From assembly GCA_021818445.1 (NCBI GenBank), contig JAKAEB010000004.1, positions 41,947 through 105,946 on the forward strand: a DNA stretch of 64,000 nt, written 5' to 3'. The position numbers and the translations under genes are program-made. Within the stretch, counting starts at the first letter, position 1, and every line of letters starts with the position of its first letter. This DNA is from Planctomycetota bacterium (GTDB lineage: Bacteria; Planctomycetota; Phycisphaerae; WQYP01). This document shows, in pieces, positions 1 to 64,000 of the stretch. Under the pieces are notes generated by a model. It worked only from the letters and a program-made list of their open reading frames with translations. It was not told where the DNA came from and did no database searches.

Positions 1-720
1 TGCGAAGACCCACGTCTGGTGCAGCGGGACGATGGACTGTTTGTGCTTACCTTCACCATGTGGAACCACCAGTTGGCCAGATTGGGCGTGGCGACATCCA
101 AAGATCTGCTCCATTGGACGCACCATGGCCCGGCCTTCCGCACAGCCCGCCATGGACAATTTCTTAATACGTGGAGTAAATCCGGTGCGATCGTCACCAG
201 ACAGGTGGGAGACCAGATTGTGGCAACTGCCATACGCGGTCGCTATTGGATGTATTGGCATACCCAAGGCCAGACTTACCTTGCGCAATCGCACAACCTG
301 ATTGACTGGGAGCCGGTCGTAGATCGCCACGGCAAATTGCTGTGCGTCCTGCCGAAGAACCGACCGGGATATTTTGATACGCGGCTTACCGAATCGGGCC
401 CGCCGGCATTGCTTACCGATCATGGCATCGTCTTTTTTTATAATGGCATGAGCGACGGCCACATTATGCACGGCCCGCGCATCCCAGCCTACCGCTATTC
501 TGCCGGACAGGCATTATTCGCTGCCGAAAGTCCGGCAAATTTAATACATCGGCCTGCGGAGCCTTATTTCTGGCCGACGTTGCCCTGGGAGAAAACCGGT
601 CAATATAAAGCCGGTACCACTTTTACCGAGGGTTTGGTATGGTTCCGACGGCGCTGGCTGCTGTTTTATGGTGCCGCGGATACGTTTGTTGGCATGGCGT
701 CGGCGACGGCGTCCACTTGA
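1..720 (+). CDS. GH130-family glycoside phosphorylase/hydrolase, 5'-truncated by window edge
   Basis: The reading frame is open from base 1, so the gene starts outside the window; the GTG at 19 is not a credible start. The visible 239 residues are the C-terminal part of a five-bladed beta-propeller enzyme. Motifs typical of GH130 (PH1107-like) are CEDPRL at the window edge, a KSGAI segment, an ESGPPALL/FFYNG pair, and a C-terminal EGLV...LLFYGAAD block. Known GH130 members act on beta-mannosides or related oligosaccharides, by phosphorolysis or hydrolysis. The substrate here cannot be read from the fragment, and a GH43-like hydrolase is the main alternative. It faces a SASA-type esterase gene convergently, which fits polysaccharide use. 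A short GCTAAA-type hairpin repeat follows the stop. Confidence 0.8.
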   Translation, partial: CEDPRLVQRDDGLFVLTFTMWNHQLARLGVATSKDLLHWTHHGPAFRTARHGQFLNTWSKSGAIVTRQVGDQIVATAIRGRYWMYWHTQGQTYLAQSHNLIDWEPVVDRHGKLLCVLPKNRPGYFDTRLTESGPPALLTDHGIVFFYNGMSDGHIMHGPRIPAYRYSAGQALFAAESPANLIHRPAEPYFWPTLPWEKTGQYKAGTTFTEGLVWFRRRWLLFYGAADTFVGMASATAST

Positions 721-783
721 TGCGCGGGCCGCTTCGGTAATTTTCGCCGCGCTTCGGCGGTGTCATGGCAACCGCACTGACGT

Positions 784-808
784 CCGTCGCAAGGCGACGG
801 CGCTAAAC
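784..808 (+). repeat. Short extragenic hairpin repeat (GCTAAA type)
   Basis: CCGTCG and CGACGG arms enclose a 5-nt loop and are followed by CGCTAAAC. The arms and tail recur identically at 54027-54051. It sits between the convergent ends of the GH130 and esterase genes. Confidence 0.6.
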
Positions 809-892
809 TTAAATTACCAAAATCGGTTGGGCAACGTCGGCGGATAAATGCCGCGGGGGCGGCCTGTTCGCGGCCGATGAGTCGGCCCGTGT

Positions 893-2038
893 CTATTTCT
901 GCATCAGCAGTTTGTCCATGTCCTTGCCCATCGCCAGCCCGACATTCATGTAGGTTTGTGCGTTGCCGTTGTAATGACCATTCGACGATCCCCCCAGCGA
1001 CAAGGGATGGGCATACACGGTTGCGACATTACCTTTAAATTCTGGATAAATTTTGGGGTTGGCAACCGCAAACTGACCTCGCATGACGTAACCGTCATTG
1101 CCGCGGGTTACGCCCTTGATGTCCTGTCCAAGGGTGGCCAGAACAAACGGAGCATCGGGAGCATGAAAAGCCTTGCGTACAGACTTGATAAACGCGGCGA
1201 GATTTTTCTGGTAATGGCGAGCGAGGCCGGGGTCGTACCGGTCCTTATCACCTTGCCAGAAGAAGAAGCCCATAATTTTATAACTGTGGGCACCCGGATA
1301 AAACCTGGATAAATTTGCCAGAACATATTTGGCATAGGTGATGTCGTAGTCATACTCTTTGCCGGCATACCAATTCACGGGCCGCCGATCGGCTTTGGGC
1401 GTGCCCTTAATCCATTTCATCGGTGTTTGGCCGTAGGCTGCATATTCCCACGTCCGCCCCTGTTTGTCGGTATAGAATTCATTTTTGCTGCCGGGGGGAA
1501 GCAGGTCCCATCCGATGCTGCGATTGCCAATGCAACTTTTCAGCAACAGCACAGGCCCATGAACAACCTTGCCCAACTCATGGCCAATGCCAAATTCGGG
1601 GCCGATGATGTTATGCCCCTTAACGGTAAGCCATTGATTGTGAAGAATTCTCATAAAGGCGGGGGCTTTGCCTTTAAGCGAGTGGGTCCGCCAGTAAGCA
1701 TCCCATTGTTTTTTAAATATCGGACCACCTCGTCCGGGCATGACGTGTACCAGGCGATACCCCTTCTGCACCGCCCATTTACCAGATTTATTAACAAGAT
1801 ACGTGTAAAGGTGCTTTTTCTGAATCGCATACTCAAGTGATTTGGTGGCATGCGCCGGCCCCACGCGGCCGAGACCGAACATGTTCGACTGGCCCAGCAA
1901 AATGAACACCTTAACCGGGCCTCGCACCGCCGCCGCCACCGAACGGGCGGTGAACAGGGCTGCCCCGGAAATAGCCACCACCAACGTAGCCATTACGCCA
2001 CGTTTAACCACTTGAGATAACCGCATGAAACACCTCAC
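893..2038 (-). CDS. Secreted SASA/CE6-like carbohydrate esterase
   Basis: A 381-residue protein with a hydrophobic N-terminal signal segment (VMATLVVAISGAALFTA). After it comes the block I motif of the SGNH/SASA superfamily, LLGQSNMFGLG, with the nucleophile Ser in GQSN. A later FFFWQGDKDRYD segment matches the WxQGE/D block of sialate O-acetylesterase and CE6 acetyl-xylan esterase relatives. The expected role is removal of acetyl groups from a carbohydrate in the periplasm or outside the cell. The next gene upstream is a divergent LysR regulator, which could control it, but no direct evidence for this is visible. The substrate (sialic acid, xylan or another sugar) cannot be told from sequence. 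Confidence 0.8.
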   Translation of the reverse strand: MRCFMRLSQVVKRGVMATLVVAISGAALFTARSVAAAVRGPVKVFILLGQSNMFGLGRVGPAHATKSLEYAIQKKHLYTYLVNKSGKWAVQKGYRLVHVMPGRGGPIFKKQWDAYWRTHSLKGKAPAFMRILHNQWLTVKGHNIIGPEFGIGHELGKVVHGPVLLLKSCIGNRSIGWDLLPPGSKNEFYTDKQGRTWEYAAYGQTPMKWIKGTPKADRRPVNWYAGKEYDYDITYAKYVLANLSRFYPGAHSYKIMGFFFWQGDKDRYDPGLARHYQKNLAAFIKSVRKAFHAPDAPFVLATLGQDIKGVTRGNDGYVMRGQFAVANPKIYPEFKGNVATVYAHPLSLGGSSNGHYNGNAQTYMNVGLAMGKDMDKLLMQK

Positions 2039-2209
2039 TTATACCCCGCTTAGCCGTGGATAATACCCGGCCACAAGCAACCACCAGAGCCTAGTGCAAG
2101 TTAGCGTCAAGTGTCAAGAGGGCATGGCACGGAACCTGCCGATGGTTTGTCGCATCAGAACGGCAGCGCCGTGAGGACGGTTGGCGGATATCACGCAATC
2201 ATCAGTTGT

Positions 2210-2242
2210 ACCGATTGATCAATGCCAACTATCGGTTAATAT
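2210..2242 (+). promoter_or_regulatory. LysR-gene promoter with overlapping palindromic operator
   Basis: TTGATC (2215-2220) and TAATAT (2237-2242) are separated by 16 nt. The expected start of transcription is near 2249, which is the A of the ATG. An inverted repeat ACCGAT (2210-2215) / ATCGGT (2231-2236) spans the promoter, and TTGATCAA is itself palindromic. The site suits LysR autoregulation and perhaps control of the divergent esterase gene. Confidence 0.5.
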
Positions 2243-2248
2243 TATGGC

Positions 2249-3127
2249 ATGAATCGCAACCATGTCGCGTTGTTTCTTGCTGTGGCCAAAGCGGGGTCGT
2301 TCAGTCGTGCTGCGGAGCGGCTGCTGATTGGTCAGCCGGCCATCTCCATGCAGGTGGCAGAACTTGAAAAACAATTGGGTGTACGGCTGCTGGAACGAAG
2401 CCGGGCGGGGGTAACCCTGACCCGCGCCGGTAAAATATTATTTGATTATGCCAACCGCATTGACGGTATCGAGTCGGCGGCACAAAAGGCGCTGGATGAT
2501 TTCAAACGTGCAGCCGCCGGCGCAATGGCCATTGGTGCCAGCACCACCATCGGTGCCTATTTGCTGCCGGATATCCTTGCGCCATTTCGCCATCGCTGGC
2601 CAGCTATTGCGGTGAGTGTAGAACTGGGCAACACGCGTGCTATCGAGCAAAAAATTGCCGATGGGTTACTGGATATCGCGCTGGTGGAGGGTTTGGGTTC
2701 AGATTTGCCGGGATCGGTTATTTTTCACCACGACGAACTTGTGGCCATTGGGCCTGCGACCGGGGCGCTGGCCCGGAAGACGATCAGCATTGCCGAATTG
2801 CTCAATGGGCCGCTGATCCTGCGCGAACCTGGGTCCGGTACGCGTGCGGTTTTTGATGATTTTCTCGCTACGCGCGGCCTCAAGGCCACACCCGCGTTTG
2901 AACTGACCAATGCCCACGCCATTAAAGAATTTGTACAACATGGTTTTGGCAGGGCCATTATTTCTGCCCTTGTATGTAAAGATGAATTGGCAAGCGGTGC
3001 GCTGATACAAATAAAAGTTACGGATATGGCGATCAATCGGCCGCTGCATCTGGTCAGGTCGGGTGGGGAAAATCCGGCGGCGGACGCATTTGCGTCGCTC
3101 GTTTTGCGCAAGGGGCGTAAAGGTTAA
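2249..3127 (+). CDS. LysR-family transcriptional regulator
   Basis: A 292-residue protein of normal LTTR length. The N-terminal winged helix-turn-helix reads FLAVAKAGSFSRAAERL...QPAISMQVAELEKQLG, followed by the LLERSRAGVTLTRAG wing. The rest, from about residue 90, is a type 2 periplasmic-binding-like co-inducer domain similar to the CysB/CysL branch. The ATG at 2249 has no Shine-Dalgarno sequence; a promoter positioned to start transcription at the ATG suggests a leaderless mRNA. The gene is divergent from the esterase gene. The effector is unknown. Confidence 0.93.
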   Translation: MNRNHVALFLAVAKAGSFSRAAERLLIGQPAISMQVAELEKQLGVRLLERSRAGVTLTRAGKILFDYANRIDGIESAAQKALDDFKRAAAGAMAIGASTTIGAYLLPDILAPFRHRWPAIAVSVELGNTRAIEQKIADGLLDIALVEGLGSDLPGSVIFHHDELVAIGPATGALARKTISIAELLNGPLILREPGSGTRAVFDDFLATRGLKATPAFELTNAHAIKEFVQHGFGRAIISALVCKDELASGALIQIKVTDMAINRPLHLVRSGGENPAADAFASLVLRKGRKG

Positions 3128-3199
3128 TACGAACACCCTGCTGCCGTAAACGCCCTCGGTAAACGGATGTAACCGCATACTTTTTGCGCCCGTCTCGCA

Positions 3200-3205
3200 T
3201 ATACT
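3200..3205 (+). promoter_or_regulatory. Candidate -10 box for mrdA-rodA
   Basis: TATACT lies 29 bp upstream of the mrdA ATG. No good -35 hexamer is visible at the right distance, so this is a -10 call only. Confidence 0.35.
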
Positions 3206-3233
3206 GCCAGCGAGTTGGCAGCTTAAGGTCAGG

Positions 3234-5294
3234 ATGGCCATGGTGCGTGTTCGCCTATTTTTTCTTTTATCCGTCGTACTGCTGGGCATGCTTATTATCG
3301 CGGTGCGGCTGGCGCAGCTTCAGGCATTTGAATCCACGCAGTGGCGGGATAAATCGCGCAGTTTTGCCTACCGCCACTACATCATCCCGACCATGCGCGG
3401 GCCGATTGTAGACCGCTTCGGCCGGATACTGGCCGTGGATGAGCCATGTTACAATTTATCCATCAATTACCAGGCGATGAATCGCGACCGCCAATGGATA
3501 ACCGACACCGCGCTGCGCCGATTGGAAAAACAATATAAAACGCGATCGGCCATCATTGCCCATTTAGGATCTGAACGGCGCAGGATTGTCCATCGCCTGG
3601 TGCTTATGCCGCAGCGGATTGCCGCCCTGTGCAAGCTGCCGTTGTCCACCGTGCTTTCCGCGTTTGACACCATCCGCGCCCGGATGCAAATACTGCGGCA
3701 GGATGTCTGGGTTTATCGTTACCGGCAAAAACACGCCCATTTTGGGGGTTCGCCTGCCGATTTGGACATGCAACTGGCGCAAGCCAACAGTCTGGATCTG
3801 GCCGAGGACCGCGAGGCCCACACCATCGTGCCGGATATCTCGCGCCAAGTGGCTTTTTATCTGGCCAAGCATGCACGCCAATACCCCGGCATTGTGATTG
3901 TCTCGAGCACGCATCGGGTGTATCCGTTTAATTCCATCTCGGCCCAGATGATCGGCTCGATGCAACCGGTGACCGCACCGGCCGTGCGGTCCGACCCGTT
4001 CCGCCTGCCGCACTTTTTAACCGGTTCACTGCGTGACTCGAAGGGCAATTTAAGTGGCTATCTGCCCGGTGATTTAATGGGCGGATCGGGGGTGGAGGCG
4101 GCGTGCGAAAAGCAACTGCGCGGAACGCGCGGCGTGGGTGTTGTGGACCTTGACGGCAAACCACTTAATATGGACTACCGCAAACCGATTCCCGGCCACC
4201 GAGTTACGTTGACAATCGACGCCGATCTTGAAAAACAACTCGTGCAGCAAATTATGAACCCCGCCCATCCCATGCTGCTTATTAATGGCCAGATTCACCC
4301 CATGGCACTCGTGGCGATGTCGATTCATACCAATCGCGTGCTGGTGATGCTTTCGCTGCCGTCATACAACCTGAACGGTTTTCATCGCCATTATGCCAAA
4401 ATCCTGCGGCAGCCCAATCATCCCCTGCTGGACCGCGTGGATTCCGGCGTGTTTCCGCCCGGCAGCATTGTCAAGCCGTTGGAGGCGGCCTTTGCCCTGA
4501 CCCACCATATCATCACGCCGCAAACGATTATCGACTGTCGGGGCTATTTATTTCCCGGTCATCCCAATATCTTTCGGTGCTGGGCGTATCCGTATGGGCA
4601 CGGGCCTATTGATGTGGTACACGCCATTGAAGAATCCTGCGATGTCTATTTTTACACCGTGGGTATGAGGCTGGGATTTAATCAGGTGGTGCACACCTAC
4701 CGCAGCTATGGGCTTGGGTCCCCCACCGGTATTGGTCTGCCGGACGAATCGGCCGGCATGCTGCCAACACCGCGGCTGGGCCCTGAGACGCAGACCCAGC
4801 GCATCAATTCCATATTTATGGGCATTGGGCAAGGCCCCATGGCGGTGACGCCGCTGCAGATGGCCAACGCCTACACCGCCATGCTGCGCGGCGGAATCTG
4901 GATGCCACCGATTCTTATCCGCGGCATGCGGCACCCCAAGCCGCGCCGTTTTTATTTGAACCCATCGGCACTCACGGCGGTGCGGCAGGGGATGTATCTG
5001 GTGACGCATGGTGCCCGGGGAACGGCCCCCGTGGTCGGCGGAAGTGGTATTGACGCATCGGGCAAAACCGGTACTGCCCAGACGCGCGAAGCAAAAAAAG
5101 TGAACGGTAAAATGACGATCATTAAAGGCGACGACGGGTGGTTTGTGGGTTTTGCCCCATCCGGCGACCCCCGTTACGTTGTGGTGGGAATGGTGGAAAT
5201 GGGCGGCGAAGGCGGGGCCACCGCCGCACCCATCGTCCGGCAGTGCATGCTCGATATGCAGGCACGCGGATATTTACCTCGGATGAGGCATTGA
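3234..5294 (+). CDS. mrdA: Penicillin-binding protein 2, elongasome transpeptidase
   Basis: A 686-residue class B PBP that cross-links peptidoglycan during cell elongation, working with the glycosyltransferase RodA. A single N-terminal membrane anchor (FFLLSVVLLGMLIIAVRLAQL) is followed by the pedestal domain with the typical MRGPIVDRFG segment. The transpeptidase domain carries all three active-site motifs: SIVK (PPGSIVKPLEAA), SCD (EESCDVYFYTVG, the SxN-type position) and KTGT (DASGKTGTAQ). The ATG at 3234 has AAGG five bases upstream. Its stop overlaps the rodA start, so the two are very likely one operon. The region around residues 150-200 is longer than in E. coli PBP2. Confidence 0.95.
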   Translation: MAMVRVRLFFLLSVVLLGMLIIAVRLAQLQAFESTQWRDKSRSFAYRHYIIPTMRGPIVDRFGRILAVDEPCYNLSINYQAMNRDRQWITDTALRRLEKQYKTRSAIIAHLGSERRRIVHRLVLMPQRIAALCKLPLSTVLSAFDTIRARMQILRQDVWVYRYRQKHAHFGGSPADLDMQLAQANSLDLAEDREAHTIVPDISRQVAFYLAKHARQYPGIVIVSSTHRVYPFNSISAQMIGSMQPVTAPAVRSDPFRLPHFLTGSLRDSKGNLSGYLPGDLMGGSGVEAACEKQLRGTRGVGVVDLDGKPLNMDYRKPIPGHRVTLTIDADLEKQLVQQIMNPAHPMLLINGQIHPMALVAMSIHTNRVLVMLSLPSYNLNGFHRHYAKILRQPNHPLLDRVDSGVFPPGSIVKPLEAAFALTHHIITPQTIIDCRGYLFPGHPNIFRCWAYPYGHGPIDVVHAIEESCDVYFYTVGMRLGFNQVVHTYRSYGLGSPTGIGLPDESAGMLPTPRLGPETQTQRINSIFMGIGQGPMAVTPLQMANAYTAMLRGGIWMPPILIRGMRHPKPRRFYLNPSALTAVRQGMYLVTHGARGTAPVVGGSGIDASGKTGTAQTREAKKVNGKMTIIKGDDGWFVGFAPSGDPRYVVVGMVEMGGEGGATAAPIVRQCMLDMQARGYLPRMRH

Positions 5295-6511
5295 TGAAGC
5301 GGGAAAAACGGGAAAGCATCATTGCCCCTCCGCTGGCCGGCACCGTATCTGCGGATGGTTCCGGCAACGGCCCGCCACCGACGCTTCTACAAAAAGTCTA
5401 TACCCAGGTGGTGCCGCGACTGGTCGCCAGCCGCGTCGCATGGCTTATGCTCCTGACGATCCTCATTCTCTGTTCCGCGAGTCTGGTTGCCGTCCATATT
5501 TGCGGGCGGGGGCTGCTGTGGCGGCAGGAAATCCACATCCTTGTGGGGCTGGCGGTATTGCTGCTGGCGATGGTGCCCAAGCCCCGGCAGATTGTCACCT
5601 GGGCACCGGCCATCTTTGCGTTTACGGTTCTGCTGCTGGTGGCCGTGCGTTTTGCCCCCGCCATTAAGGGAAGCCATCGCTGGTTTATTCTGCCCGGAGG
5701 TTTTGATATCCAACCCAGCGAACTGGCGAAGATCGGTTTTGTTCTGGTCATATCATGGTATGTACGCCATGGGCGCGATATGCAGAAGATCAATTCGCTG
5801 CTGGTGCCGTTTATGCTTATGGCGATCCCGGTGGGCCTGATTGTCATAGAGCCGGATCTAGGCACCGCGCTCATGTTCCCCGTGGTGCTTTATGCCATGC
5901 TGATATCGGCCGGTGCCCGCCTGCGCCATCTCGTCGCCATCGCCCTGATCGCCCTGGCTGTCGCGCCCGGCTGCTACCCATTCCTGCATCACTATCAGCA
6001 GCAGCGCATCTTGTCCATGTTCACCTTTCACAAACCCACTGCCCATCAGCTTAACGGCAACCTTTACCAGAAGCAGCAAAGTGAAATTGCCGAAGGCAGC
6101 GGTGGCCTCACCGGTCAGGGCTTGCGGGGTACCACGGCCATCCGCCACGGACTTTTGCCCGAGGCGTCCAATGATTTCATATTTGCGGTGGTGGCAAGCC
6201 AGTTTGGCCTTGCCGGCGGGCTGATTATTATTGTGCTTTACACCCTGTTTTTTGCCGCCTGCCTGGAAATCGCCGATAACAGCAACGACGCCATGGGCCG
6301 GGTGATGGTGGTGGGACTAAGCACCATGATCATTACTCAAGCCACGATTAACATCGGCATGACGACCGGCATCATTCCCGTTGTCGGCATTACGCTGCCA
6401 TTTATGTCGTACGGCGGCAGTGCCATGGTGGCGGATATGCTGGCCACATCGCTGATACTTAATGTTGCCCTGCGCGACCGGCGGTTGATCCTTTCTTCGC
6501 GGTCCGAATAG
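5294..6511 (+). CDS. rodA: RodA, SEDS peptidoglycan polymerase
   Basis: A 405-residue SEDS protein that polymerises lipid II during elongation. The start is the ATG of the TGATG overlap with mrdA, giving MKREKRESII; the longer ORF from 5138 is an extension inside mrdA. About ten membrane segments are visible. SEDS landmarks include FDIQPSELAKI, EPDLGTALMFP and the C-terminal GITLPFMSYGGSAMVADM. FtsW is the closest alternative, but coupling to PBP2 favours RodA. The cytoplasmic N-terminus of about 50 residues before the first helix is longer than usual. Confidence 0.93.
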   Translation: MKREKRESIIAPPLAGTVSADGSGNGPPPTLLQKVYTQVVPRLVASRVAWLMLLTILILCSASLVAVHICGRGLLWRQEIHILVGLAVLLLAMVPKPRQIVTWAPAIFAFTVLLLVAVRFAPAIKGSHRWFILPGGFDIQPSELAKIGFVLVISWYVRHGRDMQKINSLLVPFMLMAIPVGLIVIEPDLGTALMFPVVLYAMLISAGARLRHLVAIALIALAVAPGCYPFLHHYQQQRILSMFTFHKPTAHQLNGNLYQKQQSEIAEGSGGLTGQGLRGTTAIRHGLLPEASNDFIFAVVASQFGLAGGLIIIVLYTLFFAACLEIADNSNDAMGRVMVVGLSTMIITQATINIGMTTGIIPVVGITLPFMSYGGSAMVADMLATSLILNVALRDRRLILSSRSE

Positions 6512-6564
6512 CCGCGCCAAGACGGTTATGGGCGGTGCGACCATCAAATGTAAATATTTTTTTC

Positions 6565-6593
6565 TTGACGCCTCATTGGCCCGTGCGTATTGT
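6565..6593 (+). promoter_or_regulatory. Candidate promoter of first PEP-CTERM gene
   Basis: TTGACG (6565-6570) and TATTGT (6588-6593) are separated by 17 nt. The hexamer is preceded by a T-rich run (TTTTTTTC). The same TTTTTCTTGA arrangement precedes the second PEP-CTERM gene. A 5' leader of about 320 nt is implied. Confidence 0.5.
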
Positions 6594-6865
6594 ATGCATT
6601 CGTATGGAAGCGAGAACGCCACGGATGCGGCCGTCAGATGCCCGTCTTTTACGGGGTCGGCAAATCTCACACAGCGCTTCCGAGTTTGAAAACCACGGCG
6701 GCCACGGAATGCGATTTAATAGATCGCCAGCGGGTGCCGTCGGTTATGCCATGATAGAACCGCACGCAACGGGCGCGGCATATTTTTCGGGCGGGGGTGG
6801 CACCGCCGAAACGCGGTCGATTGGCGACGGTTTCTGCAATTTTCTCAAAACGCTTCGGCGGGTGG

Positions 6866-6891
6866 GGGCACCCGCGACCGCGGGGGTGCCC
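6866..6891 (+). other. Strong leader hairpin just upstream of the first PEP-CTERM gene
   Basis: GGGCACCC (6866-6873) pairs with GGGTGCCC (6884-6891) around a short GC-rich loop, ending about 20 nt before the ribosome-binding site. No U-tract follows, so it is not an intrinsic terminator. It may affect mRNA stability or translation. Confidence 0.5.
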
Positions 6892-6922
6892 GGCAGGTTA
6901 CCTGTTTGAATGGAGATTTAAG

Positions 6923-7774
6923 ATGTTTATGTCATCCAGCAAAAACATGTCCGCACGGCGATACCGAACAATGCTGGCGGCCGGCCTGCTGGCAGCCAGC
7001 GGGGCAAGCCTGTGGAATACCGGTGCGGCGGCGGCCGACAATCTGATGGCGCAATATTATCTGCCCAGCACGGCCGTGGGCGATGCGCACGACATTACCG
7101 GCCGGGCATTTTTTACCTACCTGACCAGCAGCGCTGATGGTAATTTGCAGGTGGAATTGATCAATGATTCCACACCCGATTCGGTTAATGATTTAATCAG
7201 CGGTGTTAGCTTCAGCATAGCCACCGCCGGCCAGACGCCGCTGGTTGCTGCGCCGCACGGGCCAAGTGCGGCAGCCGGGCAGACGTCCGCCCCCTATGTG
7301 TGGAGCTTTTCGGGCAGCGGGCTGACGGGGCCGACACAAGTTACCGGTCTGTCCCCCTTTTCAACTTCCACCGGATCACCGGAGTTGGCGTCGCAATTGC
7401 CGTTTCCATGGACGATAAGCCAGACCGGCGGGCAGTATGCTCTGGTCAGCGATGCAGGAGCGACCGGCCCCGGCGACCGCCTGGGCCCGGCGGCCGACGC
7501 CTCTGGCTATCAATATTTTTCCAATACAGGCAGCGTATCGGGTGCAGACCCCGTGCTGGCCGGGCCGATATTTTTTGATTTCACCATCCCCGGCCTGCAA
7601 AGTTCAGACGCCATCAACGGGGTATCTTTTGGTTACGGCACGGGTGGCGGCACGGTTTCCGGTGCGCCGGCCGCGGTTGCCGCCCCCGAACCAGCCCCAT
7701 GGCTGTTGCTGTCTTTAGGTGTGCTGGCGGGCTTGGGCCTGAAGCGCCTAACAGTTGGAAGAACACGGAATTAG
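6923..7774 (+). CDS. PEP-CTERM-anchored exported protein
   Basis: A 283-residue exported protein. The ATG at 6923 has TGGAGA upstream and places a signal peptide (MLAAGLLAASGASLW...AAAA) at the N-terminus; the longer ORF from 6797 would bury it. The central part is a low-complexity, Gly/Ser/Thr-rich, probably beta-rich surface domain with no recognised catalytic motif. The C-terminus is a canonical PEP-CTERM signal: AAPEPAPW, a hydrophobic helix, then KRL and a basic tail. Such tails are processed by exosortase (EpsH/XrtA-like) and often linked to exopolysaccharide; no exosortase gene is in this window. It shares layout and promoter style with the next gene. Confidence 0.85.
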   Translation: MFMSSSKNMSARRYRTMLAAGLLAASGASLWNTGAAAADNLMAQYYLPSTAVGDAHDITGRAFFTYLTSSADGNLQVELINDSTPDSVNDLISGVSFSIATAGQTPLVAAPHGPSAAAGQTSAPYVWSFSGSGLTGPTQVTGLSPFSTSTGSPELASQLPFPWTISQTGGQYALVSDAGATGPGDRLGPAADASGYQYFSNTGSVSGADPVLAGPIFFDFTIPGLQSSDAINGVSFGYGTGGGTVSGAPAAVAAPEPAPWLLLSLGVLAGLGLKRLTVGRTRN

Positions 7775-7863
7775 GAATGCATACGCGGTGCGATGGCGGG
7801 CGCTGGCAACCGTTATGGGCAGGCGGGCGGGCAGGAAATGGGAAGAAAAAATAAAGATTTTTC

Positions 7864-7892
7864 TTGAATCGTCGCGGTAGATGAGTTATACT
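7864..7892 (+). promoter_or_regulatory. Promoter of second PEP-CTERM gene
   Basis: TTGAAT (7864-7869), a 17-nt spacer and TATACT (7887-7892), preceded by AAAGATTTTTC. This is one of the best sigma70-type promoters in the window. It implies a 5' leader of about 315 nt before the ATG at 8216. Confidence 0.65.
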
Positions 7893-7897
7893 CTATT

Positions 7898-8215
7898 TTG
7901 CTGGATTGGTGGCTACCGTGGGTAACGGTGGCCAAGCCGGCCAGTAGTGAGAGCAAGGATTGGTCATACAACAAGGAAGTTAAACCGGGTGAGCCGGGTG
8001 ACGGCTCCAACCGGTGCTGACCCCGCAGGTGGGTTGGCGGGTTTTACGCCTTGGCCGGGTTTAATGGTCGGGCGCGGCCTTGTTGCTAATGACACTCACT
8101 TCTGAAACATTTTTTTAGTACGACGTTTGGTGCGGCCTTTTTTGGCAGGCTTCGCCTGCTGGGGTCGCTGTGCCGTCGGCTATGCCGCCGCGGAAAATTT
8201 ATACAGGAGAGTTTT
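7898..8215 (+). ncRNA. Structured 5' leader or small RNA upstream of second PEP-CTERM gene
   Basis: The transcript predicted from the promoter at 7864-7892 has a long untranslated leader. It begins with a 9-bp hairpin (GGCTACCGT / ACGGTGGCC, about 7911-7933). It contains a terminator-like stem CCCGC (8022-8026) / GCGGG (8037-8041) followed by TTTT. A run of 7 T and further GC-rich stems follow before the RBS. This could be a riboswitch-like attenuator or a separate ~150-nt small RNA. No known riboswitch class was recognised, and no credible ORF lies here. Confidence 0.4.
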
Positions 8216-9031
8216 ATGGGCAAGCACACAAAAGTTAGTCTGCGTAAACATCCAACCCATTGTCTGATGGTGGCTATTGCGGCCGCCGGTTTGTCTCTCG
8301 CCGCAGCGGGGCAGAATGCGGAGGCGACCGTGATCAGCTACGGTGCCATCAACCCTGCCGGCTCGGCGGGGTTTGAGGCCTACGCTGTTTTCAATGTGAG
8401 TGCCTCGACGATAGCCGTCACGCTTAACAACATCACCCCCTCCACCACTTCCGATCTACAGGAAATCTACGGCATCGACTTTACCGTGCTGGACTCAAAC
8501 GGCTCGCCGGTTTCATTCAGTAGCGGCCCCACCATTACGGGAGCCAGCGGGACCGAGGTGACCTTGGTGGAGGATACCAGCAAGGGGAGCCCCACCTACA
8601 AGGACTACCTTATCGGCACCGCAGGCTTTCCGAACAAGGCCATCACTTCCAACACGGATTTATCGAAGCCTTGGATAACCAGCTCGGGCGGTACCGGAGA
8701 GGTGGCGCTGACAATCGACACTTCGCAACCCAATGATATGATCATTGCCCCACCACCCACACCAAACAACTACGGGAGCGCCGGTGGCCTGAACAGCACG
8801 ACGAACTTTAACCCGCAGCTCGAATCCGGAGCGACGTTCACCCTTAGCATCGGCGGGCTTGCGTCCGGCGACACCATCGGCGACGTGACCCTTCTTTACG
8901 GCACGGGTCCGACCAGCACTTCAACGGTGCCGTTCAATAATGGCACCCCCACGCCGGAACCCAGCATGTTGGCGTTTTTGGGCATGGGGGCCGTTGGCTC
9001 GCTGCTGATGCTGCGTAAAAGAAAAATTTAA
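8216..9031 (+). CDS. PEP-CTERM-anchored exported protein
   Basis: A 271-residue exported protein. The ATG at 8216 is preceded by AGGAGA. A signal peptide (CLMVAIAAAGLSLAAAGQNAEA) leads into a Ser/Thr/Gly-rich beta-type domain of unknown function. The C-terminus is a textbook PEP-CTERM signal: TPTPEPSM, a hydrophobic helix, then LRKRKI. The overall plan resembles the preceding PEP-CTERM gene (about 280 residues, N-terminal signal, one extracellular domain), but the two are not close copies. It ends at a strong terminator, so it is a single-gene unit with its own promoter and long leader. Confidence 0.88.
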   Translation: MGKHTKVSLRKHPTHCLMVAIAAAGLSLAAAGQNAEATVISYGAINPAGSAGFEAYAVFNVSASTIAVTLNNITPSTTSDLQEIYGIDFTVLDSNGSPVSFSSGPTITGASGTEVTLVEDTSKGSPTYKDYLIGTAGFPNKAITSNTDLSKPWITSSGGTGEVALTIDTSQPNDMIIAPPPTPNNYGSAGGLNSTTNFNPQLESGATFTLSIGGLASGDTIGDVTLLYGTGPTSTSTVPFNNGTPTPEPSMLAFLGMGAVGSLLMLRKRKI

Positions 9032-9071
9032 CGCCCCAAGAGCCTGACAATATCTGAATCTCCCCCTCCGG

Positions 9072-9101
9072 CGGCGGCAGCGATGCCGCCGTCCTTTTTT
9101 T
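9072..9101 (+). terminator. Intrinsic terminator after second PEP-CTERM gene
   Basis: CGGCGGCA and TGCCGCCG form an 8-bp stem closed by a GCGA tetraloop (GNRA type), followed by TCCTTTTTTT. Confidence 0.85.
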
Positions 9102-9199
9102 GCCCATGCCGAATCGCGTCCGTGCCCGTAGAATAACATGAGTTCGCGATAGGAAGTCATGGTTAACAAATGTTTCTGGCGATGTCTCAAGTTAACCAA

Positions 9200-9270
9200 G
9201 GTGACACAGGCATTCTTGCCTGTGATTTGGCTCGGAATAAAGCTCCACAGACAAGAATGTCTGTGCCACC
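9200..9270. repeat. Double-hairpin inverted repeat (CACAGGCA / CACAGACA element)
   Basis: Two 20-nt hairpins lie 21 bp apart: CACAGGCA-TTCT-TGCCTGTG (9205-9224) and CACAGACA-AGAA-TGTCTGTG (9246-9265). Each is self-complementary, and together they form a longer inverted repeat with GGTG/CACC ends. The two differ at paired positions (G-C against A-T), so each stem stays intact. It looks like a small non-autonomous mobile or REP-like element. Confidence 0.6.
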
Positions 9271-9378
9271 ATGAATATGACAACTTGTATAAACAAAGCT
9301 ACGCAATTCCTTATCCCGAATTCACGTTAGAATAGGGGCGGGAAAGGACTTTTGTCTTTTCCGGTATTGGAGGCAGCC

Positions 9379-9852
9379 ATGACGACCAGTCACGATACGC
9401 ATCTTCCACAAAGCACCATTCTGGTGGTGGATGACAACCCGCAGAATGTGGAGCTGATGCAGGCATATCTCGAGTCGCTTAATTGCACCACGGAGGTGGC
9501 CAGCGACGGCGTTGAAGCCCTTGCCAAGGTGCCGCGCATCCGCCCCGACCTGATTATTCTGGATATCATGATGCCCAAATTAAGTGGCTTTGAGGTTTGC
9601 CGCCGCCTGAAGGCCGACCCTAAATTTGCCGACATCCCCATCCTGATGGTGACCGCCCTGAACGAAATGGGGGATATTGAGCGCGGGGTGGAAAGCGGCA
9701 CGGATGATTTTCTTTCCAAGCCCATTAATAAATTGGAATTGCTTACCCGGGTAAAAAGCCTGCTGCGGGTGCGCCATCTCAAGGGGCAACTGGAGCGGAC
9801 ACTTGCGTACCTGAACGAAATTGATTCGGCCGATTCGCGCCGCCACGGTTAG
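9379..9852 (+). CDS. Single-domain response regulator (CheY/PleD-type receiver)
   Basis: A 157-residue protein made of one REC domain plus a short helical tail. The acidic pair is Asp18-Asp19 (VVDDN), the phospho-acceptor is Asp62 (LILDIMMP), and the conserved Thr (MVTALN) and Lys (LSKPIN) are present, so phosphorylation should work. The receiver sequence is closest in style to the first REC of PleD-like proteins, but there is no GGDEF or DNA-binding domain. The ATG at 9379 has GGAGG five bases upstream; the TTG at 9352 is less likely. No histidine kinase is adjacent, so its partner is elsewhere. Confidence 0.92.
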   Translation: MTTSHDTHLPQSTILVVDDNPQNVELMQAYLESLNCTTEVASDGVEALAKVPRIRPDLIILDIMMPKLSGFEVCRRLKADPKFADIPILMVTALNEMGDIERGVESGTDDFLSKPINKLELLTRVKSLLRVRHLKGQLERTLAYLNEIDSADSRRHG

Positions 9853-9939
9853 CGGCTGGCAACCTGCGGCCTGCCGACGCGCCGGCCACAGCCCCTGCGG
9901 CGGGTTTATTTGACGGCAGCCGCATTTTTTGAGGCCCCC

Positions 9940-11241
9940 ATGCCACCCAAAAATTGCATCATCCACGCTGCCGCCATTCTTGCCGATGCCGAAACGCTGA
10001 TCACCGATGGTGCCCTGTGCCTGCGGGATGGAAAAATCGCCGCGGTCGGGCCCATGAACGCCATGCGGCGGCGGTACCCGGCGGTGTCGATATGCAGTGC
10101 TGGCCAAAGCCTCATCACCCCCGGCCTGATTAACATTCATACGCACCTGGAATTGGGGCACCTGCGTGGCAAAATCCCCAGCCGCCATCCTGATCCGATA
10201 CCCTTTCCCGATTGGGTTTGCCAGCTTTTCGCCCTTACCCCCCCACCGGAGTTGCTGCCCGATGTTGTTGCAAAAAGTGTTTACAGCGGCGTTGAAGAAT
10301 GCTTGCAGTTTGGCGTCACCGCCGTGGGCGATATCACCCGCCACCCCCTTTTGACGCGCTGCGCCCTTGCTGATTCTCCGCTGCGGGGCATCAGCTTTGG
10401 GGAAATAACAGCCATGGGTAAGGCCCGCCACCTGCTGCCGGAGCGGATGGCCGCCGCCCAAGCCCCCATCGCCAATACAAATAGCCATCTGGCGGTCGGG
10501 CTTTCGCCGCACGCCCCCTATTCGGTGGAAGGGCCAGCGCTGCAGGCTATTGTCGACTGCGCCGCCACCGCCCATCAACCGCTGGCCATGCACCTGGCGG
10601 AACTGCCGGACGAGGCGGATTTTTTGCGCGATTTTTCCGGCCCGCTTGGCCGCACATGGGCTTTGCGCCGGATGATTGACGTATTGGATGACCACATTCC
10701 CACCTATGCCCATGGACCGGTCGGCTGGGCCGATCAGTGGGGATTGCTTAACCACGCCCAACCCTTGGTGCTGGCGCATGTTAATTACGCCAGCGGTGAC
10801 GACATCCGGCGGCTTGCCGGGCGACCGCACCTTTCGGTGGCCATGTGTCCGCGCACGCGCCATTATTTTGGTCATGATTCCATATCAGCACATCCCTGCG
10901 TAGCCATGCTGAAGGCCGGTATCCGTGTTTGCCTTGCGACCGATTCCCTTGCTAGTTCGCCGGACTTGAACTTGCTGGCGGAAGCGGCCGCCGCCCATCG
11001 CGAATTGCCATCGCTGCCATTTTCCACCCTGTTCCGTATGATGACGCAGTGGCCGGCGGAGGCGTTTAACCTGCCTTCCGGAAGGCTGATACCCGGGCAT
11101 TTTGCAGATGTGGCGGCCTATCCGCTGCCGGACAAGCCGCATGGTGCCGAAGCTGCCATCGCCGATTTAATTCAGCGCTGCCCCCCTGCCAGTATGGTGA
11201 TGATTGGATCGCAAGTGGTTTCGGGTAAATTAGATGCTTGA
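9940..11241 (+). CDS. Amidohydrolase-superfamily metal-dependent hydrolase (ATZ/TRZ, cytosine deaminase-like)
   Basis: A 433-residue TIM-barrel amidohydrolase. Metal-site motifs are visible in order: HTHLEL after strand 1, a mid-protein HLAEL, a later HVNYA segment, and CLATDSLASSPDLNLLAE with the metal-binding Asp. This arrangement matches the chlorohydrolase/deaminase group (S-adenosylhomocysteine, guanine or aminodeoxyfutalosine deaminase-like). The exact substrate cannot be assigned. The ATG at 9940 has GAGG five bases upstream; the TTG at 9910 is an alternative. The gene is followed closely by an unrelated membrane-anchored protein. Confidence 0.85.
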   Translation: MPPKNCIIHAAAILADAETLITDGALCLRDGKIAAVGPMNAMRRRYPAVSICSAGQSLITPGLINIHTHLELGHLRGKIPSRHPDPIPFPDWVCQLFALTPPPELLPDVVAKSVYSGVEECLQFGVTAVGDITRHPLLTRCALADSPLRGISFGEITAMGKARHLLPERMAAAQAPIANTNSHLAVGLSPHAPYSVEGPALQAIVDCAATAHQPLAMHLAELPDEADFLRDFSGPLGRTWALRRMIDVLDDHIPTYAHGPVGWADQWGLLNHAQPLVLAHVNYASGDDIRRLAGRPHLSVAMCPRTRHYFGHDSISAHPCVAMLKAGIRVCLATDSLASSPDLNLLAEAAAAHRELPSLPFSTLFRMMTQWPAEAFNLPSGRLIPGHFADVAAYPLPDKPHGAEAAIADLIQRCPPASMVMIGSQVVSGKLDA

Positions 11242-11294
11242 ACATCCGGCGTGTTTTGAGCATAGATATTGACAGGCACTTATTGGAGACCGCT

Positions 11295-12200
11295 ATGGCA
11301 TCCACCCAACGATCTGGCAACACGGTTTTTTTGATCGGCGGCAAGTACAGCCGCCCGGGTGCTGCATTGGGAAAATTACTGGTGTTTGTCATTATTGCGC
11401 TCATTGTGGTGGTGGCGGGCTATTACATGTTTTCCAAACCGAAGCCCAACCCTGCCGAGGCGTATCCCACCAGCGCTAAAAAGATGATCAATCAATTCTT
11501 CCAGCTTATTTCCACCGGTACCACATCCGCCGACCAGAAGGCTTTCAAATTGCTTTCTTTGCCGATCCGCAAAATCCATCACAAGCATCCCGGGCGCTAT
11601 TGGCAGCGATTTGAGGATATGAATGTGTATCTGACCGATGTGTTCGGCACCACCTGGCCGGCCAATATTCGCATTGTTCATTCCACGAATCCGGAAAAGC
11701 CGGATGAATACATCGCGCATGTGCGAACCGAAGTGTTTCATATCACGGTGGCCAATCAGAACCGCTACGCCAGCGCGTTGCCCCATCCCCATTACGGCCT
11801 GGTGGCGATAAAAGAATTTTCCTTTTCTGGCGGTGCCCAGGCCCAGCGGGCGGCGGCCGGTTCCAGTGTGCTTGGGGCAATGGGGTTGCAGGGGGCGGCC
11901 AACAATGTGGCGGGCATATCGGCGGCGTACAGTGCGGTGGATAACCTCAAGCCGTGGCAGATCAAGCATCGCCTGCTGCCGGTGGTGCTGCATCCCCATG
12001 CTGCGGCCCTGCGGCAGTGCATATATCAGCTTTGGCCGGTGCGTAAAGACCCCACCGTCCGCATGGTGCTTAAGCAGATTGCCCACGACCCTCAATACGC
12101 GGTTAATATCCAGCAGGAAGCCCGGCATGTGCTGGCCGGGCATGTGTCAGATTCCACATTGATCGCCAATCAGGTGACGCACATTCATCCCAAATACTAG
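11295..12200 (+). CDS. Membrane-anchored protein of unknown function
   Basis: I do not recognise this 301-residue protein. It has a short cytoplasmic N-terminus, one membrane helix at about residues 28-47 (LLVFVIIALIVVVAGYYMF), and a soluble C-terminal part that is probably periplasmic, ending in a helical region (RKDPTVRMVLKQIAHDPQ). There is an Ala/Gly-rich stretch in the middle. The ATG at 11295 has TTGGAG upstream, better than the ORF start at 11238. It lies 53 bp after the amidohydrolase and may share its transcript. Its general plan recalls the unknown protein at 46176-47141, but no clear homology was seen. Confidence 0.75.
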   Translation: MASTQRSGNTVFLIGGKYSRPGAALGKLLVFVIIALIVVVAGYYMFSKPKPNPAEAYPTSAKKMINQFFQLISTGTTSADQKAFKLLSLPIRKIHHKHPGRYWQRFEDMNVYLTDVFGTTWPANIRIVHSTNPEKPDEYIAHVRTEVFHITVANQNRYASALPHPHYGLVAIKEFSFSGGAQAQRAAAGSSVLGAMGLQGAANNVAGISAAYSAVDNLKPWQIKHRLLPVVLHPHAAALRQCIYQLWPVRKDPTVRMVLKQIAHDPQYAVNIQQEARHVLAGHVSDSTLIANQVTHIHPKY

Positions 12201-12236
12201 ACGCGTATTAACCATCATGCCGCGGGCGTCATAAAG

Positions 12237-12254
12237 CCACCGGCTTGCCGGTGG
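12237..12254. repeat. Short extragenic hairpin repeat
   Basis: CCACCGGC-TT-GCCGGTGG, a member of the dispersed CCGGGCAAGCCCGG-like hairpin family, directly at the left edge of the first large tandem array. Confidence 0.5.
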
Positions 12255-12266
12255 TTGGCACGCTTC

Positions 12267-13230
12267 GCGGTGAACCAAGGTAACTATTTGCACCGCTGAG
12301 CGCCAAGGACGCGAAGACCAGCCAATCTGATTATTTCATATTTTTGTAATGCTATCCGCGGCTCTGCGCGAGATCGTAACTCTTCTCTGTGCGAGTTAAG
12401 GTGTCATGCCGTTGGCATGATGGAAGCTGTTTTTTTGGCGCGCAGAGAAAAGGAGCCACAGGGGTTAAGTCACGGAATCGTCCCCACCGTAGTGGCCAAA
12501 TCATGACAATTAGGCAGGTCCATATCCAATGTGCTTGGCGTTTCTTGGCGTCCTCTGCGATCTTTGCGGTGAACCAAGGTAACTATTGGCACCGCCAAGA
12601 GCGCCAAGGACGCAAAGACCGGCCAATCTGATTATTTCATATTTTTTTGTTTATCTTTGTATCTCGGTGGCTCTGTGCGAGGTATTAAGACCTCTCCGTG
12701 TGATATTAGGTGTCATGCCGTTGGCATGATGAAAGTTGCTTTTTTAGCGCACAGAGAAAAGGAGCTACAGGGGTTAAGTCACGAAATCGTCCCCACCGTA
12801 GTGGCCAAATCATGATAATTAGGCAGGTCCATATCCAATGTGCTTGGCGCTTCTTGGCGTCCTCCGCGCTTTGCGGTGAACCAAGGTAACTATTGGCACC
12901 GCCAAGAGCGCCAAGGACGCAAAGACCGGCCAATCTGATTATTTCATATGTTTTTAATTATTTCTGCGTCGCTGTGGCTCTGTGCGAGGTATTAAGACCT
13001 CTCCGTGTGATATTAGGTGTCATGCCGATGGCATGATGAAAGTTGTTTTTTGGCGCGCAGAGAAAAAGAGCCACAGGGGTTAAGTCACGGAATCGTCCCC
13101 ACCGTAGTGGCCAAATCATGACAATTAGGCAGGTCCATATCCAATGTGCTTGGCGTTTCTTGGCGTCCTCCGCGATCTTTGCGGTGAACCAAGGTAACTA
13201 TTGGCACCGCCAAGAGCGCCAAGGACGCGG
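12267..13230 (+). repeat. Tandem array A of ~308-bp repeat, 3 units plus partial fourth
   Basis: Units begin at CACCGC (12291, 12590, 12897, 13205) and end with TTTGCGGTGAACCAAGGTAA. Each full unit has a 17-nt palindrome TCATGCCGNTGGCATGA (12404, 12713, 13020; centres T, T, A), flanked by imperfect inverted arms of the CTCTTCTCTGTGCG / CGCACAGAGAAAAG type. The fourth copy stops abruptly near 13228. No gene is supported inside; the ~80-residue ORFs are by-products. The unit recurs at 45.4, 59.6 and 63.4 kb. Confidence 0.92.
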
Positions 13231-13255
13231 GGGATTTTCATTGGCAGGAGAAGCG

Positions 13256-13274
13256 CGCCGGGACAAGCCCGGTG
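13256..13274. repeat. Short extragenic hairpin repeat
   Basis: CGCCGGG-ACAAG-CCCGGTG, almost the same as the copy at 63335-63353. It follows the broken right end of array A, before a second shared segment (GGCGGACACGC) that also occurs inverted near 45345. Confidence 0.5.
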
Positions 13275-13357
13275 GTTGGCGCGTTCGCCGATGGCGGACA
13301 CGCGGCGATAGGCGCTGGCGCTTATATATCGCCGGCCGCACCGCCCCGCAACGGCGT

Positions 13358-15340
13358 CTATTTCTCACCGATCCGCAAAATGGTCAGAGACCGTGCGGGA
13401 AACACGTAATGGAACTTGGCACCCGGAACGCCAAAGTGCGATATTACTGGTGCCACTGCCATTTCATGATTGCGGGTGTTAAGACTGGTGAAGTGCGGCC
13501 CGGTCAGGGTGATCGCCTCACCAGCGGCAGACAGACCGCTCGCGCCCGTCAACGACAGATTAACACCAACCTTATGTGCTGTTCCGTTCACAACCTTGAT
13601 AATGATGGTGTGTTGCGGATCGTTGACGCCAGCAATTGCGGTGAACCGCCCGGGCACCGCCGCCGTCCGAACCTGATTGGTCGTACCGGGACGATCGGTC
13701 AACTGCAATGGCAGCATGCGTGTGGCACGGTTATTGGAGAACATCTCCTGTACCCAGTAAGACACAATTCCCCAGGCATGATTGGTGGTGAATTTAATTA
13801 AATCAGGATTCCACTGGCTGCCGTTACGGTTTACAAAAAGTGGTGCGTACGACGCCATTACCACCAGATCGCTGTTCTTTTCAAGGCCGGTCATCCATGC
13901 CGCCTCGGCAAGGGCGGCCCGCAGATCGCCTTTGCCGGCATGGCGGGTATCGGCATATTCACCTACAAATACTTTGGGGCCGTTGCGGTTTTGATGATCG
14001 TACCGGTTGCGATTTTGCCAAAACCACTGCGGGCTTTGATAAAAATGTTCATCCACGATGGGGGCATAGTGGGGGGCGAGATTGGCAACGCCGGCAAAAA
14101 TTAATTTTACATGGGGATACTTCGCATGGAGCCGACTGAAGTAGGCATTGTAATAATGCGGATACATCGGCGTAAGCATCCAAAACCCTTCATTGCCTAC
14201 CTCCAGCATATGCATGTGGAACGGGGCGGGGTGTCCGTATTTTGCCCGCAAAGCGCCCCATTTATTACTGGTCGGTGCATTGGCGAATTGAATGGCATGG
14301 GAAATACTTTTCACCCATGGCCCGAGTTGGTCGTACGGTACCCGATCGTTGGCACCCAGCGAAAAGCCGCAATTAAAGCCGTAAAGAGGCCGTGCGTGTA
14401 ACTCCTGGCACATCTGCAGCATTTCCAGATAGCCGAAGCCGTCTGTCACCCAGTAACCCCAGGGGTCCCAGTGTCCCGGTCGTTTCGACACGGGGCCAAT
14501 AGATTTATTCCAGTAAAAGCCATTGGAGAGGTTATTGCCCTCGGTGTAGTTGCCGCCGGGAAACCGTACAAACGATGGGTGCAGGCGAACCAGCATTTTC
14601 ATCAAATCCGGCCGCAATCCATTAATTTGATGTTGATATGTATCAACTGGAAACAGATCGACAATATTGAGATACAACGTTCCCAGGCCTACCGGCACAA
14701 ACGCCAGCACGCCGTGGTGGGCAGTGGCGTTGGCCCGCAGGGTGATGTGAAACTTTTTCCAATGTTCACTTAAGCCATGAAGTGTGGCATTGGCCAGCAC
14801 GCGGCGCTCACCGGCACTTTCCAGCCGGACAATCAGGTCTGAACTCATGCCGGGGCTGCGCCGGGCGTAAAACGACAGCCGATATCGCTTGCCATGCACA
14901 AACCGCATTCCCCAATATCCGGTGTTGACCAATTGAACGGCACCGGGCTGAGAACCCCAGTGCATATCCACGCGGCCGCTGACGACATTTTCCTTGTTTA
15001 ACGGGTGATTAAAATCCACCCACAGGCTTGCATTACCCTTGTGTGGGGTGACAATCAGATGCCAGCCTACGGGATAATTCTGGTTCGCCACCCATTTAAA
15101 TGTGCCATTCTTTACCATCTCGGCATACAGGCCCCCCTGACCGGCGTAATTGATTTCCTCAAAAAATATGCCCCACAACTTTGGACTTATGTGTATGCCC
15201 GGTCGTCCGACCGCGATGCGCATGCCAGTTGCGGCATTGGCCAGACCCGCCTGTGATGCGGCGGCCAGCACGACGGCCAGCGCCAGCAGGCCGCGGCAAA
15301 CATGGCTCCAGAGAGATGATTTCAGTCTGCAATCCACCAT
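13358..15340 (-). CDS. Secreted GH51 alpha-L-arabinofuranosidase
   Basis: A 660-residue exported enzyme. A signal peptide (LLALAVVLAAASQAGLANA) is followed by a carbohydrate-binding-like segment of about 150 residues, then the (beta/alpha)8 catalytic domain and a C-terminal beta domain. Diagnostic GH51 segments are FFEEINYAGQGGLYAEM near the N-terminus, VRFPGGNYTEGN, the acid/base Glu in LEVGNEGFW and the nucleophile Glu in VFVGEYAD. The family releases arabinofuranose from arabinoxylan or arabinan. It is a single gene, divergent from mreD, with its 3' end beside repeat array A. Confidence 0.93.
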   Translation of the reverse strand: MVDCRLKSSLWSHVCRGLLALAVVLAAASQAGLANAATGMRIAVGRPGIHISPKLWGIFFEEINYAGQGGLYAEMVKNGTFKWVANQNYPVGWHLIVTPHKGNASLWVDFNHPLNKENVVSGRVDMHWGSQPGAVQLVNTGYWGMRFVHGKRYRLSFYARRSPGMSSDLIVRLESAGERRVLANATLHGLSEHWKKFHITLRANATAHHGVLAFVPVGLGTLYLNIVDLFPVDTYQHQINGLRPDLMKMLVRLHPSFVRFPGGNYTEGNNLSNGFYWNKSIGPVSKRPGHWDPWGYWVTDGFGYLEMLQMCQELHARPLYGFNCGFSLGANDRVPYDQLGPWVKSISHAIQFANAPTSNKWGALRAKYGHPAPFHMHMLEVGNEGFWMLTPMYPHYYNAYFSRLHAKYPHVKLIFAGVANLAPHYAPIVDEHFYQSPQWFWQNRNRYDHQNRNGPKVFVGEYADTRHAGKGDLRAALAEAAWMTGLEKNSDLVVMASYAPLFVNRNGSQWNPDLIKFTTNHAWGIVSYWVQEMFSNNRATRMLPLQLTDRPGTTNQVRTAAVPGRFTAIAGVNDPQHTIIIKVVNGTAHKVGVNLSLTGASGLSAAGEAITLTGPHFTSLNTRNHEMAVAPVISHFGVPGAKFHYVFPARSLTILRIGEK

Positions 15341-15428
15341 ATCGATACACTCCTCGTTTTATGCCGGTAACCAGATGCCCCGCAGCCGACTGTTATTTGC
15401 CGCACCCAGAGAACCACCTGATTTTCGT

Positions 15429-15434
15429 TATAAT
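15429..15434 (+). promoter_or_regulatory. Candidate -10 box for mreD
   Basis: A perfect TATAAT lies 75 bp upstream of the mreD ATG. No matching -35 hexamer at 16-18 bp was found, so the call is tentative. Confidence 0.35.
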
Positions 15435-15509
15435 GTTTACGATTGTCAACCCCCTCGTGTTTCGGGCGGCGCTTTGCAACTGGCATCGCAGGCCGCATAC
15501 TCTCCATTT

Positions 15510-16055
15510 ATGCGATGGATCACGTTCTTTGCCTTGCTTTACATTGCCGCGGCATTGCAGGCCGCCCATCTGGGGCAACTGAATTTAACCGGATATTTTC
15601 ATTTGGAATTTATTCCATTGCTGGCGATCTTCTACAGCCTGTACGCTGAACGCGACTCGGCCATGCTTGCCGCCCTGCTTTGCGGCCTGGTTTACGATCT
15701 GACGAGTCCATCACTGCTGGGGTTGGAGATGGTGCTGCTGGGTTTGCTTTCCATGGGCATTACCAATATTCGCGCCCACGTGTTTCGTAACAATTTTATC
15801 AGTCAGATGGTGATTACCTTTTTAACCGTCACGCTGTTTCTGTATGGACGGATGATCATCAGCAATCTGCTTTTGTGGACGGCCGGCAAACATGCCCTTG
15901 TACCGACAAATCTTGCCATTTGCCTGATTATTTTAAGTTCGGCGATTTATTCCGCAGCCGTCGCACCGTTGTTGTTTCGCGCCCTGTTTTTTCTCGGTGC
16001 CCTGCTGGGTTTTGACAGCCATACCGGACGGGCCGGGCGGCTGGCGCGAAAATAA
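15510..16055 (+). CDS. mreD: Rod shape-determining protein MreD-like membrane protein
   Basis: A 181-residue, very hydrophobic protein with five or six predicted membrane helices, the size and topology of MreD. The N-terminal pattern (LLYIAAALQ...YFHLEFIPLLAIFYSLY) and the LLCGLVYDLTSPSLLGLEMVLLGL segment match the family. The ATG at 15510 starts just before the first helix; the ORF to 15150 is an antisense extension over GH51. MreD normally sits after mreBC and before mrdA-rodA; here it is alone, 9 kb from mrdA-rodA. There is no clear ribosome-binding site. Confidence 0.72.
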   Translation: MRWITFFALLYIAAALQAAHLGQLNLTGYFHLEFIPLLAIFYSLYAERDSAMLAALLCGLVYDLTSPSLLGLEMVLLGLLSMGITNIRAHVFRNNFISQMVITFLTVTLFLYGRMIISNLLLWTAGKHALVPTNLAICLIILSSAIYSAAVAPLLFRALFFLGALLGFDSHTGRAGRLARK

Positions 16056-16100
16056 CCGGTGGTTCGGCATCCACATTGCTGCCCGCATTGCCGTCTGTGG

Positions 16101-17264
16101 TTACGGCCGGGCGCGGCTGGCCAGGTTATCAAGGATGCTCATAAAGTTCATATAGGCATGAAATGGCGATTCATAGGTGCTGAAATCGGGAGTTGACGCA
16201 TCGCCAAGGTGCCGGGTGTTCATGTAAAAAAAGTGGTCACTGGTAGTCAGCCTCCGCCAGTCGCTTAGCAGCACTTCATCGTTTCCAGCCTTGATGGCGT
16301 TTTCCAACCGGTAAAGTTCCTGCATGGCATTGGATTGCATGGCGTTGCCCAGCCAGCAGGATAGATCGCGATGGGTGTCCGTCCAGCCGATATTTCTCGG
16401 CACGCTGATCTCCCGTAGCGGCTTGACGGCATCGATGATTTGCGACGGTGTAACCAGCGAACCGCCCAGGGCGAAAATGTATTCCGGCAGGGCCATGAAA
16501 AAATCAAAAATGCCGGTCTCTTCGCCGTGGCGCTCGCCGAGATTTTCCAGATCAAGACCGACAAGCCCATAATCCCCATGAAGTCCCATGAGCCAACGGG
16601 CGTATTTGTCTGCCATCAGCGGCCACTGGGACCACGTTCTGGCGGAAAATCGCATCGAGATATCTTCACTTAGCCGGTAGTGCCGCAGCAGCAAACGAAG
16701 GTTTTCGCGCATGCCGGTGTAGACGTGTGTGGGCGCATTATGGTCACCGAGGACGCCTTCCCATCCCTCGATGATGGCGGCTTCCACGCGGGTGGAACTT
16801 AGCATGCGCCCCACCTCGTTGGAATAAATGAGGTTGGAATTGCGGAAGACACGCGGATTTTGGCCGAAGTATTTTTTTATAATGTGGCGATGCAGTCGAA
16901 CCTGCTGCCGGAATTCATCCGGCGAATAGAGAAATGCCAAGCTGTGGTGGGATGGTTCGCAGAGAAATTCCACACAGCCGGTTTTGGCCAAACCCTGCAA
17001 TTGCAGCAGCACATCGGGGTAATAGAGTTCAAACTGTTCAATCGCGGTACCGGAAATACCCAGCGTAAGGCGAAATGCCTCGCCATAGCGTCGTGCCATT
17101 TGACTGAATAAGTCGATTGACGGCAGATAACTGCTTCGCGCCACTTTATGAATGAGCTGATTATTCAGATGAGAATCAAAGTATTCCGGTTCAGAATCAA
17201 ATGCGCTGTAACGCCGCAGTCTGAATGGCTGATGAATCTGAAAGTAAAGGCAAATCGCAACCAT
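16101..17264 (-). CDS. GH57 family glycoside hydrolase (alpha-amylase-like)
   Basis: A 387-residue cytoplasmic (beta/alpha)7-barrel enzyme. GH57 landmarks are the N-terminal CLYFQIHQPFRLR (region 1, His-Gln-Pro), CEPSHHSL, IIEGWEGVLGD with the likely nucleophile Glu, and a LDLENLGERHGEETGIF segment that corresponds to DYETFGEH in related proteins but has lost the Tyr. The family includes alpha-amylases, amylopullulanases and branching enzymes acting on alpha-glucans. The start is set at 17264 (MVAICLYFQ), as in other family members; the GTG at 17291 is an alternative. Confidence 0.85.
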   Translation of the reverse strand: MVAICLYFQIHQPFRLRRYSAFDSEPEYFDSHLNNQLIHKVARSSYLPSIDLFSQMARRYGEAFRLTLGISGTAIEQFELYYPDVLLQLQGLAKTGCVEFLCEPSHHSLAFLYSPDEFRQQVRLHRHIIKKYFGQNPRVFRNSNLIYSNEVGRMLSSTRVEAAIIEGWEGVLGDHNAPTHVYTGMRENLRLLLRHYRLSEDISMRFSARTWSQWPLMADKYARWLMGLHGDYGLVGLDLENLGERHGEETGIFDFFMALPEYIFALGGSLVTPSQIIDAVKPLREISVPRNIGWTDTHRDLSCWLGNAMQSNAMQELYRLENAIKAGNDEVLLSDWRRLTTSDHFFYMNTRHLGDASTPDFSTYESPFHAYMNFMSILDNLASRARP

Positions 17265-17291
17265 AATCGCTAACTTGCAGGCCTCCGCCAC

Positions 17292-18031
17292 ACCCCGAAT
17301 AACCTGGAGTATACCGGTATGGGCCAGATGTGGCCATCAAATCCGCATGATGCAGGCAATTGATCTCCGCCTGCAAATTGCGATTCACCAATCTCATCGG
17401 GGCGGGCGCGGATTGTAGATGCGTCAGTCGAGCGGGCAGATCGGCAGGGTCGCATGTGGGCCGTGGCCGACTCTCAGAGCCCATCTGGCAATCCCGCCGG
17501 GAGCGCCTTGGGGCGGCATGTGGGGCAATTCCGCCCGCCGCAACACGCTCGATCCATCGGCATCATCGCCATCGGCCAGTATCCTAAGCCAGTGAACCGT
17601 CACTTCAACTGCCACCCGATTGTACCATCCGATGTGTGTATTTTCACAATGCACCGGCGAACTTGCCGGAAGCGGCGCGTGATATTAGCCCCGCCATCCG
17701 CCGATGCCAAAGTCCTTGCCATGGTTGCAAGTTGCTTTGGGATATCTTTGCGATATCCATACCATTTGCGATGTACGTTTACATCGGACCGGCACCTACC
17801 GGGAAACGCTGGATATCGTGGGTTTTTCGGTGTTTTCACCGCCGCCGAGAAAAATGGCCACGCCCATTTTTTTTTTCGCGTTCCGCCCGACGTGCACCAT
17901 GCTCAATTGTTGATATGATGCGTGCGATGGTACCGTCGTGGTTGTCGGCGTGGCCCAATTGACGGGCGTATAAACGGTACCGTGCCGAAATTAAGGCCCT
18001 TGTGGCCAGCGCGACATTTGGGGTAACGGTC
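17292..18031. other. 740-bp gap without a supported gene
   Basis: Between the divergent GH57 and methyltransferase genes. Several ORFs of 60-154 codons exist on both strands, but none has protein-like composition, a ribosome-binding site or a recognised motif. T-tracts such as TTTTTTTT near 17870 are present. It may hold regulatory sequence or a decayed gene. Confidence 0.5.
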
Positions 18032-18955
18032 ATGGATGAGAACCATATTTATCAGCGCGATTGCATTGAAGGCCTCGCGGAATTGCCTGAGGGCAGTGTC
18101 GATCTGGTATTCGCCGATCCACCGTTCAACATCGGTTACAAATATGATGTCTACGAAGACAAAAAAGCTGCTGACGACTATCTGAACTGGACGCGGCAAT
18201 GGGGGGCTGGGGTGTATCGCGCGCTGAAACCGACCGGTACGTTCTGGCTGGCGATCGGCGATGATTTTGCCGCTGAATTAAAAATTCTGTTTCAGCGCGA
18301 GCTGGGGTTTATCTGTCGCAGTTGGGTGCTGTGGTATTACACATTTGGCGTTCATTGCAAGTTCAAATTTGCCCGCAGTCATACGCACCTGTTTCACTTT
18401 GTGAAGGCCGCGGCGGGATTTACATTTAATGATGCTGAAATTCGTGTACCGTCAGCCCGGGCCCTCGTCTACGCCGATAGCCGCGCAGACCCCGCCGGTC
18501 GCCTGCCGGACGATACATGGATACTGCGTCCTCAGGATGCCCCGCAGGCATTTAAGCCCGACGAGGATGTCTGGTATGTGCCGCGCGTGTGCGGAACCTT
18601 TAAGGAGCGGGCCGGTTGGCATGGCTGTCAAATGCCGGAGCAAATTCTCGGTCGAATTATCAGGGTATCATCAAACCCCGGCGAACTGATCGTTGATCCG
18701 TTTGGCGGCAGCGGGTCAACACTGGTAACGGCCAAAAAGCTTGGTCGTCGCTACATCGGGTTTGAATTATCCCCGGAGTATGCCGCCCGCATTGCCACCC
18801 GGCTGGATGAAACGCGAACAGGTGAGCCACTCCTTGGGTCGGTGGAACCACTCACATCCGCACCGTCCACACGCGACGGCAAAACCATCCGGACTAAACA
18901 TACTGCCCCAACGGAAGCCGCGCCGCCCGAACTTTTCGCCAATGCCGAATCCTGA
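18032..18955 (+). CDS. Solitary beta-class DNA (N6-adenine or N4-cytosine) methyltransferase
   Basis: A 307-residue SAM-dependent DNA methyltransferase. Motif order is the catalytic DPPFN ([10 protein letters not shown], the DPPY position) near residue 33, a central target-recognition region of about 130 residues, then the SAM-binding DPFGGSGST motif near residue 222. This is the beta-class order, as in CcrM and HinfI-type enzymes. No restriction endonuclease gene is adjacent, so it is either a regulatory orphan enzyme or a remnant of a restriction-modification system. Recognition sequence unknown. The start is MDENHIYQ at 18032, without a strong ribosome-binding site. A terminator separates it from convergent cysS. 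Confidence 0.92.
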
Positions 18956-18969
18956 AAAAAATCCGCAGG

Positions 18970-19000
18970 ACGCTGGGCAGCCCAGCGTATTAATTTTTTA
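18970..19000. terminator. Bidirectional intrinsic terminator between methyltransferase and cysS
   Basis: ACGCTGGG-CAG-CCCAGCGT makes an 8-bp perfect stem followed by ATTAATTTTTTA on the plus strand. On the minus strand a run of seven T lies shortly after the stem, so it can serve both convergent genes. Confidence 0.8.
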
Positions 19001-20569
19001 TCGCACAGGGCTGAGCCTTCTCCGCCAACTGCTTCCCGAAGGGGAATCCTGAACCTGAGCGCCGAGGGCTTCAATTTCCTGGCGCAGTTGATCGCTGCGG
19101 GCAAAATCCCTGTTTCTTCGCGCTGCCGACCTCTCGTGCATCAAAGCATCGATTTTGGCCGATGTTTCCGGCTTTAATGGATGCAACGGAGCAAAAATAA
19201 TGTCCAGCACCACATCCACCTTCTTCAACAGCGAAGTGATGGATTTGGCCTTTGCAGCAGGGATATTTTTCGCCCGGCCCACTTCTGCGGTCCACGCGAA
19301 AAGATGTCCCAGCGCACCGGCCATATTAAGGTCATTTCCCAGTTCGCCAACAAAATCGCGCAGTAATGTCTCTTCCCGCTTTTCCATCACATGCGATTGA
19401 ATGTTTCCCTCACCATCCGCATTGGCCGCGTTTGCCGATCGCTGGGCTAAATCACGCAGCGACTCAACGGCCGCAGCCGCATCGTGCAGAGCCGAGAGAC
19501 TGAAATTCATGGATTCCCGATACCTCGTTGCCAGCAGGGCATAGCGAATGGCAAGAGGATCAAAGCCCTGATGCGTCAGGTCGCGAATGGTATAAAAGTT
19601 GCCCTTGGATTTTGACATTTTTTCCCCGTCCACCATGAGGTGCCGGGTGTGCATCCAAAACCGGGCAAAGGGCTTATCCGTGCAGGCCTGCGATTGGGCA
19701 ATTTCGCATTCGTGGTGTGGAAAAATGTTGTCTTCACCTCCGGTGTGGATATCCAGCGTGGTGCCCAGTATTGCCATCGCCATAGCGCTGCATTCGATAT
19801 GCCACCCCGGGTAGCCTTCGCCCCACGGGCTGGGCCATCGCATCACATGATTGGAATCGGGCTTCCATAAAAAGAAATCGGCGGGATTGCGCTTAGCCGC
19901 CTGTTCCGCCGTGCGGCCACCTGCGCCATGGCTTAATCGGTCAATCGAATTGCCCGATAGCCGACCATATTCCGGAAAACTGCTGATGTCGTAATACACC
20001 ACGCCGTCGGAACCGATATAGGCGTGCCCCCGGGCGATGAGAGTCTCGATCATTTTAATAAATTCGCCAATATGCCGGGTTGGGCGGGGCATAATAGCTT
20101 CGCGGTCCGGTTCCGCAGCGGCATCATGGCGCTGCAGGACCCGCAGCCGCATGGCCCGGCCGTCGGCGAGAAATTCCCTCGCAAAATAATCGGCCACCTG
20201 AAACGGATCGCCCGGATCATCCACCGGTGCCCGTCCGGTCTTTTTCGACGCCTTCATTTTTTCCACGGCCACCGCCAGTTTGTCCTGCCCGCCACCATCC
20301 GCCCGGTCATCCTCCGTCATGTGGCCCACATCCGTCATATTCATGACCTGCATCACCTCGGCACCGCAGAGTTCTAAAAAGCGGCACAACACATCGGCAA
20401 AGACGAAGGCCCGAAAATTACCGATATGGGCATAGTCGTAAACCGTCGGCCCGCAGGAATACACGCGGCAGATTTTTCCTTTTAATATGTCGTCCGGAGC
20501 GGTGCTGTCCGATGCGGCGGCAAATTCGTCCAACTGGTGATGCAGAGTATTGTAGAACGTGATACGCAT
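18998..20569 (-). CDS. cysS: Cysteinyl-tRNA synthetase
   Basis: A 523-residue class I aminoacyl-tRNA synthetase that charges tRNA-Cys. The N-terminal zinc/ATP region reads SCGPTVYDYAHIGNFR (HIGN as the HIGH motif), then MNMTDVGH, a GWHIECSAMA segment with zinc ligands, HTGGEDNIFPHHECE, and the KMSKSKGN signature. The protein is about 60 residues longer than E. coli CysRS, mostly through an insertion after MTDVGHMTEDD (a Lys/Asp/Gly-rich stretch), as in planctomycete homologues. The start MRITFYNTLH is typical. lpxB lies upstream on the same strand, 52 bp away, so co-transcription is likely. Confidence 0.96.
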   Translation of the reverse strand: MRITFYNTLHHQLDEFAAASDSTAPDDILKGKICRVYSCGPTVYDYAHIGNFRAFVFADVLCRFLELCGAEVMQVMNMTDVGHMTEDDRADGGGQDKLAVAVEKMKASKKTGRAPVDDPGDPFQVADYFAREFLADGRAMRLRVLQRHDAAAEPDREAIMPRPTRHIGEFIKMIETLIARGHAYIGSDGVVYYDISSFPEYGRLSGNSIDRLSHGAGGRTAEQAAKRNPADFFLWKPDSNHVMRWPSPWGEGYPGWHIECSAMAMAILGTTLDIHTGGEDNIFPHHECEIAQSQACTDKPFARFWMHTRHLMVDGEKMSKSKGNFYTIRDLTHQGFDPLAIRYALLATRYRESMNFSLSALHDAAAAVESLRDLAQRSANAANADGEGNIQSHVMEKREETLLRDFVGELGNDLNMAGALGHLFAWTAEVGRAKNIPAAKAKSITSLLKKVDVVLDIIFAPLHPLKPETSAKIDALMHERSAARRNRDFARSDQLRQEIEALGAQVQDSPSGSSWRRRLSPVR

Positions 20570-20621
20570 GGGTTAATAAGTCCTTGTGAGATTACATGCC
20601 GACAACGCGGCGACGGTCGTA

Positions 20622-21824
20622 TTAAGTGCCCCTCGGCATCAGCTTACGTATTTCATCCACCACCCGTTTGGACGGCGACCGGGCTTTGGCGAAGGTCAGC
20701 ATCGGACTGGTCAACTCTGAGAGTTGCCGCGATATTTCCTGCCGCTGGCTGGCATGAGCTATTAGATCCAGAAGCCGATTGACCACTGGGTCCGGCGATC
20801 CGTAAAACGGCATAAATTCGGGCGTAAGTTCCCGATTGGCCAGAATATTCACCAATGACATGTATTTGGTCTGGATCAGATACCGCCCGGCCAGATTCCA
20901 TTTCCATCCTGCCACCGCATAGATGATAATCATGGGCTTATGATAGCGGGCGATTTGCAGCGTCGCCGTCCCGCTGACGGTAAGAACCAAGTCGGCCCAG
21001 CGAATGATGTCGTCCGCGCACCCGGCACGGATATCAATTTTAACCGATGCTTTGCGTGCTTCCTGCCGAATTTGCCAAAGTCGGTCTGAATCAGCCGCCG
21101 CCGCCGCAAAGACCGTCCCCGGATGACGACCCTGCGCCACAATAATGCTGCGCAGCATGACGGGCAGATTGGCGTCGATCTCGGACCGGCGGGACCCTGG
21201 AAACAGGGCAATTTTAATATTTCCGGTCGGCAGCGGAGGGGTTAAAACGTCGCCGGACGGTTTGCTTTCAAAAATGGGGTGGCCCACGTAAACCGCATTG
21301 ACGCCGCGATTACGAAAATATTCCTCTTCAAATGGCAGCACGCAACAGAGGGTATCGGTGCGGGCCCGCACCTTATTAATTCGCCACGGCGCCCACGCCC
21401 ACAATTGCGGTGCCACATAGTAGCAAACCGGAATCTTTAAATCCCTTGCCGCCCGCGCCACACGCAAATTTACCGGTGGCGAATCGATTGGGATCACCAC
21501 AGCCGGACGCTCCGTCTCCAGTTGACGCCGAATCTCCTTAAGCAGCCTCAACCAAAAGCCGACCTGCCGCGCGGCACCAAGCAGCATGGCGGAATGCCGG
21601 GTCGGATCCGCCAGAATGCGGCAACCGGCTTTGGTCATTTTCGGACCGCCAACCCCAATGAAACGCGCTTTCGGAAAACTGGAGCGCAGCGCCTCAATCA
21701 GTGACGCCCCCAGTGCATCGCCACTATGCTCCGCAGCACACAGAAAAAAGGTCGGACCGTCGATACCTAACTCCCGGCATGGACTTACAGCATTGGCTCG
21801 GCTGCCAACAACCCCCGGTCGCAA
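20622..21824 (-). CDS. lpxB: Lipid-A-disaccharide synthase
   Basis: A 400-residue GT19 enzyme that joins UDP-2,3-diacylglucosamine and lipid X to form lipid A disaccharide on the inner face of the cytoplasmic membrane. Visible signatures are AAEHSGDALGASLIEAL (the GExSGD motif with E-H), FIGVGGPKM, VIPIDSPPVNLRVA, YYVAPQLWAWAPWRINK and LPFEEEYFRNRGV...YVGHP. The only in-frame start is the TTG at 21824 with no clear ribosome-binding site, so the N-terminus is uncertain. Its presence indicates a lipopolysaccharide outer membrane, in agreement with the Kdo hydroxylase gene. Confidence 0.93.
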   Translation of the reverse strand: MRPGVVGSRANAVSPCRELGIDGPTFFLCAAEHSGDALGASLIEALRSSFPKARFIGVGGPKMTKAGCRILADPTRHSAMLLGAARQVGFWLRLLKEIRRQLETERPAVVIPIDSPPVNLRVARAARDLKIPVCYYVAPQLWAWAPWRINKVRARTDTLCCVLPFEEEYFRNRGVNAVYVGHPIFESKPSGDVLTPPLPTGNIKIALFPGSRRSEIDANLPVMLRSIIVAQGRHPGTVFAAAAADSDRLWQIRQEARKASVKIDIRAGCADDIIRWADLVLTVSGTATLQIARYHKPMIIIYAVAGWKWNLAGRYLIQTKYMSLVNILANRELTPEFMPFYGSPDPVVNRLLDLIAHASQRQEISRQLSELTSPMLTFAKARSPSKRVVDEIRKLMPRGT

Positions 21825-22410
21825 TTGTAAAGATGGTTTGATTCATCGCAAGCACGCCGAACGCCGCGACCGCCATCCCGCCACCAGAAGCCTGTCCGAG
21901 TAATAACAGGGACGGCGACGGGATGGATTTTGGCGGGCATCAAGAGGCGGCGACTTGGGCGCATCGGATGATACGCCGAGGAAGCCGCTCTGCAGAGGCG
22001 GGGCGAAAGCTGCGCCGCCCGGAGGGCGTGCCGCCCTCCCGTCTGCGGCGTTGTTGGACTCATCTTCATCAGAGTCGCCTGCGGCCGGACGCCTTGCATC
22101 CGGGGCATTTCCGGCACATCGCTATTCTGCTATTACTTTGGATAGACTCCGGGCTTGGTGGGGGGAGACAGAAACTGTAATCTGTTGGCTAAATTAAATC
22201 GTAAAATATTTTACTATAGTGGTTTATGCCGTATATACAATGTGTTAGAGCGGCCTGAATTACGCAATTATCAATATTGGCAGTTTGCGTAAACTTTCGC
22301 CGGGGTAAGGTTCGATAACAGTAACTGGTACGGAGGTGACCCTGCGTCCCGCCGCCCGGTGGAGCGATGGGTCTGTTTAAATTTTTTGAATCATCTGGAG
22401 CGCCGCTTCC
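21825..22410. other. 585-bp gap without a supported gene
   Basis: Between divergent lpxB and the PilZ gene. It contains a GC-rich stem GGAGGGC-GTGCC-GCCCTCC (22021-22039) and an AT-rich palindrome TAAAATATTTTA near 22202, which may mark a promoter region for the PilZ gene. The small ORFs are not protein-like. Confidence 0.45.
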
Positions 22411-22860
22411 ATGTCGGAAATCGAACGTGAACTGATCCTTTCTGTTTTGCACGATATGAAAAGCGATGGGGTCATTCGTCGCCATAATCGCAAAAACGTC
22501 GGAGCCAGCCTTTGGGTTAAACGCTTGCCGCGGGAAGGACTAAGTCGCCCAAAAAAGTTTAAGGTTGAAACTGAGGATGTGTCGCTCCGTGGAATCGGAT
22601 TCGTTTCGGTTCGTCGACTGTATAAAAATGAACGCCTCGTCATCAGCGTCCCCTATAAGGAAGGTGGAGGCATGCTGGTTTTGAGCCGCGTCTGCTTTTG
22701 CCGCAAACTTCCGATGGGCGGGTATCGCTACGGTGTAGAATTTGAAGACCAACTCGCCAACCCTGAAGGCCTGACGAGCATTCCCGATCAATGGCTGAAG
22801 ACCGCCAGCGATGCGAAGCTATCAGACGAAATTCTGGGTTCATCGGCAGTGGCAAAATAA
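22411..22860 (+). CDS. PilZ-domain c-di-GMP-binding protein
   Basis: A 149-residue protein made almost entirely of one PilZ domain. The c-di-GMP-binding motifs are present: RRHNR (RxxxR) at about residues 23-28 and DVSLRGIGF (D/NxSxxG) at about residues 55-63. The C-terminal strand reads GYRYGVEF. It likely works as a soluble or partner-bound c-di-GMP receptor. The GGDEF-EAL protein at 43325-45256 shows that the cell makes the ligand. The ATG at 22411 has TGGAG ten bases upstream. It is transcribed alone, with a hairpin near 22903-22936 after it. Confidence 0.85.
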   Translation: MSEIERELILSVLHDMKSDGVIRRHNRKNVGASLWVKRLPREGLSRPKKFKVETEDVSLRGIGFVSVRRLYKNERLVISVPYKEGGGMLVLSRVCFCRKLPMGGYRYGVEFEDQLANPEGLTSIPDQWLKTASDAKLSDEILGSSAVAK

Positions 22861-22902
22861 AGCCCGTAAAGCCCGCAGAGCCTCACGATTATTAACGCAA
22901 AG

Positions 22903-22942
22903 ACGCGGTTGGCATAGCATCTGTGCTTGGCCGCGTTTTCCC
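22903..22942 (+). terminator. Possible terminator after PilZ gene
   Basis: ACGCGG (22903-22908) pairs with CCGCGT (22931-22936), with an inner GCA/TGC pairing, followed by TTTCCCC. The stem is interrupted, so confidence is low. Confidence 0.3.
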
Positions 22943-23205
22943 CTTTGCTTAGGTTCCCGCCCGTCGCCACTTCTGCACACCGCAGATGGGGCCAACTATG
23001 CCCATCAAATCGCCGCTTCCTTCGCCGCTATTGCGTCGGCATGCCGCTTGCACATCCAACCCGTGCGGAGTACGCCTGTACCTGTCGGGATAATGCGCAA
23101 AAAGGATGCAGCCAATCCCAAAAACGTGTAGGCTGATGCCGTTGAATAACCAGTACGCTGCGCACCCAGGCAGCGAGGATTTTATTTTGGGAGGATGCCC
23201 CACCA

Positions 23206-26200
23206 ATGACCGACCAAACCGCCAACAACTTGCCGAAAGTAAACCGCGATCGAGCGGAACTTCAAAGCATGATTCGCCTTCAGCTAATGGCGTTGGGTTA
23301 CGACACCGGCCCGGTAGCTGCCGGTACGCTGCTGGCAAAAAATATCCTTGCCAATTACCGCGAAACGATTCGGCTTTTGAAGGATTATCGCTGCCCGATT
23401 GACCGTCGCATTGAAAATTTTCTCGCGGATGCCTGCCGGCAAGCCGGCGTTTCGGCGTCCGCCCGGTTGCCCTCGGATACATTTGTCCTTGCCACGGCCG
23501 GAATGGCGCGCGAGTTGGCGCTTCCGCTGGAGTCCGATTATTTTGAAACCCGCTGGCTCAAATCCTATCGGGTTCGCAATGGGGTATTGCATAATCCCCG
23601 CAGCGATCGCCGCACCACGAAAGGCACGTTCCATGTCGCGGATGTAGGCTTACCAGTTCCGGCCGACAAAATTGCCGTTCCCATGTCGGCCTTTATCGCA
23701 TTGTTCAACGAGGCACTGAAGCCGCCATCCGAATTAGCCCTGTTGCCTTATACCGCCCGCTTTGGCAACCCAGCGCACCTGTTTTGTTCATTACTCCTGC
23801 GACCACTGGTATGCCCCGCCACCCCCGCCGATCCGGTGGAAAAACGCATGGAGATCAGATTCTTCGCCCCCGGTTCACTTATATCCAATCTGGATTTCGT
23901 GGAAGAAATTTTCGGTAATGCCGGCGACCCCATGCTGCCTGAAAATGATGCGGGACTGGATGTGGAAGGCTGGTCGGGCCACACCGGCTGTGTGATTCTT
24001 GCGCCGCACCTTGTTGGCCTGACGAAAAAACATATCGGGCTTCCACATTGGGACCAGGCCACCGACCGACAGCGGGCAGACGGCGTGTGCTGGAAATCAC
24101 CTGATGAACTCTACAACAACGGCAGCGCCTTCAAACTTACCTGCCGATCCGATGCCGGTGTAATGGTTACGCTTATTGCCGATAACTATTACGGCTACTG
24201 CAAAAAAGAGGTTAAGACGCAGATCAGTTTTGCCAGCAACCTCTTTGGCAACAGTGAAGAGGAACACGCCGGCGGAGCACTCGCCTTCCCCAGTTATTCC
24301 CATGGCATGGAATATCATCCCAGTGCCGACGCGCCAGGCCAGAAAGCCATTGAATTGCTGGCCGCGGAAAACTCCGGGATCATGGACCTGCAGCCCGGCG
24401 GGTACGCCATTGATAAAAATTATCCCTTTATCTATTACGTTCCGCATACCGCCCGTTTTGATCTTTCAACCGGAACCATATCGTGGACGATTAACAAAAA
24501 AACAATTTCCATTCCGCTGCTCTCTGACAATGTATACATGACGGCCAGTGGACAGCGATTTTTTCTTACCAAACACCCCGGCACAGGGCGATACCGCGTC
24601 ACCACCACCGTGCCCGACGGCGTATTTTGTCATAAGCCATGTACCGTATCGGGCGGCGGGAAAAGTGAAATCAGCAAGTCTCTGCTGGATTACATGATCT
24701 ACGGCCCCATCTACGTCAGCGATCTGCAAAAAGACCTGGGCAGCGCCGCTGAGATTATTGACCGCGATTACGCTATTCGCTGGCGGCCCGGTAAACAACC
24801 CCACGACTACAACCGGACGCCGTCCCGGTCGATACTCGATCAGCGCCGGTCGCTCGGCAGTGTCATTAAATTATTAACACCGTCGCCGGATTACACCGAT
24901 GAATTCAATGAATGGCTCAAAAATATCCCCGCTGAAACGCTGGCACTCGTCTTTCTGATTAAGCGCTTCTACCAGCCTGACTGGGGAAATGACTGGCGGT
25001 CGCATTTTTCCGTCGACATCATCAATGGCGAACCTGGCCATGAATTGAAAGTTGATGGCCGCAAGGCCGGCGGCACCTACCTGCGGGTGGGCCTGCTTAA
25101 AAATGGTGGCTGGCGTACATTCAAGTTGCGCCAGGATTTTTATCCCGCCGCCAAGGTGCAGACCGAGGATGACATTACTGCCTCCACCGTCGCCCCGATT
25201 TCAACCATGCCGCATCTCGCCGGTGCGGTGCCGGGGCAAAGCGTCAAGATTGCCCTTAATTGTGAATACAAACTGTTCCAGCGTCCCGATGAAGCCATCC
25301 ATCCGGGGTTTGACGCCCAGACCGAATACGATCTGTCGCTTAACCACAATTTTATAACCAATTTTGAACCTCTCAAGCGACCCGACATACAGGAAATCGT
25401 CAACAATGTCGCGGCGTTTGATGCCTTCACCGATCCGATGAAACAATTTCTCTCCGCCGCCGCCGAGGCTGATGGCTACTACGTGTGCTCGGCGCATCCA
25501 CGGATGGTTGACGGCAAACCGTCAAAAAACCCCCGCTATCTCCAGACGCGCCCCGATCTGACCCGCCCGCAGGAGCGGTATCTGGCGGAAGTCGGTGCAC
25601 GCTTATTGCGCGGTATGAAGTTGGATGCGCCGATTGAATTTGGCGTGGGTGCCGTGCTCATGGGCCGGCGCAACAATCCGCCTGAACCGGGCATCCGCAC
25701 CTTGGCTGTTTACAACCCGATCCATTATCAGGAATTGCCGGAACTGTTCATGGAACTTATCTGTTCTCTCACCGGCAAAAGCCCTTCCACCACCGGTGCC
25801 GGCAGCGAGGGCGCTTTAACCAAAGGGCCTTTCAATGCGTTACTCCCGGCGGCCGATCTCAATGCCGCCCTTATCAGCTTCATCCTTACCGGCCTGGGGG
25901 GCTTTTCAACTTCCGCCGGCTTCATCGGCCCGCATGTCCGTGTCGATCATGACATCAGCCTGCTTGTGCCGGAAATCTGGTGTCGGCTTACCCGGCAGGA
26001 ACGCGATCCTCTCTTCCTTATCTCGAACGGCTATATGGATCGATTGGAAGATTTTGACTTTGAAGCACGGCGCATTCCTGCCAGCCGGCTTGGCTATCGC
26101 ATCAACTACAATTTTGTGCGGACATTTTTAGGCCGCATTTTTGACAATCCCGCCCGCGTGTTTGATCAATCCATGCTCCGACCGGAGTCGCAGGGTATGA

Positions 26201-26637
26201 GCGACTATGTGGACGGAATCATGAATATTGTTGAAACACAAAAACGCGTTGCACTCGGTTATTTTGCCGACGGCAGCTATGAACAAGCCTGCCCACCGCT
26301 TCAGGCCCTTCTTTCAATTATGGCCCACGGACATCACGACGGGCGTGATGCGCATCATCCCGATGTCCGTCGCATGTTCACTCGAGAGTATCTGCTCTCC
26401 AGCGATTGGTACCAGCGTCGGCTGCAAACGCGTCAGAAACGTGATATCGCACTTTGGCAACGTCATGTGGCCTATTTGCAACGATGGATGGAAGACCACC
26501 CCGACTCCCGGGCCCAATCGCGGCTTAAAATTCCTTACCGTCTGGCGGTATCACAAAGGCGACTTGCACTGGTCCAAAGCGACGACTATCTGCATAGTTT
26601 GTCCGGTTATGTGGGTGCCGACCCGCTTGGCGCTTGA
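23206..26637 (+). CDS. Very large conserved-looking protein of unknown function (1143 residues)
   Basis: I cannot assign this protein to a family. It has no signal peptide or membrane helix and is evenly globular from end to end, with normal codon use. Distinct segments include HVADVGLPVPADKIAVP (about residue 145), a metal-ligand-like SGHTGCVILAPH, TLIADNYYGYCKKEVKTQI (about 325), EEEHAGGALAFPSYSHGMEYH, and a His-rich MAHGHHDGRDAHHPDVRR near residue 1045. The density of conserved-looking His, Glu and Tyr suggests an enzyme, perhaps metal-dependent, but this is inference. The start has GGGAGG eleven bases upstream. It is followed by an M3 oligopeptidase gene on the same strand. Confidence 0.8.
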   Translation: MTDQTANNLPKVNRDRAELQSMIRLQLMALGYDTGPVAAGTLLAKNILANYRETIRLLKDYRCPIDRRIENFLADACRQAGVSASARLPSDTFVLATAGMARELALPLESDYFETRWLKSYRVRNGVLHNPRSDRRTTKGTFHVADVGLPVPADKIAVPMSAFIALFNEALKPPSELALLPYTARFGNPAHLFCSLLLRPLVCPATPADPVEKRMEIRFFAPGSLISNLDFVEEIFGNAGDPMLPENDAGLDVEGWSGHTGCVILAPHLVGLTKKHIGLPHWDQATDRQRADGVCWKSPDELYNNGSAFKLTCRSDAGVMVTLIADNYYGYCKKEVKTQISFASNLFGNSEEEHAGGALAFPSYSHGMEYHPSADAPGQKAIELLAAENSGIMDLQPGGYAIDKNYPFIYYVPHTARFDLSTGTISWTINKKTISIPLLSDNVYMTASGQRFFLTKHPGTGRYRVTTTVPDGVFCHKPCTVSGGGKSEISKSLLDYMIYGPIYVSDLQKDLGSAAEIIDRDYAIRWRPGKQPHDYNRTPSRSILDQRRSLGSVIKLLTPSPDYTDEFNEWLKNIPAETLALVFLIKRFYQPDWGNDWRSHFSVDIINGEPGHELKVDGRKAGGTYLRVGLLKNGGWRTFKLRQDFYPAAKVQTEDDITASTVAPISTMPHLAGAVPGQSVKIALNCEYKLFQRPDEAIHPGFDAQTEYDLSLNHNFITNFEPLKRPDIQEIVNNVAAFDAFTDPMKQFLSAAAEADGYYVCSAHPRMVDGKPSKNPRYLQTRPDLTRPQERYLAEVGARLLRGMKLDAPIEFGVGAVLMGRRNNPPEPGIRTLAVYNPIHYQELPELFMELICSLTGKSPSTTGAGSEGALTKGPFNALLPAADLNAALISFILTGLGGFSTSAGFIGPHVRVDHDISLLVPEIWCRLTRQERDPLFLISNGYMDRLEDFDFEARRIPASRLGYRINYNFVRTFLGRIFDNPARVFDQSMLRPESQGMSDYVDGIMNIVETQKRVALGYFADGSYEQACPPLQALLSIMAHGHHDGRDAHHPDVRRMFTREYLLSSDWYQRRLQTRQKRDIALWQRHVAYLQRWMEDHPDSRAQSRLKIPYRLAVSQRRLALVQSDDYLHSLSGYVGADPLGA

Positions 26638-26647
26638 ATCGCCCCGC

Positions 26648-26672
26648 CCGGCGTCGCCAATTACGCCGGTTT
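26648..26672 (+). terminator. Weak terminator-like hairpin after the 1143-residue gene
   Basis: CCGGCGT and ACGCCGG form a 7-bp perfect stem with an 8-nt loop, followed by only TTT. Confidence 0.35.
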
Positions 26673-26829
26673 GCCGATGGTACGCACGCCGTTCGGTTGG
26701 GCCGATCGGTCCATCGTTGTGCTCTTTGGTGCGCCCCTGGGATGGTGGCGAGCGCAGACACCAGTGGCATTTGCCATTATGTTGCCAGTGATTGAAAAGT
26801 ATTGATATTGGGTATTAAATGGAGACTAC

Positions 26830-28497
26830 ATGCAATTTGCTGATATTGACGCGGACCGCCCAACACGCGAGGGCCTCTCCGCCCGATACGCGGAATTATT
26901 CGCCCTGATGGACGGTGGTGACGCGCCAGATGCTGTGCGCCGCTGGGAGTCAATGCGCCGGGAGACCGATACATGGTTTTCGCTCACGCATCTCCGGTTT
27001 TCACAGGATACGGCCAGCGCTCAATACAAGGCGGAACGTGAATACGCCGATCAAATGGGCCCGGTAGTGACAGAATATGAAACCGGGATGAAACGCAGAA
27101 TTCTCGCCGCGGAGCAGGGCCAAGGCTCGGCACCCGTGCCGACACACCTGCAGGCTTTGTGGCGTATGGACATCTCAACGTTTGATCCGGCAATCGCCGC
27201 CGACCTCGAAACTGAATCCGGACTTGAATCCCGCTATACCCAGTTGCTCGCCAGTGCGAAGATTGCATTTGAAGGGCGTGAATTCAATTTGGCGGGGTTG
27301 CAGCCATTCCTGCAAAATTTGAATCGGCCGACGCGCCATCAGGCCGCCGCCGCGATGTGGAATTTTTTCCAATCGCACGGGGAGGAATTGGATAGTCTGT
27401 ATGATCAACTGGTTAAACTGCGCACCAAAATCGCCCGGGTGCTTGGTGACGCCGTATTTACGCCCCTTGGTTATCGCCGCATGCGGCGGGTGGATTATGG
27501 CCCGGCCGAGGTGGAAACTTATCGAACGGAGGTGCTCACGCATGTCACACCGCTGGTAAGCCGCCTGATGGAGAGAAGAAAGCGCGACAATAATCTCGAC
27601 GACTTATACGCATGGGATGAACCGGTTATCGATCCGGCCGGCAATCCAACGCCAGCGGGGGACAGGCAATTTTTAACCGGCGCTGCGCAGGGAATGTTTG
27701 AACAGATACATCCTCTTCTCGCCGACTTATACCACCAGATGCTTGATGGCGGATTTATGGATCTGGACAATCGACCGACCAAAGCGGGTGGGGGCTTTTG
27801 CACGTCGTTTCCAAAATTTGGCATGCCGTTCATTTTCGCCAATTTCAACGGAACGCATCATGATATAGATGTTTTTACCCACGAAATGGGACACGCGTTT
27901 CAGAATTACCAAAGCCGCAACCAACCCATTCTGGACTACTTCTGGCCGACAATGGACGCGGCGGAAATTCACTCCATGAGTCTGGAATTTCTGGCCTATC
28001 CGCATATATCGTCTTTAATGGGCGACCATGCCGAGCGGTACCGCAGGATGCATCTGCAGGCGGCATTGGAATTTTTGCCTTATGGCGTGTGCGTTGATCA
28101 TTTCCAGCATGAAATATACAACCATCCCCAACTGTCCCCGCAGGATCGCAATCAAACTTGGCGCAGGCTTGAAGGCCTTTACATGCCGTGGCGCCAGTGG
28201 GGCGACCTGACATATCCGGCATCCGGTACCCGGTGGCAGGCGCAGCAGCACATTTACCGCTCGCCATTTTATTATATTGATTATACATTGGCTCAATGTG
28301 TGGCCCTGCAGTTCTGGCACCTTTCGCGTCAGGATTATGCCTCGGCAGTTGGGCGGTATGTCGGCTTATGTTCACAGGGTGGGTCGGCACCCTTTACGTC
28401 GCTGCTGTCATCGGCGGGTCTTCAATCACCGTTTGAACGCGGATCGTTGGCCGGGGTTGTACGGGAAGCCGCCGCATATTTGAATATTAGAACCTGA
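26830..28497 (+). CDS. M3-family oligoendopeptidase (PepF-like)
   Basis: A 555-residue zinc metallopeptidase. The zinc-binding HExxH is seen in FTHEMGHAFQNYQS near residue 355, with the downstream Glu in the AEIHSMSLEF segment. The N-terminal half is the helical lid typical of thimet/PepF-type enzymes, and the C-terminal region (YIDYTLAQCVALQFW) is also characteristic. It cuts short peptides in the cytoplasm. The ATG at 26830 has TGGAG upstream. It is 192 bp after the 1143-residue gene and could be partly co-transcribed. It is convergent with the next gene. Confidence 0.93.
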   Translation: MQFADIDADRPTREGLSARYAELFALMDGGDAPDAVRRWESMRRETDTWFSLTHLRFSQDTASAQYKAEREYADQMGPVVTEYETGMKRRILAAEQGQGSAPVPTHLQALWRMDISTFDPAIAADLETESGLESRYTQLLASAKIAFEGREFNLAGLQPFLQNLNRPTRHQAAAAMWNFFQSHGEELDSLYDQLVKLRTKIARVLGDAVFTPLGYRRMRRVDYGPAEVETYRTEVLTHVTPLVSRLMERRKRDNNLDDLYAWDEPVIDPAGNPTPAGDRQFLTGAAQGMFEQIHPLLADLYHQMLDGGFMDLDNRPTKAGGGFCTSFPKFGMPFIFANFNGTHHDIDVFTHEMGHAFQNYQSRNQPILDYFWPTMDAAEIHSMSLEFLAYPHISSLMGDHAERYRRMHLQAALEFLPYGVCVDHFQHEIYNHPQLSPQDRNQTWRRLEGLYMPWRQWGDLTYPASGTRWQAQQHIYRSPFYYIDYTLAQCVALQFWHLSRQDYASAVGRYVGLCSQGGSAPFTSLLSSAGLQSPFERGSLAGVVREAAAYLNIRT

Positions 28498-28535
28498 TAA
28501 ACCGGGTTATGCCCCTGTTCCTGCGCATCAGGGGG

Positions 28536-29594
28536 TTATTCCGTACAGTGCTCGGGCAGGCCCTGTCGATTGGCCGCCACAATTCCGAAGCGTTCCACCA
28601 GGCCCGACCACGCCATCAGCAGGCAGCCGTTGATAACCAGATCCAGCCAAACCAGGCCTACACCAAACCAGCGTGTGGTTTCGCTCATGATGGCAGACAC
28701 ATGTCCAATCTCGGCCGCCAGCACCAAACCGCATCCGCCCATGACGACAATGGCGCTGCTTGAAAGGAATCGGGCAGTGATATTACGCAGCGGGGAATAT
28801 TTATCTCCGCCGTCAAGGGCACTGATGAGGCCGGCCAGACAGCCCATCAGGCTCGCACCGGCGAATGCTGCTGTCACCCAGGAGCCACCCGCCGTCTGAA
28901 GCACCTGCCGCATCGCGACACCGTGTATCGATTCATACGCCGGCAGCGACCAGAGCGCTGCGGACGTCAGCCCGGCAAACAACTGCCAATGCCTCAGACA
29001 TCGCACGTTCGGATCCAGCGTGCGGGCGCGAAGTACTGCATTAAGTATCACCATGGCGGCCAGGCCAAATAGCGGCATAACCACCAGCGGTACTCCAACG
29101 GTCCGCTGTTCAAGAAGTGAAACGATCAGCAGGGCACCGAGGCTGAGGCTAAGACTCAACGCGAGGCGACCGCGATTCTGGGTTTTTAGAAACGGAATTA
29201 CGAGTATGCCAACCACGCCCACGACAACCTGCCAGTGATTTAATAATGATGGAAAGATCGACACCGCCGACCCATCTCCCGAAACGTGCCACCAGCTTGT
29301 CGCGAACTGATTTCCCGGCATGAACAATCCACCTACCAGCAGCATGGCGCCGGCCAATAAAACCATCGCCAGATTCATCAACCGTACATGCGCCGGAAAT
29401 GCTGCAATCGGATTGGCGAAGCGTGCATGCTCAACCGCATCGATGTCGCAATCGGGCGTGTCAAAGGTGACATTGACAGGATGTGCAATACGCGTCTGGG
29501 CAAATGGGATGATCAGGGGCACATTTGCTTCGGCCGTCTTACGCCCCCGAATTACCGATGCATCCGATGAACATTTCATATATTGAGTCCGCAC
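28536..29594 (-). CDS. Multi-pass membrane protein of unknown function
   Basis: A 352-residue protein with a cytoplasmic N-terminus of about 75 residues and seven or eight hydrophobic helices (for example LAMVLLAGAMLLVGGLF and WQVVVGVVGILVIPFL). I do not recognise the family. The GTG at 29594 is chosen because GGGAGG lies five bases upstream; the ATG at 29579 lacks this, and the longer ORF to 29660 is unsupported. It lies convergently after the M3 peptidase and downstream of the GT39-like gene on the same strand. Confidence 0.7.
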   Translation of the reverse strand: MRTQYMKCSSDASVIRGRKTAEANVPLIIPFAQTRIAHPVNVTFDTPDCDIDAVEHARFANPIAAFPAHVRLMNLAMVLLAGAMLLVGGLFMPGNQFATSWWHVSGDGSAVSIFPSLLNHWQVVVGVVGILVIPFLKTQNRGRLALSLSLSLGALLIVSLLEQRTVGVPLVVMPLFGLAAMVILNAVLRARTLDPNVRCLRHWQLFAGLTSAALWSLPAYESIHGVAMRQVLQTAGGSWVTAAFAGASLMGCLAGLISALDGGDKYSPLRNITARFLSSSAIVVMGGCGLVLAAEIGHVSAIMSETTRWFGVGLVWLDLVINGCLLMAWSGLVERFGIVAANRQGLPEHCTE

Positions 29595-29798
29595 TTGATC
29601 CTCCCGAAAAATTCGGTACCGAACAATCTCGTATCGATCTGACGGCCCTGCTCGACACATGCCCCAGACTTCACTGGTATCGGTAGGCAGGCCGGGCGGC
29701 TTGATGCACTTGCCGAAGGTCTCGCGTTGAACCGATAAAAAACGCTTCTCCGACCAGCTATGCGGCCCTCCGATTATTTTGGGGCGTTGTACGGTTGG

Positions 29799-31637
29799 TC
29801 AGTGCGCCAGCGTGATCGCTTGAATTGCTGTCCGTTGCGGTTCGGTCGACGCGTGGGCAAGCGATTTCGCCGGCGGGACTCTCACGCGATAAAGGGCCAT
29901 CGTCATGGTTCGGGCCGCATCCTGTTGATGGTTCCAAAAGCCGCCGGGACGACGTCGCCGTTGGATCAGAATCTCGTGCCAGACCGATAACTTGGTAACT
30001 TTTAAGCCGTCGGCATCCGGGATAGCCGGCCACGTATCGCCGTCCGGCAGCACATAGTATGTGGCTTTGTGTCTTGCTTCGGCCCGGCGAATGATGGAAA
30101 TTTCAATCTTGTGATACTGCGCAAGCTGCAATGGAACTTCCGCCCCCGACGGCAACCGGCGTCCAAGTAGCTTTAAGTAAGCGAGCACACGGGCCTTCTG
30201 GAGCGGGTGCGGCCCCGGTGTTCGGGATAGCTTTATGCATTGACGAAAAAATACTGGCGAAAATATCTGCAGGTTATACAGTCGGTAATCGGTCGTGCTG
30301 CCAAGGTAATTGCAGACAGGCGCGTCGGCGAATATCACCGCACCCGGTTTGACGTGCTGGCGCAAGGCGCGTGCCGCGGTCGCAAGATCCAGCTTGGTGG
30401 CATGCATTTGCTCCAGCGCCGGCACACTGCGCGTCAGGCAATAAGCCCCCGCCAATGCCGAAAGTGCACCGACTGCCAACGCTCGCATGGTGGTGTGCGT
30501 GCCAAAAATGCCGCGCATCGCCCAGAGCGCACAAAGGACCATGGCTGGCATAATATCAATAAAAAATCGCAGGTAGCCGACGGTATTGAGTCGATTGGGT
30601 GCCCAGTAATAAAGCAGATAAACGCCCGCACTTGGTACGATCCAGGCTGTCAGCAAAAGTGCCCACCTTCGTTTATCCGCCATTAATTGCCCCAGCCCAA
30701 GCACAACCAATGGAAATATGAGAAATAAGCCAAAGTTTTCGAATTGTCCCAGCGCGGTGATCCAGTTTCCCTGATAATTGGATGTTTGATCACCTGAGAC
30801 GAAATACCGCCAGCTAAATCCGCCCTGCTCCCCGCAATACCAGTAGCCCGTGCGCCATGGATACCCGAAACTGATCCAATTAATTCCCATCAGGATGACG
30901 ATTGGCAAGGCGTAAGCGGCGGCGGTAAGCCAGATGTCTCTCCAGGGCCGTCGGTCCTTGAACCGGGCAATTAATAGCGCCAGCAGCAGTGGGATACACC
31001 ACAACGCCTCGGTGTAGCGCATGAAGGGGCAAAAACCCAGTACCAGTCCGGCCGCCATCCCCCAACGCCAGCCGCCACGGCGCAGCCAAATCAGCAGCAG
31101 ACAGAAGCCGACAACCGTGAAGCCGAATGCCGCCCCATGCGAATTGGCGTCATCCGAGAACTGTAAAATGACCGGATTGGTCACCAGCAGCAATACGCCG
31201 ATGAGTGCCAAAAATTCATCTACCAATTGACTGAATAAAAAATACGCCGCCACCATCCCCGCCACCATGCAAATGGGGTCTACGGCATAAATGGCGTCGC
31301 GTCCGCCCATCTGCCACGCCAAGGCGGCCAACATGCCAACGCCGGGGGGATACTTGGCATAAACCCGGCCATCGGGCAGTTGCACCATCATGGCACCAAT
31401 AAATTGATACGGATTGTGTGGAATGAAATAAAGCCGCCCATGCTGGGCCAATTCCCGTCCCGTGGTCATGTAGCCGTTTTGATCCACGCCCTGATGTGCC
31501 GGAACAAAAAAGGTCATCAACAACAGGCCATAAGCGGAAATAATCGCCACAGCCGTTAAATGCGCTCCGACGCGGCCCACCCCGGGCTTCTGGGTGGCGG
31601 GCTTACTGAGATCGGCAGTCATAAAGGCGGTTCTCAT
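29799..31637 (-). CDS. GT39/ArnT-like membrane glycosyltransferase
   Basis: A 612-residue integral membrane protein with about ten to twelve helices and a soluble C-terminal part of about 150 residues. An extracytoplasmic loop after helix 1 contains VDQNGYMTTGRELAQHG, where an acidic residue is the expected catalytic position in dolichyl-phosphate-mannose mannosyltransferase (GT39/PMT) relatives. KYPPGVGMLAALAW in the second loop is also typical of these families. The likely role is moving a sugar from a polyprenyl-phosphate donor to a protein or lipid on the outer side of the cytoplasmic membrane. Donor and acceptor are unknown. Confidence 0.75.
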   Translation of the reverse strand: MRTAFMTADLSKPATQKPGVGRVGAHLTAVAIISAYGLLLMTFFVPAHQGVDQNGYMTTGRELAQHGRLYFIPHNPYQFIGAMMVQLPDGRVYAKYPPGVGMLAALAWQMGGRDAIYAVDPICMVAGMVAAYFLFSQLVDEFLALIGVLLLVTNPVILQFSDDANSHGAAFGFTVVGFCLLLIWLRRGGWRWGMAAGLVLGFCPFMRYTEALWCIPLLLALLIARFKDRRPWRDIWLTAAAYALPIVILMGINWISFGYPWRTGYWYCGEQGGFSWRYFVSGDQTSNYQGNWITALGQFENFGLFLIFPLVVLGLGQLMADKRRWALLLTAWIVPSAGVYLLYYWAPNRLNTVGYLRFFIDIMPAMVLCALWAMRGIFGTHTTMRALAVGALSALAGAYCLTRSVPALEQMHATKLDLATAARALRQHVKPGAVIFADAPVCNYLGSTTDYRLYNLQIFSPVFFRQCIKLSRTPGPHPLQKARVLAYLKLLGRRLPSGAEVPLQLAQYHKIEISIIRRAEARHKATYYVLPDGDTWPAIPDADGLKVTKLSVWHEILIQRRRRPGGFWNHQQDAARTMTMALYRVRVPPAKSLAHASTEPQRTAIQAITLAH

Positions 31638-31894
31638 GCAACTTTAGGCACAACGAAGCAAGGCGTAAATCGTTGCGGATTACCAATGTCTATTTGGAAA
31701 AATAAATCCGCACACCTCGCGCGGGGTGCAACTATCCCATCTCTGGCGCGTAAGGCTCAGCAGTGGATTAATATCGCCGACAGGCGGAGAAAACCAAAGT
31801 TGATGGCAGGCTGGTCAGCGATGCGAATGACTGCAAACCAGCATTGACCGTGCGGTTGATGGGTTTGCAGATGGTGTTTTTCAGGAGTGTAAAT

Positions 31895-32233
31895 ATGTTC
31901 ACCTCACGGAAGCCTCTGGTCATTGTGACGCTTACGGCAGCCATGGGTGCCGGGTTCATCGCCGGTAACATTTTTAACAGCCAATCAAGGACGGCACAGG
32001 CCGTTACGGTCCCCGTCGCGCCGATCACCATGATGACTGATAAGCGCAAGGATATTCATCTGATATTCATGGCTGCGCGGCGATTGCACATGGCCGCCAA
32101 AATTCTCGCCCGTGGTGAGGCCGAATATGGCGGGCACCGGGTGGCGGCTCTTGCGGCCACCCGCCAGGCACTGGAGCAGTGCAAGGCTGCCGCAATTTTC
32201 GTCAAGACTCATCACCCGCGGCACGGTGGCTGA
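31895..32233 (+). CDS. Small membrane-anchored or exported protein of unknown function
   Basis: A 112-residue protein with an N-terminal hydrophobic segment (PLVIVTLTAAMGAGFIAGNIF) followed by a short helical domain (LIFMAARRLHMAAKILARG...LAATRQALEQCKAAAIFV). The ATG at 31895 has AGGAG nine bases upstream; the ORF start at 31844 has no support. The helical part is amphipathic and could form a coiled coil. It lies alone between two minus-strand genes. No family recognised. Confidence 0.6.
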   Translation: MFTSRKPLVIVTLTAAMGAGFIAGNIFNSQSRTAQAVTVPVAPITMMTDKRKDIHLIFMAARRLHMAAKILARGEAEYGGHRVAALAATRQALEQCKAAAIFVKTHHPRHGG

Positions 32234-32303
32234 GGTTAAGCGATTCAGGCGTCCGGGAGAGAGATAATCTGTCTTCCGGACGCCAATTTTTGCTCCTGCG
32301 TAT

Positions 32304-32882
32304 TTATTCCGGTATGTGGTTTTGTCGCTTTAACATCAAATTTAAAATATGCGCCGCCACGGACTCAGGCGATCTGTCGGCGGCGACAACAACGTCGGCA
32401 ACCGATGCATAGATATCCTTGCGTTGGGCAAGCAACGCGCTGACCTCGCTCAAGCCGCCCGCTGACGTAAGATTCGGACGCGAGGATTGTGATGCCGTAT
32501 CGGCATTGATCCGTGCCCACAGAACCTGAGCCGGGGCGTCAAGCCAGATAACCCACCCGCAATCCCTGAGTCTCCTGGCATTCTCCGCTGCCAGCACCGC
32601 TCCGCCACCGGCACTGATAATCGCCCCGGGGATGTGCGTCGCCTGCCTGACCGCCTCCGACTCGAGCTTTCTGAAAAGCGACTCACCGCCACGATCAAAT
32701 ATATCTTTAATGGTCTCGCCTGCCGCATGTGTGATCATCACATCCGTATCAATAAACGGTCGGCCGAGTTGCTGCGAAAGCAAGCGCCCCACTGTGCTTT
32801 TGCCGCTGCCGCGAAAACCGATCAGCACGATTGAATCCGGCGATGGCTTATCCGCATCCGAGGTGACGGTATTTTTGTTCAT
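32304..32882 (-). CDS. aroK: Shikimate kinase
   Basis: A 192-residue P-loop kinase that phosphorylates shikimate at O-3 in aromatic amino acid synthesis. The Walker A is GFRGSGKST, the shikimate-binding region includes DTDVMI and FRKLESEAVRQ, and the GGG signature is ISAGGGAVL. The C-terminal lid/adenine region (RINADTASQSSRPNL) is present. The ATG at 32882 has AGGA six bases upstream; the start at 32888 is less likely. It lies downstream of the histidine kinase gene on the same strand with a 72-bp gap. Confidence 0.94.
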   Translation of the reverse strand: MNKNTVTSDADKPSPDSIVLIGFRGSGKSTVGRLLSQQLGRPFIDTDVMITHAAGETIKDIFDRGGESLFRKLESEAVRQATHIPGAIISAGGGAVLAAENARRLRDCGWVIWLDAPAQVLWARINADTASQSSRPNLTSAGGLSEVSALLAQRKDIYASVADVVVAADRSPESVAAHILNLMLKRQNHIPE

Positions 32883-32954
32883 CAGCAATCCTGCAATTAT
32901 CCGCGCCCGGGTTCACATGGTGCCGCTCCCGGCAGCGTGTGGGCCAGCGGCGGC

Positions 32955-34400
32955 TCATGACACCGGCAACTTTGGTACTTCGGGTTTGCCGCCCGCTACT
33001 CGACTCATTGGCCAGATACACCGCATGGTGGTGCCGATGTTTACCTGGCTTTCCAACTCAACAACGCCGCCCATACCCGCCACCGCATGTTTCACGATCG
33101 CCAAACCCAATCCGGTACCCCGATCTGATCCACCGCGGCTGCGATTAACCGTGTAGAACCGCTCGAAAACCCGCTGCCGGTCTTCCGGCGGTATGCCGCA
33201 CCCGGTATCTTTGACCTCTAATATTAAAAATTCCTCACGGTCCGTGCCTCCGGCGTTGCCCGTCCGTAGCGGCAGACCACGCTGCCCGGCAGCCGCGCGC
33301 ATCTGCCGGTAAGACCGCACGGTAACCGAGCCATGACTGGTAAATTTAATACTGTTGTCGACCAGATTTTTAAGCGTCAGTAAGATGAGCCGCTCGTCGC
33401 CGCGCATTACCGCCGCATCCGGCGCGATATCAAACCGAAGTTCAATTCCCTTCTGGGCGGCAATGGCACTGAAAATATGGGTCAGCACGTTTTGTAATTC
33501 CGCCAGTTTGATCAGGTCAGTCCGTACCAGCGCATTGGGGTCTTCGGTGCGCGACAGGTCGAGCAGGTCCTGTACCAGCAACTGTAATCGCGATACATGA
33601 CCACCAATGATATCCATGCACCGTTTAACCGTGGCTTGATCGTCAATGCCAGCGTCGAGTACGGTTTCAACTGCGGCGCGAATGCTGGCTAGAGGCGTGC
33701 GCAGCTCGTGGCTGGCATTGGCGGAAAAATCGGCCTTCATCTGGGTGCTGGCGATCCATTCCGTCTGGTCACGGAAGGTTAAAATAATGGGTGTTTGCGC
33801 CTGGCCGGCGACCACGCCCGAGGCGAGTACCTCAACGGATCGCTGGCGTCCATCCACCACCAGCTTGATGTGCCGCGTGCACCCCAGACCGGTTTCCCGT
33901 GTGGTGCGTATCAGTTCGCTCACACCCGTATCACGCAGAAAGTCTCCCAGATTTTCGTTTTTGGCCTCGCCCGGCGGCCTGCTTGCGCCCTCTCCATTTG
34001 ACAGCGTATGTCCGCGACCAATGTCTCGCAGCCAGGCAATCAGACGCGCGTTGCAGCAGATGATCCGGTTCTGGACGTCAACAATTGCCACCGGCTGGTC
34101 GATGTGTTCCAGCGTGGCATCCAATAATTTAGCCCTGAATTCCGTGTCCTGCCGCTCTTTGTCGCGTTGCTGAATCAGGCCGGCAAACAGATCGTAAATT
34201 TCTCGCAAATCGTTATCTGCCCAGCGCCGCAGCACAACGGCTTGGGCACCAATTCCGGCCGCCTGGGCCTCGGCAAATTTGCGCAGGGCCTGCAAATCAC
34301 GTCGCCGCCGACGTTCATCCGCAATCAGGCTCGCGGCCAGAATGGCCAGACCGGCCGCCAATAGCCCCACGATAATGATTAAAACGCTTGAAATTGGCAT
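32955..34400 (-). CDS. PhoR-like membrane sensor histidine kinase
   Basis: A 481-residue kinase with one N-terminal membrane helix (SVLIIIVGLLAAGLAILAASLI), an Arg-rich juxtamembrane coiled coil, a PAS-like segment (VAIVDVQNRIICCNARL), the HisKA box with the phospho-accepting His in NASHELRTPLASIR, and an HATPase domain with N, G1 (VKDTGCGIP) and G2 (GTGLGLAIVKH) boxes. There is no extended periplasmic sensor domain, as in short PhoR-type kinases. The start at 34400 places the membrane helix at the N-terminus and has AGGCG nearby; 34466 is an alternative. No response regulator gene is adjacent. It is divergent from ilvE. Confidence 0.92.
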   Translation of the reverse strand: MPISSVLIIIVGLLAAGLAILAASLIADERRRRRDLQALRKFAEAQAAGIGAQAVVLRRWADNDLREIYDLFAGLIQQRDKERQDTEFRAKLLDATLEHIDQPVAIVDVQNRIICCNARLIAWLRDIGRGHTLSNGEGASRPPGEAKNENLGDFLRDTGVSELIRTTRETGLGCTRHIKLVVDGRQRSVEVLASGVVAGQAQTPIILTFRDQTEWIASTQMKADFSANASHELRTPLASIRAAVETVLDAGIDDQATVKRCMDIIGGHVSRLQLLVQDLLDLSRTEDPNALVRTDLIKLAELQNVLTHIFSAIAAQKGIELRFDIAPDAAVMRGDERLILLTLKNLVDNSIKFTSHGSVTVRSYRQMRAAAGQRGLPLRTGNAGGTDREEFLILEVKDTGCGIPPEDRQRVFERFYTVNRSRGGSDRGTGLGLAIVKHAVAGMGGVVELESQVNIGTTMRCIWPMSRVAGGKPEVPKLPVS

Positions 34401-34466
34401 AATTCGCCTGAAAACTCCCGCAATCGTCCGCAATCCTTTGCCCGTCACCGATACCACCATTATCAT

Positions 34467-34482
34467 ACTACCGCATGGTAGT
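34467..34482. promoter_or_regulatory. Palindrome in the kinase-ilvE divergent region
   Basis: ACTACC-GCAT-GGTAGT, a 6-bp perfect inverted repeat just after TATCAT (34461-34466), which resembles a -10 box for ilvE. It could be an operator for one or both divergent genes. Confidence 0.35.
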
Positions 34483-34504
34483 TGTCAGCAGGAACGCAAA
34501 AGAC

Positions 34505-35392
34505 ATGGCGAAGCGGATTTGGTTAGATGGCAAGTTGGTTGATTCACAGCAGGCATCCGTCAACGTGTTTGATCACGGGGTGCTTTACGGCGATGGGGTC
34601 TTTGAGGGCCTGCGCCAATATGCGGGGCGTGTTTTCAAGCTGGATGAGCACCTCCGCCGCCTGTTTGATTCAGCCAAGTCCATCCGATTGGCCATCCCCT
34701 ACACCCGTGAAGAACTCGCCCACGCGATCCTTCAGACCACCGCCGCCAACGATCTTACCGACAGTTACATCCGTTTAATTGTGACCCGCGGAATTGGGGC
34801 CTTGGGTATTTCGCCACTTAACTGTGCCAAGCCCACCGTGGTGATCATCGCCGACCTTATCAAGATGTACTCTGAAGAAACCTATCGCACCGGCATGGCC
34901 ATCATTACCGCGAGCACCATTCGCACCAGTCCGGCTTCGCTGTCGCCCAAAATTAAAAGCCTCAATTACCTCAACAACATCATGGCCAAATGGGAGGCCA
35001 TCGACGCTGGCGTCTCGGAGGCCGTCATGCTTAACCAGCTCGGCTATGTGTGCGAGTGCACGGCTGATAACATCTTCATCGTGCGCGACGGCGTGCTTTT
35101 TACGCCGCCGGAAGAAAGTGGCATCCTGCTGGGTATTACCCGCGGAACGGTGATCGAATTGGCAACGAAAAATGAAATTCAAGTTCGACAGGTCAACCTG
35201 ACCCGGCACGATCTGTACACCGCCGACGAATGCTTCTTAACCGGTACCGGTGCCGAGATTGTGCCGGTGACCAGTATCGACCGCCGCGCTATCGGCAACG
35301 GGTATGTCGGCCCCGTGACTCAATCGCTTACCGCTGCCTTCCATAGAGAGGTGCGATCCGCATCGGATATTCCTTTGCCGGCGGCTCTTTGA
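34505..35392 (+). CDS. ilvE: Branched-chain amino acid aminotransferase
   Basis: A 295-residue fold-type IV PLP enzyme that transaminates branched-chain 2-oxoacids with glutamate. The N-terminus IWLDGKLVD...NVFDHGVLYGDGVFEGLR is characteristic, the PLP-binding Lys lies in SPKIKSLNYLNNI, and EAVMLN and GTGAEIVPV complete the cofactor site. The ATG at 34505 gives a standard N-terminus; the ORF start at 34475 adds ten atypical residues. D-amino acid aminotransferase and aminodeoxychorismate lyase share the fold, but the N-terminal and GTGAE motifs favour IlvE. Confidence 0.92.
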   Translation: MAKRIWLDGKLVDSQQASVNVFDHGVLYGDGVFEGLRQYAGRVFKLDEHLRRLFDSAKSIRLAIPYTREELAHAILQTTAANDLTDSYIRLIVTRGIGALGISPLNCAKPTVVIIADLIKMYSEETYRTGMAIITASTIRTSPASLSPKIKSLNYLNNIMAKWEAIDAGVSEAVMLNQLGYVCECTADNIFIVRDGVLFTPPEESGILLGITRGTVIELATKNEIQVRQVNLTRHDLYTADECFLTGTGAEIVPVTSIDRRAIGNGYVGPVTQSLTAAFHREVRSASDIPLPAAL

Positions 35393-35412
35393 CCGCTTGT
35401 GGGCTGCAGACA

Positions 35413-36258
35413 TTAAAATACCTGGCGCAGAAACGCCAGACTTTTTCTGGCGGCCTCCAGCGGCCTGGCGGTATGGGTATAGAGTTCCACCGTGGCGAAA
35501 CGGTCGTACCCAGTGCGTTGCATCGCCCGCACAATAGCCGCAAAATCGACTGTTCCCTCGCCTGGTATCATGTGGTAATGCTTACGCCCCGGCAGGTCTT
35601 CCAGATGGCAATTCCATATTCGCCCACGCAGCATCTGCAGCACCTGCGATGGCTTTTCACCCAGCACAATGCTGTGCCCCAGATCCAAATTGGCACCTAA
35701 ACGCCCGCTTCCCACCTCATCGATCAGTGCGCGTAATTCGTGCGCCCATTCAATGAGCAACAGCGGCTCGCATTCAATACCCACATCAATGCCCAGATGT
35801 TCCGCCCTGGCCATGATCGGCTTAAGTGATTCGACCAGACACGTCAGCGCTTTTTCCGGCGGCATCTCTGGTAAGGCCTTGCCGCTGGTGATGCTGATGT
35901 TTCTTGCGCCCACCTGGTGGGCGAAGTCTAACGTATGCAGAATTAATGAAATGCGATCGCGACGCAGTGCCGCCCGTGGCGATACGAGTGATGGTTCAAA
36001 AAATGGCTCCGGCGGAGGACTTTTCCAATAGCCGAAGGTGCAGTTGGCATTTACGTTTGACACCTGCAATTGAGCCTTTTCCAGCGCACGCACAATGGCG
36101 CTTACCTCGCGCCCGGGCCTTTTCGGATACCAGTGAGGCGCGTCGGCCAGGATTTCAATCCCCTCATAACCCGCGGCGGCAATGTCAGTTATTGCCCGCA
36201 GCAGCGTGTAGCGGGTAAAACCGTTGCTGGCATAGGCCAATGGGATGGGCTTCTTCAT
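35413..36258 (-). CDS. Sugar phosphate isomerase/epimerase-like TIM-barrel protein (EboC-like possible)
   Basis: A 281-residue xylose-isomerase-like (AP endonuclease 2) TIM barrel. Features are the N-terminal LAYASNGFTRYTLLRAITDIAAAGYEGIEI, mid-protein metal-ligand segments (GIECEPL, GANLDLGHS, NCHLEDLPG) and a GEGTVDF motif near the end, which is common in this superfamily. The substrate cannot be assigned. A similar protein (EboC) belongs to the eboA-F clusters of several phyla, but no other ebo gene is here. The ATG at 36258 is preferred to 36294. It is divergent from the Kdo hydroxylase gene. Confidence 0.85.
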   Translation of the reverse strand: MKKPIPLAYASNGFTRYTLLRAITDIAAAGYEGIEILADAPHWYPKRPGREVSAIVRALEKAQLQVSNVNANCTFGYWKSPPPEPFFEPSLVSPRAALRRDRISLILHTLDFAHQVGARNISITSGKALPEMPPEKALTCLVESLKPIMARAEHLGIDVGIECEPLLLIEWAHELRALIDEVGSGRLGANLDLGHSIVLGEKPSQVLQMLRGRIWNCHLEDLPGRKHYHMIPGEGTVDFAAIVRAMQRTGYDRFATVELYTHTARPLEAARKSLAFLRQVF

Positions 36259-36320
36259 GGCTGCAAATATACCCGCCGACACTTTTCTTCGCATGAGATT
36301 GTCGCAGTGGGATGGGCGAA

Positions 36321-36349
36321 TTGGTTACTTTACAACTTGCCGCTAAAAT
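36321..36349 (+). promoter_or_regulatory. Promoter of the Kdo hydroxylase gene
   Basis: TTGGTT (36321-36326), 17-nt spacer, TAAAAT (36344-36349). The expected start is near 36356, giving a 23-nt leader that contains AAAGGA eight bases before the ATG. Confidence 0.55.
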
Positions 36350-36378
36350 TTGACGCACTGTGCGGAAAGGATACTTTG

Positions 36379-37257
36379 ATGGATCGACTTTTTGAACTGC
36401 CCCTGACGGATTGGAATCAACCATTGGATTCGGCTCGCCAGGAACTGGCTACCGACGCGATGGAATCGGGCAAGGCGGTTTTTTTACCGCAACTCGCCTT
36501 TCAATTTCATGATGAGGAAAAAAAATTCCTCACACCATCTTGGAGTAACGGAGCCGCCAAAAACATCAGTTATGACTCCTCCACCGGAAAAATACAGGGT
36601 ATGGAGGGGGAATCGGCTGACAAGGCCGCTCTGGCCAGCATGCTTCAGCGTTATGCGGATTCCACCACCTCTCTACTGAATAATATATTTCCCCGCTATA
36701 AGCCAGCCTTAATTCGCGGCCGCACCAGTTATCGCCCCGTGGAAATCAAGGGCCGGGCGGCCAAGGTCACCAAAGATGACACCCGACTGCATCCGGATCA
36801 ATTTCCGGCTCGGCCAGTGCAGGGCAAACGAATCATCCGGGTATTCTGCAATGTCAATCCGCACGGCAAGGGACGCGACTGGCGCATTGGCGAACCGTTC
36901 GCCGCATTTGCCCAGAAGTTTTTTCCGCAGTTGAAGGCTCCGTTTCCCGGCGTGCTTGGTTTGCAGTATTTGCTGCGTATCACCCGCCGGCGCCGCACCC
37001 TTTACGATCATTACATGCTGCAATTACATGACCGGGGCAAGATGGATGATCACTATCAAAAAACCGCGTTGCAGAGCCCCTTTAGTTTTCCTGCCCAATG
37101 CACCTGGCTGTGCTTCACCGATGAAGTGTTGCACGCCGTGGATGCGGGCCAATACCTGCTCGAGCAAACCTATCTCCTGCCGGTTGGAGCGATGCGCGAT
37201 CCGGAAAAATCGCCACTGCGGGTGCTGGAGCGAATGGCCAATCGGGCGCTGGTTTAA
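36379..37257 (+). CDS. kdoO: Kdo hydroxylase (Fe(II)/2-oxoglutarate-dependent), LPS core modification
   Basis: A 292-residue protein of the Kdo hydroxylase family (KdoO type), which converts Kdo in the lipid A-proximal core to its 3-hydroxylated form, D-glycero-D-talo-oct-2-ulosonic acid (Ko). Landmarks are KDDTRLHPDQFPARP with the HxD iron ligands, RIIRVFCNVNP, and the distal His in TDEVLHAVDAGQYLLEQTY. The ATG at 36379 follows AAAGGA; the ORF back to 36070 overlaps the divergent gene. Together with lpxB it argues for a modified lipid A-Kdo core in this organism. Confidence 0.88.
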   Translation: MDRLFELPLTDWNQPLDSARQELATDAMESGKAVFLPQLAFQFHDEEKKFLTPSWSNGAAKNISYDSSTGKIQGMEGESADKAALASMLQRYADSTTSLLNNIFPRYKPALIRGRTSYRPVEIKGRAAKVTKDDTRLHPDQFPARPVQGKRIIRVFCNVNPHGKGRDWRIGEPFAAFAQKFFPQLKAPFPGVLGLQYLLRITRRRRTLYDHYMLQLHDRGKMDDHYQKTALQSPFSFPAQCTWLCFTDEVLHAVDAGQYLLEQTYLLPVGAMRDPEKSPLRVLERMANRALV

Positions 37258-37361
37258 CCATCATTTTGCCAGCGCGTGCCGACGGTAAACAGTAATCGGT
37301 TATCATTCAGGTCACTTGCGGGGGTGGTGGCGTGAACAGTGGCTTATAGGATTGGGCCAAA

Positions 37362-39083
37362 ATGAATTTTAATACCGCCAACCAGACTTGGCGCCAGCTA
37401 TTTGGCAACGGGACGACCTACATCGTCCCTCGGTTTCAGCGCGATTACAGTTGGAAACAGGACCAGTGGGACGACCTTTGGATGGACATTCAAGAGGTGT
37501 CATCCGCCGGTGGAGATGCCAGCCATTACATGGGCTACCTCGTTCTCCAGGCACAGGACCCCAAATCATTCACGGTCATAGATGGCCAGCAAAGGCTTAC
37601 AACACTGAGTATTCTGGCTTTGGCGGTTATAAAAGTTTTATTGGAACTCGCCGACGGGGGTGTGGCTGCGGATATGAATCGGCGGCGGGCGGAACAACTG
37701 CGGAGCATCTATATTGGCTTTCTGGACCCTGTAACGCTGGTTGCCCGGCCTAAGTTGAATTTGAACCGCAACAACAATGCATTCTATCAGGATAAACTTG
37801 TTCCATTGGAAAAATTGCCGCAGCGAAATCTGCGATCGTCCGAGCATCTGCTTCGTAAGGCGTTTGAATGGTTCGTGAAGAAAGTACGAGAAACAGGCGG
37901 CAAGGATCGCAACGGTGAAATCTTCGCCAAATTTATTGACGATCTCTCCGACCGACTATTTTTTACAGTGGTGACCGTAACCGACGAACTCAACGCCTTT
38001 CGAGTTTTCGAGACTCTCAATTCGCGGGGGGTCAGGCTCTCGCCGACAGATCTGCTCAAAAATCACCTTTTTTCAGTAGTGGCCGGTGGAACCGTGCACG
38101 AGAGTGACATCGAGGCGCTCGAGCGCCGGTGGGATCACATGGTCGGCATGCTGGGCAGTGAGGACTTTCCCAATTTTCTCCGCGTGCACTGGAATAGCCG
38201 AAATAAGCTCGTCCGCGAAGTGGATCTTTTCAAGGTAATACGCGAGAGCACAGGTGACCGGGCGGCGGTTTTTGAGTTGGTTCGCCAGATGGAGGGGGAC
38301 GTTGGACTCTACACCGCCTTACCAAATCCAGATGGCGATTATTGGGAGTCCGACGGGGCGAAATTGGTTCGGCTACTGAAAATGTTCAACGTTCGCCAGC
38401 CCTGGCCATTGCTGCTCGCAGTGGGCCGATCCATTGCAGGCGGCGAATCTAATCCCGCCAAGGAAGAGGAATTTATAGACATTTTGCGTGCCTGCGTAGT
38501 TATCTCATTTCGGTACAACGTGATCTGCGGGCTGGCGACGAACGAACAGGAGCGAACTTACAACGCGGTTGCGCAGAAGGTCAGTAATGCTGAACTGACC
38601 AATTCGGCCCAAATTATACGCGCATTGTCTGATATCTACGTTACTGACAGGCAATTTGTGGCGGCGTTTGAGGAAAAGAGATTCAAGACCGACTCCGCTA
38701 GAAATGCCCAAGTTGTCAAATATATGCTTTTCGAGATTGAGCGGCACCTCGCGGGACGCGATTTGGACAGCGCAAGTGCCCGCTACAACCTCGAGCATAT
38801 CCTTCCGCAAAACCCATCCCCGCAATGGGCCGACATCCCGGATGCGGACGACGCTGCTGACTTGCTCGGCAATATGACCCTGATGGAAAAGTCCGCCAAT
38901 AGTGCCATCGCCAATGCCGATTATCCGGCCAAGCGCGCTGCCTACGCCCGGAGCGCGATATCGCTGACAACCCGCGTCGCGGAGGAAAACGAAACATGGG
39001 CACTGGAAAATATTCGGCGGCGACAACACTGGCTTGCCGAGCAGGCCAAGGGCATCTGGCGGCTGGCCCAATTTGATAAATAG
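37362..39083 (+). CDS. DUF262/DUF1524 protein, GmrSD-like restriction/defence candidate
   Basis: A 573-residue protein with the two-domain plan of GmrSD-type modification-dependent restriction enzymes fused in one chain. The N-terminal DUF262 has YIVPRFQRDYSWKQDQW and the DGQQRLTTL motif, a ParB-like NTPase signature. A middle helical region contains FRVFETLNSRGVRLSPTDLLKNHLF, typical of DUF262. The C-terminal DUF1524 has an HNH-like active site in LEHILPQNPSPQW...LGNMTLMEKSANS. Related proteins cut phage DNA with modified bases or act as part of BREX-linked defence. It stands alone, convergent with purF, with no other defence gene nearby. Confidence 0.9.
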   Translation: MNFNTANQTWRQLFGNGTTYIVPRFQRDYSWKQDQWDDLWMDIQEVSSAGGDASHYMGYLVLQAQDPKSFTVIDGQQRLTTLSILALAVIKVLLELADGGVAADMNRRRAEQLRSIYIGFLDPVTLVARPKLNLNRNNNAFYQDKLVPLEKLPQRNLRSSEHLLRKAFEWFVKKVRETGGKDRNGEIFAKFIDDLSDRLFFTVVTVTDELNAFRVFETLNSRGVRLSPTDLLKNHLFSVVAGGTVHESDIEALERRWDHMVGMLGSEDFPNFLRVHWNSRNKLVREVDLFKVIRESTGDRAAVFELVRQMEGDVGLYTALPNPDGDYWESDGAKLVRLLKMFNVRQPWPLLLAVGRSIAGGESNPAKEEEFIDILRACVVISFRYNVICGLATNEQERTYNAVAQKVSNAELTNSAQIIRALSDIYVTDRQFVAAFEEKRFKTDSARNAQVVKYMLFEIERHLAGRDLDSASARYNLEHILPQNPSPQWADIPDADDAADLLGNMTLMEKSANSAIANADYPAKRAAYARSAISLTTRVAEENETWALENIRRRQHWLAEQAKGIWRLAQFDK

Positions 39084-39102
39084 GCCCGCGCATCCGCAAA
39101 CG

Positions 39103-40620
39103 TCATTCAAACATTTTTAACTGGTGCCGCTCGAGACCAAACTTACTTACCGAGTTGTCAACGGGGATGGGATATTTGCCCGACCAGCAGGCCGTGCAGT
39201 AATGATGGGCGGGTTGGCCCAAGGCCCCCAGCATCCCCTCCAATGAGAGGTACGCCAAAGAATCAACTTCAATAAATTCACGTATTTGATCCACGGTGCG
39301 GCCGTTGGCAATCAGTTCCGTCGGTGTTGGAAAATCAATACCAAAAAAGCAGGGATACCGAATGGGGGGGCAACTTACCCGCATATGAATTTCCTTGGCA
39401 CCCGCCCGCCGCAGCGCCAGGATTTTACCCCGCGTGGTGGTGCCGCGCACAATGGAATCTTCCACCACAATAATGCGTTTTCCCCGCACCACTTCGGGTA
39501 TCACGATCAATTTCATCTGCACAGCCAGATCGCGCATCGCCTGTGACGGCTGGATAAACGATCGCCCCACATACCGGTTGGGCACGATACCCTCTTCAAA
39601 CGGTATGCCGCTCTGTTTGCTGTACCCCAATGCCGCCGACCTCCCGCTGTCGGGGATCGGTATGACAATATCGGCATCCACCGGGCTTTCAATGGCAAGC
39701 TGGCGTCCCATTTTTTGCCGCACGCTCACGACGGTATCGCCAAAAAGATGGCTCGACGGGCTGGCAAAATAGACATGCTCAAACGCACAATGAGCCGGTT
39801 GCGATCGCGATGAGGTAAAGTAGCGGCTGCTGAGTTTGGTGCCGGTGATATCGATGGTGACAATTTCTCCCGCTTCCACCTCGCGGACAAAAGACGCCTG
39901 AATGCTGGATAGCGCACAGGTCTCCGATGCCACGCAATAATATCCATCGCGCGTTTTGCCGATTACCAGCGGACGAAAACCCCACGGGTCGCGGGCGGCC
40001 TCCAAACGGTCACGAAACAAAAACACAAAGCTGAACGCCCCTTGCAGATGGTTAAGCACATGGGCCAGCGGATCGGGTTTTTCCTGGTGGGTCGGCTTGG
40101 CCAGCATGTGAATGACAATTTCAGTGTCGCTGGTGGAATAAAAAATGTGTCCAAATTTTTGATATTCAGCCCGCAACAGCGAAGCATTGATCAAATTGCC
40201 ATTGTGGGCCACCGCTACCTGCCCGTCAATGTATTCTTCCAAAATAGGCTGAGCATTGCATTTTCGGTTGGACCCGGCCGTGGAATAACGCACATGACCA
40301 ATGGCACCGGCGCCCGTGAGTTCTCTGAGCACAGATTTATTAAATACATCGGCTACCAGGCCCAACCCAGTATGGGCGGAGATGGTTTGGCCATCGGTGG
40401 CCGCGATACCGGCAGATTCCTGCCCGCGATGCTGCAGGGCGTAAAGGCCGTAATAGCAACGCTCTACGGCGTCCGTTGGGCCCATAACACCAAAAACGCC
40501 GCATTTTTCCTTTTTTTCATATTCCGTCGTGCCGGTGAGATTCTCACCCGGGTGGATGAATGGTTCCAAAGACAGGCTTTTGTGAGATACGCAAGGGGAA
40601 TCTGGCATCTCGTGGGCCAT
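39103..40620 (-). CDS. purF: Amidophosphoribosyltransferase
   Basis: A 505-residue enzyme for the first committed step of purine synthesis, making phosphoribosylamine from PRPP and glutamine. The Ntn glutaminase domain begins at Cys40 (KKEKCGVFGVMG), so a 39-residue propeptide must be removed. Further motifs are LQHRGQESAGIA, a PRPP-binding IIVVEDSIVRGTTTRG, and Cys residues in HCAFEHVYFASP, CPPIRYPC and CTACW, positioned like the [4Fe-4S] ligands of the B. subtilis enzyme. The ATG at 40620 has GGAGG nine bases upstream. The promoter is just upstream. Confidence 0.96.
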   Translation of the reverse strand: MAHEMPDSPCVSHKSLSLEPFIHPGENLTGTTEYEKKEKCGVFGVMGPTDAVERCYYGLYALQHRGQESAGIAATDGQTISAHTGLGLVADVFNKSVLRELTGAGAIGHVRYSTAGSNRKCNAQPILEEYIDGQVAVAHNGNLINASLLRAEYQKFGHIFYSTSDTEIVIHMLAKPTHQEKPDPLAHVLNHLQGAFSFVFLFRDRLEAARDPWGFRPLVIGKTRDGYYCVASETCALSSIQASFVREVEAGEIVTIDITGTKLSSRYFTSSRSQPAHCAFEHVYFASPSSHLFGDTVVSVRQKMGRQLAIESPVDADIVIPIPDSGRSAALGYSKQSGIPFEEGIVPNRYVGRSFIQPSQAMRDLAVQMKLIVIPEVVRGKRIIVVEDSIVRGTTTRGKILALRRAGAKEIHMRVSCPPIRYPCFFGIDFPTPTELIANGRTVDQIREFIEVDSLAYLSLEGMLGALGQPAHHYCTACWSGKYPIPVDNSVSKFGLERHQLKMFE

Positions 40621-40667
40621 AATCAAAAACCTCCGCAAGCACCAAGGGGCGTCACCGACAGACTAAC

Positions 40668-40695
40668 ATTATAGTCAGGCTTCAGCTATCGCAAA
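40668..40695 (-). promoter_or_regulatory. purF promoter
   Basis: On the minus strand TTTGCG (40695-40690), a 16-nt spacer and a perfect TATAAT (40673-40668). The expected leader is about 40 nt, with GGAGG before the ATG. Confidence 0.55.
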
Positions 40696-41025
40696 CATAA
40701 ACTTCGCGCCGCGCTCACAATATGTTTGCCATCGCCACCCGCGGCACCGCCATCTACATGGCACCGGGCTTGCCAGGTGTTCGCGCACATGCAAAACGCG
40801 CCGGCGTCAATCGCGGCCCGTCCGCCATCCGAGTCGAGGCCATCGGATGCCCCACATCCCCCATTAACACAACGATTGGACAAAGCGGATAAACCCGTGT
40901 TAGCCTTATCCATATGCCCCTTGGCCTACGACGGCCGCATGAACGGGGTGGCGGGTGGCCCGTTTGATGGTGTGGTGTCATAGCTTGGGCGTATGGTGGC
41001 GACGGATGAATGGTGGCAGGGTGGT
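40696..41025. other. Intergenic region with degenerate hairpin repeat
   Basis: A 330-bp gap between the divergent purF and ppk1 genes. It holds an imperfect member of the short hairpin family (CACCGGGCTTGCCAGGTG, 40762-40779) and a GCGGCCCGTCCGCC segment also related to sequence near 45345. The ORFs here are not credible, apart from a possible longer ppk1 N-terminus from 40993. Confidence 0.45.
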
Positions 41026-43140
41026 ATGACTGAAGTAGAACTGAATCCTGTCGTCTCGCCGGTCTCGCAACCATCGGAGTCGTTGGCGCGGTTTTTTAAT
41101 CGTGATTTAAGCTGGCTGGATTTTAATTATCGCGTTCTTCACGAAGCGACTGATTCCCGCAACCCTTTGCTGGAAAGATTAAAATTTCTGGCCATATTCG
41201 CCAGCAACAATGACGAATTTTTCATGAAGCGGATGGCCGGCCTCAAACATCAGGCGATGCTGCGCCCGGCCGAGGCCGCTATGGACGGCCTCACACATCG
41301 TCGGCAGTATGAACTCATCCGCCAGCGCGTGGCCGAATTGCTTCAACTGCAGGACAAAATCTGGAAGCAGCAGATAAAGCCGCAACTCCATCAGCATGGC
41401 ATAATTATTCAGGATGCAGGCGAACTTTCGCCGGATCATGCACAAAAAGCCGCCGATTACTTCCGGCAATATGTATACCCGGTGCTTACGCCCCTGGCGG
41501 TTGACCCGGGGCATCCTTTTCCATTCATCAGCAATTTGAGTCTTTCAGTCGGCGTATTGCTGTCACAGCCCGGTCAGATCGATCCACTTTTTGCACGCGT
41601 CAAAGTGCCCCGGCTCTTTTCCCGCTGGTATCAAATTGACGACAACGGTCATAGCGTGTTTGTACCGCTTGAGAGCCTTATCGAAAGCCAGCTCGGACTG
41701 CTGTTTCCCGGCATGCGGATTCATGAAACCTGCCGTTTTCGCGTGACGCGCAACGCCATTGTCGCCAAAGACTCCGACGACGCCGAAGACTTGCTTGAAG
41801 AGGTACAGGAGCAGTTGCGAGCCCGTCGCTTTGCCGAAACCGTCCGGGTTGAGGTATCGGCAAACATGTCGGCCGAAATGCGCCAGTACATCATCGACGG
41901 CCTTGAGATAACCGGTCAGGAGCTATTTGAGGTTCCCGATCCTTTGGGCGTTTCTGACCTGATGCAGATGGCCTCCGTGCCCCGGCCGGACTTAAAATTG
42001 CCTCCGTGGAAACCGGTTTGCATGCCTCCATTGGCCGATGAAGATGCCAATATATTTGCCATCATCCGTCAGGGTGATGTGCTGGTTCACCATCCGTACG
42101 AGGGTTTCAGCAGTTCGGTCGAGCGATTCATCCTCTCGGCGGTGGATGATCCCAGGGTGCTGGCGATTAAAATGACACTGTACCGCACCAGTGGTGATTC
42201 CCCCTTTGTTGCGGCGCTGGCCCGGGCGGCGGAATCGGGCAAGCAGGTCGCGGCGCTGGTTGAACTCAAGGCCCGGTTTGATGAAGAAAGCAATATCCAG
42301 TGGGCGCAGGCGCTGGAAAGTGCCGGTGTGCACGTGGTCTACGGCATGCTGGGACTGAAAACGCATACTAAAATTGCATTAATCGTCCGGCAGGAAGATG
42401 ACGGATTGCGTTCCTACGCGCATATTTCCACCGGTAACTACAACAGCCGCACCGCCCAACTCTACACCGATCTGGGACTCTTCACCTGCCGCGAGGATAT
42501 CTGCGCCGATGTTGTTGACCTGTTTGCCTATCTGACCGGTCGATCGCTGAAGACCGACTACCGCAAACTGCTGGTGGCACCGGTGAATATGCGGCGGCGC
42601 TTTTTGGAATATATTGACCGTGAAATTCAGCATGCCAGCCATAAGCGTCCCGCCCGCATCATCGCCAAGATGAATGCCCTCGAAGATACGGAAATTATTG
42701 AGGCACTTTATCGCGCCAGCCAAGCCGGTGTGGATATCGACCTTATTGTACGCGGGTTCTGCTGTCTCAAGCCCGGTGTGGAGGGCCTGAGCGAACGCAT
42801 ACGAGTTTGCAGTATCATCGGGCGCTTTCTGGAACATTCACGAATATTCTGGTTTTCCAACGACGGCCAGCCGGATGTTTTCATGGGTTCCGCCGACTGG
42901 ATGAGCCGCAACCTTTCTCATCGCGTGGAGGCCGCCACACCGGTCGAAACGCCCGCTCTGGCCCGCCGCATCGAGGAAATCCTCAACATCATGCTCGCCG
43001 ACCAGCGGCAGGCGTGGGACCTGTCGGGCGACGGCATGTGGACCTTGCGCCAGCCCCGGGAGGCATCCTCCCAAATCGGTACCCATGGCCTGCTGATGCA
43101 ACTTGCAGAACACCGGCAGCATGCGGGATTAAAAGCGTAA
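41026..43140 (+). CDS. ppk1: Polyphosphate kinase 1
   Basis: A 704-residue PPK1 that makes polyphosphate from ATP at the membrane. The N-terminal domain begins with LARFFNRDLSWLDFNYRVLHEA. The C-terminal phospholipase-D-like domains hold the autophosphorylated His in YAHISTGNYNSRTA and the second catalytic His in the HSRIFWFSNDG region, with FMGSADWMSRNL downstream. The length is normal. The ATG at 41026 has AGGG upstream; 40993 is an in-frame alternative adding 11 residues. Confidence 0.96.
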   Translation: MTEVELNPVVSPVSQPSESLARFFNRDLSWLDFNYRVLHEATDSRNPLLERLKFLAIFASNNDEFFMKRMAGLKHQAMLRPAEAAMDGLTHRRQYELIRQRVAELLQLQDKIWKQQIKPQLHQHGIIIQDAGELSPDHAQKAADYFRQYVYPVLTPLAVDPGHPFPFISNLSLSVGVLLSQPGQIDPLFARVKVPRLFSRWYQIDDNGHSVFVPLESLIESQLGLLFPGMRIHETCRFRVTRNAIVAKDSDDAEDLLEEVQEQLRARRFAETVRVEVSANMSAEMRQYIIDGLEITGQELFEVPDPLGVSDLMQMASVPRPDLKLPPWKPVCMPPLADEDANIFAIIRQGDVLVHHPYEGFSSSVERFILSAVDDPRVLAIKMTLYRTSGDSPFVAALARAAESGKQVAALVELKARFDEESNIQWAQALESAGVHVVYGMLGLKTHTKIALIVRQEDDGLRSYAHISTGNYNSRTAQLYTDLGLFTCREDICADVVDLFAYLTGRSLKTDYRKLLVAPVNMRRRFLEYIDREIQHASHKRPARIIAKMNALEDTEIIEALYRASQAGVDIDLIVRGFCCLKPGVEGLSERIRVCSIIGRFLEHSRIFWFSNDGQPDVFMGSADWMSRNLSHRVEAATPVETPALARRIEEILNIMLADQRQAWDLSGDGMWTLRQPREASSQIGTHGLLMQLAEHRQHAGLKA

Positions 43141-43324
43141 TACCATCGAGGGCGTTCCGGTTTATCGCCCGCAGCGTTATCGGCGGCGGTTAGGAAGCAA
43201 AAATAGTCAAAATCGGCAATTTATAAGCACATTTTCGGCTGATGAACCTAGTATCAGAGGAAGGGTTGGCGCTGTCCGGTGCCGTTTGGCCGGAGTGTTG
43301 CAGCCCATTGCCAAGGAGGCGGCT

Positions 43325-45256
43325 ATGGAGGCGAGACGACAAATTTCTCCAGCACAACGGCGCAGGCGCGCCCGCTGGGGATTGGCGGTTCTGATTTTGC
43401 TGCTCTCGGCGCTTGCCGCCACGGCCATGCAGACCGTCCGCGATCTGGGCACTGCCCTCCACAGGCAGGAATCCATCAGTACCCGTGCGCACGCCATCAC
43501 CCATCTGCAAAGCGCGGCCATGCTTTTGACGCAAACTCCCCTTGGTGCCTATTCACCCCGCAGCCGCATAGCGCTCGATGCGCTGACCGCGCTTCGCCGC
43601 GATCTGGCGACCGTGCCGCAATCGCATCTCTCCGCCTCGCTTAGATTTCACCTCGCGCGGGCCGCCGATCTGATTCGTCACATCGCCCGTCCACCCGTCA
43701 GCCGCCACACCGCGTTGTACATACAACGGCGGCAAAATGAGTTGTTAATGGAGGTCAATACCATCAACGTGCAATTGCGGCAGTTGGTGGCACAAGCACA
43801 AAGCCGCTCGGACCAAGCCATCCGCGACGCCCGCTGGTGGGGAGCTGCATTCGGTGTGATGCTGGTTATCACGCTTGTGCTGTTTCTGCTTCGCATGCTC
43901 GCGCAAGCTACCGCGCAGCGCCATACCGTAAAAAATCTCGCGTTTGAGTTGCAACGCGATCCGCTCACCGGCTGGGCCAATCGCGCCCTGTTTATCGACG
44001 CCATGGACCGCGGACTCTCGCAGGCGTTGCGTGCGCAGCGCCACGCCGGGACGCTGTTTCTGGACCTGGATCGTTTCAAAATTATCAATGACCGCTTCGG
44101 CCACGCCGCCGGAGATGAAGTGTTGCGCCAGATTACCCATCGCTTTTCTGCGGTAATCCGCTCCGGCGACCTGCCGGCCCGCGTAGGCGGTGACGAATTG
44201 GCCATCTTCATGCCCGATCTGCCCGATGACGCCGCCGCCGCCGAACTCGCACGCCGCCTTGTGGAATGTCTCAATGAACCCCTGATGGTCAATGGGTCGC
44301 CCATCGACGTCGGATTAAGCATCGGCATCGCCATCTTCCCGGCCAATGGGCAGTCCGCTGCCGAACTTCTCAACGCCGCCGATCAGGCTATGTACCGCGC
44401 CAAGCAGCAGGGAGGTGGCTATGCCTACCACACCGCCGCCGTAACTGCGCACGTGGCCCGGCAGCAGCAAATGGCCAAAGACCTGCACCTTGCCGTACGC
44501 GAAGACCAATTGTTTTGTATCTTTCAGCCCATTTTCGACGCCAAAACGCGTTACCCGGTCGCGGTGGAGGCGCTGGCCCGATGGCGGCATCCGGATTTGG
44601 GCGTGGTGGCACCCGCCGATTGGCTTCCATTGGCACAGCGGGCGGATTTGCTCGCCGGCTTTACCTCAACGATCATCGACCATGCCATCAAGGAATTGCC
44701 AGCATGGAAAAAACTTGGATGGTCACCACGAGTATCGATTAATCTTTCCGCCAGCGAGTGCCTCAACCCCCAACTGCCGGCGATCATCGCCGAAACTCTG
44801 CAAAAATCGGGCCTCAAGGGATCAGATATCGAACTTGAAATTACCGACGATATCCTCACCATGCCGGTGGCGATCGAAACTATTTCGCAGGTGAAAAAAC
44901 TCGGTGTCGGCATGACGATGGACGACACCAGCGGTGGCTACCCCAGTTTGCCTTCCATGAATCGCCTGCCATTGAACCGCTTGAAGGTGGATCGAGCCGC
45001 CATCGGGCAATTAACACGATCGGCGCGTGAACTGGAATTGTTTGCTGCGTTTGTCGCTTTGGCCCATCGAATGAGGTTGCAGGTCATCGCCGAAGGTGTG
45101 GAGACCGAAGCGCAGGCCAGCGTCATTCTTGCCGCCGATTGCGATCTGCTCCAGGGGCATTACTACGCCCCGGCCCAGGACGCGGAATTACTTTTGCGCC
45201 ATGTTCAGCAATTGACCAGCCGCGGGCAGCCAACACCCGCCGGCCGCTGGTTTTGA
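43325..45256 (+). CDS. Membrane GGDEF-EAL protein (c-di-GMP turnover)
   Basis: A 643-residue protein with two membrane helices (about residues 15-35 and 175-195) bracketing a helical periplasmic sensor of about 140 residues. The GGDEF domain has GGDEL and, five residues before it, an RSGD inhibitory I-site (RxxD), so cyclase activity with feedback is plausible. The EAL domain has VEALARW, INLSAS, AEGVET and LQGHYYAP, but the usual ITE is ITD and the loop-6 DFGTGYSSL is DTSGGYPSL. Phosphodiesterase activity may therefore be weak. The ATG at 43325 has AAGGAGG five bases upstream. Confidence 0.92.
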   Translation: MEARRQISPAQRRRRARWGLAVLILLLSALAATAMQTVRDLGTALHRQESISTRAHAITHLQSAAMLLTQTPLGAYSPRSRIALDALTALRRDLATVPQSHLSASLRFHLARAADLIRHIARPPVSRHTALYIQRRQNELLMEVNTINVQLRQLVAQAQSRSDQAIRDARWWGAAFGVMLVITLVLFLLRMLAQATAQRHTVKNLAFELQRDPLTGWANRALFIDAMDRGLSQALRAQRHAGTLFLDLDRFKIINDRFGHAAGDEVLRQITHRFSAVIRSGDLPARVGGDELAIFMPDLPDDAAAAELARRLVECLNEPLMVNGSPIDVGLSIGIAIFPANGQSAAELLNAADQAMYRAKQQGGGYAYHTAAVTAHVARQQQMAKDLHLAVREDQLFCIFQPIFDAKTRYPVAVEALARWRHPDLGVVAPADWLPLAQRADLLAGFTSTIIDHAIKELPAWKKLGWSPRVSINLSASECLNPQLPAIIAETLQKSGLKGSDIELEITDDILTMPVAIETISQVKKLGVGMTMDDTSGGYPSLPSMNRLPLNRLKVDRAAIGQLTRSARELELFAAFVALAHRMRLQVIAEGVETEAQASVILAADCDLLQGHYYAPAQDAELLLRHVQQLTSRGQPTPAGRWF

Positions 45257-45288
45257 CGCGCAAGCCCGCACCGCCACCCCATACATAG

Positions 45289-45308
45289 CCGCCGGGCTTG
45301 CCCCGGTG
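45289..45308. repeat. Short extragenic hairpin repeat
   Basis: CGCCGGGCTTGCCCCGGTG, a member of the dispersed hairpin family, between the GGDEF-EAL gene and the inverted large repeat. Confidence 0.5.
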
Positions 45309-45373
45309 TTCGTACGCACGCAAAATCCGTCACCGCCTATCGCGGCGTGTCCGCCAACCGCCAAGGCATCAAT

Positions 45374-45389
45374 CACCGGCAAGCCGGTG
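45374..45389. repeat. Short extragenic hairpin repeat
   Basis: CACCGGC-AA-GCCGGTG followed by GCTATA, a few bases from the right end (in its own orientation) of the inverted large repeat. Confidence 0.5.
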
Positions 45390-45408
45390 GCTATATACCG
45401 CCCGCAGC

Positions 45409-45650
45409 GGGGCAGATAGCTACTTTGATTCACCGCAAAGGCCGCAGAGGACGCCAAGAAACGCCAAGCACATTGGATATGGACCTGCCCAATTGTCATG
45501 ATTTGGCCACTACGGTGGGGACGATTCCGTGACTTAGCCTCTGTGGCTCTTTTCTCTGCGCGCCAAAAAAGCAACTTTCATCATGCCAACGGCATGATAC
45601 CCTAACTCGCACGGGGAAGAGTTACGATCTCGCGCAGAGCCGCGGATACA
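45409..45650 (-). repeat. Single inverted, truncated copy of the ~308-bp repeat (B)
   Basis: Minus-strand copy with palindrome TCATGCCAACGGCATGA at 45581-45597 and an ACGATTCC/GGGGACG segment that matches array A, not C or D. It breaks off in the AT-rich part near 45645 and lacks the CACCGC...GACCGGCC block. Confidence 0.85.
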
Positions 45651-45682
45651 ATTATAAATACAATATAACCACGCGGCAACGA

Positions 45683-45706
45683 TTTAGCCGCCGGGCTTGT
45701 CCGGTG
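45683..45706 (-). repeat. Short extragenic hairpin repeat (GCTAAA type)
   Basis: On the minus strand CACCGGACAAGCCCGGCGG followed by CTAAA, nearly identical to the plus-strand copy at 63335-63359. It abuts the stop codon of the NUDIX gene. Confidence 0.6.
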
Positions 45707-46144
45707 TTATCTAACCGGCGGAGGGACGGCCGGCGAGGGTGGACAATTGACGATATTATTTATTATTTCCACATTGGCGGGCGGCAGCGGCAACTGGCCC
45801 AGTTCCGCGATGGTTACCCAGCGCAATTCTGTGCTGGCCAGCGGCTGGGGCGTCCCACCGCAACAGAAACAGTCAAAGGGATGAAGCCGCACTATTCGAC
45901 AGTCATATTTATGTACAACCATCGGTCGGGGTTGAAGCAGGCGGATATCCACCCCCAGTTCTTCGCGCACTTCGCGCCGTAAGGCCGCCTCAAGTGTTTC
46001 GCCTGGCTCGCATTTGCCGCCGGGAAATTCCCACAGGCCCCCGACATGCTTATCTTCCGGCCGCCGGGCCAGCAGTACCCGCGTGCGGTCGGCGTTCCAG
46101 ATAATCGCCACGGCAACATCCAGCGTCGGCAATGTAGTATCCAT
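45707..46144 (-). CDS. MutT-like NUDIX hydrolase
   Basis: A 145-residue NUDIX protein. The complete Nudix box is [24 protein letters not shown] (GX5EX7REUXEEXGU pattern, about residues 42-64). The preceding [20 protein letters not shown] and the overall length resemble 8-oxo-dGTP pyrophosphatases (MutT), which clean the nucleotide pool; other nucleotide substrates are possible. The ATG at 46144 has GGGAG six bases upstream. The last residues ([13 protein letters not shown]) run up to an extragenic hairpin repeat. It lies 31 bp after an unknown gene on the same strand. Confidence 0.92.
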
Positions 46145-46175
46145 GGGCATCTCCCGACGTTTGGCCGCCCTGGCA

Positions 46176-47141
46176 TCACAATTGATTCATATCGGCCGCT
46201 GTGAGATTCAGCGCGTTGTGTGCGGCCTGCTGCAGATATTTATTACGGCCATGCTGCAGTTGGCTGAGTAAATTAATAATGGCCTGCCGCTGCGACCGTG
46301 AGGTGACGTTCCATCGTGCGTAACCCAGTTCATTGACGGCGGCGATTCGCCACGACAGGTCCTGATCATGCCGCACGATGTTGGCCATATCGCCGGGAAC
46401 CGGATTGATGGTATCCACCACGCGCAATTTGGACAGCCATTGGTGGGTGGTGGTGCGCAGATCGCGCCGGAAGCGGTCCACATCGTGCCGGACCGATCGA
46501 TTTTTCATTTTGCCCGAAGAATAAATCTGCCGCAGGCCGGTGATGGCACCCGACATGGCCCCCAGAGCGCTGGATCGGACATCTATTAATAAACCATGAA
46601 TCCAGAGGCGATAGCCACATGCCATTACCGCACTGAAAACCTTTTTCGCCTTATGCGGATGCTTTGTCACCAGATACGCTTCACCGAGATCACTCAGTGC
46701 GGTGGTGATAACTTCAAGCCGGCTCTTAATGACGTCTTTAATCGCCGGGGCTGGTATGGTTTTGGAAAAAAGAATGTACCGGCGTGATACCTTCTTTCGG
46801 GCAGCGGCCTCAATCATGGCGGCAAGGTGCAGGATAACCGGGTTTTTATTGGCGAACGGGTCCCTGTCAATTTTATCCATTGCCGCCCGGGATGGAGCGT
46901 GCTTGATGAGGTACTGATAGGCAGCGATATACAATTGTCCGGCACCGGCCCCCGTTGCGACCGGCATAAAGGCGTGCGGCGTTCGCGCCAGGCCGATCGG
47001 CTGCATAAAACGGATACCCGCGGTGGCCTCGGTGGGCGGGCCGATGTGCAGGCCTTTGTGCTCTTTAAGCCAGAACACAAGTCCGCCAATGATGACCAGC
47101 ACCACCACAATCACAATGCCAAGTTTGTATCCGGACATCAT
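46176..47141 (-). CDS. Membrane-anchored protein of unknown function
   Basis: A 321-residue protein with one N-terminal membrane helix ([19 protein letters not shown]) and a soluble, mostly helical domain ([21 protein letters not shown]..., [22 protein letters not shown]) that recalls HEAT-like repeats. No family recognised. The ATG at 47141 has AGGGG seven bases upstream. It sits 31 bp upstream of the NUDIX gene, so they may be co-transcribed. The single-helix plan is like that of the unknown protein at 11295-12200. Confidence 0.75.
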
Positions 47142-47500
47142 TTAATATCCCCTGCAAGTTCACACCATGGTGTATCTTCACTGGGCGGCCGCATCTGTCA
47201 ACGCCGGGCGCGGCGGATGCCGGTGCATCCGTTGATTTAATTCAGTATGCCGCAACGGGCGTAGCCAATTCTCCAGGCGGAGCTGAAATCGCCGAAAAGC
47301 GGACTTTTTTCCACGTTTCCCGGCACATTCCCGAGGCGCTTAAGCGGGTGAGGCCGCGGTACCCGGAGAGATCGCCACCTAACTCAACCTTCGCACTTGA
47401 CCATCCCGTGCGGACAGGGTTAGGGTAATGGATAAGCGGGCGTGCGGCGGCCAGGACGCCAGGCCGGCAAAGCCCCACCGTTCTAAAGTGGAGAAAAATA

Positions 47501-48571
47501 ATGAAATACCTTTCGCGGTCGCGGGCATTTTTACTGGCGTGGCTATTCACATCTGCAATGGTTCTTCTACCGGCCCTGCATGTATGCGGATGCACCAGCA
47601 TTGCGTGGCAGACCAAATTGGGAGAAATCACCGGCCGCACCATGGACTGGTACACCAGCACCGAGGCGCGAATTTACGTTTTTCCCGCCGGCATCGGGCG
47701 GGATGGTGGCATGCTGCTGGGCAAACGCATCGTCAAGGGGCGCACGGTTAAGTGGACTTCCCGGTATGGCTCTATGGTGATATCGGTTTATGGCATGGGG
47801 GCCGTGGATGGTATTAATTCGCAGGGTCTTAATATATCGGCCAATTATTTTGACAGCGACTATGGACGGCGTAATGAAAAGATAAAGGGACTGCAAGTCG
47901 GATTGTGGGTGCAGTACCTGCTCGATGAGGCGGCGACGGTTAAACAGGCCGTGCAATTGATGCGTCACATTCAATTGGTTGATTTTGAGGCCCGGGGAAA
48001 AAAGGCGCACGTGCATCTGCATATTGCCGGTCCTCGTGGCGACTGCGCCGTGCTGGAATATTACCATGGCAGGCTGCACGCTTATCGGAGCGCATCTTAC
48101 CGGGTCCTGACCAACGCGCCGGCCTTTCCCGAGCAGCTTGCCAACCTGAAAAAGTTCAACTTTACCAACCCCAATCGGGATATGCCTCTGCCGGGCAATG
48201 TCAATCCTCTGGATCGCTTTGTTCGTGCATCGTATTACGTCAACATGCTGCCCCCGCCGAAGGATAATCTCCGGGCCATACTGGAGATGAATTCGGTACT
48301 TAATAATGTGGCCGTACCCATCGGGGCACCGTATCAGGCGATGGAGGGCTTTAATACCTACAATACCGAATACAAGGTTATCGCCAACCTGAAAACCAAA
48401 AAGTATTATTTCAAGTTCACCACCATGCCGTTTATGATCTGGGTATCCCTTTCCAGTTTTCAATTAAGACCGGGCGGGCCGGTCATGATGCTGAACCCGG
48501 AAAATAAATTGCTGTACGGCAACGTCGCGGGGCATTTCAAACCGGTGCCGTTGGATAAGGTTCCGTTTTAG
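47501..48571 (+). CDS. Exported choloylglycine hydrolase/penicillin V acylase-family amidase
   Basis: A 356-residue Ntn-hydrolase of the linear amide C-N hydrolase family. A signal peptide (AFLLAWLFTSAMVLLPALHV) leads directly to CGCTSIAW, where Cys31 is the expected N-terminal nucleophile after processing. GRTMDWY provides the conserved Arg and Asp, and GINSQGLNISANYFD and FNTYNTEYKV contain the expected Asn residues. Family members hydrolyse conjugated bile salts, penicillin V or acyl-homoserine lactones; in an environmental bacterium the substrate is unknown. The ATG at 47501 has GGAGA upstream. Confidence 0.9.
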   Translation: MKYLSRSRAFLLAWLFTSAMVLLPALHVCGCTSIAWQTKLGEITGRTMDWYTSTEARIYVFPAGIGRDGGMLLGKRIVKGRTVKWTSRYGSMVISVYGMGAVDGINSQGLNISANYFDSDYGRRNEKIKGLQVGLWVQYLLDEAATVKQAVQLMRHIQLVDFEARGKKAHVHLHIAGPRGDCAVLEYYHGRLHAYRSASYRVLTNAPAFPEQLANLKKFNFTNPNRDMPLPGNVNPLDRFVRASYYVNMLPPPKDNLRAILEMNSVLNNVAVPIGAPYQAMEGFNTYNTEYKVIANLKTKKYYFKFTTMPFMIWVSLSSFQLRPGGPVMMLNPENKLLYGNVAGHFKPVPLDKVPF

Positions 48572-48612
48572 CCCCCCGTGATGGTGGGGTTTTGAGATTG
48601 GAGGCTTGGGCG

Positions 48613-49854
48613 ATGGGTTTAACCGATCGTTTTTTACCGGGCATGGGCGCAGCGCTTGCCCTTATGGTAAGTCTGTCTTCAGCAATATCTGCAAATGTAC
48701 TACCAGTAGGCCCGGGCCATCGATGGTCCAGTATCGCGGCGGCGGTGCGGGCCGCCGATCCCGGCGACATCATCAAGGTGTGGCCGCTGCCTCAGCACCG
48801 CGCCTATCGCCGCGTGGCGGTGCTGGTAAACAAGCCGCAGTTGACCATTGAATCAGCCATGCCTGGCAAACGAGTTCTAATCAACGGCACCGGGTTTAAT
48901 TATTCCGGCCGGGGGCCCATTCCCCGCGCCATCTTTCAATTTGATCCATCTGCCCGCGGCTGCACATTGAAAGGCTTCACACTCACCGGTGCCCACAACA
49001 GGTCGGCCAATGGGGCCGGGGTGCGCATCAATGCCGCCAACCATGTATCCATTTTAGACTGCCATATTTTTGGCAATGATATGGGCATTATGAGTAACGG
49101 CAGCTTTTCCCGCCGCACCGGGGCATTTCAGTTAATTAATAATTGCCACATAGCCAATAACGGCTCACTTCAGCACGCGGGTTACAACCACAACCTTTAT
49201 CTGGGTGGAACCAGCGTGGTGATAAGTAAGTGTGATATCGCCAGAAGCCTGACCGGCCACAATATTAAAAGCCGCGCCCATATTACGTGGGTGGAATACT
49301 GCATGATTCATGGGGCGGCCAATCGTGAAATTGACCTTGTCGATGCCCGGGGCGATACCGACCAACCCCACAGTGACGCGGTGGTGCTGGGCTGCATCAT
49401 TATTAAAAGGCGGTCCATGTCCGGCAACCATGAGGTTGTCAATTTCGGCAGTGATGGCGGTAGCAACCACACCGGCACACTTTACTTTGTACACAATACC
49501 ATTGTCACGCCCTACCCCACGGCGGCTTTTGTCCTGTCGGCACCGGGTGCTCATTTAATACTGCTGGATAATCGTATTATCAGTCGATCGCATCGGGCCA
49601 GCCTGTTCGCCTTTTTACACGGGGCATCGACGACCCATATTCGTGGATCGGGCAATGCCTTGTCGGCGTCGTATGGGGTTGCGGCCCGGCGTCTGGCCGG
49701 CCCGCCGGTGCCATGGCAACGTATTAAATTGCCATGGCAGCAACTGCCGATGGCACCGCAGCCGCTGATGCGTTTGCTGCGCCCGGGCAAGGTCATCCCC
49801 TGGCACCATCCGCAGGCGGGTGCCGGGCCAATGAAGATCCCGACGCACCAATAG
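48613..49854 (+). CDS. Secreted right-handed parallel beta-helix protein
   Basis: A 413-residue exported protein. The ATG at 48613 has GGAGG eight bases upstream; the TTG at 48592 is unlikely. A signal peptide (GMGAALALMVSLSSAISA) is followed by repeated short beta strands with the typical beta-helix rhythm (VSILDCHIFGNDMGI, FQLINNCHIANNG, VVISKCDIARS). This is the pectate-lyase-like/PbH1 fold, which binds or cuts polysaccharide. No catalytic residues can be assigned. It follows the choloylglycine-hydrolase-like gene by 41 bp, so one transcript is likely. Confidence 0.85.
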   Translation: MGLTDRFLPGMGAALALMVSLSSAISANVLPVGPGHRWSSIAAAVRAADPGDIIKVWPLPQHRAYRRVAVLVNKPQLTIESAMPGKRVLINGTGFNYSGRGPIPRAIFQFDPSARGCTLKGFTLTGAHNRSANGAGVRINAANHVSILDCHIFGNDMGIMSNGSFSRRTGAFQLINNCHIANNGSLQHAGYNHNLYLGGTSVVISKCDIARSLTGHNIKSRAHITWVEYCMIHGAANREIDLVDARGDTDQPHSDAVVLGCIIIKRRSMSGNHEVVNFGSDGGSNHTGTLYFVHNTIVTPYPTAAFVLSAPGAHLILLDNRIISRSHRASLFAFLHGASTTHIRGSGNALSASYGVAARRLAGPPVPWQRIKLPWQQLPMAPQPLMRLLRPGKVIPWHHPQAGAGPMKIPTHQ

Positions 49855-49894
49855 CCAGCGGTTTATTGCCAGGCCCGGCTCCTATAGCGCAGCG

Positions 49895-51390
49895 ATGGAA
49901 CAGGTGGATAAATCGCTGGGTGACTTCTGGGTGGGTATCAGCAGCCCGCTGATCACGAACACCGCCGGACGCCCCATTCCATCCGATGCCCAGCTTATGC
50001 TGGAATTTTTAACCAACGACATCGTCTACACCTGCGTCAACTGGAATGCCGCCGCAGTCGCCCGGGTGCCCCTGCGGCTTTATGCCATCGACCACACCGC
50101 CGGCGGGCCAGCGCGGGCGGCCGATGCCCGCACCACCGCGCGGCCGATGCCCGCACCACCGCGCGGCTTAAACATCATCCGCATCTGGGCAACCGCGTGC
50201 GGCAGGCCAGTTCCATTACAGAAGTACTAAATCATCCCTTACTGGACCTGCTGGATCGCGACAACGATGGCCTCGGCGGCTACCAGTTGCGATATATGAC
50301 CGGCGTGTACATGGAGGTTTTCGGTGGGGCGTACTGGCTTTTGGAGGATGACTGGCGGGGCGAGCCGACCCAGATTAAGGTGCTTCCCACCCAGCGTGTC
50401 ATGCCGCTGCGCAACGACGACCTTGGGGTTGTGGGATACAAATATTTTCCCGCACTGACCGGCAACTGGATATCGCTGGATAAGTCCGACGTACTGGACT
50501 TTCGCTTCCCGGCGGTGGAAGACCCCTACGGCGGGCGGCATGCCCCGCTGCGGTCTGCCTTTATGCAGGCGGAACTGGCCGCCAAATACGCCCTGTATGA
50601 AAACAGCCTGATGGATAACCGCGCCCGCATTGACGGCACATTTATCCCGCGTGATCAAATTACCCGCAAAGAGGCTGAACGGGCGGAATTGCTGTGGAAC
50701 GAAAAATTTTCACGCTCCGGCAATGGCCGGGTGCTGGTGGCGGAGCAGGCCGGTACGTTTGTTCCCGCCCGCTACCCACCCACGGATTTGGGGCCGATGG
50801 AAATCAGTCGTGAAACGCTGCGTCGTCTGGCACTCGCCTTTGGCGTGCCCGAAGCGCTGCTATCCAAGGATGCCACCTACGCCAACATGCAGGCGAGCGA
50901 AACGCTTTACGCCCGGCAGACGATTCTGCCACGCGTACTGATATTGGAGCAAAAACTTAATGAAATGCTTACGCCGCGGTTTGGCCGGCATCTGTTTCTT
51001 GCAGCCGATAACCCGGTGCCGGCGGATGAGGCATTTAATCTGCAAAAGGCCCAGGTGGCGATTGGGGCCGGCGCATTAACACGGGGGGAGATACGCCAAT
51101 TGGCGGGTTTTGATGCCCAACTGCCGACCTCCGTCAGTGCGGCACCCAACGCCATTACAGATACTCAAACACATGGGCCCGAGGCGGATAATCTGCGGAC
51201 GCAGCAGGAACTTGCCCTGCTTTTGCAGGTGAATCGGGCCGTGGCCGAAGGGCATATGGAACAGGCGGTCGGCATCAACACCGTCGCCCGCTTATTGGGG
51301 ATTGATCAGCCAACAGCGCGGCGGCTGGTGTCCCATGCTAAGGGACAATCGGCATGCGAAGACTCAAAGGAGACAATCGATGGAAGTTAA
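49895..51390 (+). pseudogene. HK97-type phage portal protein, frameshifted by a 23-bp tandem duplication
   Basis: Two ORFs (49895-50230 and 50197-51390) are the two halves of one portal protein. The first half has MLEFLTNDIVYTCVNWNAAAVARVPLRLYA. The second has YMEVFGGAYWLL, SDVLDFRFPAVEDPYGGRHAPLR and PTDLGPMEISRETLRRLALAFGVPEALL, all typical of HK97 portals. They are joined across a perfect duplication: the unit at 50117-50139 recurs at 50140-50162. Removing one copy restores a single 490-codon frame. The portal normally forms the dodecameric DNA entry ring of the capsid. No terminase or tail gene is present. The stop overlaps the next gene by 11 bp, as in an active phage operon. The exact start is uncertain. 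Confidence 0.9.
50117..50162 (+). repeat. 23-bp perfect tandem duplication in the portal gene
   Basis: Two identical 23-nt units start GCGGCCGATGCCC and are followed by a further GCGG. 23 is not a multiple of three, so the duplication causes the frameshift. Confidence 0.95.
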
Positions 51391-52024
51391 AACATTTGAA
51401 GCCCGCATGCTGGAAGCTGCACCCGGCAAGCGAGAAATTGTTGCCTGCATCAGCACCGCTGCGGTAGACCGCCAAAATGAGGTTGTGCTGCCGACCGGCC
51501 TGCTGCGTAAAAACCATGCCGGCATGACGGTTTTTTACAACCACGACACCACACAGCCCATCGGTGTTACGCAATGGATCAAGCCGCACCATGGAAAGCT
51601 GCTGGCCAAATTTCGGTGTACGGATAAAACACCTTTTGCCCGCGACATATTTGCCTTGGCGCAGGATGGCGTGCTGCGCACCTACAGCATTGGATTTCGG
51701 CCATTGGCAGCATCGCCCCCCACCGCCGCCGAGATACGCCAAAATCCCACCTGGGCGGCGGCCACGCGCGTGCATCGCTCATGGGAACTGCTGGAATTTT
51801 CGCTGGTGGGTGTGCCGGCCAATCCTGAGGCTTTGATGCTGGCCATCAGCAAGGGTATCAGTGGTTCGGCGCGGGCGGCGATGGAGGCGATATTACCCCC
51901 ACCCCCAGTCGCGGCAGATTATGCGTGGTTGAGCGCTATCGTGTCACATCTGCGCCCGACGCCTTTGCACGATACCATTGAGGCGGCGTTCAGCCGCACG
52001 GCAAACCGCAAGCCACCAGCCTGA
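51380..52024 (+). CDS. HK97-family phage prohead protease
   Basis: A 214-residue capsid maturation protease (peptidase U35). Landmarks are the N-terminal REIVACISTAAVDRQNEVV, the His-containing FYNHDTTQPIG near residue 55, and LRTYSIGFRP with the nucleophile Ser, followed by WELLEFSLVGVPANPEA. The ATG at 51380 has AAAGGAGA upstream and overlaps the portal stop. In an intact phage it would cleave the scaffold of the major capsid protein, which is normally the next gene; here it is followed by a gap and rho. The gene itself is intact. Confidence 0.92.
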   Translation: MEVKTFEARMLEAAPGKREIVACISTAAVDRQNEVVLPTGLLRKNHAGMTVFYNHDTTQPIGVTQWIKPHHGKLLAKFRCTDKTPFARDIFALAQDGVLRTYSIGFRPLAASPPTAAEIRQNPTWAAATRVHRSWELLEFSLVGVPANPEALMLAISKGISGSARAAMEAILPPPPVAADYAWLSAIVSHLRPTPLHDTIEAAFSRTANRKPPA

Positions 52025-52197
52025 TGGCTTGGTTGGCATTCATGCCAACGAACCGATGACGCGAACGGTGCCAAAGCCACACATGGCGTTCACGCCTGCC
52101 TTTCATCAGAAATAACGATCGCTGATGCCGGTTTACGAATTTTGGTGGCGGGTAAGGTGGTTGCGTCCCGCCCCCGGAACCAAAACCGAAATTGGCG

Positions 52198-52226
52198 TTT
52201 GTATCGCGGACCAATACTGGTATAAT
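52198..52226 (+). promoter_or_regulatory. rho promoter with extended -10
   Basis: TGGTATAAT gives a perfect extended -10 (TATAAT at 52221-52226, TG at 52218-52219). The -35 at 52198-52203 (TTTGTA) is weak, as expected for extended -10 promoters. A leader of about 100 nt follows. Confidence 0.6.
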
Positions 52227-52289
52227 CCTGCCATAGGGTCGGCTAAACGATTCATCTTTCCCAACTTTAGTCGAATCATCAGGTGACAG

Positions 52290-52325
52290 GCGGGTGTGGT
52301 GCTATGTGATGGCCCGCTATTTTTC
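52290..52325 (+). terminator. Possible attenuator hairpin in the rho leader
   Basis: GCGGG (52290-52294) pairs with CCCGC (52313-52317), followed by TATTTTT, only about 12 nt before the rho start. The stem is short and the loop large, so this is a tentative call. Confidence 0.3.
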
Positions 52326-52336
52326 CATGGAGATGT

Positions 52337-53473
52337 ATGTCAACCACCGTATCAGGCCTTTTGGAAATTAACGACAAAGGCATCGGCTTTTTAAGAAGTG
52401 AACAGCGAAAATATAAGGCGGTGCCGGCAGACCCCACTCTTTCGGTGGAGTTTATTGCTGAGAACCATCTCAAGGCCGGTCTGCAGGTGACGGCCGTTGC
52501 CAAGCCGGGCAATCGCGGCCCATCGCCGGTGGTCAGCGAGATAATCGACGTCAATGGCCGATCGCTGCAGGACTATTGGCAGATGACGTCATTTCCAGAT
52601 TTAACGGTGATTGATCCGCGTGTGAAGATTCAACTTGAAACGCCGGGCGGACCGGCATCGATGCGGATTATGGATTTGCTTACACCGATTGGTTTTGGCC
52701 AGCGAGGGCTGATTGTGGCACCGCCCAAAACGGGCAAAACCACGTTGCTGAAACAGATTGCCGAGGCCATTTCCATCAATCATCCCGATGTGACGCTGCT
52801 GATATTGCTGGTGGATGAGCGGCCGGAAGAGGTAACGGATTTTCGGCGATCGCTGAAGGCGGAGGTATGGGCGAGCAACAATGATGAAGATGTGCCATCG
52901 CACATCCGCACGAGCCGGTTGGTCATTGAGCGTTCCCGGCGTATGGTGGAATGCGGCCAGCATGTGGTGGTGCTGTTGGATTCCATCACCCGCATGGGCC
53001 GGGCGTTTAACCATTTTGTGGGCAATTCCGGTCGAACGATGAGCGGCGGTGTCGATTCGGCGGCGCTGCAGGAACCGCGGGCGCTTTTTGGGTCAGCGCG
53101 CAATATAGAAAATGGCGGCTCGTTGACAATTATCGCCTCGGCATTGATTGAAACCGGCAGCCGCATGGACGATTTGATATTTCAGGAATTCAAGGGCACC
53201 GGCAATATGGAATTGGTGCTTTCGCGCAAACTGGCGGAACGGCGTGTATGGCCGGCGATTGATCTGGGGGCTTCCGGTACACGGAAAGAGGAATTGCTGC
53301 TCGGCCCGCAGGTGGCCAAGCAGACCGGGCAACTGCGTCGGCAACTGGTCGGGCGCGATCCAGTGGTGTCCATGGATGCGCTGATCAAGGGTGTTAACCG
53401 CTACAAAACCAATCGCGAATTTTTGGCGTCATTCAGTTCCGGTGCCCGTCGGCCGGTGGCGCTGACCGATTGA
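52337..53473 (+). CDS. rho: Transcription termination factor Rho
   Basis: A 378-residue hexameric RNA helicase. The OSB-fold RNA-binding domain is at the N-terminus (GLLEINDKGIGFLRSE...), but the SAP-like Rho_N helical domain found in E. coli Rho is missing, so the protein is about 40 residues shorter. The Walker A is APPKTGKTTL, the Q-loop/R-loop region has NSGRTMSGGVDSAAL, and VDERPEEV and LLDSITRMGRA supply catalytic residues. The ATG at 52337 has GGAGA upstream. It follows the phage remnant but has its own promoter. Confidence 0.97.
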   Translation: MSTTVSGLLEINDKGIGFLRSEQRKYKAVPADPTLSVEFIAENHLKAGLQVTAVAKPGNRGPSPVVSEIIDVNGRSLQDYWQMTSFPDLTVIDPRVKIQLETPGGPASMRIMDLLTPIGFGQRGLIVAPPKTGKTTLLKQIAEAISINHPDVTLLILLVDERPEEVTDFRRSLKAEVWASNNDEDVPSHIRTSRLVIERSRRMVECGQHVVVLLDSITRMGRAFNHFVGNSGRTMSGGVDSAALQEPRALFGSARNIENGGSLTIIASALIETGSRMDDLIFQEFKGTGNMELVLSRKLAERRVWPAIDLGASGTRKEELLLGPQVAKQTGQLRRQLVGRDPVVSMDALIKGVNRYKTNREFLASFSSGARRPVALTD

Positions 53474-53563
53474 AGTGGTTGTGAGGCCGGTGGGTGTACC
53501 GCCCCCACTGGGCGTGCGCGCTGGCACTTGCCAATCGCGGATACGCCGGACTACACTGACACT

Positions 53564-53989
53564 ATGCCGGAAAGATTGCTGATCAAATTAAAAACGTGGC
53601 CCAACTCCATTGAACAGGAACATCTGGAGGCCTTGGGATTTTTTAATCAAAAAGGGTGGCGGATATTTTGCGACCCCGACGAACTCGCCACGCTGGTGGA
53701 ATGGCTTAAAGAACGGCATATAAGCTTCAGTGTGCACCAGAGCAACCGCACCGGCAAATATGAGGATTATTCGCGGCTCTCGGAGCAACTATTGCGGCCG
53801 GATGGGGGGTCGCCAACGGCCTGTGCCCTCTGTGGCCGGGATGACATTGCCTGCTATCAATGGCTTGAGGGGGATGACGCAGACCGCATCGAAGCCACAG
53901 CCCGCCGTTTTTATGTCTGCGGGCTATGTGTGCGTGAAAAGATACTACCACATGGGCGGCTGTATGCCCGCGCCGATGATGTCCTGTAG
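53564..53989 (+). CDS. Small zinc-ribbon-like protein of unknown function
   Basis: A 141-residue protein with a first half rich in alpha/beta content (LLIKLKTWPNSIEQEHLEALGFFNQKGWRIF) and a second half with two CxxC knuckles, CALCGRDD and CGLCVREK, about 35 residues apart, likely binding one zinc. No family recognised. The start is placed at the ATG 53564 without a strong ribosome-binding site; a TTG at 53528 is possible. It lies between rho and rpsB on the same strand. Confidence 0.65.
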   Translation: MPERLLIKLKTWPNSIEQEHLEALGFFNQKGWRIFCDPDELATLVEWLKERHISFSVHQSNRTGKYEDYSRLSEQLLRPDGGSPTACALCGRDDIACYQWLEGDDADRIEATARRFYVCGLCVREKILPHGRLYARADDVL

Positions 53990-54026
53990 CGGCGTTGCAG
54001 GCGGTATTTGCTGGCCCAACATACGC

Positions 54027-54051
54027 CCGTCGCAGGACGACGGCGCTAAAC
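54027..54051 (+). repeat. Short extragenic hairpin repeat (GCTAAA type)
   Basis: CCGTCG-CAGGA-CGACGG followed by CGCTAAAC; arms and tail are identical to the copy at 784-808, with only the loop different. Confidence 0.6.
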
Positions 54052-54189
54052 AGAGATTATCGGAATTGGTAAAGCGGGGGGTGTGACCGGCAATCGGTGA
54101 TTTTTCGCAGCGTTGCATCCCGTATCACGCCCGCCGGGGCGTGCACGGAAAAATGGCCACGCCATTTGATTTTATGCCGCGGCACCGGT

Positions 54190-54218
54190 TTGCCGTCCGA
54201 TTCGTATACGGTTATCAT
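54190..54218 (+). promoter_or_regulatory. rpsB promoter
   Basis: TTGCCG (54190-54195), 17-nt spacer, TATCAT (54213-54218). It implies a leader of about 145 nt. Confidence 0.6.
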
Positions 54219-54314
54219 TTCCGATGCTGCTTTTGGGGCGAATGGACGGAACGGCCAGTGCTATTCTGTTACAGACGCCATTTTTGGGCGCAAGCCCTCC
54301 ATAAGCGATGGTAG

Positions 54315-54337
54315 GCCGTCTTTTCGCAGCGGACGGC
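54315..54337 (+). other. Leader hairpin upstream of rpsB
   Basis: GCCGTC (54315-54320) pairs with GACGGC (54332-54337), some 30 nt before the ATG and within the predicted rpsB leader. Ribosomal protein leaders often carry such structures for autoregulation by the product; this is inference. Confidence 0.35.
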
Positions 54338-54368
54338 TGAAATCGCTGATATACAGGGGTCCTTTCCT

Positions 54369-55274
54369 ATGGCCAACACAGAGTTGGTGCGGTCGCTGAT
54401 CGACGCAGGTATTCACTTTGGGCATCGAACCAGCCGGTGGAATCCGAAAATGAAGCCGTACATCTACGGCAAACGGAATCTCATCCACATTATCGATGTG
54501 CGCGAAACGCTTAAAGGCGTGCTTGCGTCCCAACGCTTTTTGAAAATGGTGGTTGGAAGCGGCCGCGATGTGCTGTTTGTCGGTACCAAGCGGCAGGCGC
54601 GAGCGGTTATTGAAGATGTGGGTAAATTGACCGGCATGCCATTTGTGACCGAGCGCTGGCTTGGCGGCACGTTGACGAACTACCGTACGATCCGGTCGCG
54701 GCTCAAGCGTCTGGAAGAGTTGGAAGGTACGTTGCAATCGCCGGATGTGAATAAAAAGTTTTCCAAAAAGATGGAATCCAGTTTGAAGCGGGAATACCGC
54801 AAGATATTGCGAAATCTGGCGGGCATCCGCAGCATGGATCGTCTGCCGGGTGCGTTATTCGTGGTGGATGTGCGGCGCGAGGTAATTGCCATTCAAGAAG
54901 CCCGCAAACTTGGCATCCCGGTGGTTGGCATCATTGATACCGATAGCGACCCGGATTTGGTAGACATCGCCATTCCCGCCAATGATGACGCCCTGCGCGC
55001 CATTGATCTGATTTTGAAGGAAATTGCCCAAGCGGTTTTGGATGGCAAATCGGGACGAGTGGCCAAAGAGGAGATGGATCGCGTAAAAGAGGGTCAAACC
55101 GAGAGCCGGACTGAACGTCCTGCCGGTCGGCGGCGCGGCCGACGCGAAGAGCCAGCCGATGAAAAGCCGGTTTCTGCCGCCGAAGCTCGTGCGTCGGCGG
55201 AAAGCGCTCCTGCCGCACAAAAGCCCGCAGCGGAAACACCGGCTGGCGAGGCGCAGCCGGCGGTCAACGGCTAA
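54369..55274 (+). CDS. rpsB: 30S ribosomal protein S2 with extended C-terminal tail
   Basis: A 301-residue S2 protein of the small ribosomal subunit. The core follows the family closely: LIDAGIHFGHRTSRWNPKMKPYIYG, VLFVGTKRQAR, ERWLGGTLTNYRTIRSR, and PVVGIIDTDSDPDLVDIAIPANDDALRAI. After about residue 235 there is a tail of about 65 residues, first Arg/Glu-rich and then Ala/Pro/Glu-rich, which E. coli S2 lacks. The usual partner tsf (EF-Ts) does not follow; a strong terminator ends the unit after this gene. Confidence 0.97.
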   Translation: MANTELVRSLIDAGIHFGHRTSRWNPKMKPYIYGKRNLIHIIDVRETLKGVLASQRFLKMVVGSGRDVLFVGTKRQARAVIEDVGKLTGMPFVTERWLGGTLTNYRTIRSRLKRLEELEGTLQSPDVNKKFSKKMESSLKREYRKILRNLAGIRSMDRLPGALFVVDVRREVIAIQEARKLGIPVVGIIDTDSDPDLVDIAIPANDDALRAIDLILKEIAQAVLDGKSGRVAKEEMDRVKEGQTESRTERPAGRRRGRREEPADEKPVSAAEARASAESAPAAQKPAAETPAGEAQPAVNG

Positions 55275-55300
55275 GCGGATGAATGGTTCAAAAACATCGT

Positions 55301-55338
55301 GGGGACAGCCGGATATTCGGCTGTCCCCATTTTTATTT
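55301..55338 (+). terminator. Strong intrinsic terminator after rpsB
   Basis: GGGGACAGCC and GGCTGTCCCC form a 10-bp perfect stem with an 8-nt loop, followed by ATTTTTATTT. Confidence 0.92.
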
Positions 55339-55408
55339 GCAAAGACGGACAAAAGTTTATAGAACACTGATACATCTGGCACACGGATGCGCCGGACCTT
55401 TAGCATAG

Positions 55409-56260
55409 GTGGAAAAAATATTGACCGGGACCGACAGCCCTGAAACTGGCCAACCATTGGCTCAAACCGCCCCGCCCGAAACGGGCGTCTGGCGGAAGAA
55501 TGTTATCATCCTCACCATTGTCGCCGTGGCTGAAACGTTGCTGCTATGGAATAACGCGGCTTTGGATCGAACACTATGGCTGGCGACACGCTGGCTCATG
55601 GGTGATCAGCAGCCGTATAACTGGAATGCCGTCAAACTCAATCCGCAGGCGCACCCACATGCCCCATGGTGGAGGGTTATCACGCCCCCATTTCATTCGC
55701 AGTTGTATCACCATACCGAATCCACATGGCGGGCTTTACGCGATGTGGGCGTACCGGCGGAAGTAATCTTCATCTGTGTGGTGGTGGCTATTTACAGCCC
55801 GCACCGAATCCGGGCCGCCGGCGTCTTTTTGGGCAGCATACTGGGTGCGGGGGCCGTTTCAGAATTTTTCAAAAGCATATGTGGACGGGTGCGACCCATC
55901 GGCCGCCTGCCCAGCGGTGTGCTCAACGACGGACACAATGTGTGGCAGTGGTTCAGAGGGTTGCACACGCAGCACGATTTGAGCTTTCCCAGTGGACACG
56001 CCTGTGTGGCATTTGCCATGGCCGCGGCGCTGACGTATCTATCTCCCCGTGGACGCTGGCTGTTTTTAACCGTTGCCTGGCTCACCAGCATATCGCGGGT
56101 GGTGATGCAGGCGCATTTTTATTCCGACATTATTTTTGGCGGCACCATCGGATGGTTTTGTGGTTTTGGATGCGCCATGTGGGTGGGCGAGCGGCTCAAG
56201 GTGCCACAGGCTCGGCTGCCGGTGTCGCCGGAACCGCAAACGACCGCCGCTTTGACATGA
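55409..56260 (+). CDS. PAP2-family membrane phosphatase
   Basis: A 283-residue membrane protein with five or six helices. The three phosphatidic acid phosphatase signatures are present: KSICGRVRP (KX6RP), the central PSGH, and SRVVMQAHFYSD (SRX5HX3D). Family members hydrolyse lipid phosphates such as phosphatidate or undecaprenyl pyrophosphate, or act on lipid A. The extra loop between motifs 1 and 2 (about 40 residues) resembles lipid A 1-phosphatase-like proteins, but that is not decisive. The GTG at 55409 is the ORF start. Its 3' end overlaps the convergent MFS gene by 65 bp. Confidence 0.9.
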   Translation: MEKILTGTDSPETGQPLAQTAPPETGVWRKNVIILTIVAVAETLLLWNNAALDRTLWLATRWLMGDQQPYNWNAVKLNPQAHPHAPWWRVITPPFHSQLYHHTESTWRALRDVGVPAEVIFICVVVAIYSPHRIRAAGVFLGSILGAGAVSEFFKSICGRVRPIGRLPSGVLNDGHNVWQWFRGLHTQHDLSFPSGHACVAFAMAAALTYLSPRGRWLFLTVAWLTSISRVVMQAHFYSDIIFGGTIGWFCGFGCAMWVGERLKVPQARLPVSPEPQTTAALT

Positions 56261-57569
56261 CCACCAAGGCCACGACAAAGCACAGTGACGCCGAAACGTA
56301 ATAAACCGAAGCGGGGAATAGGTATTCAAAGAGTATACCGGCCAGAATCGGACCGGTAGCGCGGGCCAAACTGGCCATCCCCTGATTGGCACCCAAAATT
56401 TCACCCTGTTCGTCTGCGCTGCAGTGCCGCGAAATCAAACTCTGAATGCTCGGGTTGTACAGGCCGCCGCCAATGGCCAGACACACGCCGCCGGCCAAAA
56501 AGCCGGTCCATGCCCAGGCCCAATGAATGGGCAGGCCAATCAGCAGCAGACCGGCGGTGATAAACAGCGGCCCGGCAATGGCCAACTTCCACTCACCAAA
56601 GCGTTTGGTCAGCCGCTTGATCAGCCCCCCCTGCACGATCACGATCACAATGCCGATGGCACCGAACAAAAACCCCGAAGCGGCGCTGGCGTTGCTGTCC
56701 TGCTTTTTGCGAAAGGCTTCCAGATGGGTGGCGGCGGATGAGCCGGATATGGCGGCAACGCGGCCGGTTGATGGCCTGGCATTGCCCCCCGCACCACCAA
56801 CGACGGCGGCTTTTGTCGGCGTAAGCGGATAGAGTCGATGCTGAATGAGCAGGCTCAGCGTTTGCTCCATACCGGCAAATGCGAACCCGTTGACAAAAAA
56901 CAGAATAATCAGCATGCCCACCACCGGGCGTTTGAGGGCGTGTTCCAAACCGCGAACGCTGAAACGACGCTGAGCTGCGGCATTGTCGGTGGCCAGATTT
57001 CGGCTTTCTGCCAATCGCGTAATGGTCATCGTCAGGGCGACCGCACTGAACAGCACGGCGGCGAGCGGCACATACTCGAGGCCCAGGAATTTACTCACGG
57101 TACCACCAATCAGCGGGCCAAACATGAAACCCAGGCCGAACGCGGCACCGATGACGCCAAAGCCCTTGGCGCGGTTCTCGGGCGTGGTGATGTCGGCGAT
57201 GTAGGCGCTGGCGGTGGACAGATTGCCTCCAGTTATGCCATCAATCACACGTGATACAAATATCAGGATGATGCCGAGGGCCGAGGTGCGGAAAAAGATG
57301 CTCGCAAACAGCATCAGGTAGCCGATGATGGTGCCGATCTGACTGATGATCAGCACGGGGCGACGGCCCACCCGGTCGGACCAGCGGCCGAGCACGGGTG
57401 CGAAGATGAACTGGCAGAGCGAATAGGTTACGCCGATAAGGGTGAGATAGAAATAATTATTAATTCCGTATTGCTGCCCGTAAAGCTGCAGGTTGGGCAG
57501 CACAATGCCGAACCCGACAAGATCAACGAACACAATCAGAAATATGGTCAGCATGCTGGCTTTTTTCAT
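56196..57569 (-). CDS. MFS transporter, TetA-like drug-proton antiporter family
   Basis: A 457-residue major facilitator with 12 predicted helices. The conserved loop 2-3 motif is GRWSDRVGRRPVL, and the N-terminal FVDLVGFGIVLPNL and RVIDGITGGNLSTASAYIADIT match TetA/YfkF-type antiporters. A central cytoplasmic loop of about 60 residues (Gly/Ala/Ser-rich, GGAGGNARPSTGR...) is longer than usual. The substrate is unknown. The ATG at 57569 has GAGGTTGGG upstream; 57581 is an alternative. Confidence 0.9.
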   Translation of the reverse strand: MKKASMLTIFLIVFVDLVGFGIVLPNLQLYGQQYGINNYFYLTLIGVTYSLCQFIFAPVLGRWSDRVGRRPVLIISQIGTIIGYLMLFASIFFRTSALGIILIFVSRVIDGITGGNLSTASAYIADITTPENRAKGFGVIGAAFGLGFMFGPLIGGTVSKFLGLEYVPLAAVLFSAVALTMTITRLAESRNLATDNAAAQRRFSVRGLEHALKRPVVGMLIILFFVNGFAFAGMEQTLSLLIQHRLYPLTPTKAAVVGGAGGNARPSTGRVAAISGSSAATHLEAFRKKQDSNASAASGFLFGAIGIVIVIVQGGLIKRLTKRFGEWKLAIAGPLFITAGLLLIGLPIHWAWAWTGFLAGGVCLAIGGGLYNPSIQSLISRHCSADEQGEILGANQGMASLARATGPILAGILFEYLFPASVYYVSASLCFVVALVVMSKRRSFAVPATPAAEPVAP

Positions 57570-57683
57570 TCCCAACCTCATATACGGTCAAAGACGTCAT
57601 TTCACGCGGGCGCACAGCCAAATGGCGGGCCAAAACCACTGCTACGATACAGCCACGGCGCATGTTCGCGCCCGGCGTTCGCA

Positions 57684-58928
57684 TTACGGCACCGATAGCG
57701 CCGCAAACACATCGGCAAAAATGGTATCCGAAATTGCAATACCTGCATCGGTCAGCACCATTAGCCCACGGCTTGCCCCCAGGCCATCGAGCATGCCGTG
57801 ATTTTGATATTTTTGTATTACGCCCGCAAGCTTATCCCCCGCCGGCAGCCCGGTGCGTGCTTCAAAGCCCGCCAGATCAACTCCTGATGCCAGACGCAAT
57901 TGCAGGACGGCGAGTTCAGCCGCGCGGATGGGCGGTGAAAGCTGTTCCATTTCCACCAGCGGCAGGCGGCCGTTCAGCATGGCATCACAAAAGCGCTGCA
58001 GACTGCTGACATATTTCCAGCGGACACCGTCGCAATGCCCCGATGCGGAAACACCCCATGCCACATGGTTGCGGGCATTCCAGTAATGCAGATTGTGACG
58101 GCAGGCGTGGCCGGGTTTGGCCCAGTTGGATATCTCATAGCGTTCATACCCGGCGCGGCGCAGGTGCTCCGCCACCATGCGCATCATCTCGAGTTCCAAC
58201 TCTTCATCCGTGCGCTTTACCAGGCCGCGCTGGGCACGGGCGGTCATGGGTGTGTTAGGCTCGTACATTAACCCATAGCAGGATAGATGGGGCGTACCCA
58301 ATGCCACCGCCCGAGAGAGATTTTCAGTAAGGGATTCCAGCGTCTGCCCCGGAATAGCATAGATCAGGTCGATATTCAGGTTCGTTATGCCCGCCTGCCG
58401 GGCCAATGTCAGCGCACGCTCGACACTCTGCGGGTCATGGTCACGATTCAGCATGACCAGTTCAGATTTTTGAAAACTTTGTGCCCCAAAACTGAGCCGG
58501 TTAACCCCCGCATCCGCAAGCACGGCGGCACGCTGAGCGTCAAACGTGTTTGGATTGGATTCCACCGTGAATTCGGTCAGATGGGATAAATTACAGTACC
58601 GGGCAATCATTTGCATCAAACGCTGCAGAAATGGCGGCGGAAGCAAGGTCGGCGTACCGCCACCGATAAAAATTGTATCGGGGGCAATGGGGCCGAAAAA
58701 ACCGACCTCTTGCTGCATCTGCCACTCAAGTGCACCCAGATAACTGCCAAACTTATCCTGATGGCCGGCCAGCGAGTAAAAGTCGCAATAATCACATTTA
58801 TACGTGCAAAAAGGGATGTGAATGTACAATGCCGAAAATGCGTTGCCGGTCCCGCGCAACTCGGTCGGCCAGTCGCGGTAATTGGGCATTGGTGGGGCAT
58901 GTGGCAGCGAGATGGAAGCGGTTGGCAT
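57684..58928 (-). CDS. hemW: Radical SAM protein HemW (HemN-like)
   Basis: A 414-residue radical SAM protein. The [4Fe-4S]-binding CxxxCxxC is CTYKCDYC (Cys41, Cys45, Cys48), followed by DF and not the extra Cys seen in true coproporphyrinogen dehydrogenase HemN. GGGTPTLL and ESNPNTF are the SAM-contact segments, and the C-terminal HemN domain includes YEISNWAKPGHACRHNLHYW. HemW is a heme chaperone rather than an oxidase. The ATG at 58928 has GGGAAAG upstream; the ORF start at 59018 is not supported. It is divergent from the FHA gene. Confidence 0.92.
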   Translation of the reverse strand: MPTASISLPHAPPMPNYRDWPTELRGTGNAFSALYIHIPFCTYKCDYCDFYSLAGHQDKFGSYLGALEWQMQQEVGFFGPIAPDTIFIGGGTPTLLPPPFLQRLMQMIARYCNLSHLTEFTVESNPNTFDAQRAAVLADAGVNRLSFGAQSFQKSELVMLNRDHDPQSVERALTLARQAGITNLNIDLIYAIPGQTLESLTENLSRAVALGTPHLSCYGLMYEPNTPMTARAQRGLVKRTDEELELEMMRMVAEHLRRAGYERYEISNWAKPGHACRHNLHYWNARNHVAWGVSASGHCDGVRWKYVSSLQRFCDAMLNGRLPLVEMEQLSPPIRAAELAVLQLRLASGVDLAGFEARTGLPAGDKLAGVIQKYQNHGMLDGLGASRGLMVLTDAGIAISDTIFADVFAALSVP

Positions 58929-59020
58929 AAAAAACTTTCCCTTACGCGGGTTATGATATACGATACAGGGGGATAGCGAGAAGTTTTGTTGGCCGTGTTT
59001 TCTAGTGCGGAGGTACACCG

Positions 59021-59524
59021 ATGGAAATTACCCTCGTAATTTTCAAGGAGGACGGGCAGAGAAGAGAGTTTATGCTTCACAAGCGAATCACTACGGTCGG
59101 TCGTGGTGAGGATTGCGATCTGCAGATACCATTGCCAACGGTTTCGCGAAAGCATTGCCTTATTGAGGTGCAGGATAACAACCCCGTCGTGGTTGATCTG
59201 GAAAGTTCCAATGGAACTTATTGCAACAATCAGCGTGTCACAACGGCGCAGCCATTGCTGCCCGGCGATTTAATACGCGTGGGGCCGGTGAGTTTTACGG
59301 TTTTAATTGACGGTGAACCAACCCAGATTAAACCGGTGCGCACCATTCTGGGCGATCAGGGCGTCGAACCGGTAAGCACATCGAAACCACCGGTGTCGGA
59401 TCACCAGACTGTCGATGTGGAAAATGAACCGGCTCAAAACAGGCCACCCCCGCACCCGCAACCGGAAGAGGATGACCCGATCGCCGCGCTGGAGCGTTTA
59501 TCGCGTGAGCACGACGACCCATAG
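59021..59524 (+). CDS. FHA-domain protein
   Basis: A 167-residue protein with one forkhead-associated domain in its first 100 residues: TTVGRGEDCDLQIP, VSRKHCLI and SSNGTYCNNQRV are the phosphothreonine-binding loops. The rest is a Pro/Glu/Asp-rich, probably disordered tail. FHA proteins bind phospho-Thr peptides made by Ser/Thr kinases; none is encoded here. The ATG at 59021 has GGAGG seven bases upstream. Repeat array C begins about 120 bp after its stop. Confidence 0.93.
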   Translation: MEITLVIFKEDGQRREFMLHKRITTVGRGEDCDLQIPLPTVSRKHCLIEVQDNNPVVVDLESSNGTYCNNQRVTTAQPLLPGDLIRVGPVSFTVLIDGEPTQIKPVRTILGDQGVEPVSTSKPPVSDHQTVDVENEPAQNRPPPHPQPEEDDPIAALERLSREHDDP

Positions 59525-59641
59525 CCGACGCATAATCCTTTCAGATCGTGACATCTTCTGTCAGTCGGGAAATCGGCCACATCGCTTTTAATAAATGATG
59601 TCGCATATTTAGTGCCCTTGACGGTGAAGAAAACGATTCTG

Positions 59642-60866
59642 CACCGCCGAGCGCCAGGAAAGTAAAGACCGGCCAATCTGATTATTTCGTATTTTTTTCA
59701 TTGCCTCCGCGGCTCTGTGGCTCTGTGCGAGATCGTAACTCTTCTCTGTGGGAGTTAAGGTATCATGCCGTTGGCATGATGAAAGTTGCTTTTTTAGCGC
59801 ACAGAGAAAAGAGCCACAGAGGTTATATCACCGGAGTATTCACACTAAATTGGCCCAATCACGACAATTGCGCAGGTCCGTAGCCAATATGCTTGGCGTC
59901 TCTTGGCGTCCTCCGCGATCTTTGCGGTGAATCAGGTTAACTGTTTGCACCGCCGAGAGCGCCAAGAACGCAAAGACCGGCCAATCTGAGTATTTCATAT
60001 TTTCTTAATCGTCTCTGCGTGTCGGTGTCTCTGCGCGAGATCGTAACTCTTCTCTGTGCGAGTTAAGGCTTCATGCCGATGGCATGATGAACGTTGCTTT
60101 TTTTTGCGCACAGAGAAAAGAGCCACAGAGGTTATATCACCGGATCATTCGCACCATATTGGCCAAATCACGACAATTGGGCATGTCCGTAGCCAATATG
60201 CTCGGCGTCTCTTGGCGTCCTCCGCGCTCTTTGCGGTGAATCAGGTTAACTGTTTGCACCGCCAAGAGCGCCAAGAGCGCGAAGACCGGCCAATCTGAGT
60301 ATTTCGTATTTTTTTAGTTCTCTCCGTGGCTCCGCGGCTCTGCGCGAGGTCGTAACGCTTCTCTTTGCGAGTTAATGTTTCATGCCGCTGGCATGATGAT
60401 GTTTGTTTTTTTTGGCGCGCAGAGAAAAGGAGACACAGAGGTTGTGGCACTGGATCAATCTCGCGATTTTGGCCGCATCACGACAATTGGGCATGTCCGT
60501 AGCCAATATGCTTGGCGTCTCTTGGCGTCCTCCGCGATCTTTGCGGTGAATCAAAGTAACTATTGGCACCGCCGAGAGCGCCAAGAACGCAAAGACCGGC
60601 CAATCTGAGTATTTCGCATTTTTTTCATTGCCTCCGCGCGAGATCGTAACTCTTCTCTGTGCGAGTTAAGGTATCATGCCGCTGGCATGATGATGTTTGT
60701 TTTTTTTGGCGCACAGAGAAAAGGAGCCACAGAGGTTGTGGCATTGGATCAATCTCGCGATTTTGGCCGCGTCACGCCAATTGGGCAAGCCCATATCCAA
60801 TATGCTCGGCGTCTCTTGGCGTCCTCCACGCTCTTTGCGGTGAATCAGGGTAACTGTTTGCACCGC
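59642..60866 (+). repeat. Tandem array C of ~308-bp repeat, four units
   Basis: Units start at CACCGCC (59642, 59948, 60257, 60567) and the array ends at CACCGC (60861), a few bases from the cupredoxin stop codon. Palindromes at 59763, 60071, 60380 and 60674 have centres T, A, C and C. The fourth unit is about 15 bp shorter in the GGCTCTGTGCG region. Units C1-C2 and C3-C4 carry two different internal segments. ORFs of 60-81 codons inside are not supported as genes. Confidence 0.92.
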
Positions 60867-60873
60867 GCTACCA

Positions 60874-61419
60874 TCAACCGCCGAAATAATTGGATAATAT
60901 CTGTTTGTGGCTGGTGGGCGGGTTTTGGCTAAGCAGTGCCTTGTCGGTGGTAACCACAATCAGCCCTGCCATGGAACCGGGAAAGCCATGCACACCGGGG
61001 CGGTGGGCTGGCTGGACCGAGCCATCATAAATTTTTGCCAAAATGGCGTGCACCGGGCAGTAATAATAGTAAAAGCCGGGGTGTTTGAATTTCACCTCAT
61101 AATAGTCAATCTTACCTTTGGGGCCGGTCGTGCCCTGTACCACGCCCTTCATGTAATGGGTTAGTTTGCCATTGAGTGGGTTGTAGCTGTCAATCATATG
61201 CATACCGGTATCTTCATTAACAAACACCACCGGCTCTCCGGGTTTAACCGCCACGACCGACTCGACAAAAGCGTTGGCACCATCCATGTGCACAAAGATG
61301 GCAGAGGGGCCGAACTTTTTCGGGGCGGCACCCGATTGGGGCGACAGCCAGACCAGCAGCCCTACCACAATCGCCGCCACAACCGCCAGAATCATGGGTG
61401 AATTTTTGGGTGTTTCCAT
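60874..61419 (-). CDS. Membrane-anchored cupredoxin-like protein
   Basis: A 181-residue protein with an N-terminal anchor or signal helix (PMILAVVAAIVVGLLVWL) and a cupredoxin-type beta sandwich. VVFVNEDTGMHMID supplies the first His ligand, and YYYYCPVHAIL supplies Cys and His in the CxxH spacing. No Met follows at the usual place, so the copper site may not be a classical blue type 1 site; a Gly/His-rich stretch (AHRPGVHGFPGSM) follows. It probably carries electrons or binds copper in the periplasm. The start is the ATG at 61419 with AGGA upstream. The stop codon abuts repeat array C. Confidence 0.8.
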   Translation of the reverse strand: METPKNSPMILAVVAAIVVGLLVWLSPQSGAAPKKFGPSAIFVHMDGANAFVESVVAVKPGEPVVFVNEDTGMHMIDSYNPLNGKLTHYMKGVVQGTTGPKGKIDYYEVKFKHPGFYYYYCPVHAILAKIYDGSVQPAHRPGVHGFPGSMAGLIVVTTDKALLSQNPPTSHKQILSNYFGG

Positions 61420-61566
61420 AGGTATTGAATTCCTTTCGATATTGTCATAACTCCACATGCCAGTAACGGCACCCGTTCATGGCCGCAGTCAGGCCAGCCA
61501 TCATCTCTACGACCAAAGGGCGTCTGATGTTTGAATGATACCTGCCAAGCGGCGGCGGGTATGGAT

Positions 61567-63102
61567 TCAGACCACCGCCAAGTCGGCATTTTGCAGCGCG
61601 GCAGCTTCCCGAATTTGTCTTCGCGAAAGCCACCATGCGTATATGGAACTGCCGCCCACATAAAAATAGCCGGTCATAAAGATGAACATAAACGGCACAC
61701 AACTGACATCGCGATCCAGGTAAAGGGCGGCGGCAATACAGGCAAGCAGGTAAAATCCCAGGGCCAGTTCGGCGGCCGGCAGCCAGGTGGTGCGATGCTT
61801 AAACGCGGAAGCCCGCCTTTTCCAAGCCTGCCCCGATTCGGCACCACTGACGCCATATTTGGGCGTGCGAATGAACTCGCTTTGATGCCCAAAAAGCCCC
61901 TCCAGTACCGCCACCGCGTTGGCCAGGCTGATCCCCATGCCCACGGCCATCAGCAGCGGCACCATCAGTATGCCGACGATGATATTTTCGCCCAGTTCCC
62001 GCTGGGCCACCACGTAAAACGTACCAGCGGAAAAGGTTAACAGCCCGAATAACCCCATCAAAGCCCACTGCCCAAAGATGGAGTGCACATCGAGCAGGTT
62101 TTGGCTGGTGAGCAGAAACGCGGGAAAAATTAAAATTGACAGCAGAACCGCCAATGGATAAACAATGCCCGAGGCGAGATGAAAGAACGATTCAACCTTC
62201 ACCCGCATGGGCAAATTGCCCCTGAGTATTCCGGGCAGGACTTTCAACGCCGTCTGAACGCTGCCTTTGGTCCAACGGTGCTGTTGCTGCTTGAAGGAGA
62301 CAATTTCCGGGGGCAACTCCGCCGGTGAAACGATTTCCGGCAGAAAGACCATCTTCCAGCCCAGTGCCTGGGCGCGGTACGATAAATCCATATCTTCCGT
62401 AAGGGTGTCATGCTGCCACCCGCCGGCCTCTTCAATCGCCTTTTTCCGCCAGATGCCGCCGGTGCCGTTAAAATTCATAAATCGGCCGGTGCGATTGCGG
62501 GCCGTGTGCTCGATGACAAAATGGCCATCCAAAAAAACGGCCTGGCAGCGCGTCAGCCACGAGTGCCGCCGGTTCAAGTGGCCCCAGCGGGTTTGTACAC
62601 ACCCCACGTCAGGGTTGGTGAAATGATGGATCACATTACGGAGCATATCGGGTTGCGGAATAAAATCGGCATCAAAAATGGCAATGAATTCCCCCCGCGC
62701 CAAAGCTAACCCATCTGCCAATGCCCCAGCCTTGAAACCGGTTCGCACCGTGCGATGGATATATCTGACGGGGTGGCCTTCCGCCTCCAGCGTTTCGCAT
62801 ATGGAGCGGCAAATATCGGCAGATTCGTCGGTGGAGTCGTCGAGTACCTGAATTTCCAGCAGGTGGCGGGGATAGTCGATGGCGCAGGCAGCGCGAATTA
62901 CCCGCTCGGCCACATACCGCTCGTTGTACATGGGCAACTGCACAGTGACGCGGGGTAAAAATTCAAATTTTCGGGGATGGGGAACGTTTTGCGACTGACT
63001 GCGATAAAAAAGAAACACCTGCCAATAGCGATGCAGGCCGAACACCGTCAGCCCCAGCATGCAGAGGAGATAGCCAATTTGCGGGATCAGCGTCATGTGC
63101 AT
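61567..63102 (-). CDS. Cellulose-synthase-like family 2 glycosyltransferase
   Basis: A 511-residue processive-type GT2 enzyme. One N-terminal helix precedes the GT-A domain, with VQLPMYNERYVAERV, the UDP-binding LDDSTDES, the metal-binding DAD (IFDADFIP), the acceptor TED (LTEDMDLSYRA) and the QxxRW motif as QQQHRW. Four to six membrane helices follow, as in CslA/glucomannan synthase and related bacterial enzymes. It likely makes or extends a cell-surface polysaccharide; the sugar is unknown. It is on the same strand as the cupredoxin, 148 bp upstream of it. Confidence 0.93.
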   Translation of the reverse strand: MHMTLIPQIGYLLCMLGLTVFGLHRYWQVFLFYRSQSQNVPHPRKFEFLPRVTVQLPMYNERYVAERVIRAACAIDYPRHLLEIQVLDDSTDESADICRSICETLEAEGHPVRYIHRTVRTGFKAGALADGLALARGEFIAIFDADFIPQPDMLRNVIHHFTNPDVGCVQTRWGHLNRRHSWLTRCQAVFLDGHFVIEHTARNRTGRFMNFNGTGGIWRKKAIEEAGGWQHDTLTEDMDLSYRAQALGWKMVFLPEIVSPAELPPEIVSFKQQQHRWTKGSVQTALKVLPGILRGNLPMRVKVESFFHLASGIVYPLAVLLSILIFPAFLLTSQNLLDVHSIFGQWALMGLFGLLTFSAGTFYVVAQRELGENIIVGILMVPLLMAVGMGISLANAVAVLEGLFGHQSEFIRTPKYGVSGAESGQAWKRRASAFKHRTTWLPAAELALGFYLLACIAAALYLDRDVSCVPFMFIFMTGYFYVGGSSIYAWWLSRRQIREAAALQNADLAVV

Positions 63103-63334
63103 GTGTCAAAAAACCCTTTGCACCCCGTATCCAATGCGCAACGCACGCCCAACTGACCGGTAAATCGAATCGATTGAAGCCCCGACGCGGCACTCCACAA
63201 ATGGTAGCATAAAGGGATGCAGGCCGCATTGCAATGAAATGGCCGCAGTGCCGCTGTCATTTTTATAGACGCGCGGTTCATCGCGGCCCGGTACATGTAC
63301 CGATGCCAGCGCGGTAAATGCCACCGCGCAGGCG

Positions 63335-63359
63335 CGCCGGGACAAGCCCGGCGGCTAAA
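63335..63359 (+). repeat. Short extragenic hairpin repeat (GCTAAA type)
   Basis: CGCCGGG-ACAAG-CCCGGCG followed by GCTAAA; the same sequence occurs inverted at 45683-45706. Confidence 0.6.
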
Positions 63360-63404
63360 TGGCGGCATCGCCATATTGACCATTTTAACTGCTAACTTTG
63401 CGAA

Positions 63405-64000
63405 TCTCGCGGTGAATCAGGTTAACTATTTGCACCGCCGGGAGCGCGAAGAACGCGAAGACCGGCCAATCTGATTATTCGTCTTTTTTTAATTTTCTCT
63501 GTGTCTTTTTGGCTCTGCACGAGATCGTAACGCTTCTCTTTGCGAGTTAAGGTATCATGCCGATGGCATGATGAAAGTTGCTTTTTTAGCGCGCAGAGAA
63601 TAAGGAGCCACAGAGGTTGTGGCATTGGATCAATCTCGCGATTTTGGCCGCGTCATGATAATTGGGCAGGCCCATATCCAATATGCTCGGCGTCTCTTGG
63701 CGTCCTCCGCGCTTTGCGGTGAATCAGGGTAACTATTTGCACCGCCGGGAGCGCGAAGACCGGCCAATCTGATTATTCGTCTTTTTTTAATTTTCTCTGG
63801 GTCTTTTTGGCTCTGCGCGAGATCGTAACTCTTCTCTTTGCGAGTTAAGGTATCATGCCGTTGGCATGATGAAAGTTGTTTTTTTAGCGCACAGAGAAAA
63901 GGAGCCACAGGGGTTGTTTCACTGGATCAATCTCGCGATTTTGGCCGCGTCATGATAATTAGGCAGGCCCATATCCAATATGCTCGGCGTCTCTTGGCGT
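63405..64000 (+). repeat. Tandem array D of ~308-bp repeat, two units, continues past window
   Basis: Units begin at CACCGCC (63433, 63740), with palindromes at 63555 (centre A) and 63853 (centre T). The internal segment is the ATCAATCTCGCGATTTTGG type shared with C3 and C4. The second unit runs off the end of the window, so the array length is unknown. Confidence 0.9.

Follow-up and report, generated by a model that had tools for sequence, protein, structure and literature searches.

The window, that is, the whole stretch of 64,000 nucleotides that was analysed, belongs to a genome that we label G000. It contains a phage-type portal gene broken in two, preceded by a promoter-like motif and followed by the gene of a prohead protease:

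49863..49888, + strand: promoter-like motif, TTAT (49863-49866), a 15-bp spacer and CTATAGC (49882-49888), ending six bases before the portal ATG
49895..50230, + strand: N-terminal part of the portal gene, 111 codons, the last ~28 out of frame, with a premature stop
50117..50139, + strand: first copy of a 23-bp unit, GCGGCCGATGCCCGCACCACCGC
50140..50162, + strand: second copy of the unit, GCGGCCGATGCCCGCACCACCGC; by comparison with relatives, the derived, frame-shifting copy
50163..50167, + strand: GCGGC, a 5-bp partial third copy, forming microhomology at the unit ends
50197..51390, + strand: main part of the portal gene, 397 codons from a GTG, in a frame open from 50119
51380..52024, + strand: prohead serine protease (Peptidase_S78), intact; it adjoins the portal throughout the family

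The 23-bp tandem duplication

The first-pass annotation had claimed an exact tandem duplication at 50117-50162, and this is what we find: both copies are identical, and GCGGC, which opens the unit, occurs again directly after the second copy, up to position 50167. The TRF program counts 2.2 copies with a 100% match, the top-scoring array of the window except for two arrays with units of 309 bp. The exact match at offset 23 runs over 28 bases; with a chance expectation estimated at roughly 64000 x 0.27^28, it is not explained by chance. The 5-bp microhomology fits a slipped-strand duplication. The linker between the conserved portal blocks has 42 residues in the closest relative and matches what lies to either side of a single copy, hence the second copy is derived, and no tandem repeat was seen at this position in any of the relatives compared.

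Elsewhere in the window, the two arrays of similar 309-bp units lie at 12263-13228 (3.2 copies) and 59640-60866 (4.0 copies), about 46 kb apart; their units are 86-90% alike and contain CGCCAAGAGCGCCAAG-type repeats. A GmrSD-type (type IV) restriction gene is found at 37362-39083.

Since 23 bp do not make a whole number of codons, the open reading frame that starts at 49895 leaves the portal frame and stops at 50230. The interval 49895-51390 measures 1496 nt, and taking away one unit leaves 1473 nt, or 490 codons and a stop, as the first reading had computed for the rejoined gene. Its identification as a portal holds as well: the body matches Phage_portal, PF04860, with an E-value of 1.5e-37 and 129.9 bits for a cut-off of 39.1, which makes it an HK97-type portal, and the main part also matches the portal families phrog_2662 and phrog_12. 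The N-terminal part has a weak PHROG portal match, and the first 70-74 residues are 54-92% identical to those of relatives. In the PDB, a sequence search with the portal gave hits to one protein only, the portal Rcc01684 of RcGTA (PDB 6tba, E 4.7e-15).

The comparison with related genomes that had been proposed as a check was run, and it revealed no differing frame: the portal of the relatives is a single unbroken gene of 431-569 codons (as called, 493 in the closest, 503 and 519 for the intact portals of the genus), and similarity continues, in an uninterrupted frame, across the site of the duplication. Apparent stops in the portal of one genome, G023, are not real breaks, the match there running beyond the end of the gene.

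In G000, about 83 codons would be translated in the native frame, and the remaining portal could only arise as an N-terminally truncated protein from the GTG at 50197, or through a -1 frameshift. The direction of a programmed -1 frameshift fits, but the overlap has no canonical X_XXY_YYZ slippery site. In the product of 50197-51390, the conserved 75-80 N-terminal residues are missing, as is part of the linker, so that a functional portal, and packaging with it, would not be expected; from the sequence, we predict that both functions are lost in G000. Only one portal was found in the assembly of 124 contigs.

Neighbours and distribution of the portal gene

The portal and protease genes of the window sit among host genes, with rho and rpsB downstream. 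The neighbours of the pair vary from genome to genome, and most loci have no further phage genes alongside; the contiguous structural, replication and integration genes of an intact prophage are not found here, the flanks being host genes.

Of 41 relatives, 20 have a portal homologue, and these 20 belong to one family of Phycisphaerae. A scan of named genome contigs yielded 22 portal loci in Phycisphaerae-type metagenome assemblies, some of which repeat the same genomes. In a set of 347 genomes from the class, close portals are confined to this family, and four further portals, at 28-31% identity, look like prophage genes. A scan of virus contigs gave no close relative of the portal, and phage records contained no portal above 30% identity.

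Five loci and a common motif

The portal and protease genes form one of five loci:

locus A: portal and protease
locus B: capsid, lipoprotein, holin-like protein and glycosyltransferase
locus C: ParB-like protein, ATPase, small and large terminase
locus D: adaptor, head closure, terminator-like and tube-like proteins
locus E: tail-tip proteins

In G000, two of these loci are on contig C55, 80 kb apart, one is on C1, and two are on C2, 12 kb apart: with genes scattered over several contigs, they could not all fit on one short stretch of packaged DNA. The genomes compared are metagenome assemblies; the clade includes 15 good ones, all 15 with a portal and a tail tip, and capsid, large terminase (TerL) and adaptor are each found in 14, the core genes being single-copy in 14-15 of the 15.

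The HK97 capsid gene of locus B is single-copy and lies away from the portal. A glycosyltransferase gene (L058 7326-8597 and relatives) is linked to it in nearly all genomes and in related prophages, and its product may modify the particle. In locus C, a small-terminase-like gene precedes that of the large terminase, as do, in other genomes, an ATPase gene and a ParB-like gene. The Walker A motif of the large terminase, GPAGTGKT, is intact; PF03354 detected no TerL in the genus, and the gene was found using a prophage TerL as query. In locus D, the head-tail adaptor gene comes before those of the head-closure, terminator-like and tube-like proteins; a PDB search with the tube-like protein returned no phage match. 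Four genes near this locus, t32, t33, t34 and t71, were considered as tail genes and look ordinary (NUDIX-like, Fic, unknown and Ndk-like). Of the three tail-tip genes of locus E, two have homologues behind the tape measure in related prophages. A tape-measure gene was not found by sequence, and the baseplate and receptor gene set is incomplete. Directly upstream of a tail-tip gene of locus E (L196 10634-10741, G000:C55), there are exact tandem duplications of 28 bp and 18 bp, and the 18-bp unit includes one TTATT promoter box.

A motif, TTAT-N14-17-CTAnARC, is common to loci A, C, D and E, where the start codon of the first gene, an ATG, follows it after a few bases. A scoring matrix was trained on locus A alone, with a threshold set at the 99% level of 284 other genes: this level is exceeded in 11 of 12 loci D, 9 of 9 loci E and 4 of 7 loci C. 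Capsid loci carry the motif less regularly: in 7 of 15 genomes a site precedes the called start by 95-170 bp, and a few other genomes have one near the start. Position 49863 is the only site of the 64-kb window that both scores at least 15 and is followed by an ATG, and four genomes of the genus together contain 17 distinct sites of the strict pattern, 10 of which are these loci. Genome-wide, the pattern is no commoner than a reversed control, and only its placement is striking. No motif sites were found in the related prophages. The close spacing of motif and ATG suggests leaderless transcripts, from what would be a promoter active at all these loci.

Selection and descent

Pairwise dN/dS of the genes of the system, within the genus, ranges from about 0.05 to 0.41 and is mostly below 0.2, which indicates purifying selection. 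Each of the trees built for portal, capsid, TerL and adaptor agrees with the host tree of ppk in 9-11 of 13-14 splits, against an average of 0.15-0.35 when labels are shuffled. Within the family, the portal tree includes one prophage sequence, on a very long and poorly supported branch, which we take as an artefact. Congruence with the ppk tree and restriction to one family both speak for vertical inheritance and co-diversification with the host.

Comparison with known systems

Three of the six features that define a gene transfer agent, or GTA (PMC9662315), are recognised here. The particle proteins are Caudoviricete-derived, with portal, S78 protease, HK97 capsid, terminase and adaptor matching phage families of Pfam and PHROG; the five loci lie among chromosomal genes; and descent is vertical. 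The other features of the definition relate to the particle: a head in which the GTA's own genome cannot be packaged, random host DNA inside it, and delivery of DNA to other cells.

RcGTA, from Rhodobacter capsulatus (Rhodogtaviriformidae), consists of tailed-phage genes endogenised at five loci, with vertical descent (PMC9662315). Its genes include terminase, portal, HK97 capsid, adaptor and tail genes, and its portal dodecamer replaces one capsid pentamer (PMC7296036). The planctomycete system resembles it in its five loci, its vertical descent, its similar gene set and a portal of related sequence. However, it is found in another bacterial phylum, and the sequence relation is remote: the relatives of the portal are in planctomycete assemblies, which places the system outside Rhodogtaviriformidae. 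The head-tail genes of RcGTA lie in one main cluster, whereas the planctomycete portal and protease, capsid, terminase, neck and tail tip are separate, each behind the same promoter-like motif.

BhGTA (VSH-1, from Brachyspira, Brachygtaviriformidae) has a single-copy large terminase outside the structural cluster, a genome that is probably dispersed, and few phage relatives in databases (PMC9662315). The planctomycete system is like it in all three respects, with a single-copy TerL apart from the structural genes and dispersed loci, but the host of BhGTA is a spirochaete.

Two prophages in genomes of the same family (L075+L170 on G021:C147, and L076+L172 on G020:C66) have homologous portal (33-41% identical), protease, capsid, adaptor and tail-tip genes. 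Unlike the five loci, they are compact, contiguous and sporadic, with a tape-measure-like gene and without motif sites. Both prophage clusters have a glycosyltransferase-family gene beside the capsid gene.

Tailocins and encapsulins are also domesticated phage parts. They have neither terminase nor portal, encapsulins consisting of a shell protein only, whereas the planctomycete system keeps both genes, and keeps them conserved.

A probable GTA-like system and its possible loss

We conclude, with a probability of about 0.6, that the portal is part of a domesticated GTA-like particle system, spread over five chromosomal loci in a family of Phycisphaerae, and that this portal has just been lost in G000. 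A fuller version, to which we give even odds, is that of an independently domesticated planctomycete GTA, with five co-regulated loci under a shared, apparently leaderless type of promoter, caught at its loss through a slippage duplication that inactivates the portal, the result being a non-producer, or “cheater”, genotype able to flip back. We found no case of a planctomycete GTA in the literature searched.

In phages, the terminase pumps DNA through the portal. By analogy, the common promoter type would fire the five loci together, their products would build a small tailed particle, and the terminase would pump DNA through the portal into it. Recently, slipped-strand replication between two GCGGC repeats would have duplicated 23 bp in the portal linker. 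With the native frame of the portal lost, packaging should be off, while all other examined genes are intact: a natural change from producer to non-producer.

Age and reality of the break

The first-pass annotation had judged the event recent because the copies are identical, and the rate of change of the portal agrees: there is no excess of amino-acid change downstream of the break. Compared with that of G003, the nearest relative, the portal body of G000 gives a pairwise dN/dS of 0.075 at a dS of about 1.3, and, when changes are polarised with two outgroup genomes, 5 amino-acid changes fall on the branch of G000 and 8 on the sister branch. The portal has thus not drifted since the break, which, on these counts, would be either very recent or an error of assembly; the duplication may stem from the assembly process or represent a minority allele, and its reversal by slippage is plausible.

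An error of assembly or consensus, leaving the cell with one 23-bp unit, an intact portal and a GTA-like system fully functional in G000, is somewhat unlikely. Past the break, the portal shows the same conservation as that of the relatives, all of which have it intact, and the assembly is in many contigs. However, exact tandem repeats with a unit of at least 18 bp are rare, only 5 in 450 kb of the G000 assembly, and among those inside an open reading frame only that of the portal breaks a conserved gene, so the 450 kb examined give no sign of a general tandem-duplication artefact. The unit also carries the microhomology ends typical of slippage, and assemblers usually collapse short perfect tandem copies rather than expand them.

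The phage parts could also have been domesticated for a role other than DNA transfer, for example as a defensive or protein-delivering particle. DNA transfer is a prediction from the gene content, and the capsid gene has genes of a glycosyltransferase and a lipoprotein linked to it. We consider this role improbable, since a large terminase with an intact Walker A motif, a small-terminase-like gene and a portal, which are needed only for DNA packaging, are kept under purifying selection.

It is less probable still that the 23-bp pair is a reversible switch, gained and lost by slippage, that would maintain a mix of portal-on and portal-off cells as phase-variable control of a lethal, altruistic system. 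The copies are perfect, the downstream part has not decayed, and a tandem pair can collapse again; but no relative has a tandem repeat there, so that the switch would not be a conserved one, and the assembly contains a single portal. Finally, the idea of an ordinary decaying prophage, in which portal and protease would remain from a dead phage, with the duplication as part of random decay, agrees with the lack of a complete phage cluster at the portal locus, but can hardly be reconciled with a pair that many genera have retained, at low dN/dS and with trees like that of the host, nor with capsid, terminase, neck and tail genes that persist elsewhere and share a motif.

Significance

The break alone is of moderate interest: the main result is the system that it breaks. 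If the GTA-like reading is true, Phycisphaerae would provide a further independent origin of bacterial GTAs, and the five-way split, together with a recognisable promoter motif, would serve as a rule by which the missing genes could be sought. Clusters of GTA genes that have become pseudogenes have been interpreted as young cheater lineages (PMC10883770). The portal break of G000 fits such a young lineage, with the caveat of a possible assembly error, and would be the kind of fresh loss, before the decay of the rest, that the theory of GTA cheaters predicts (PMC10883770).
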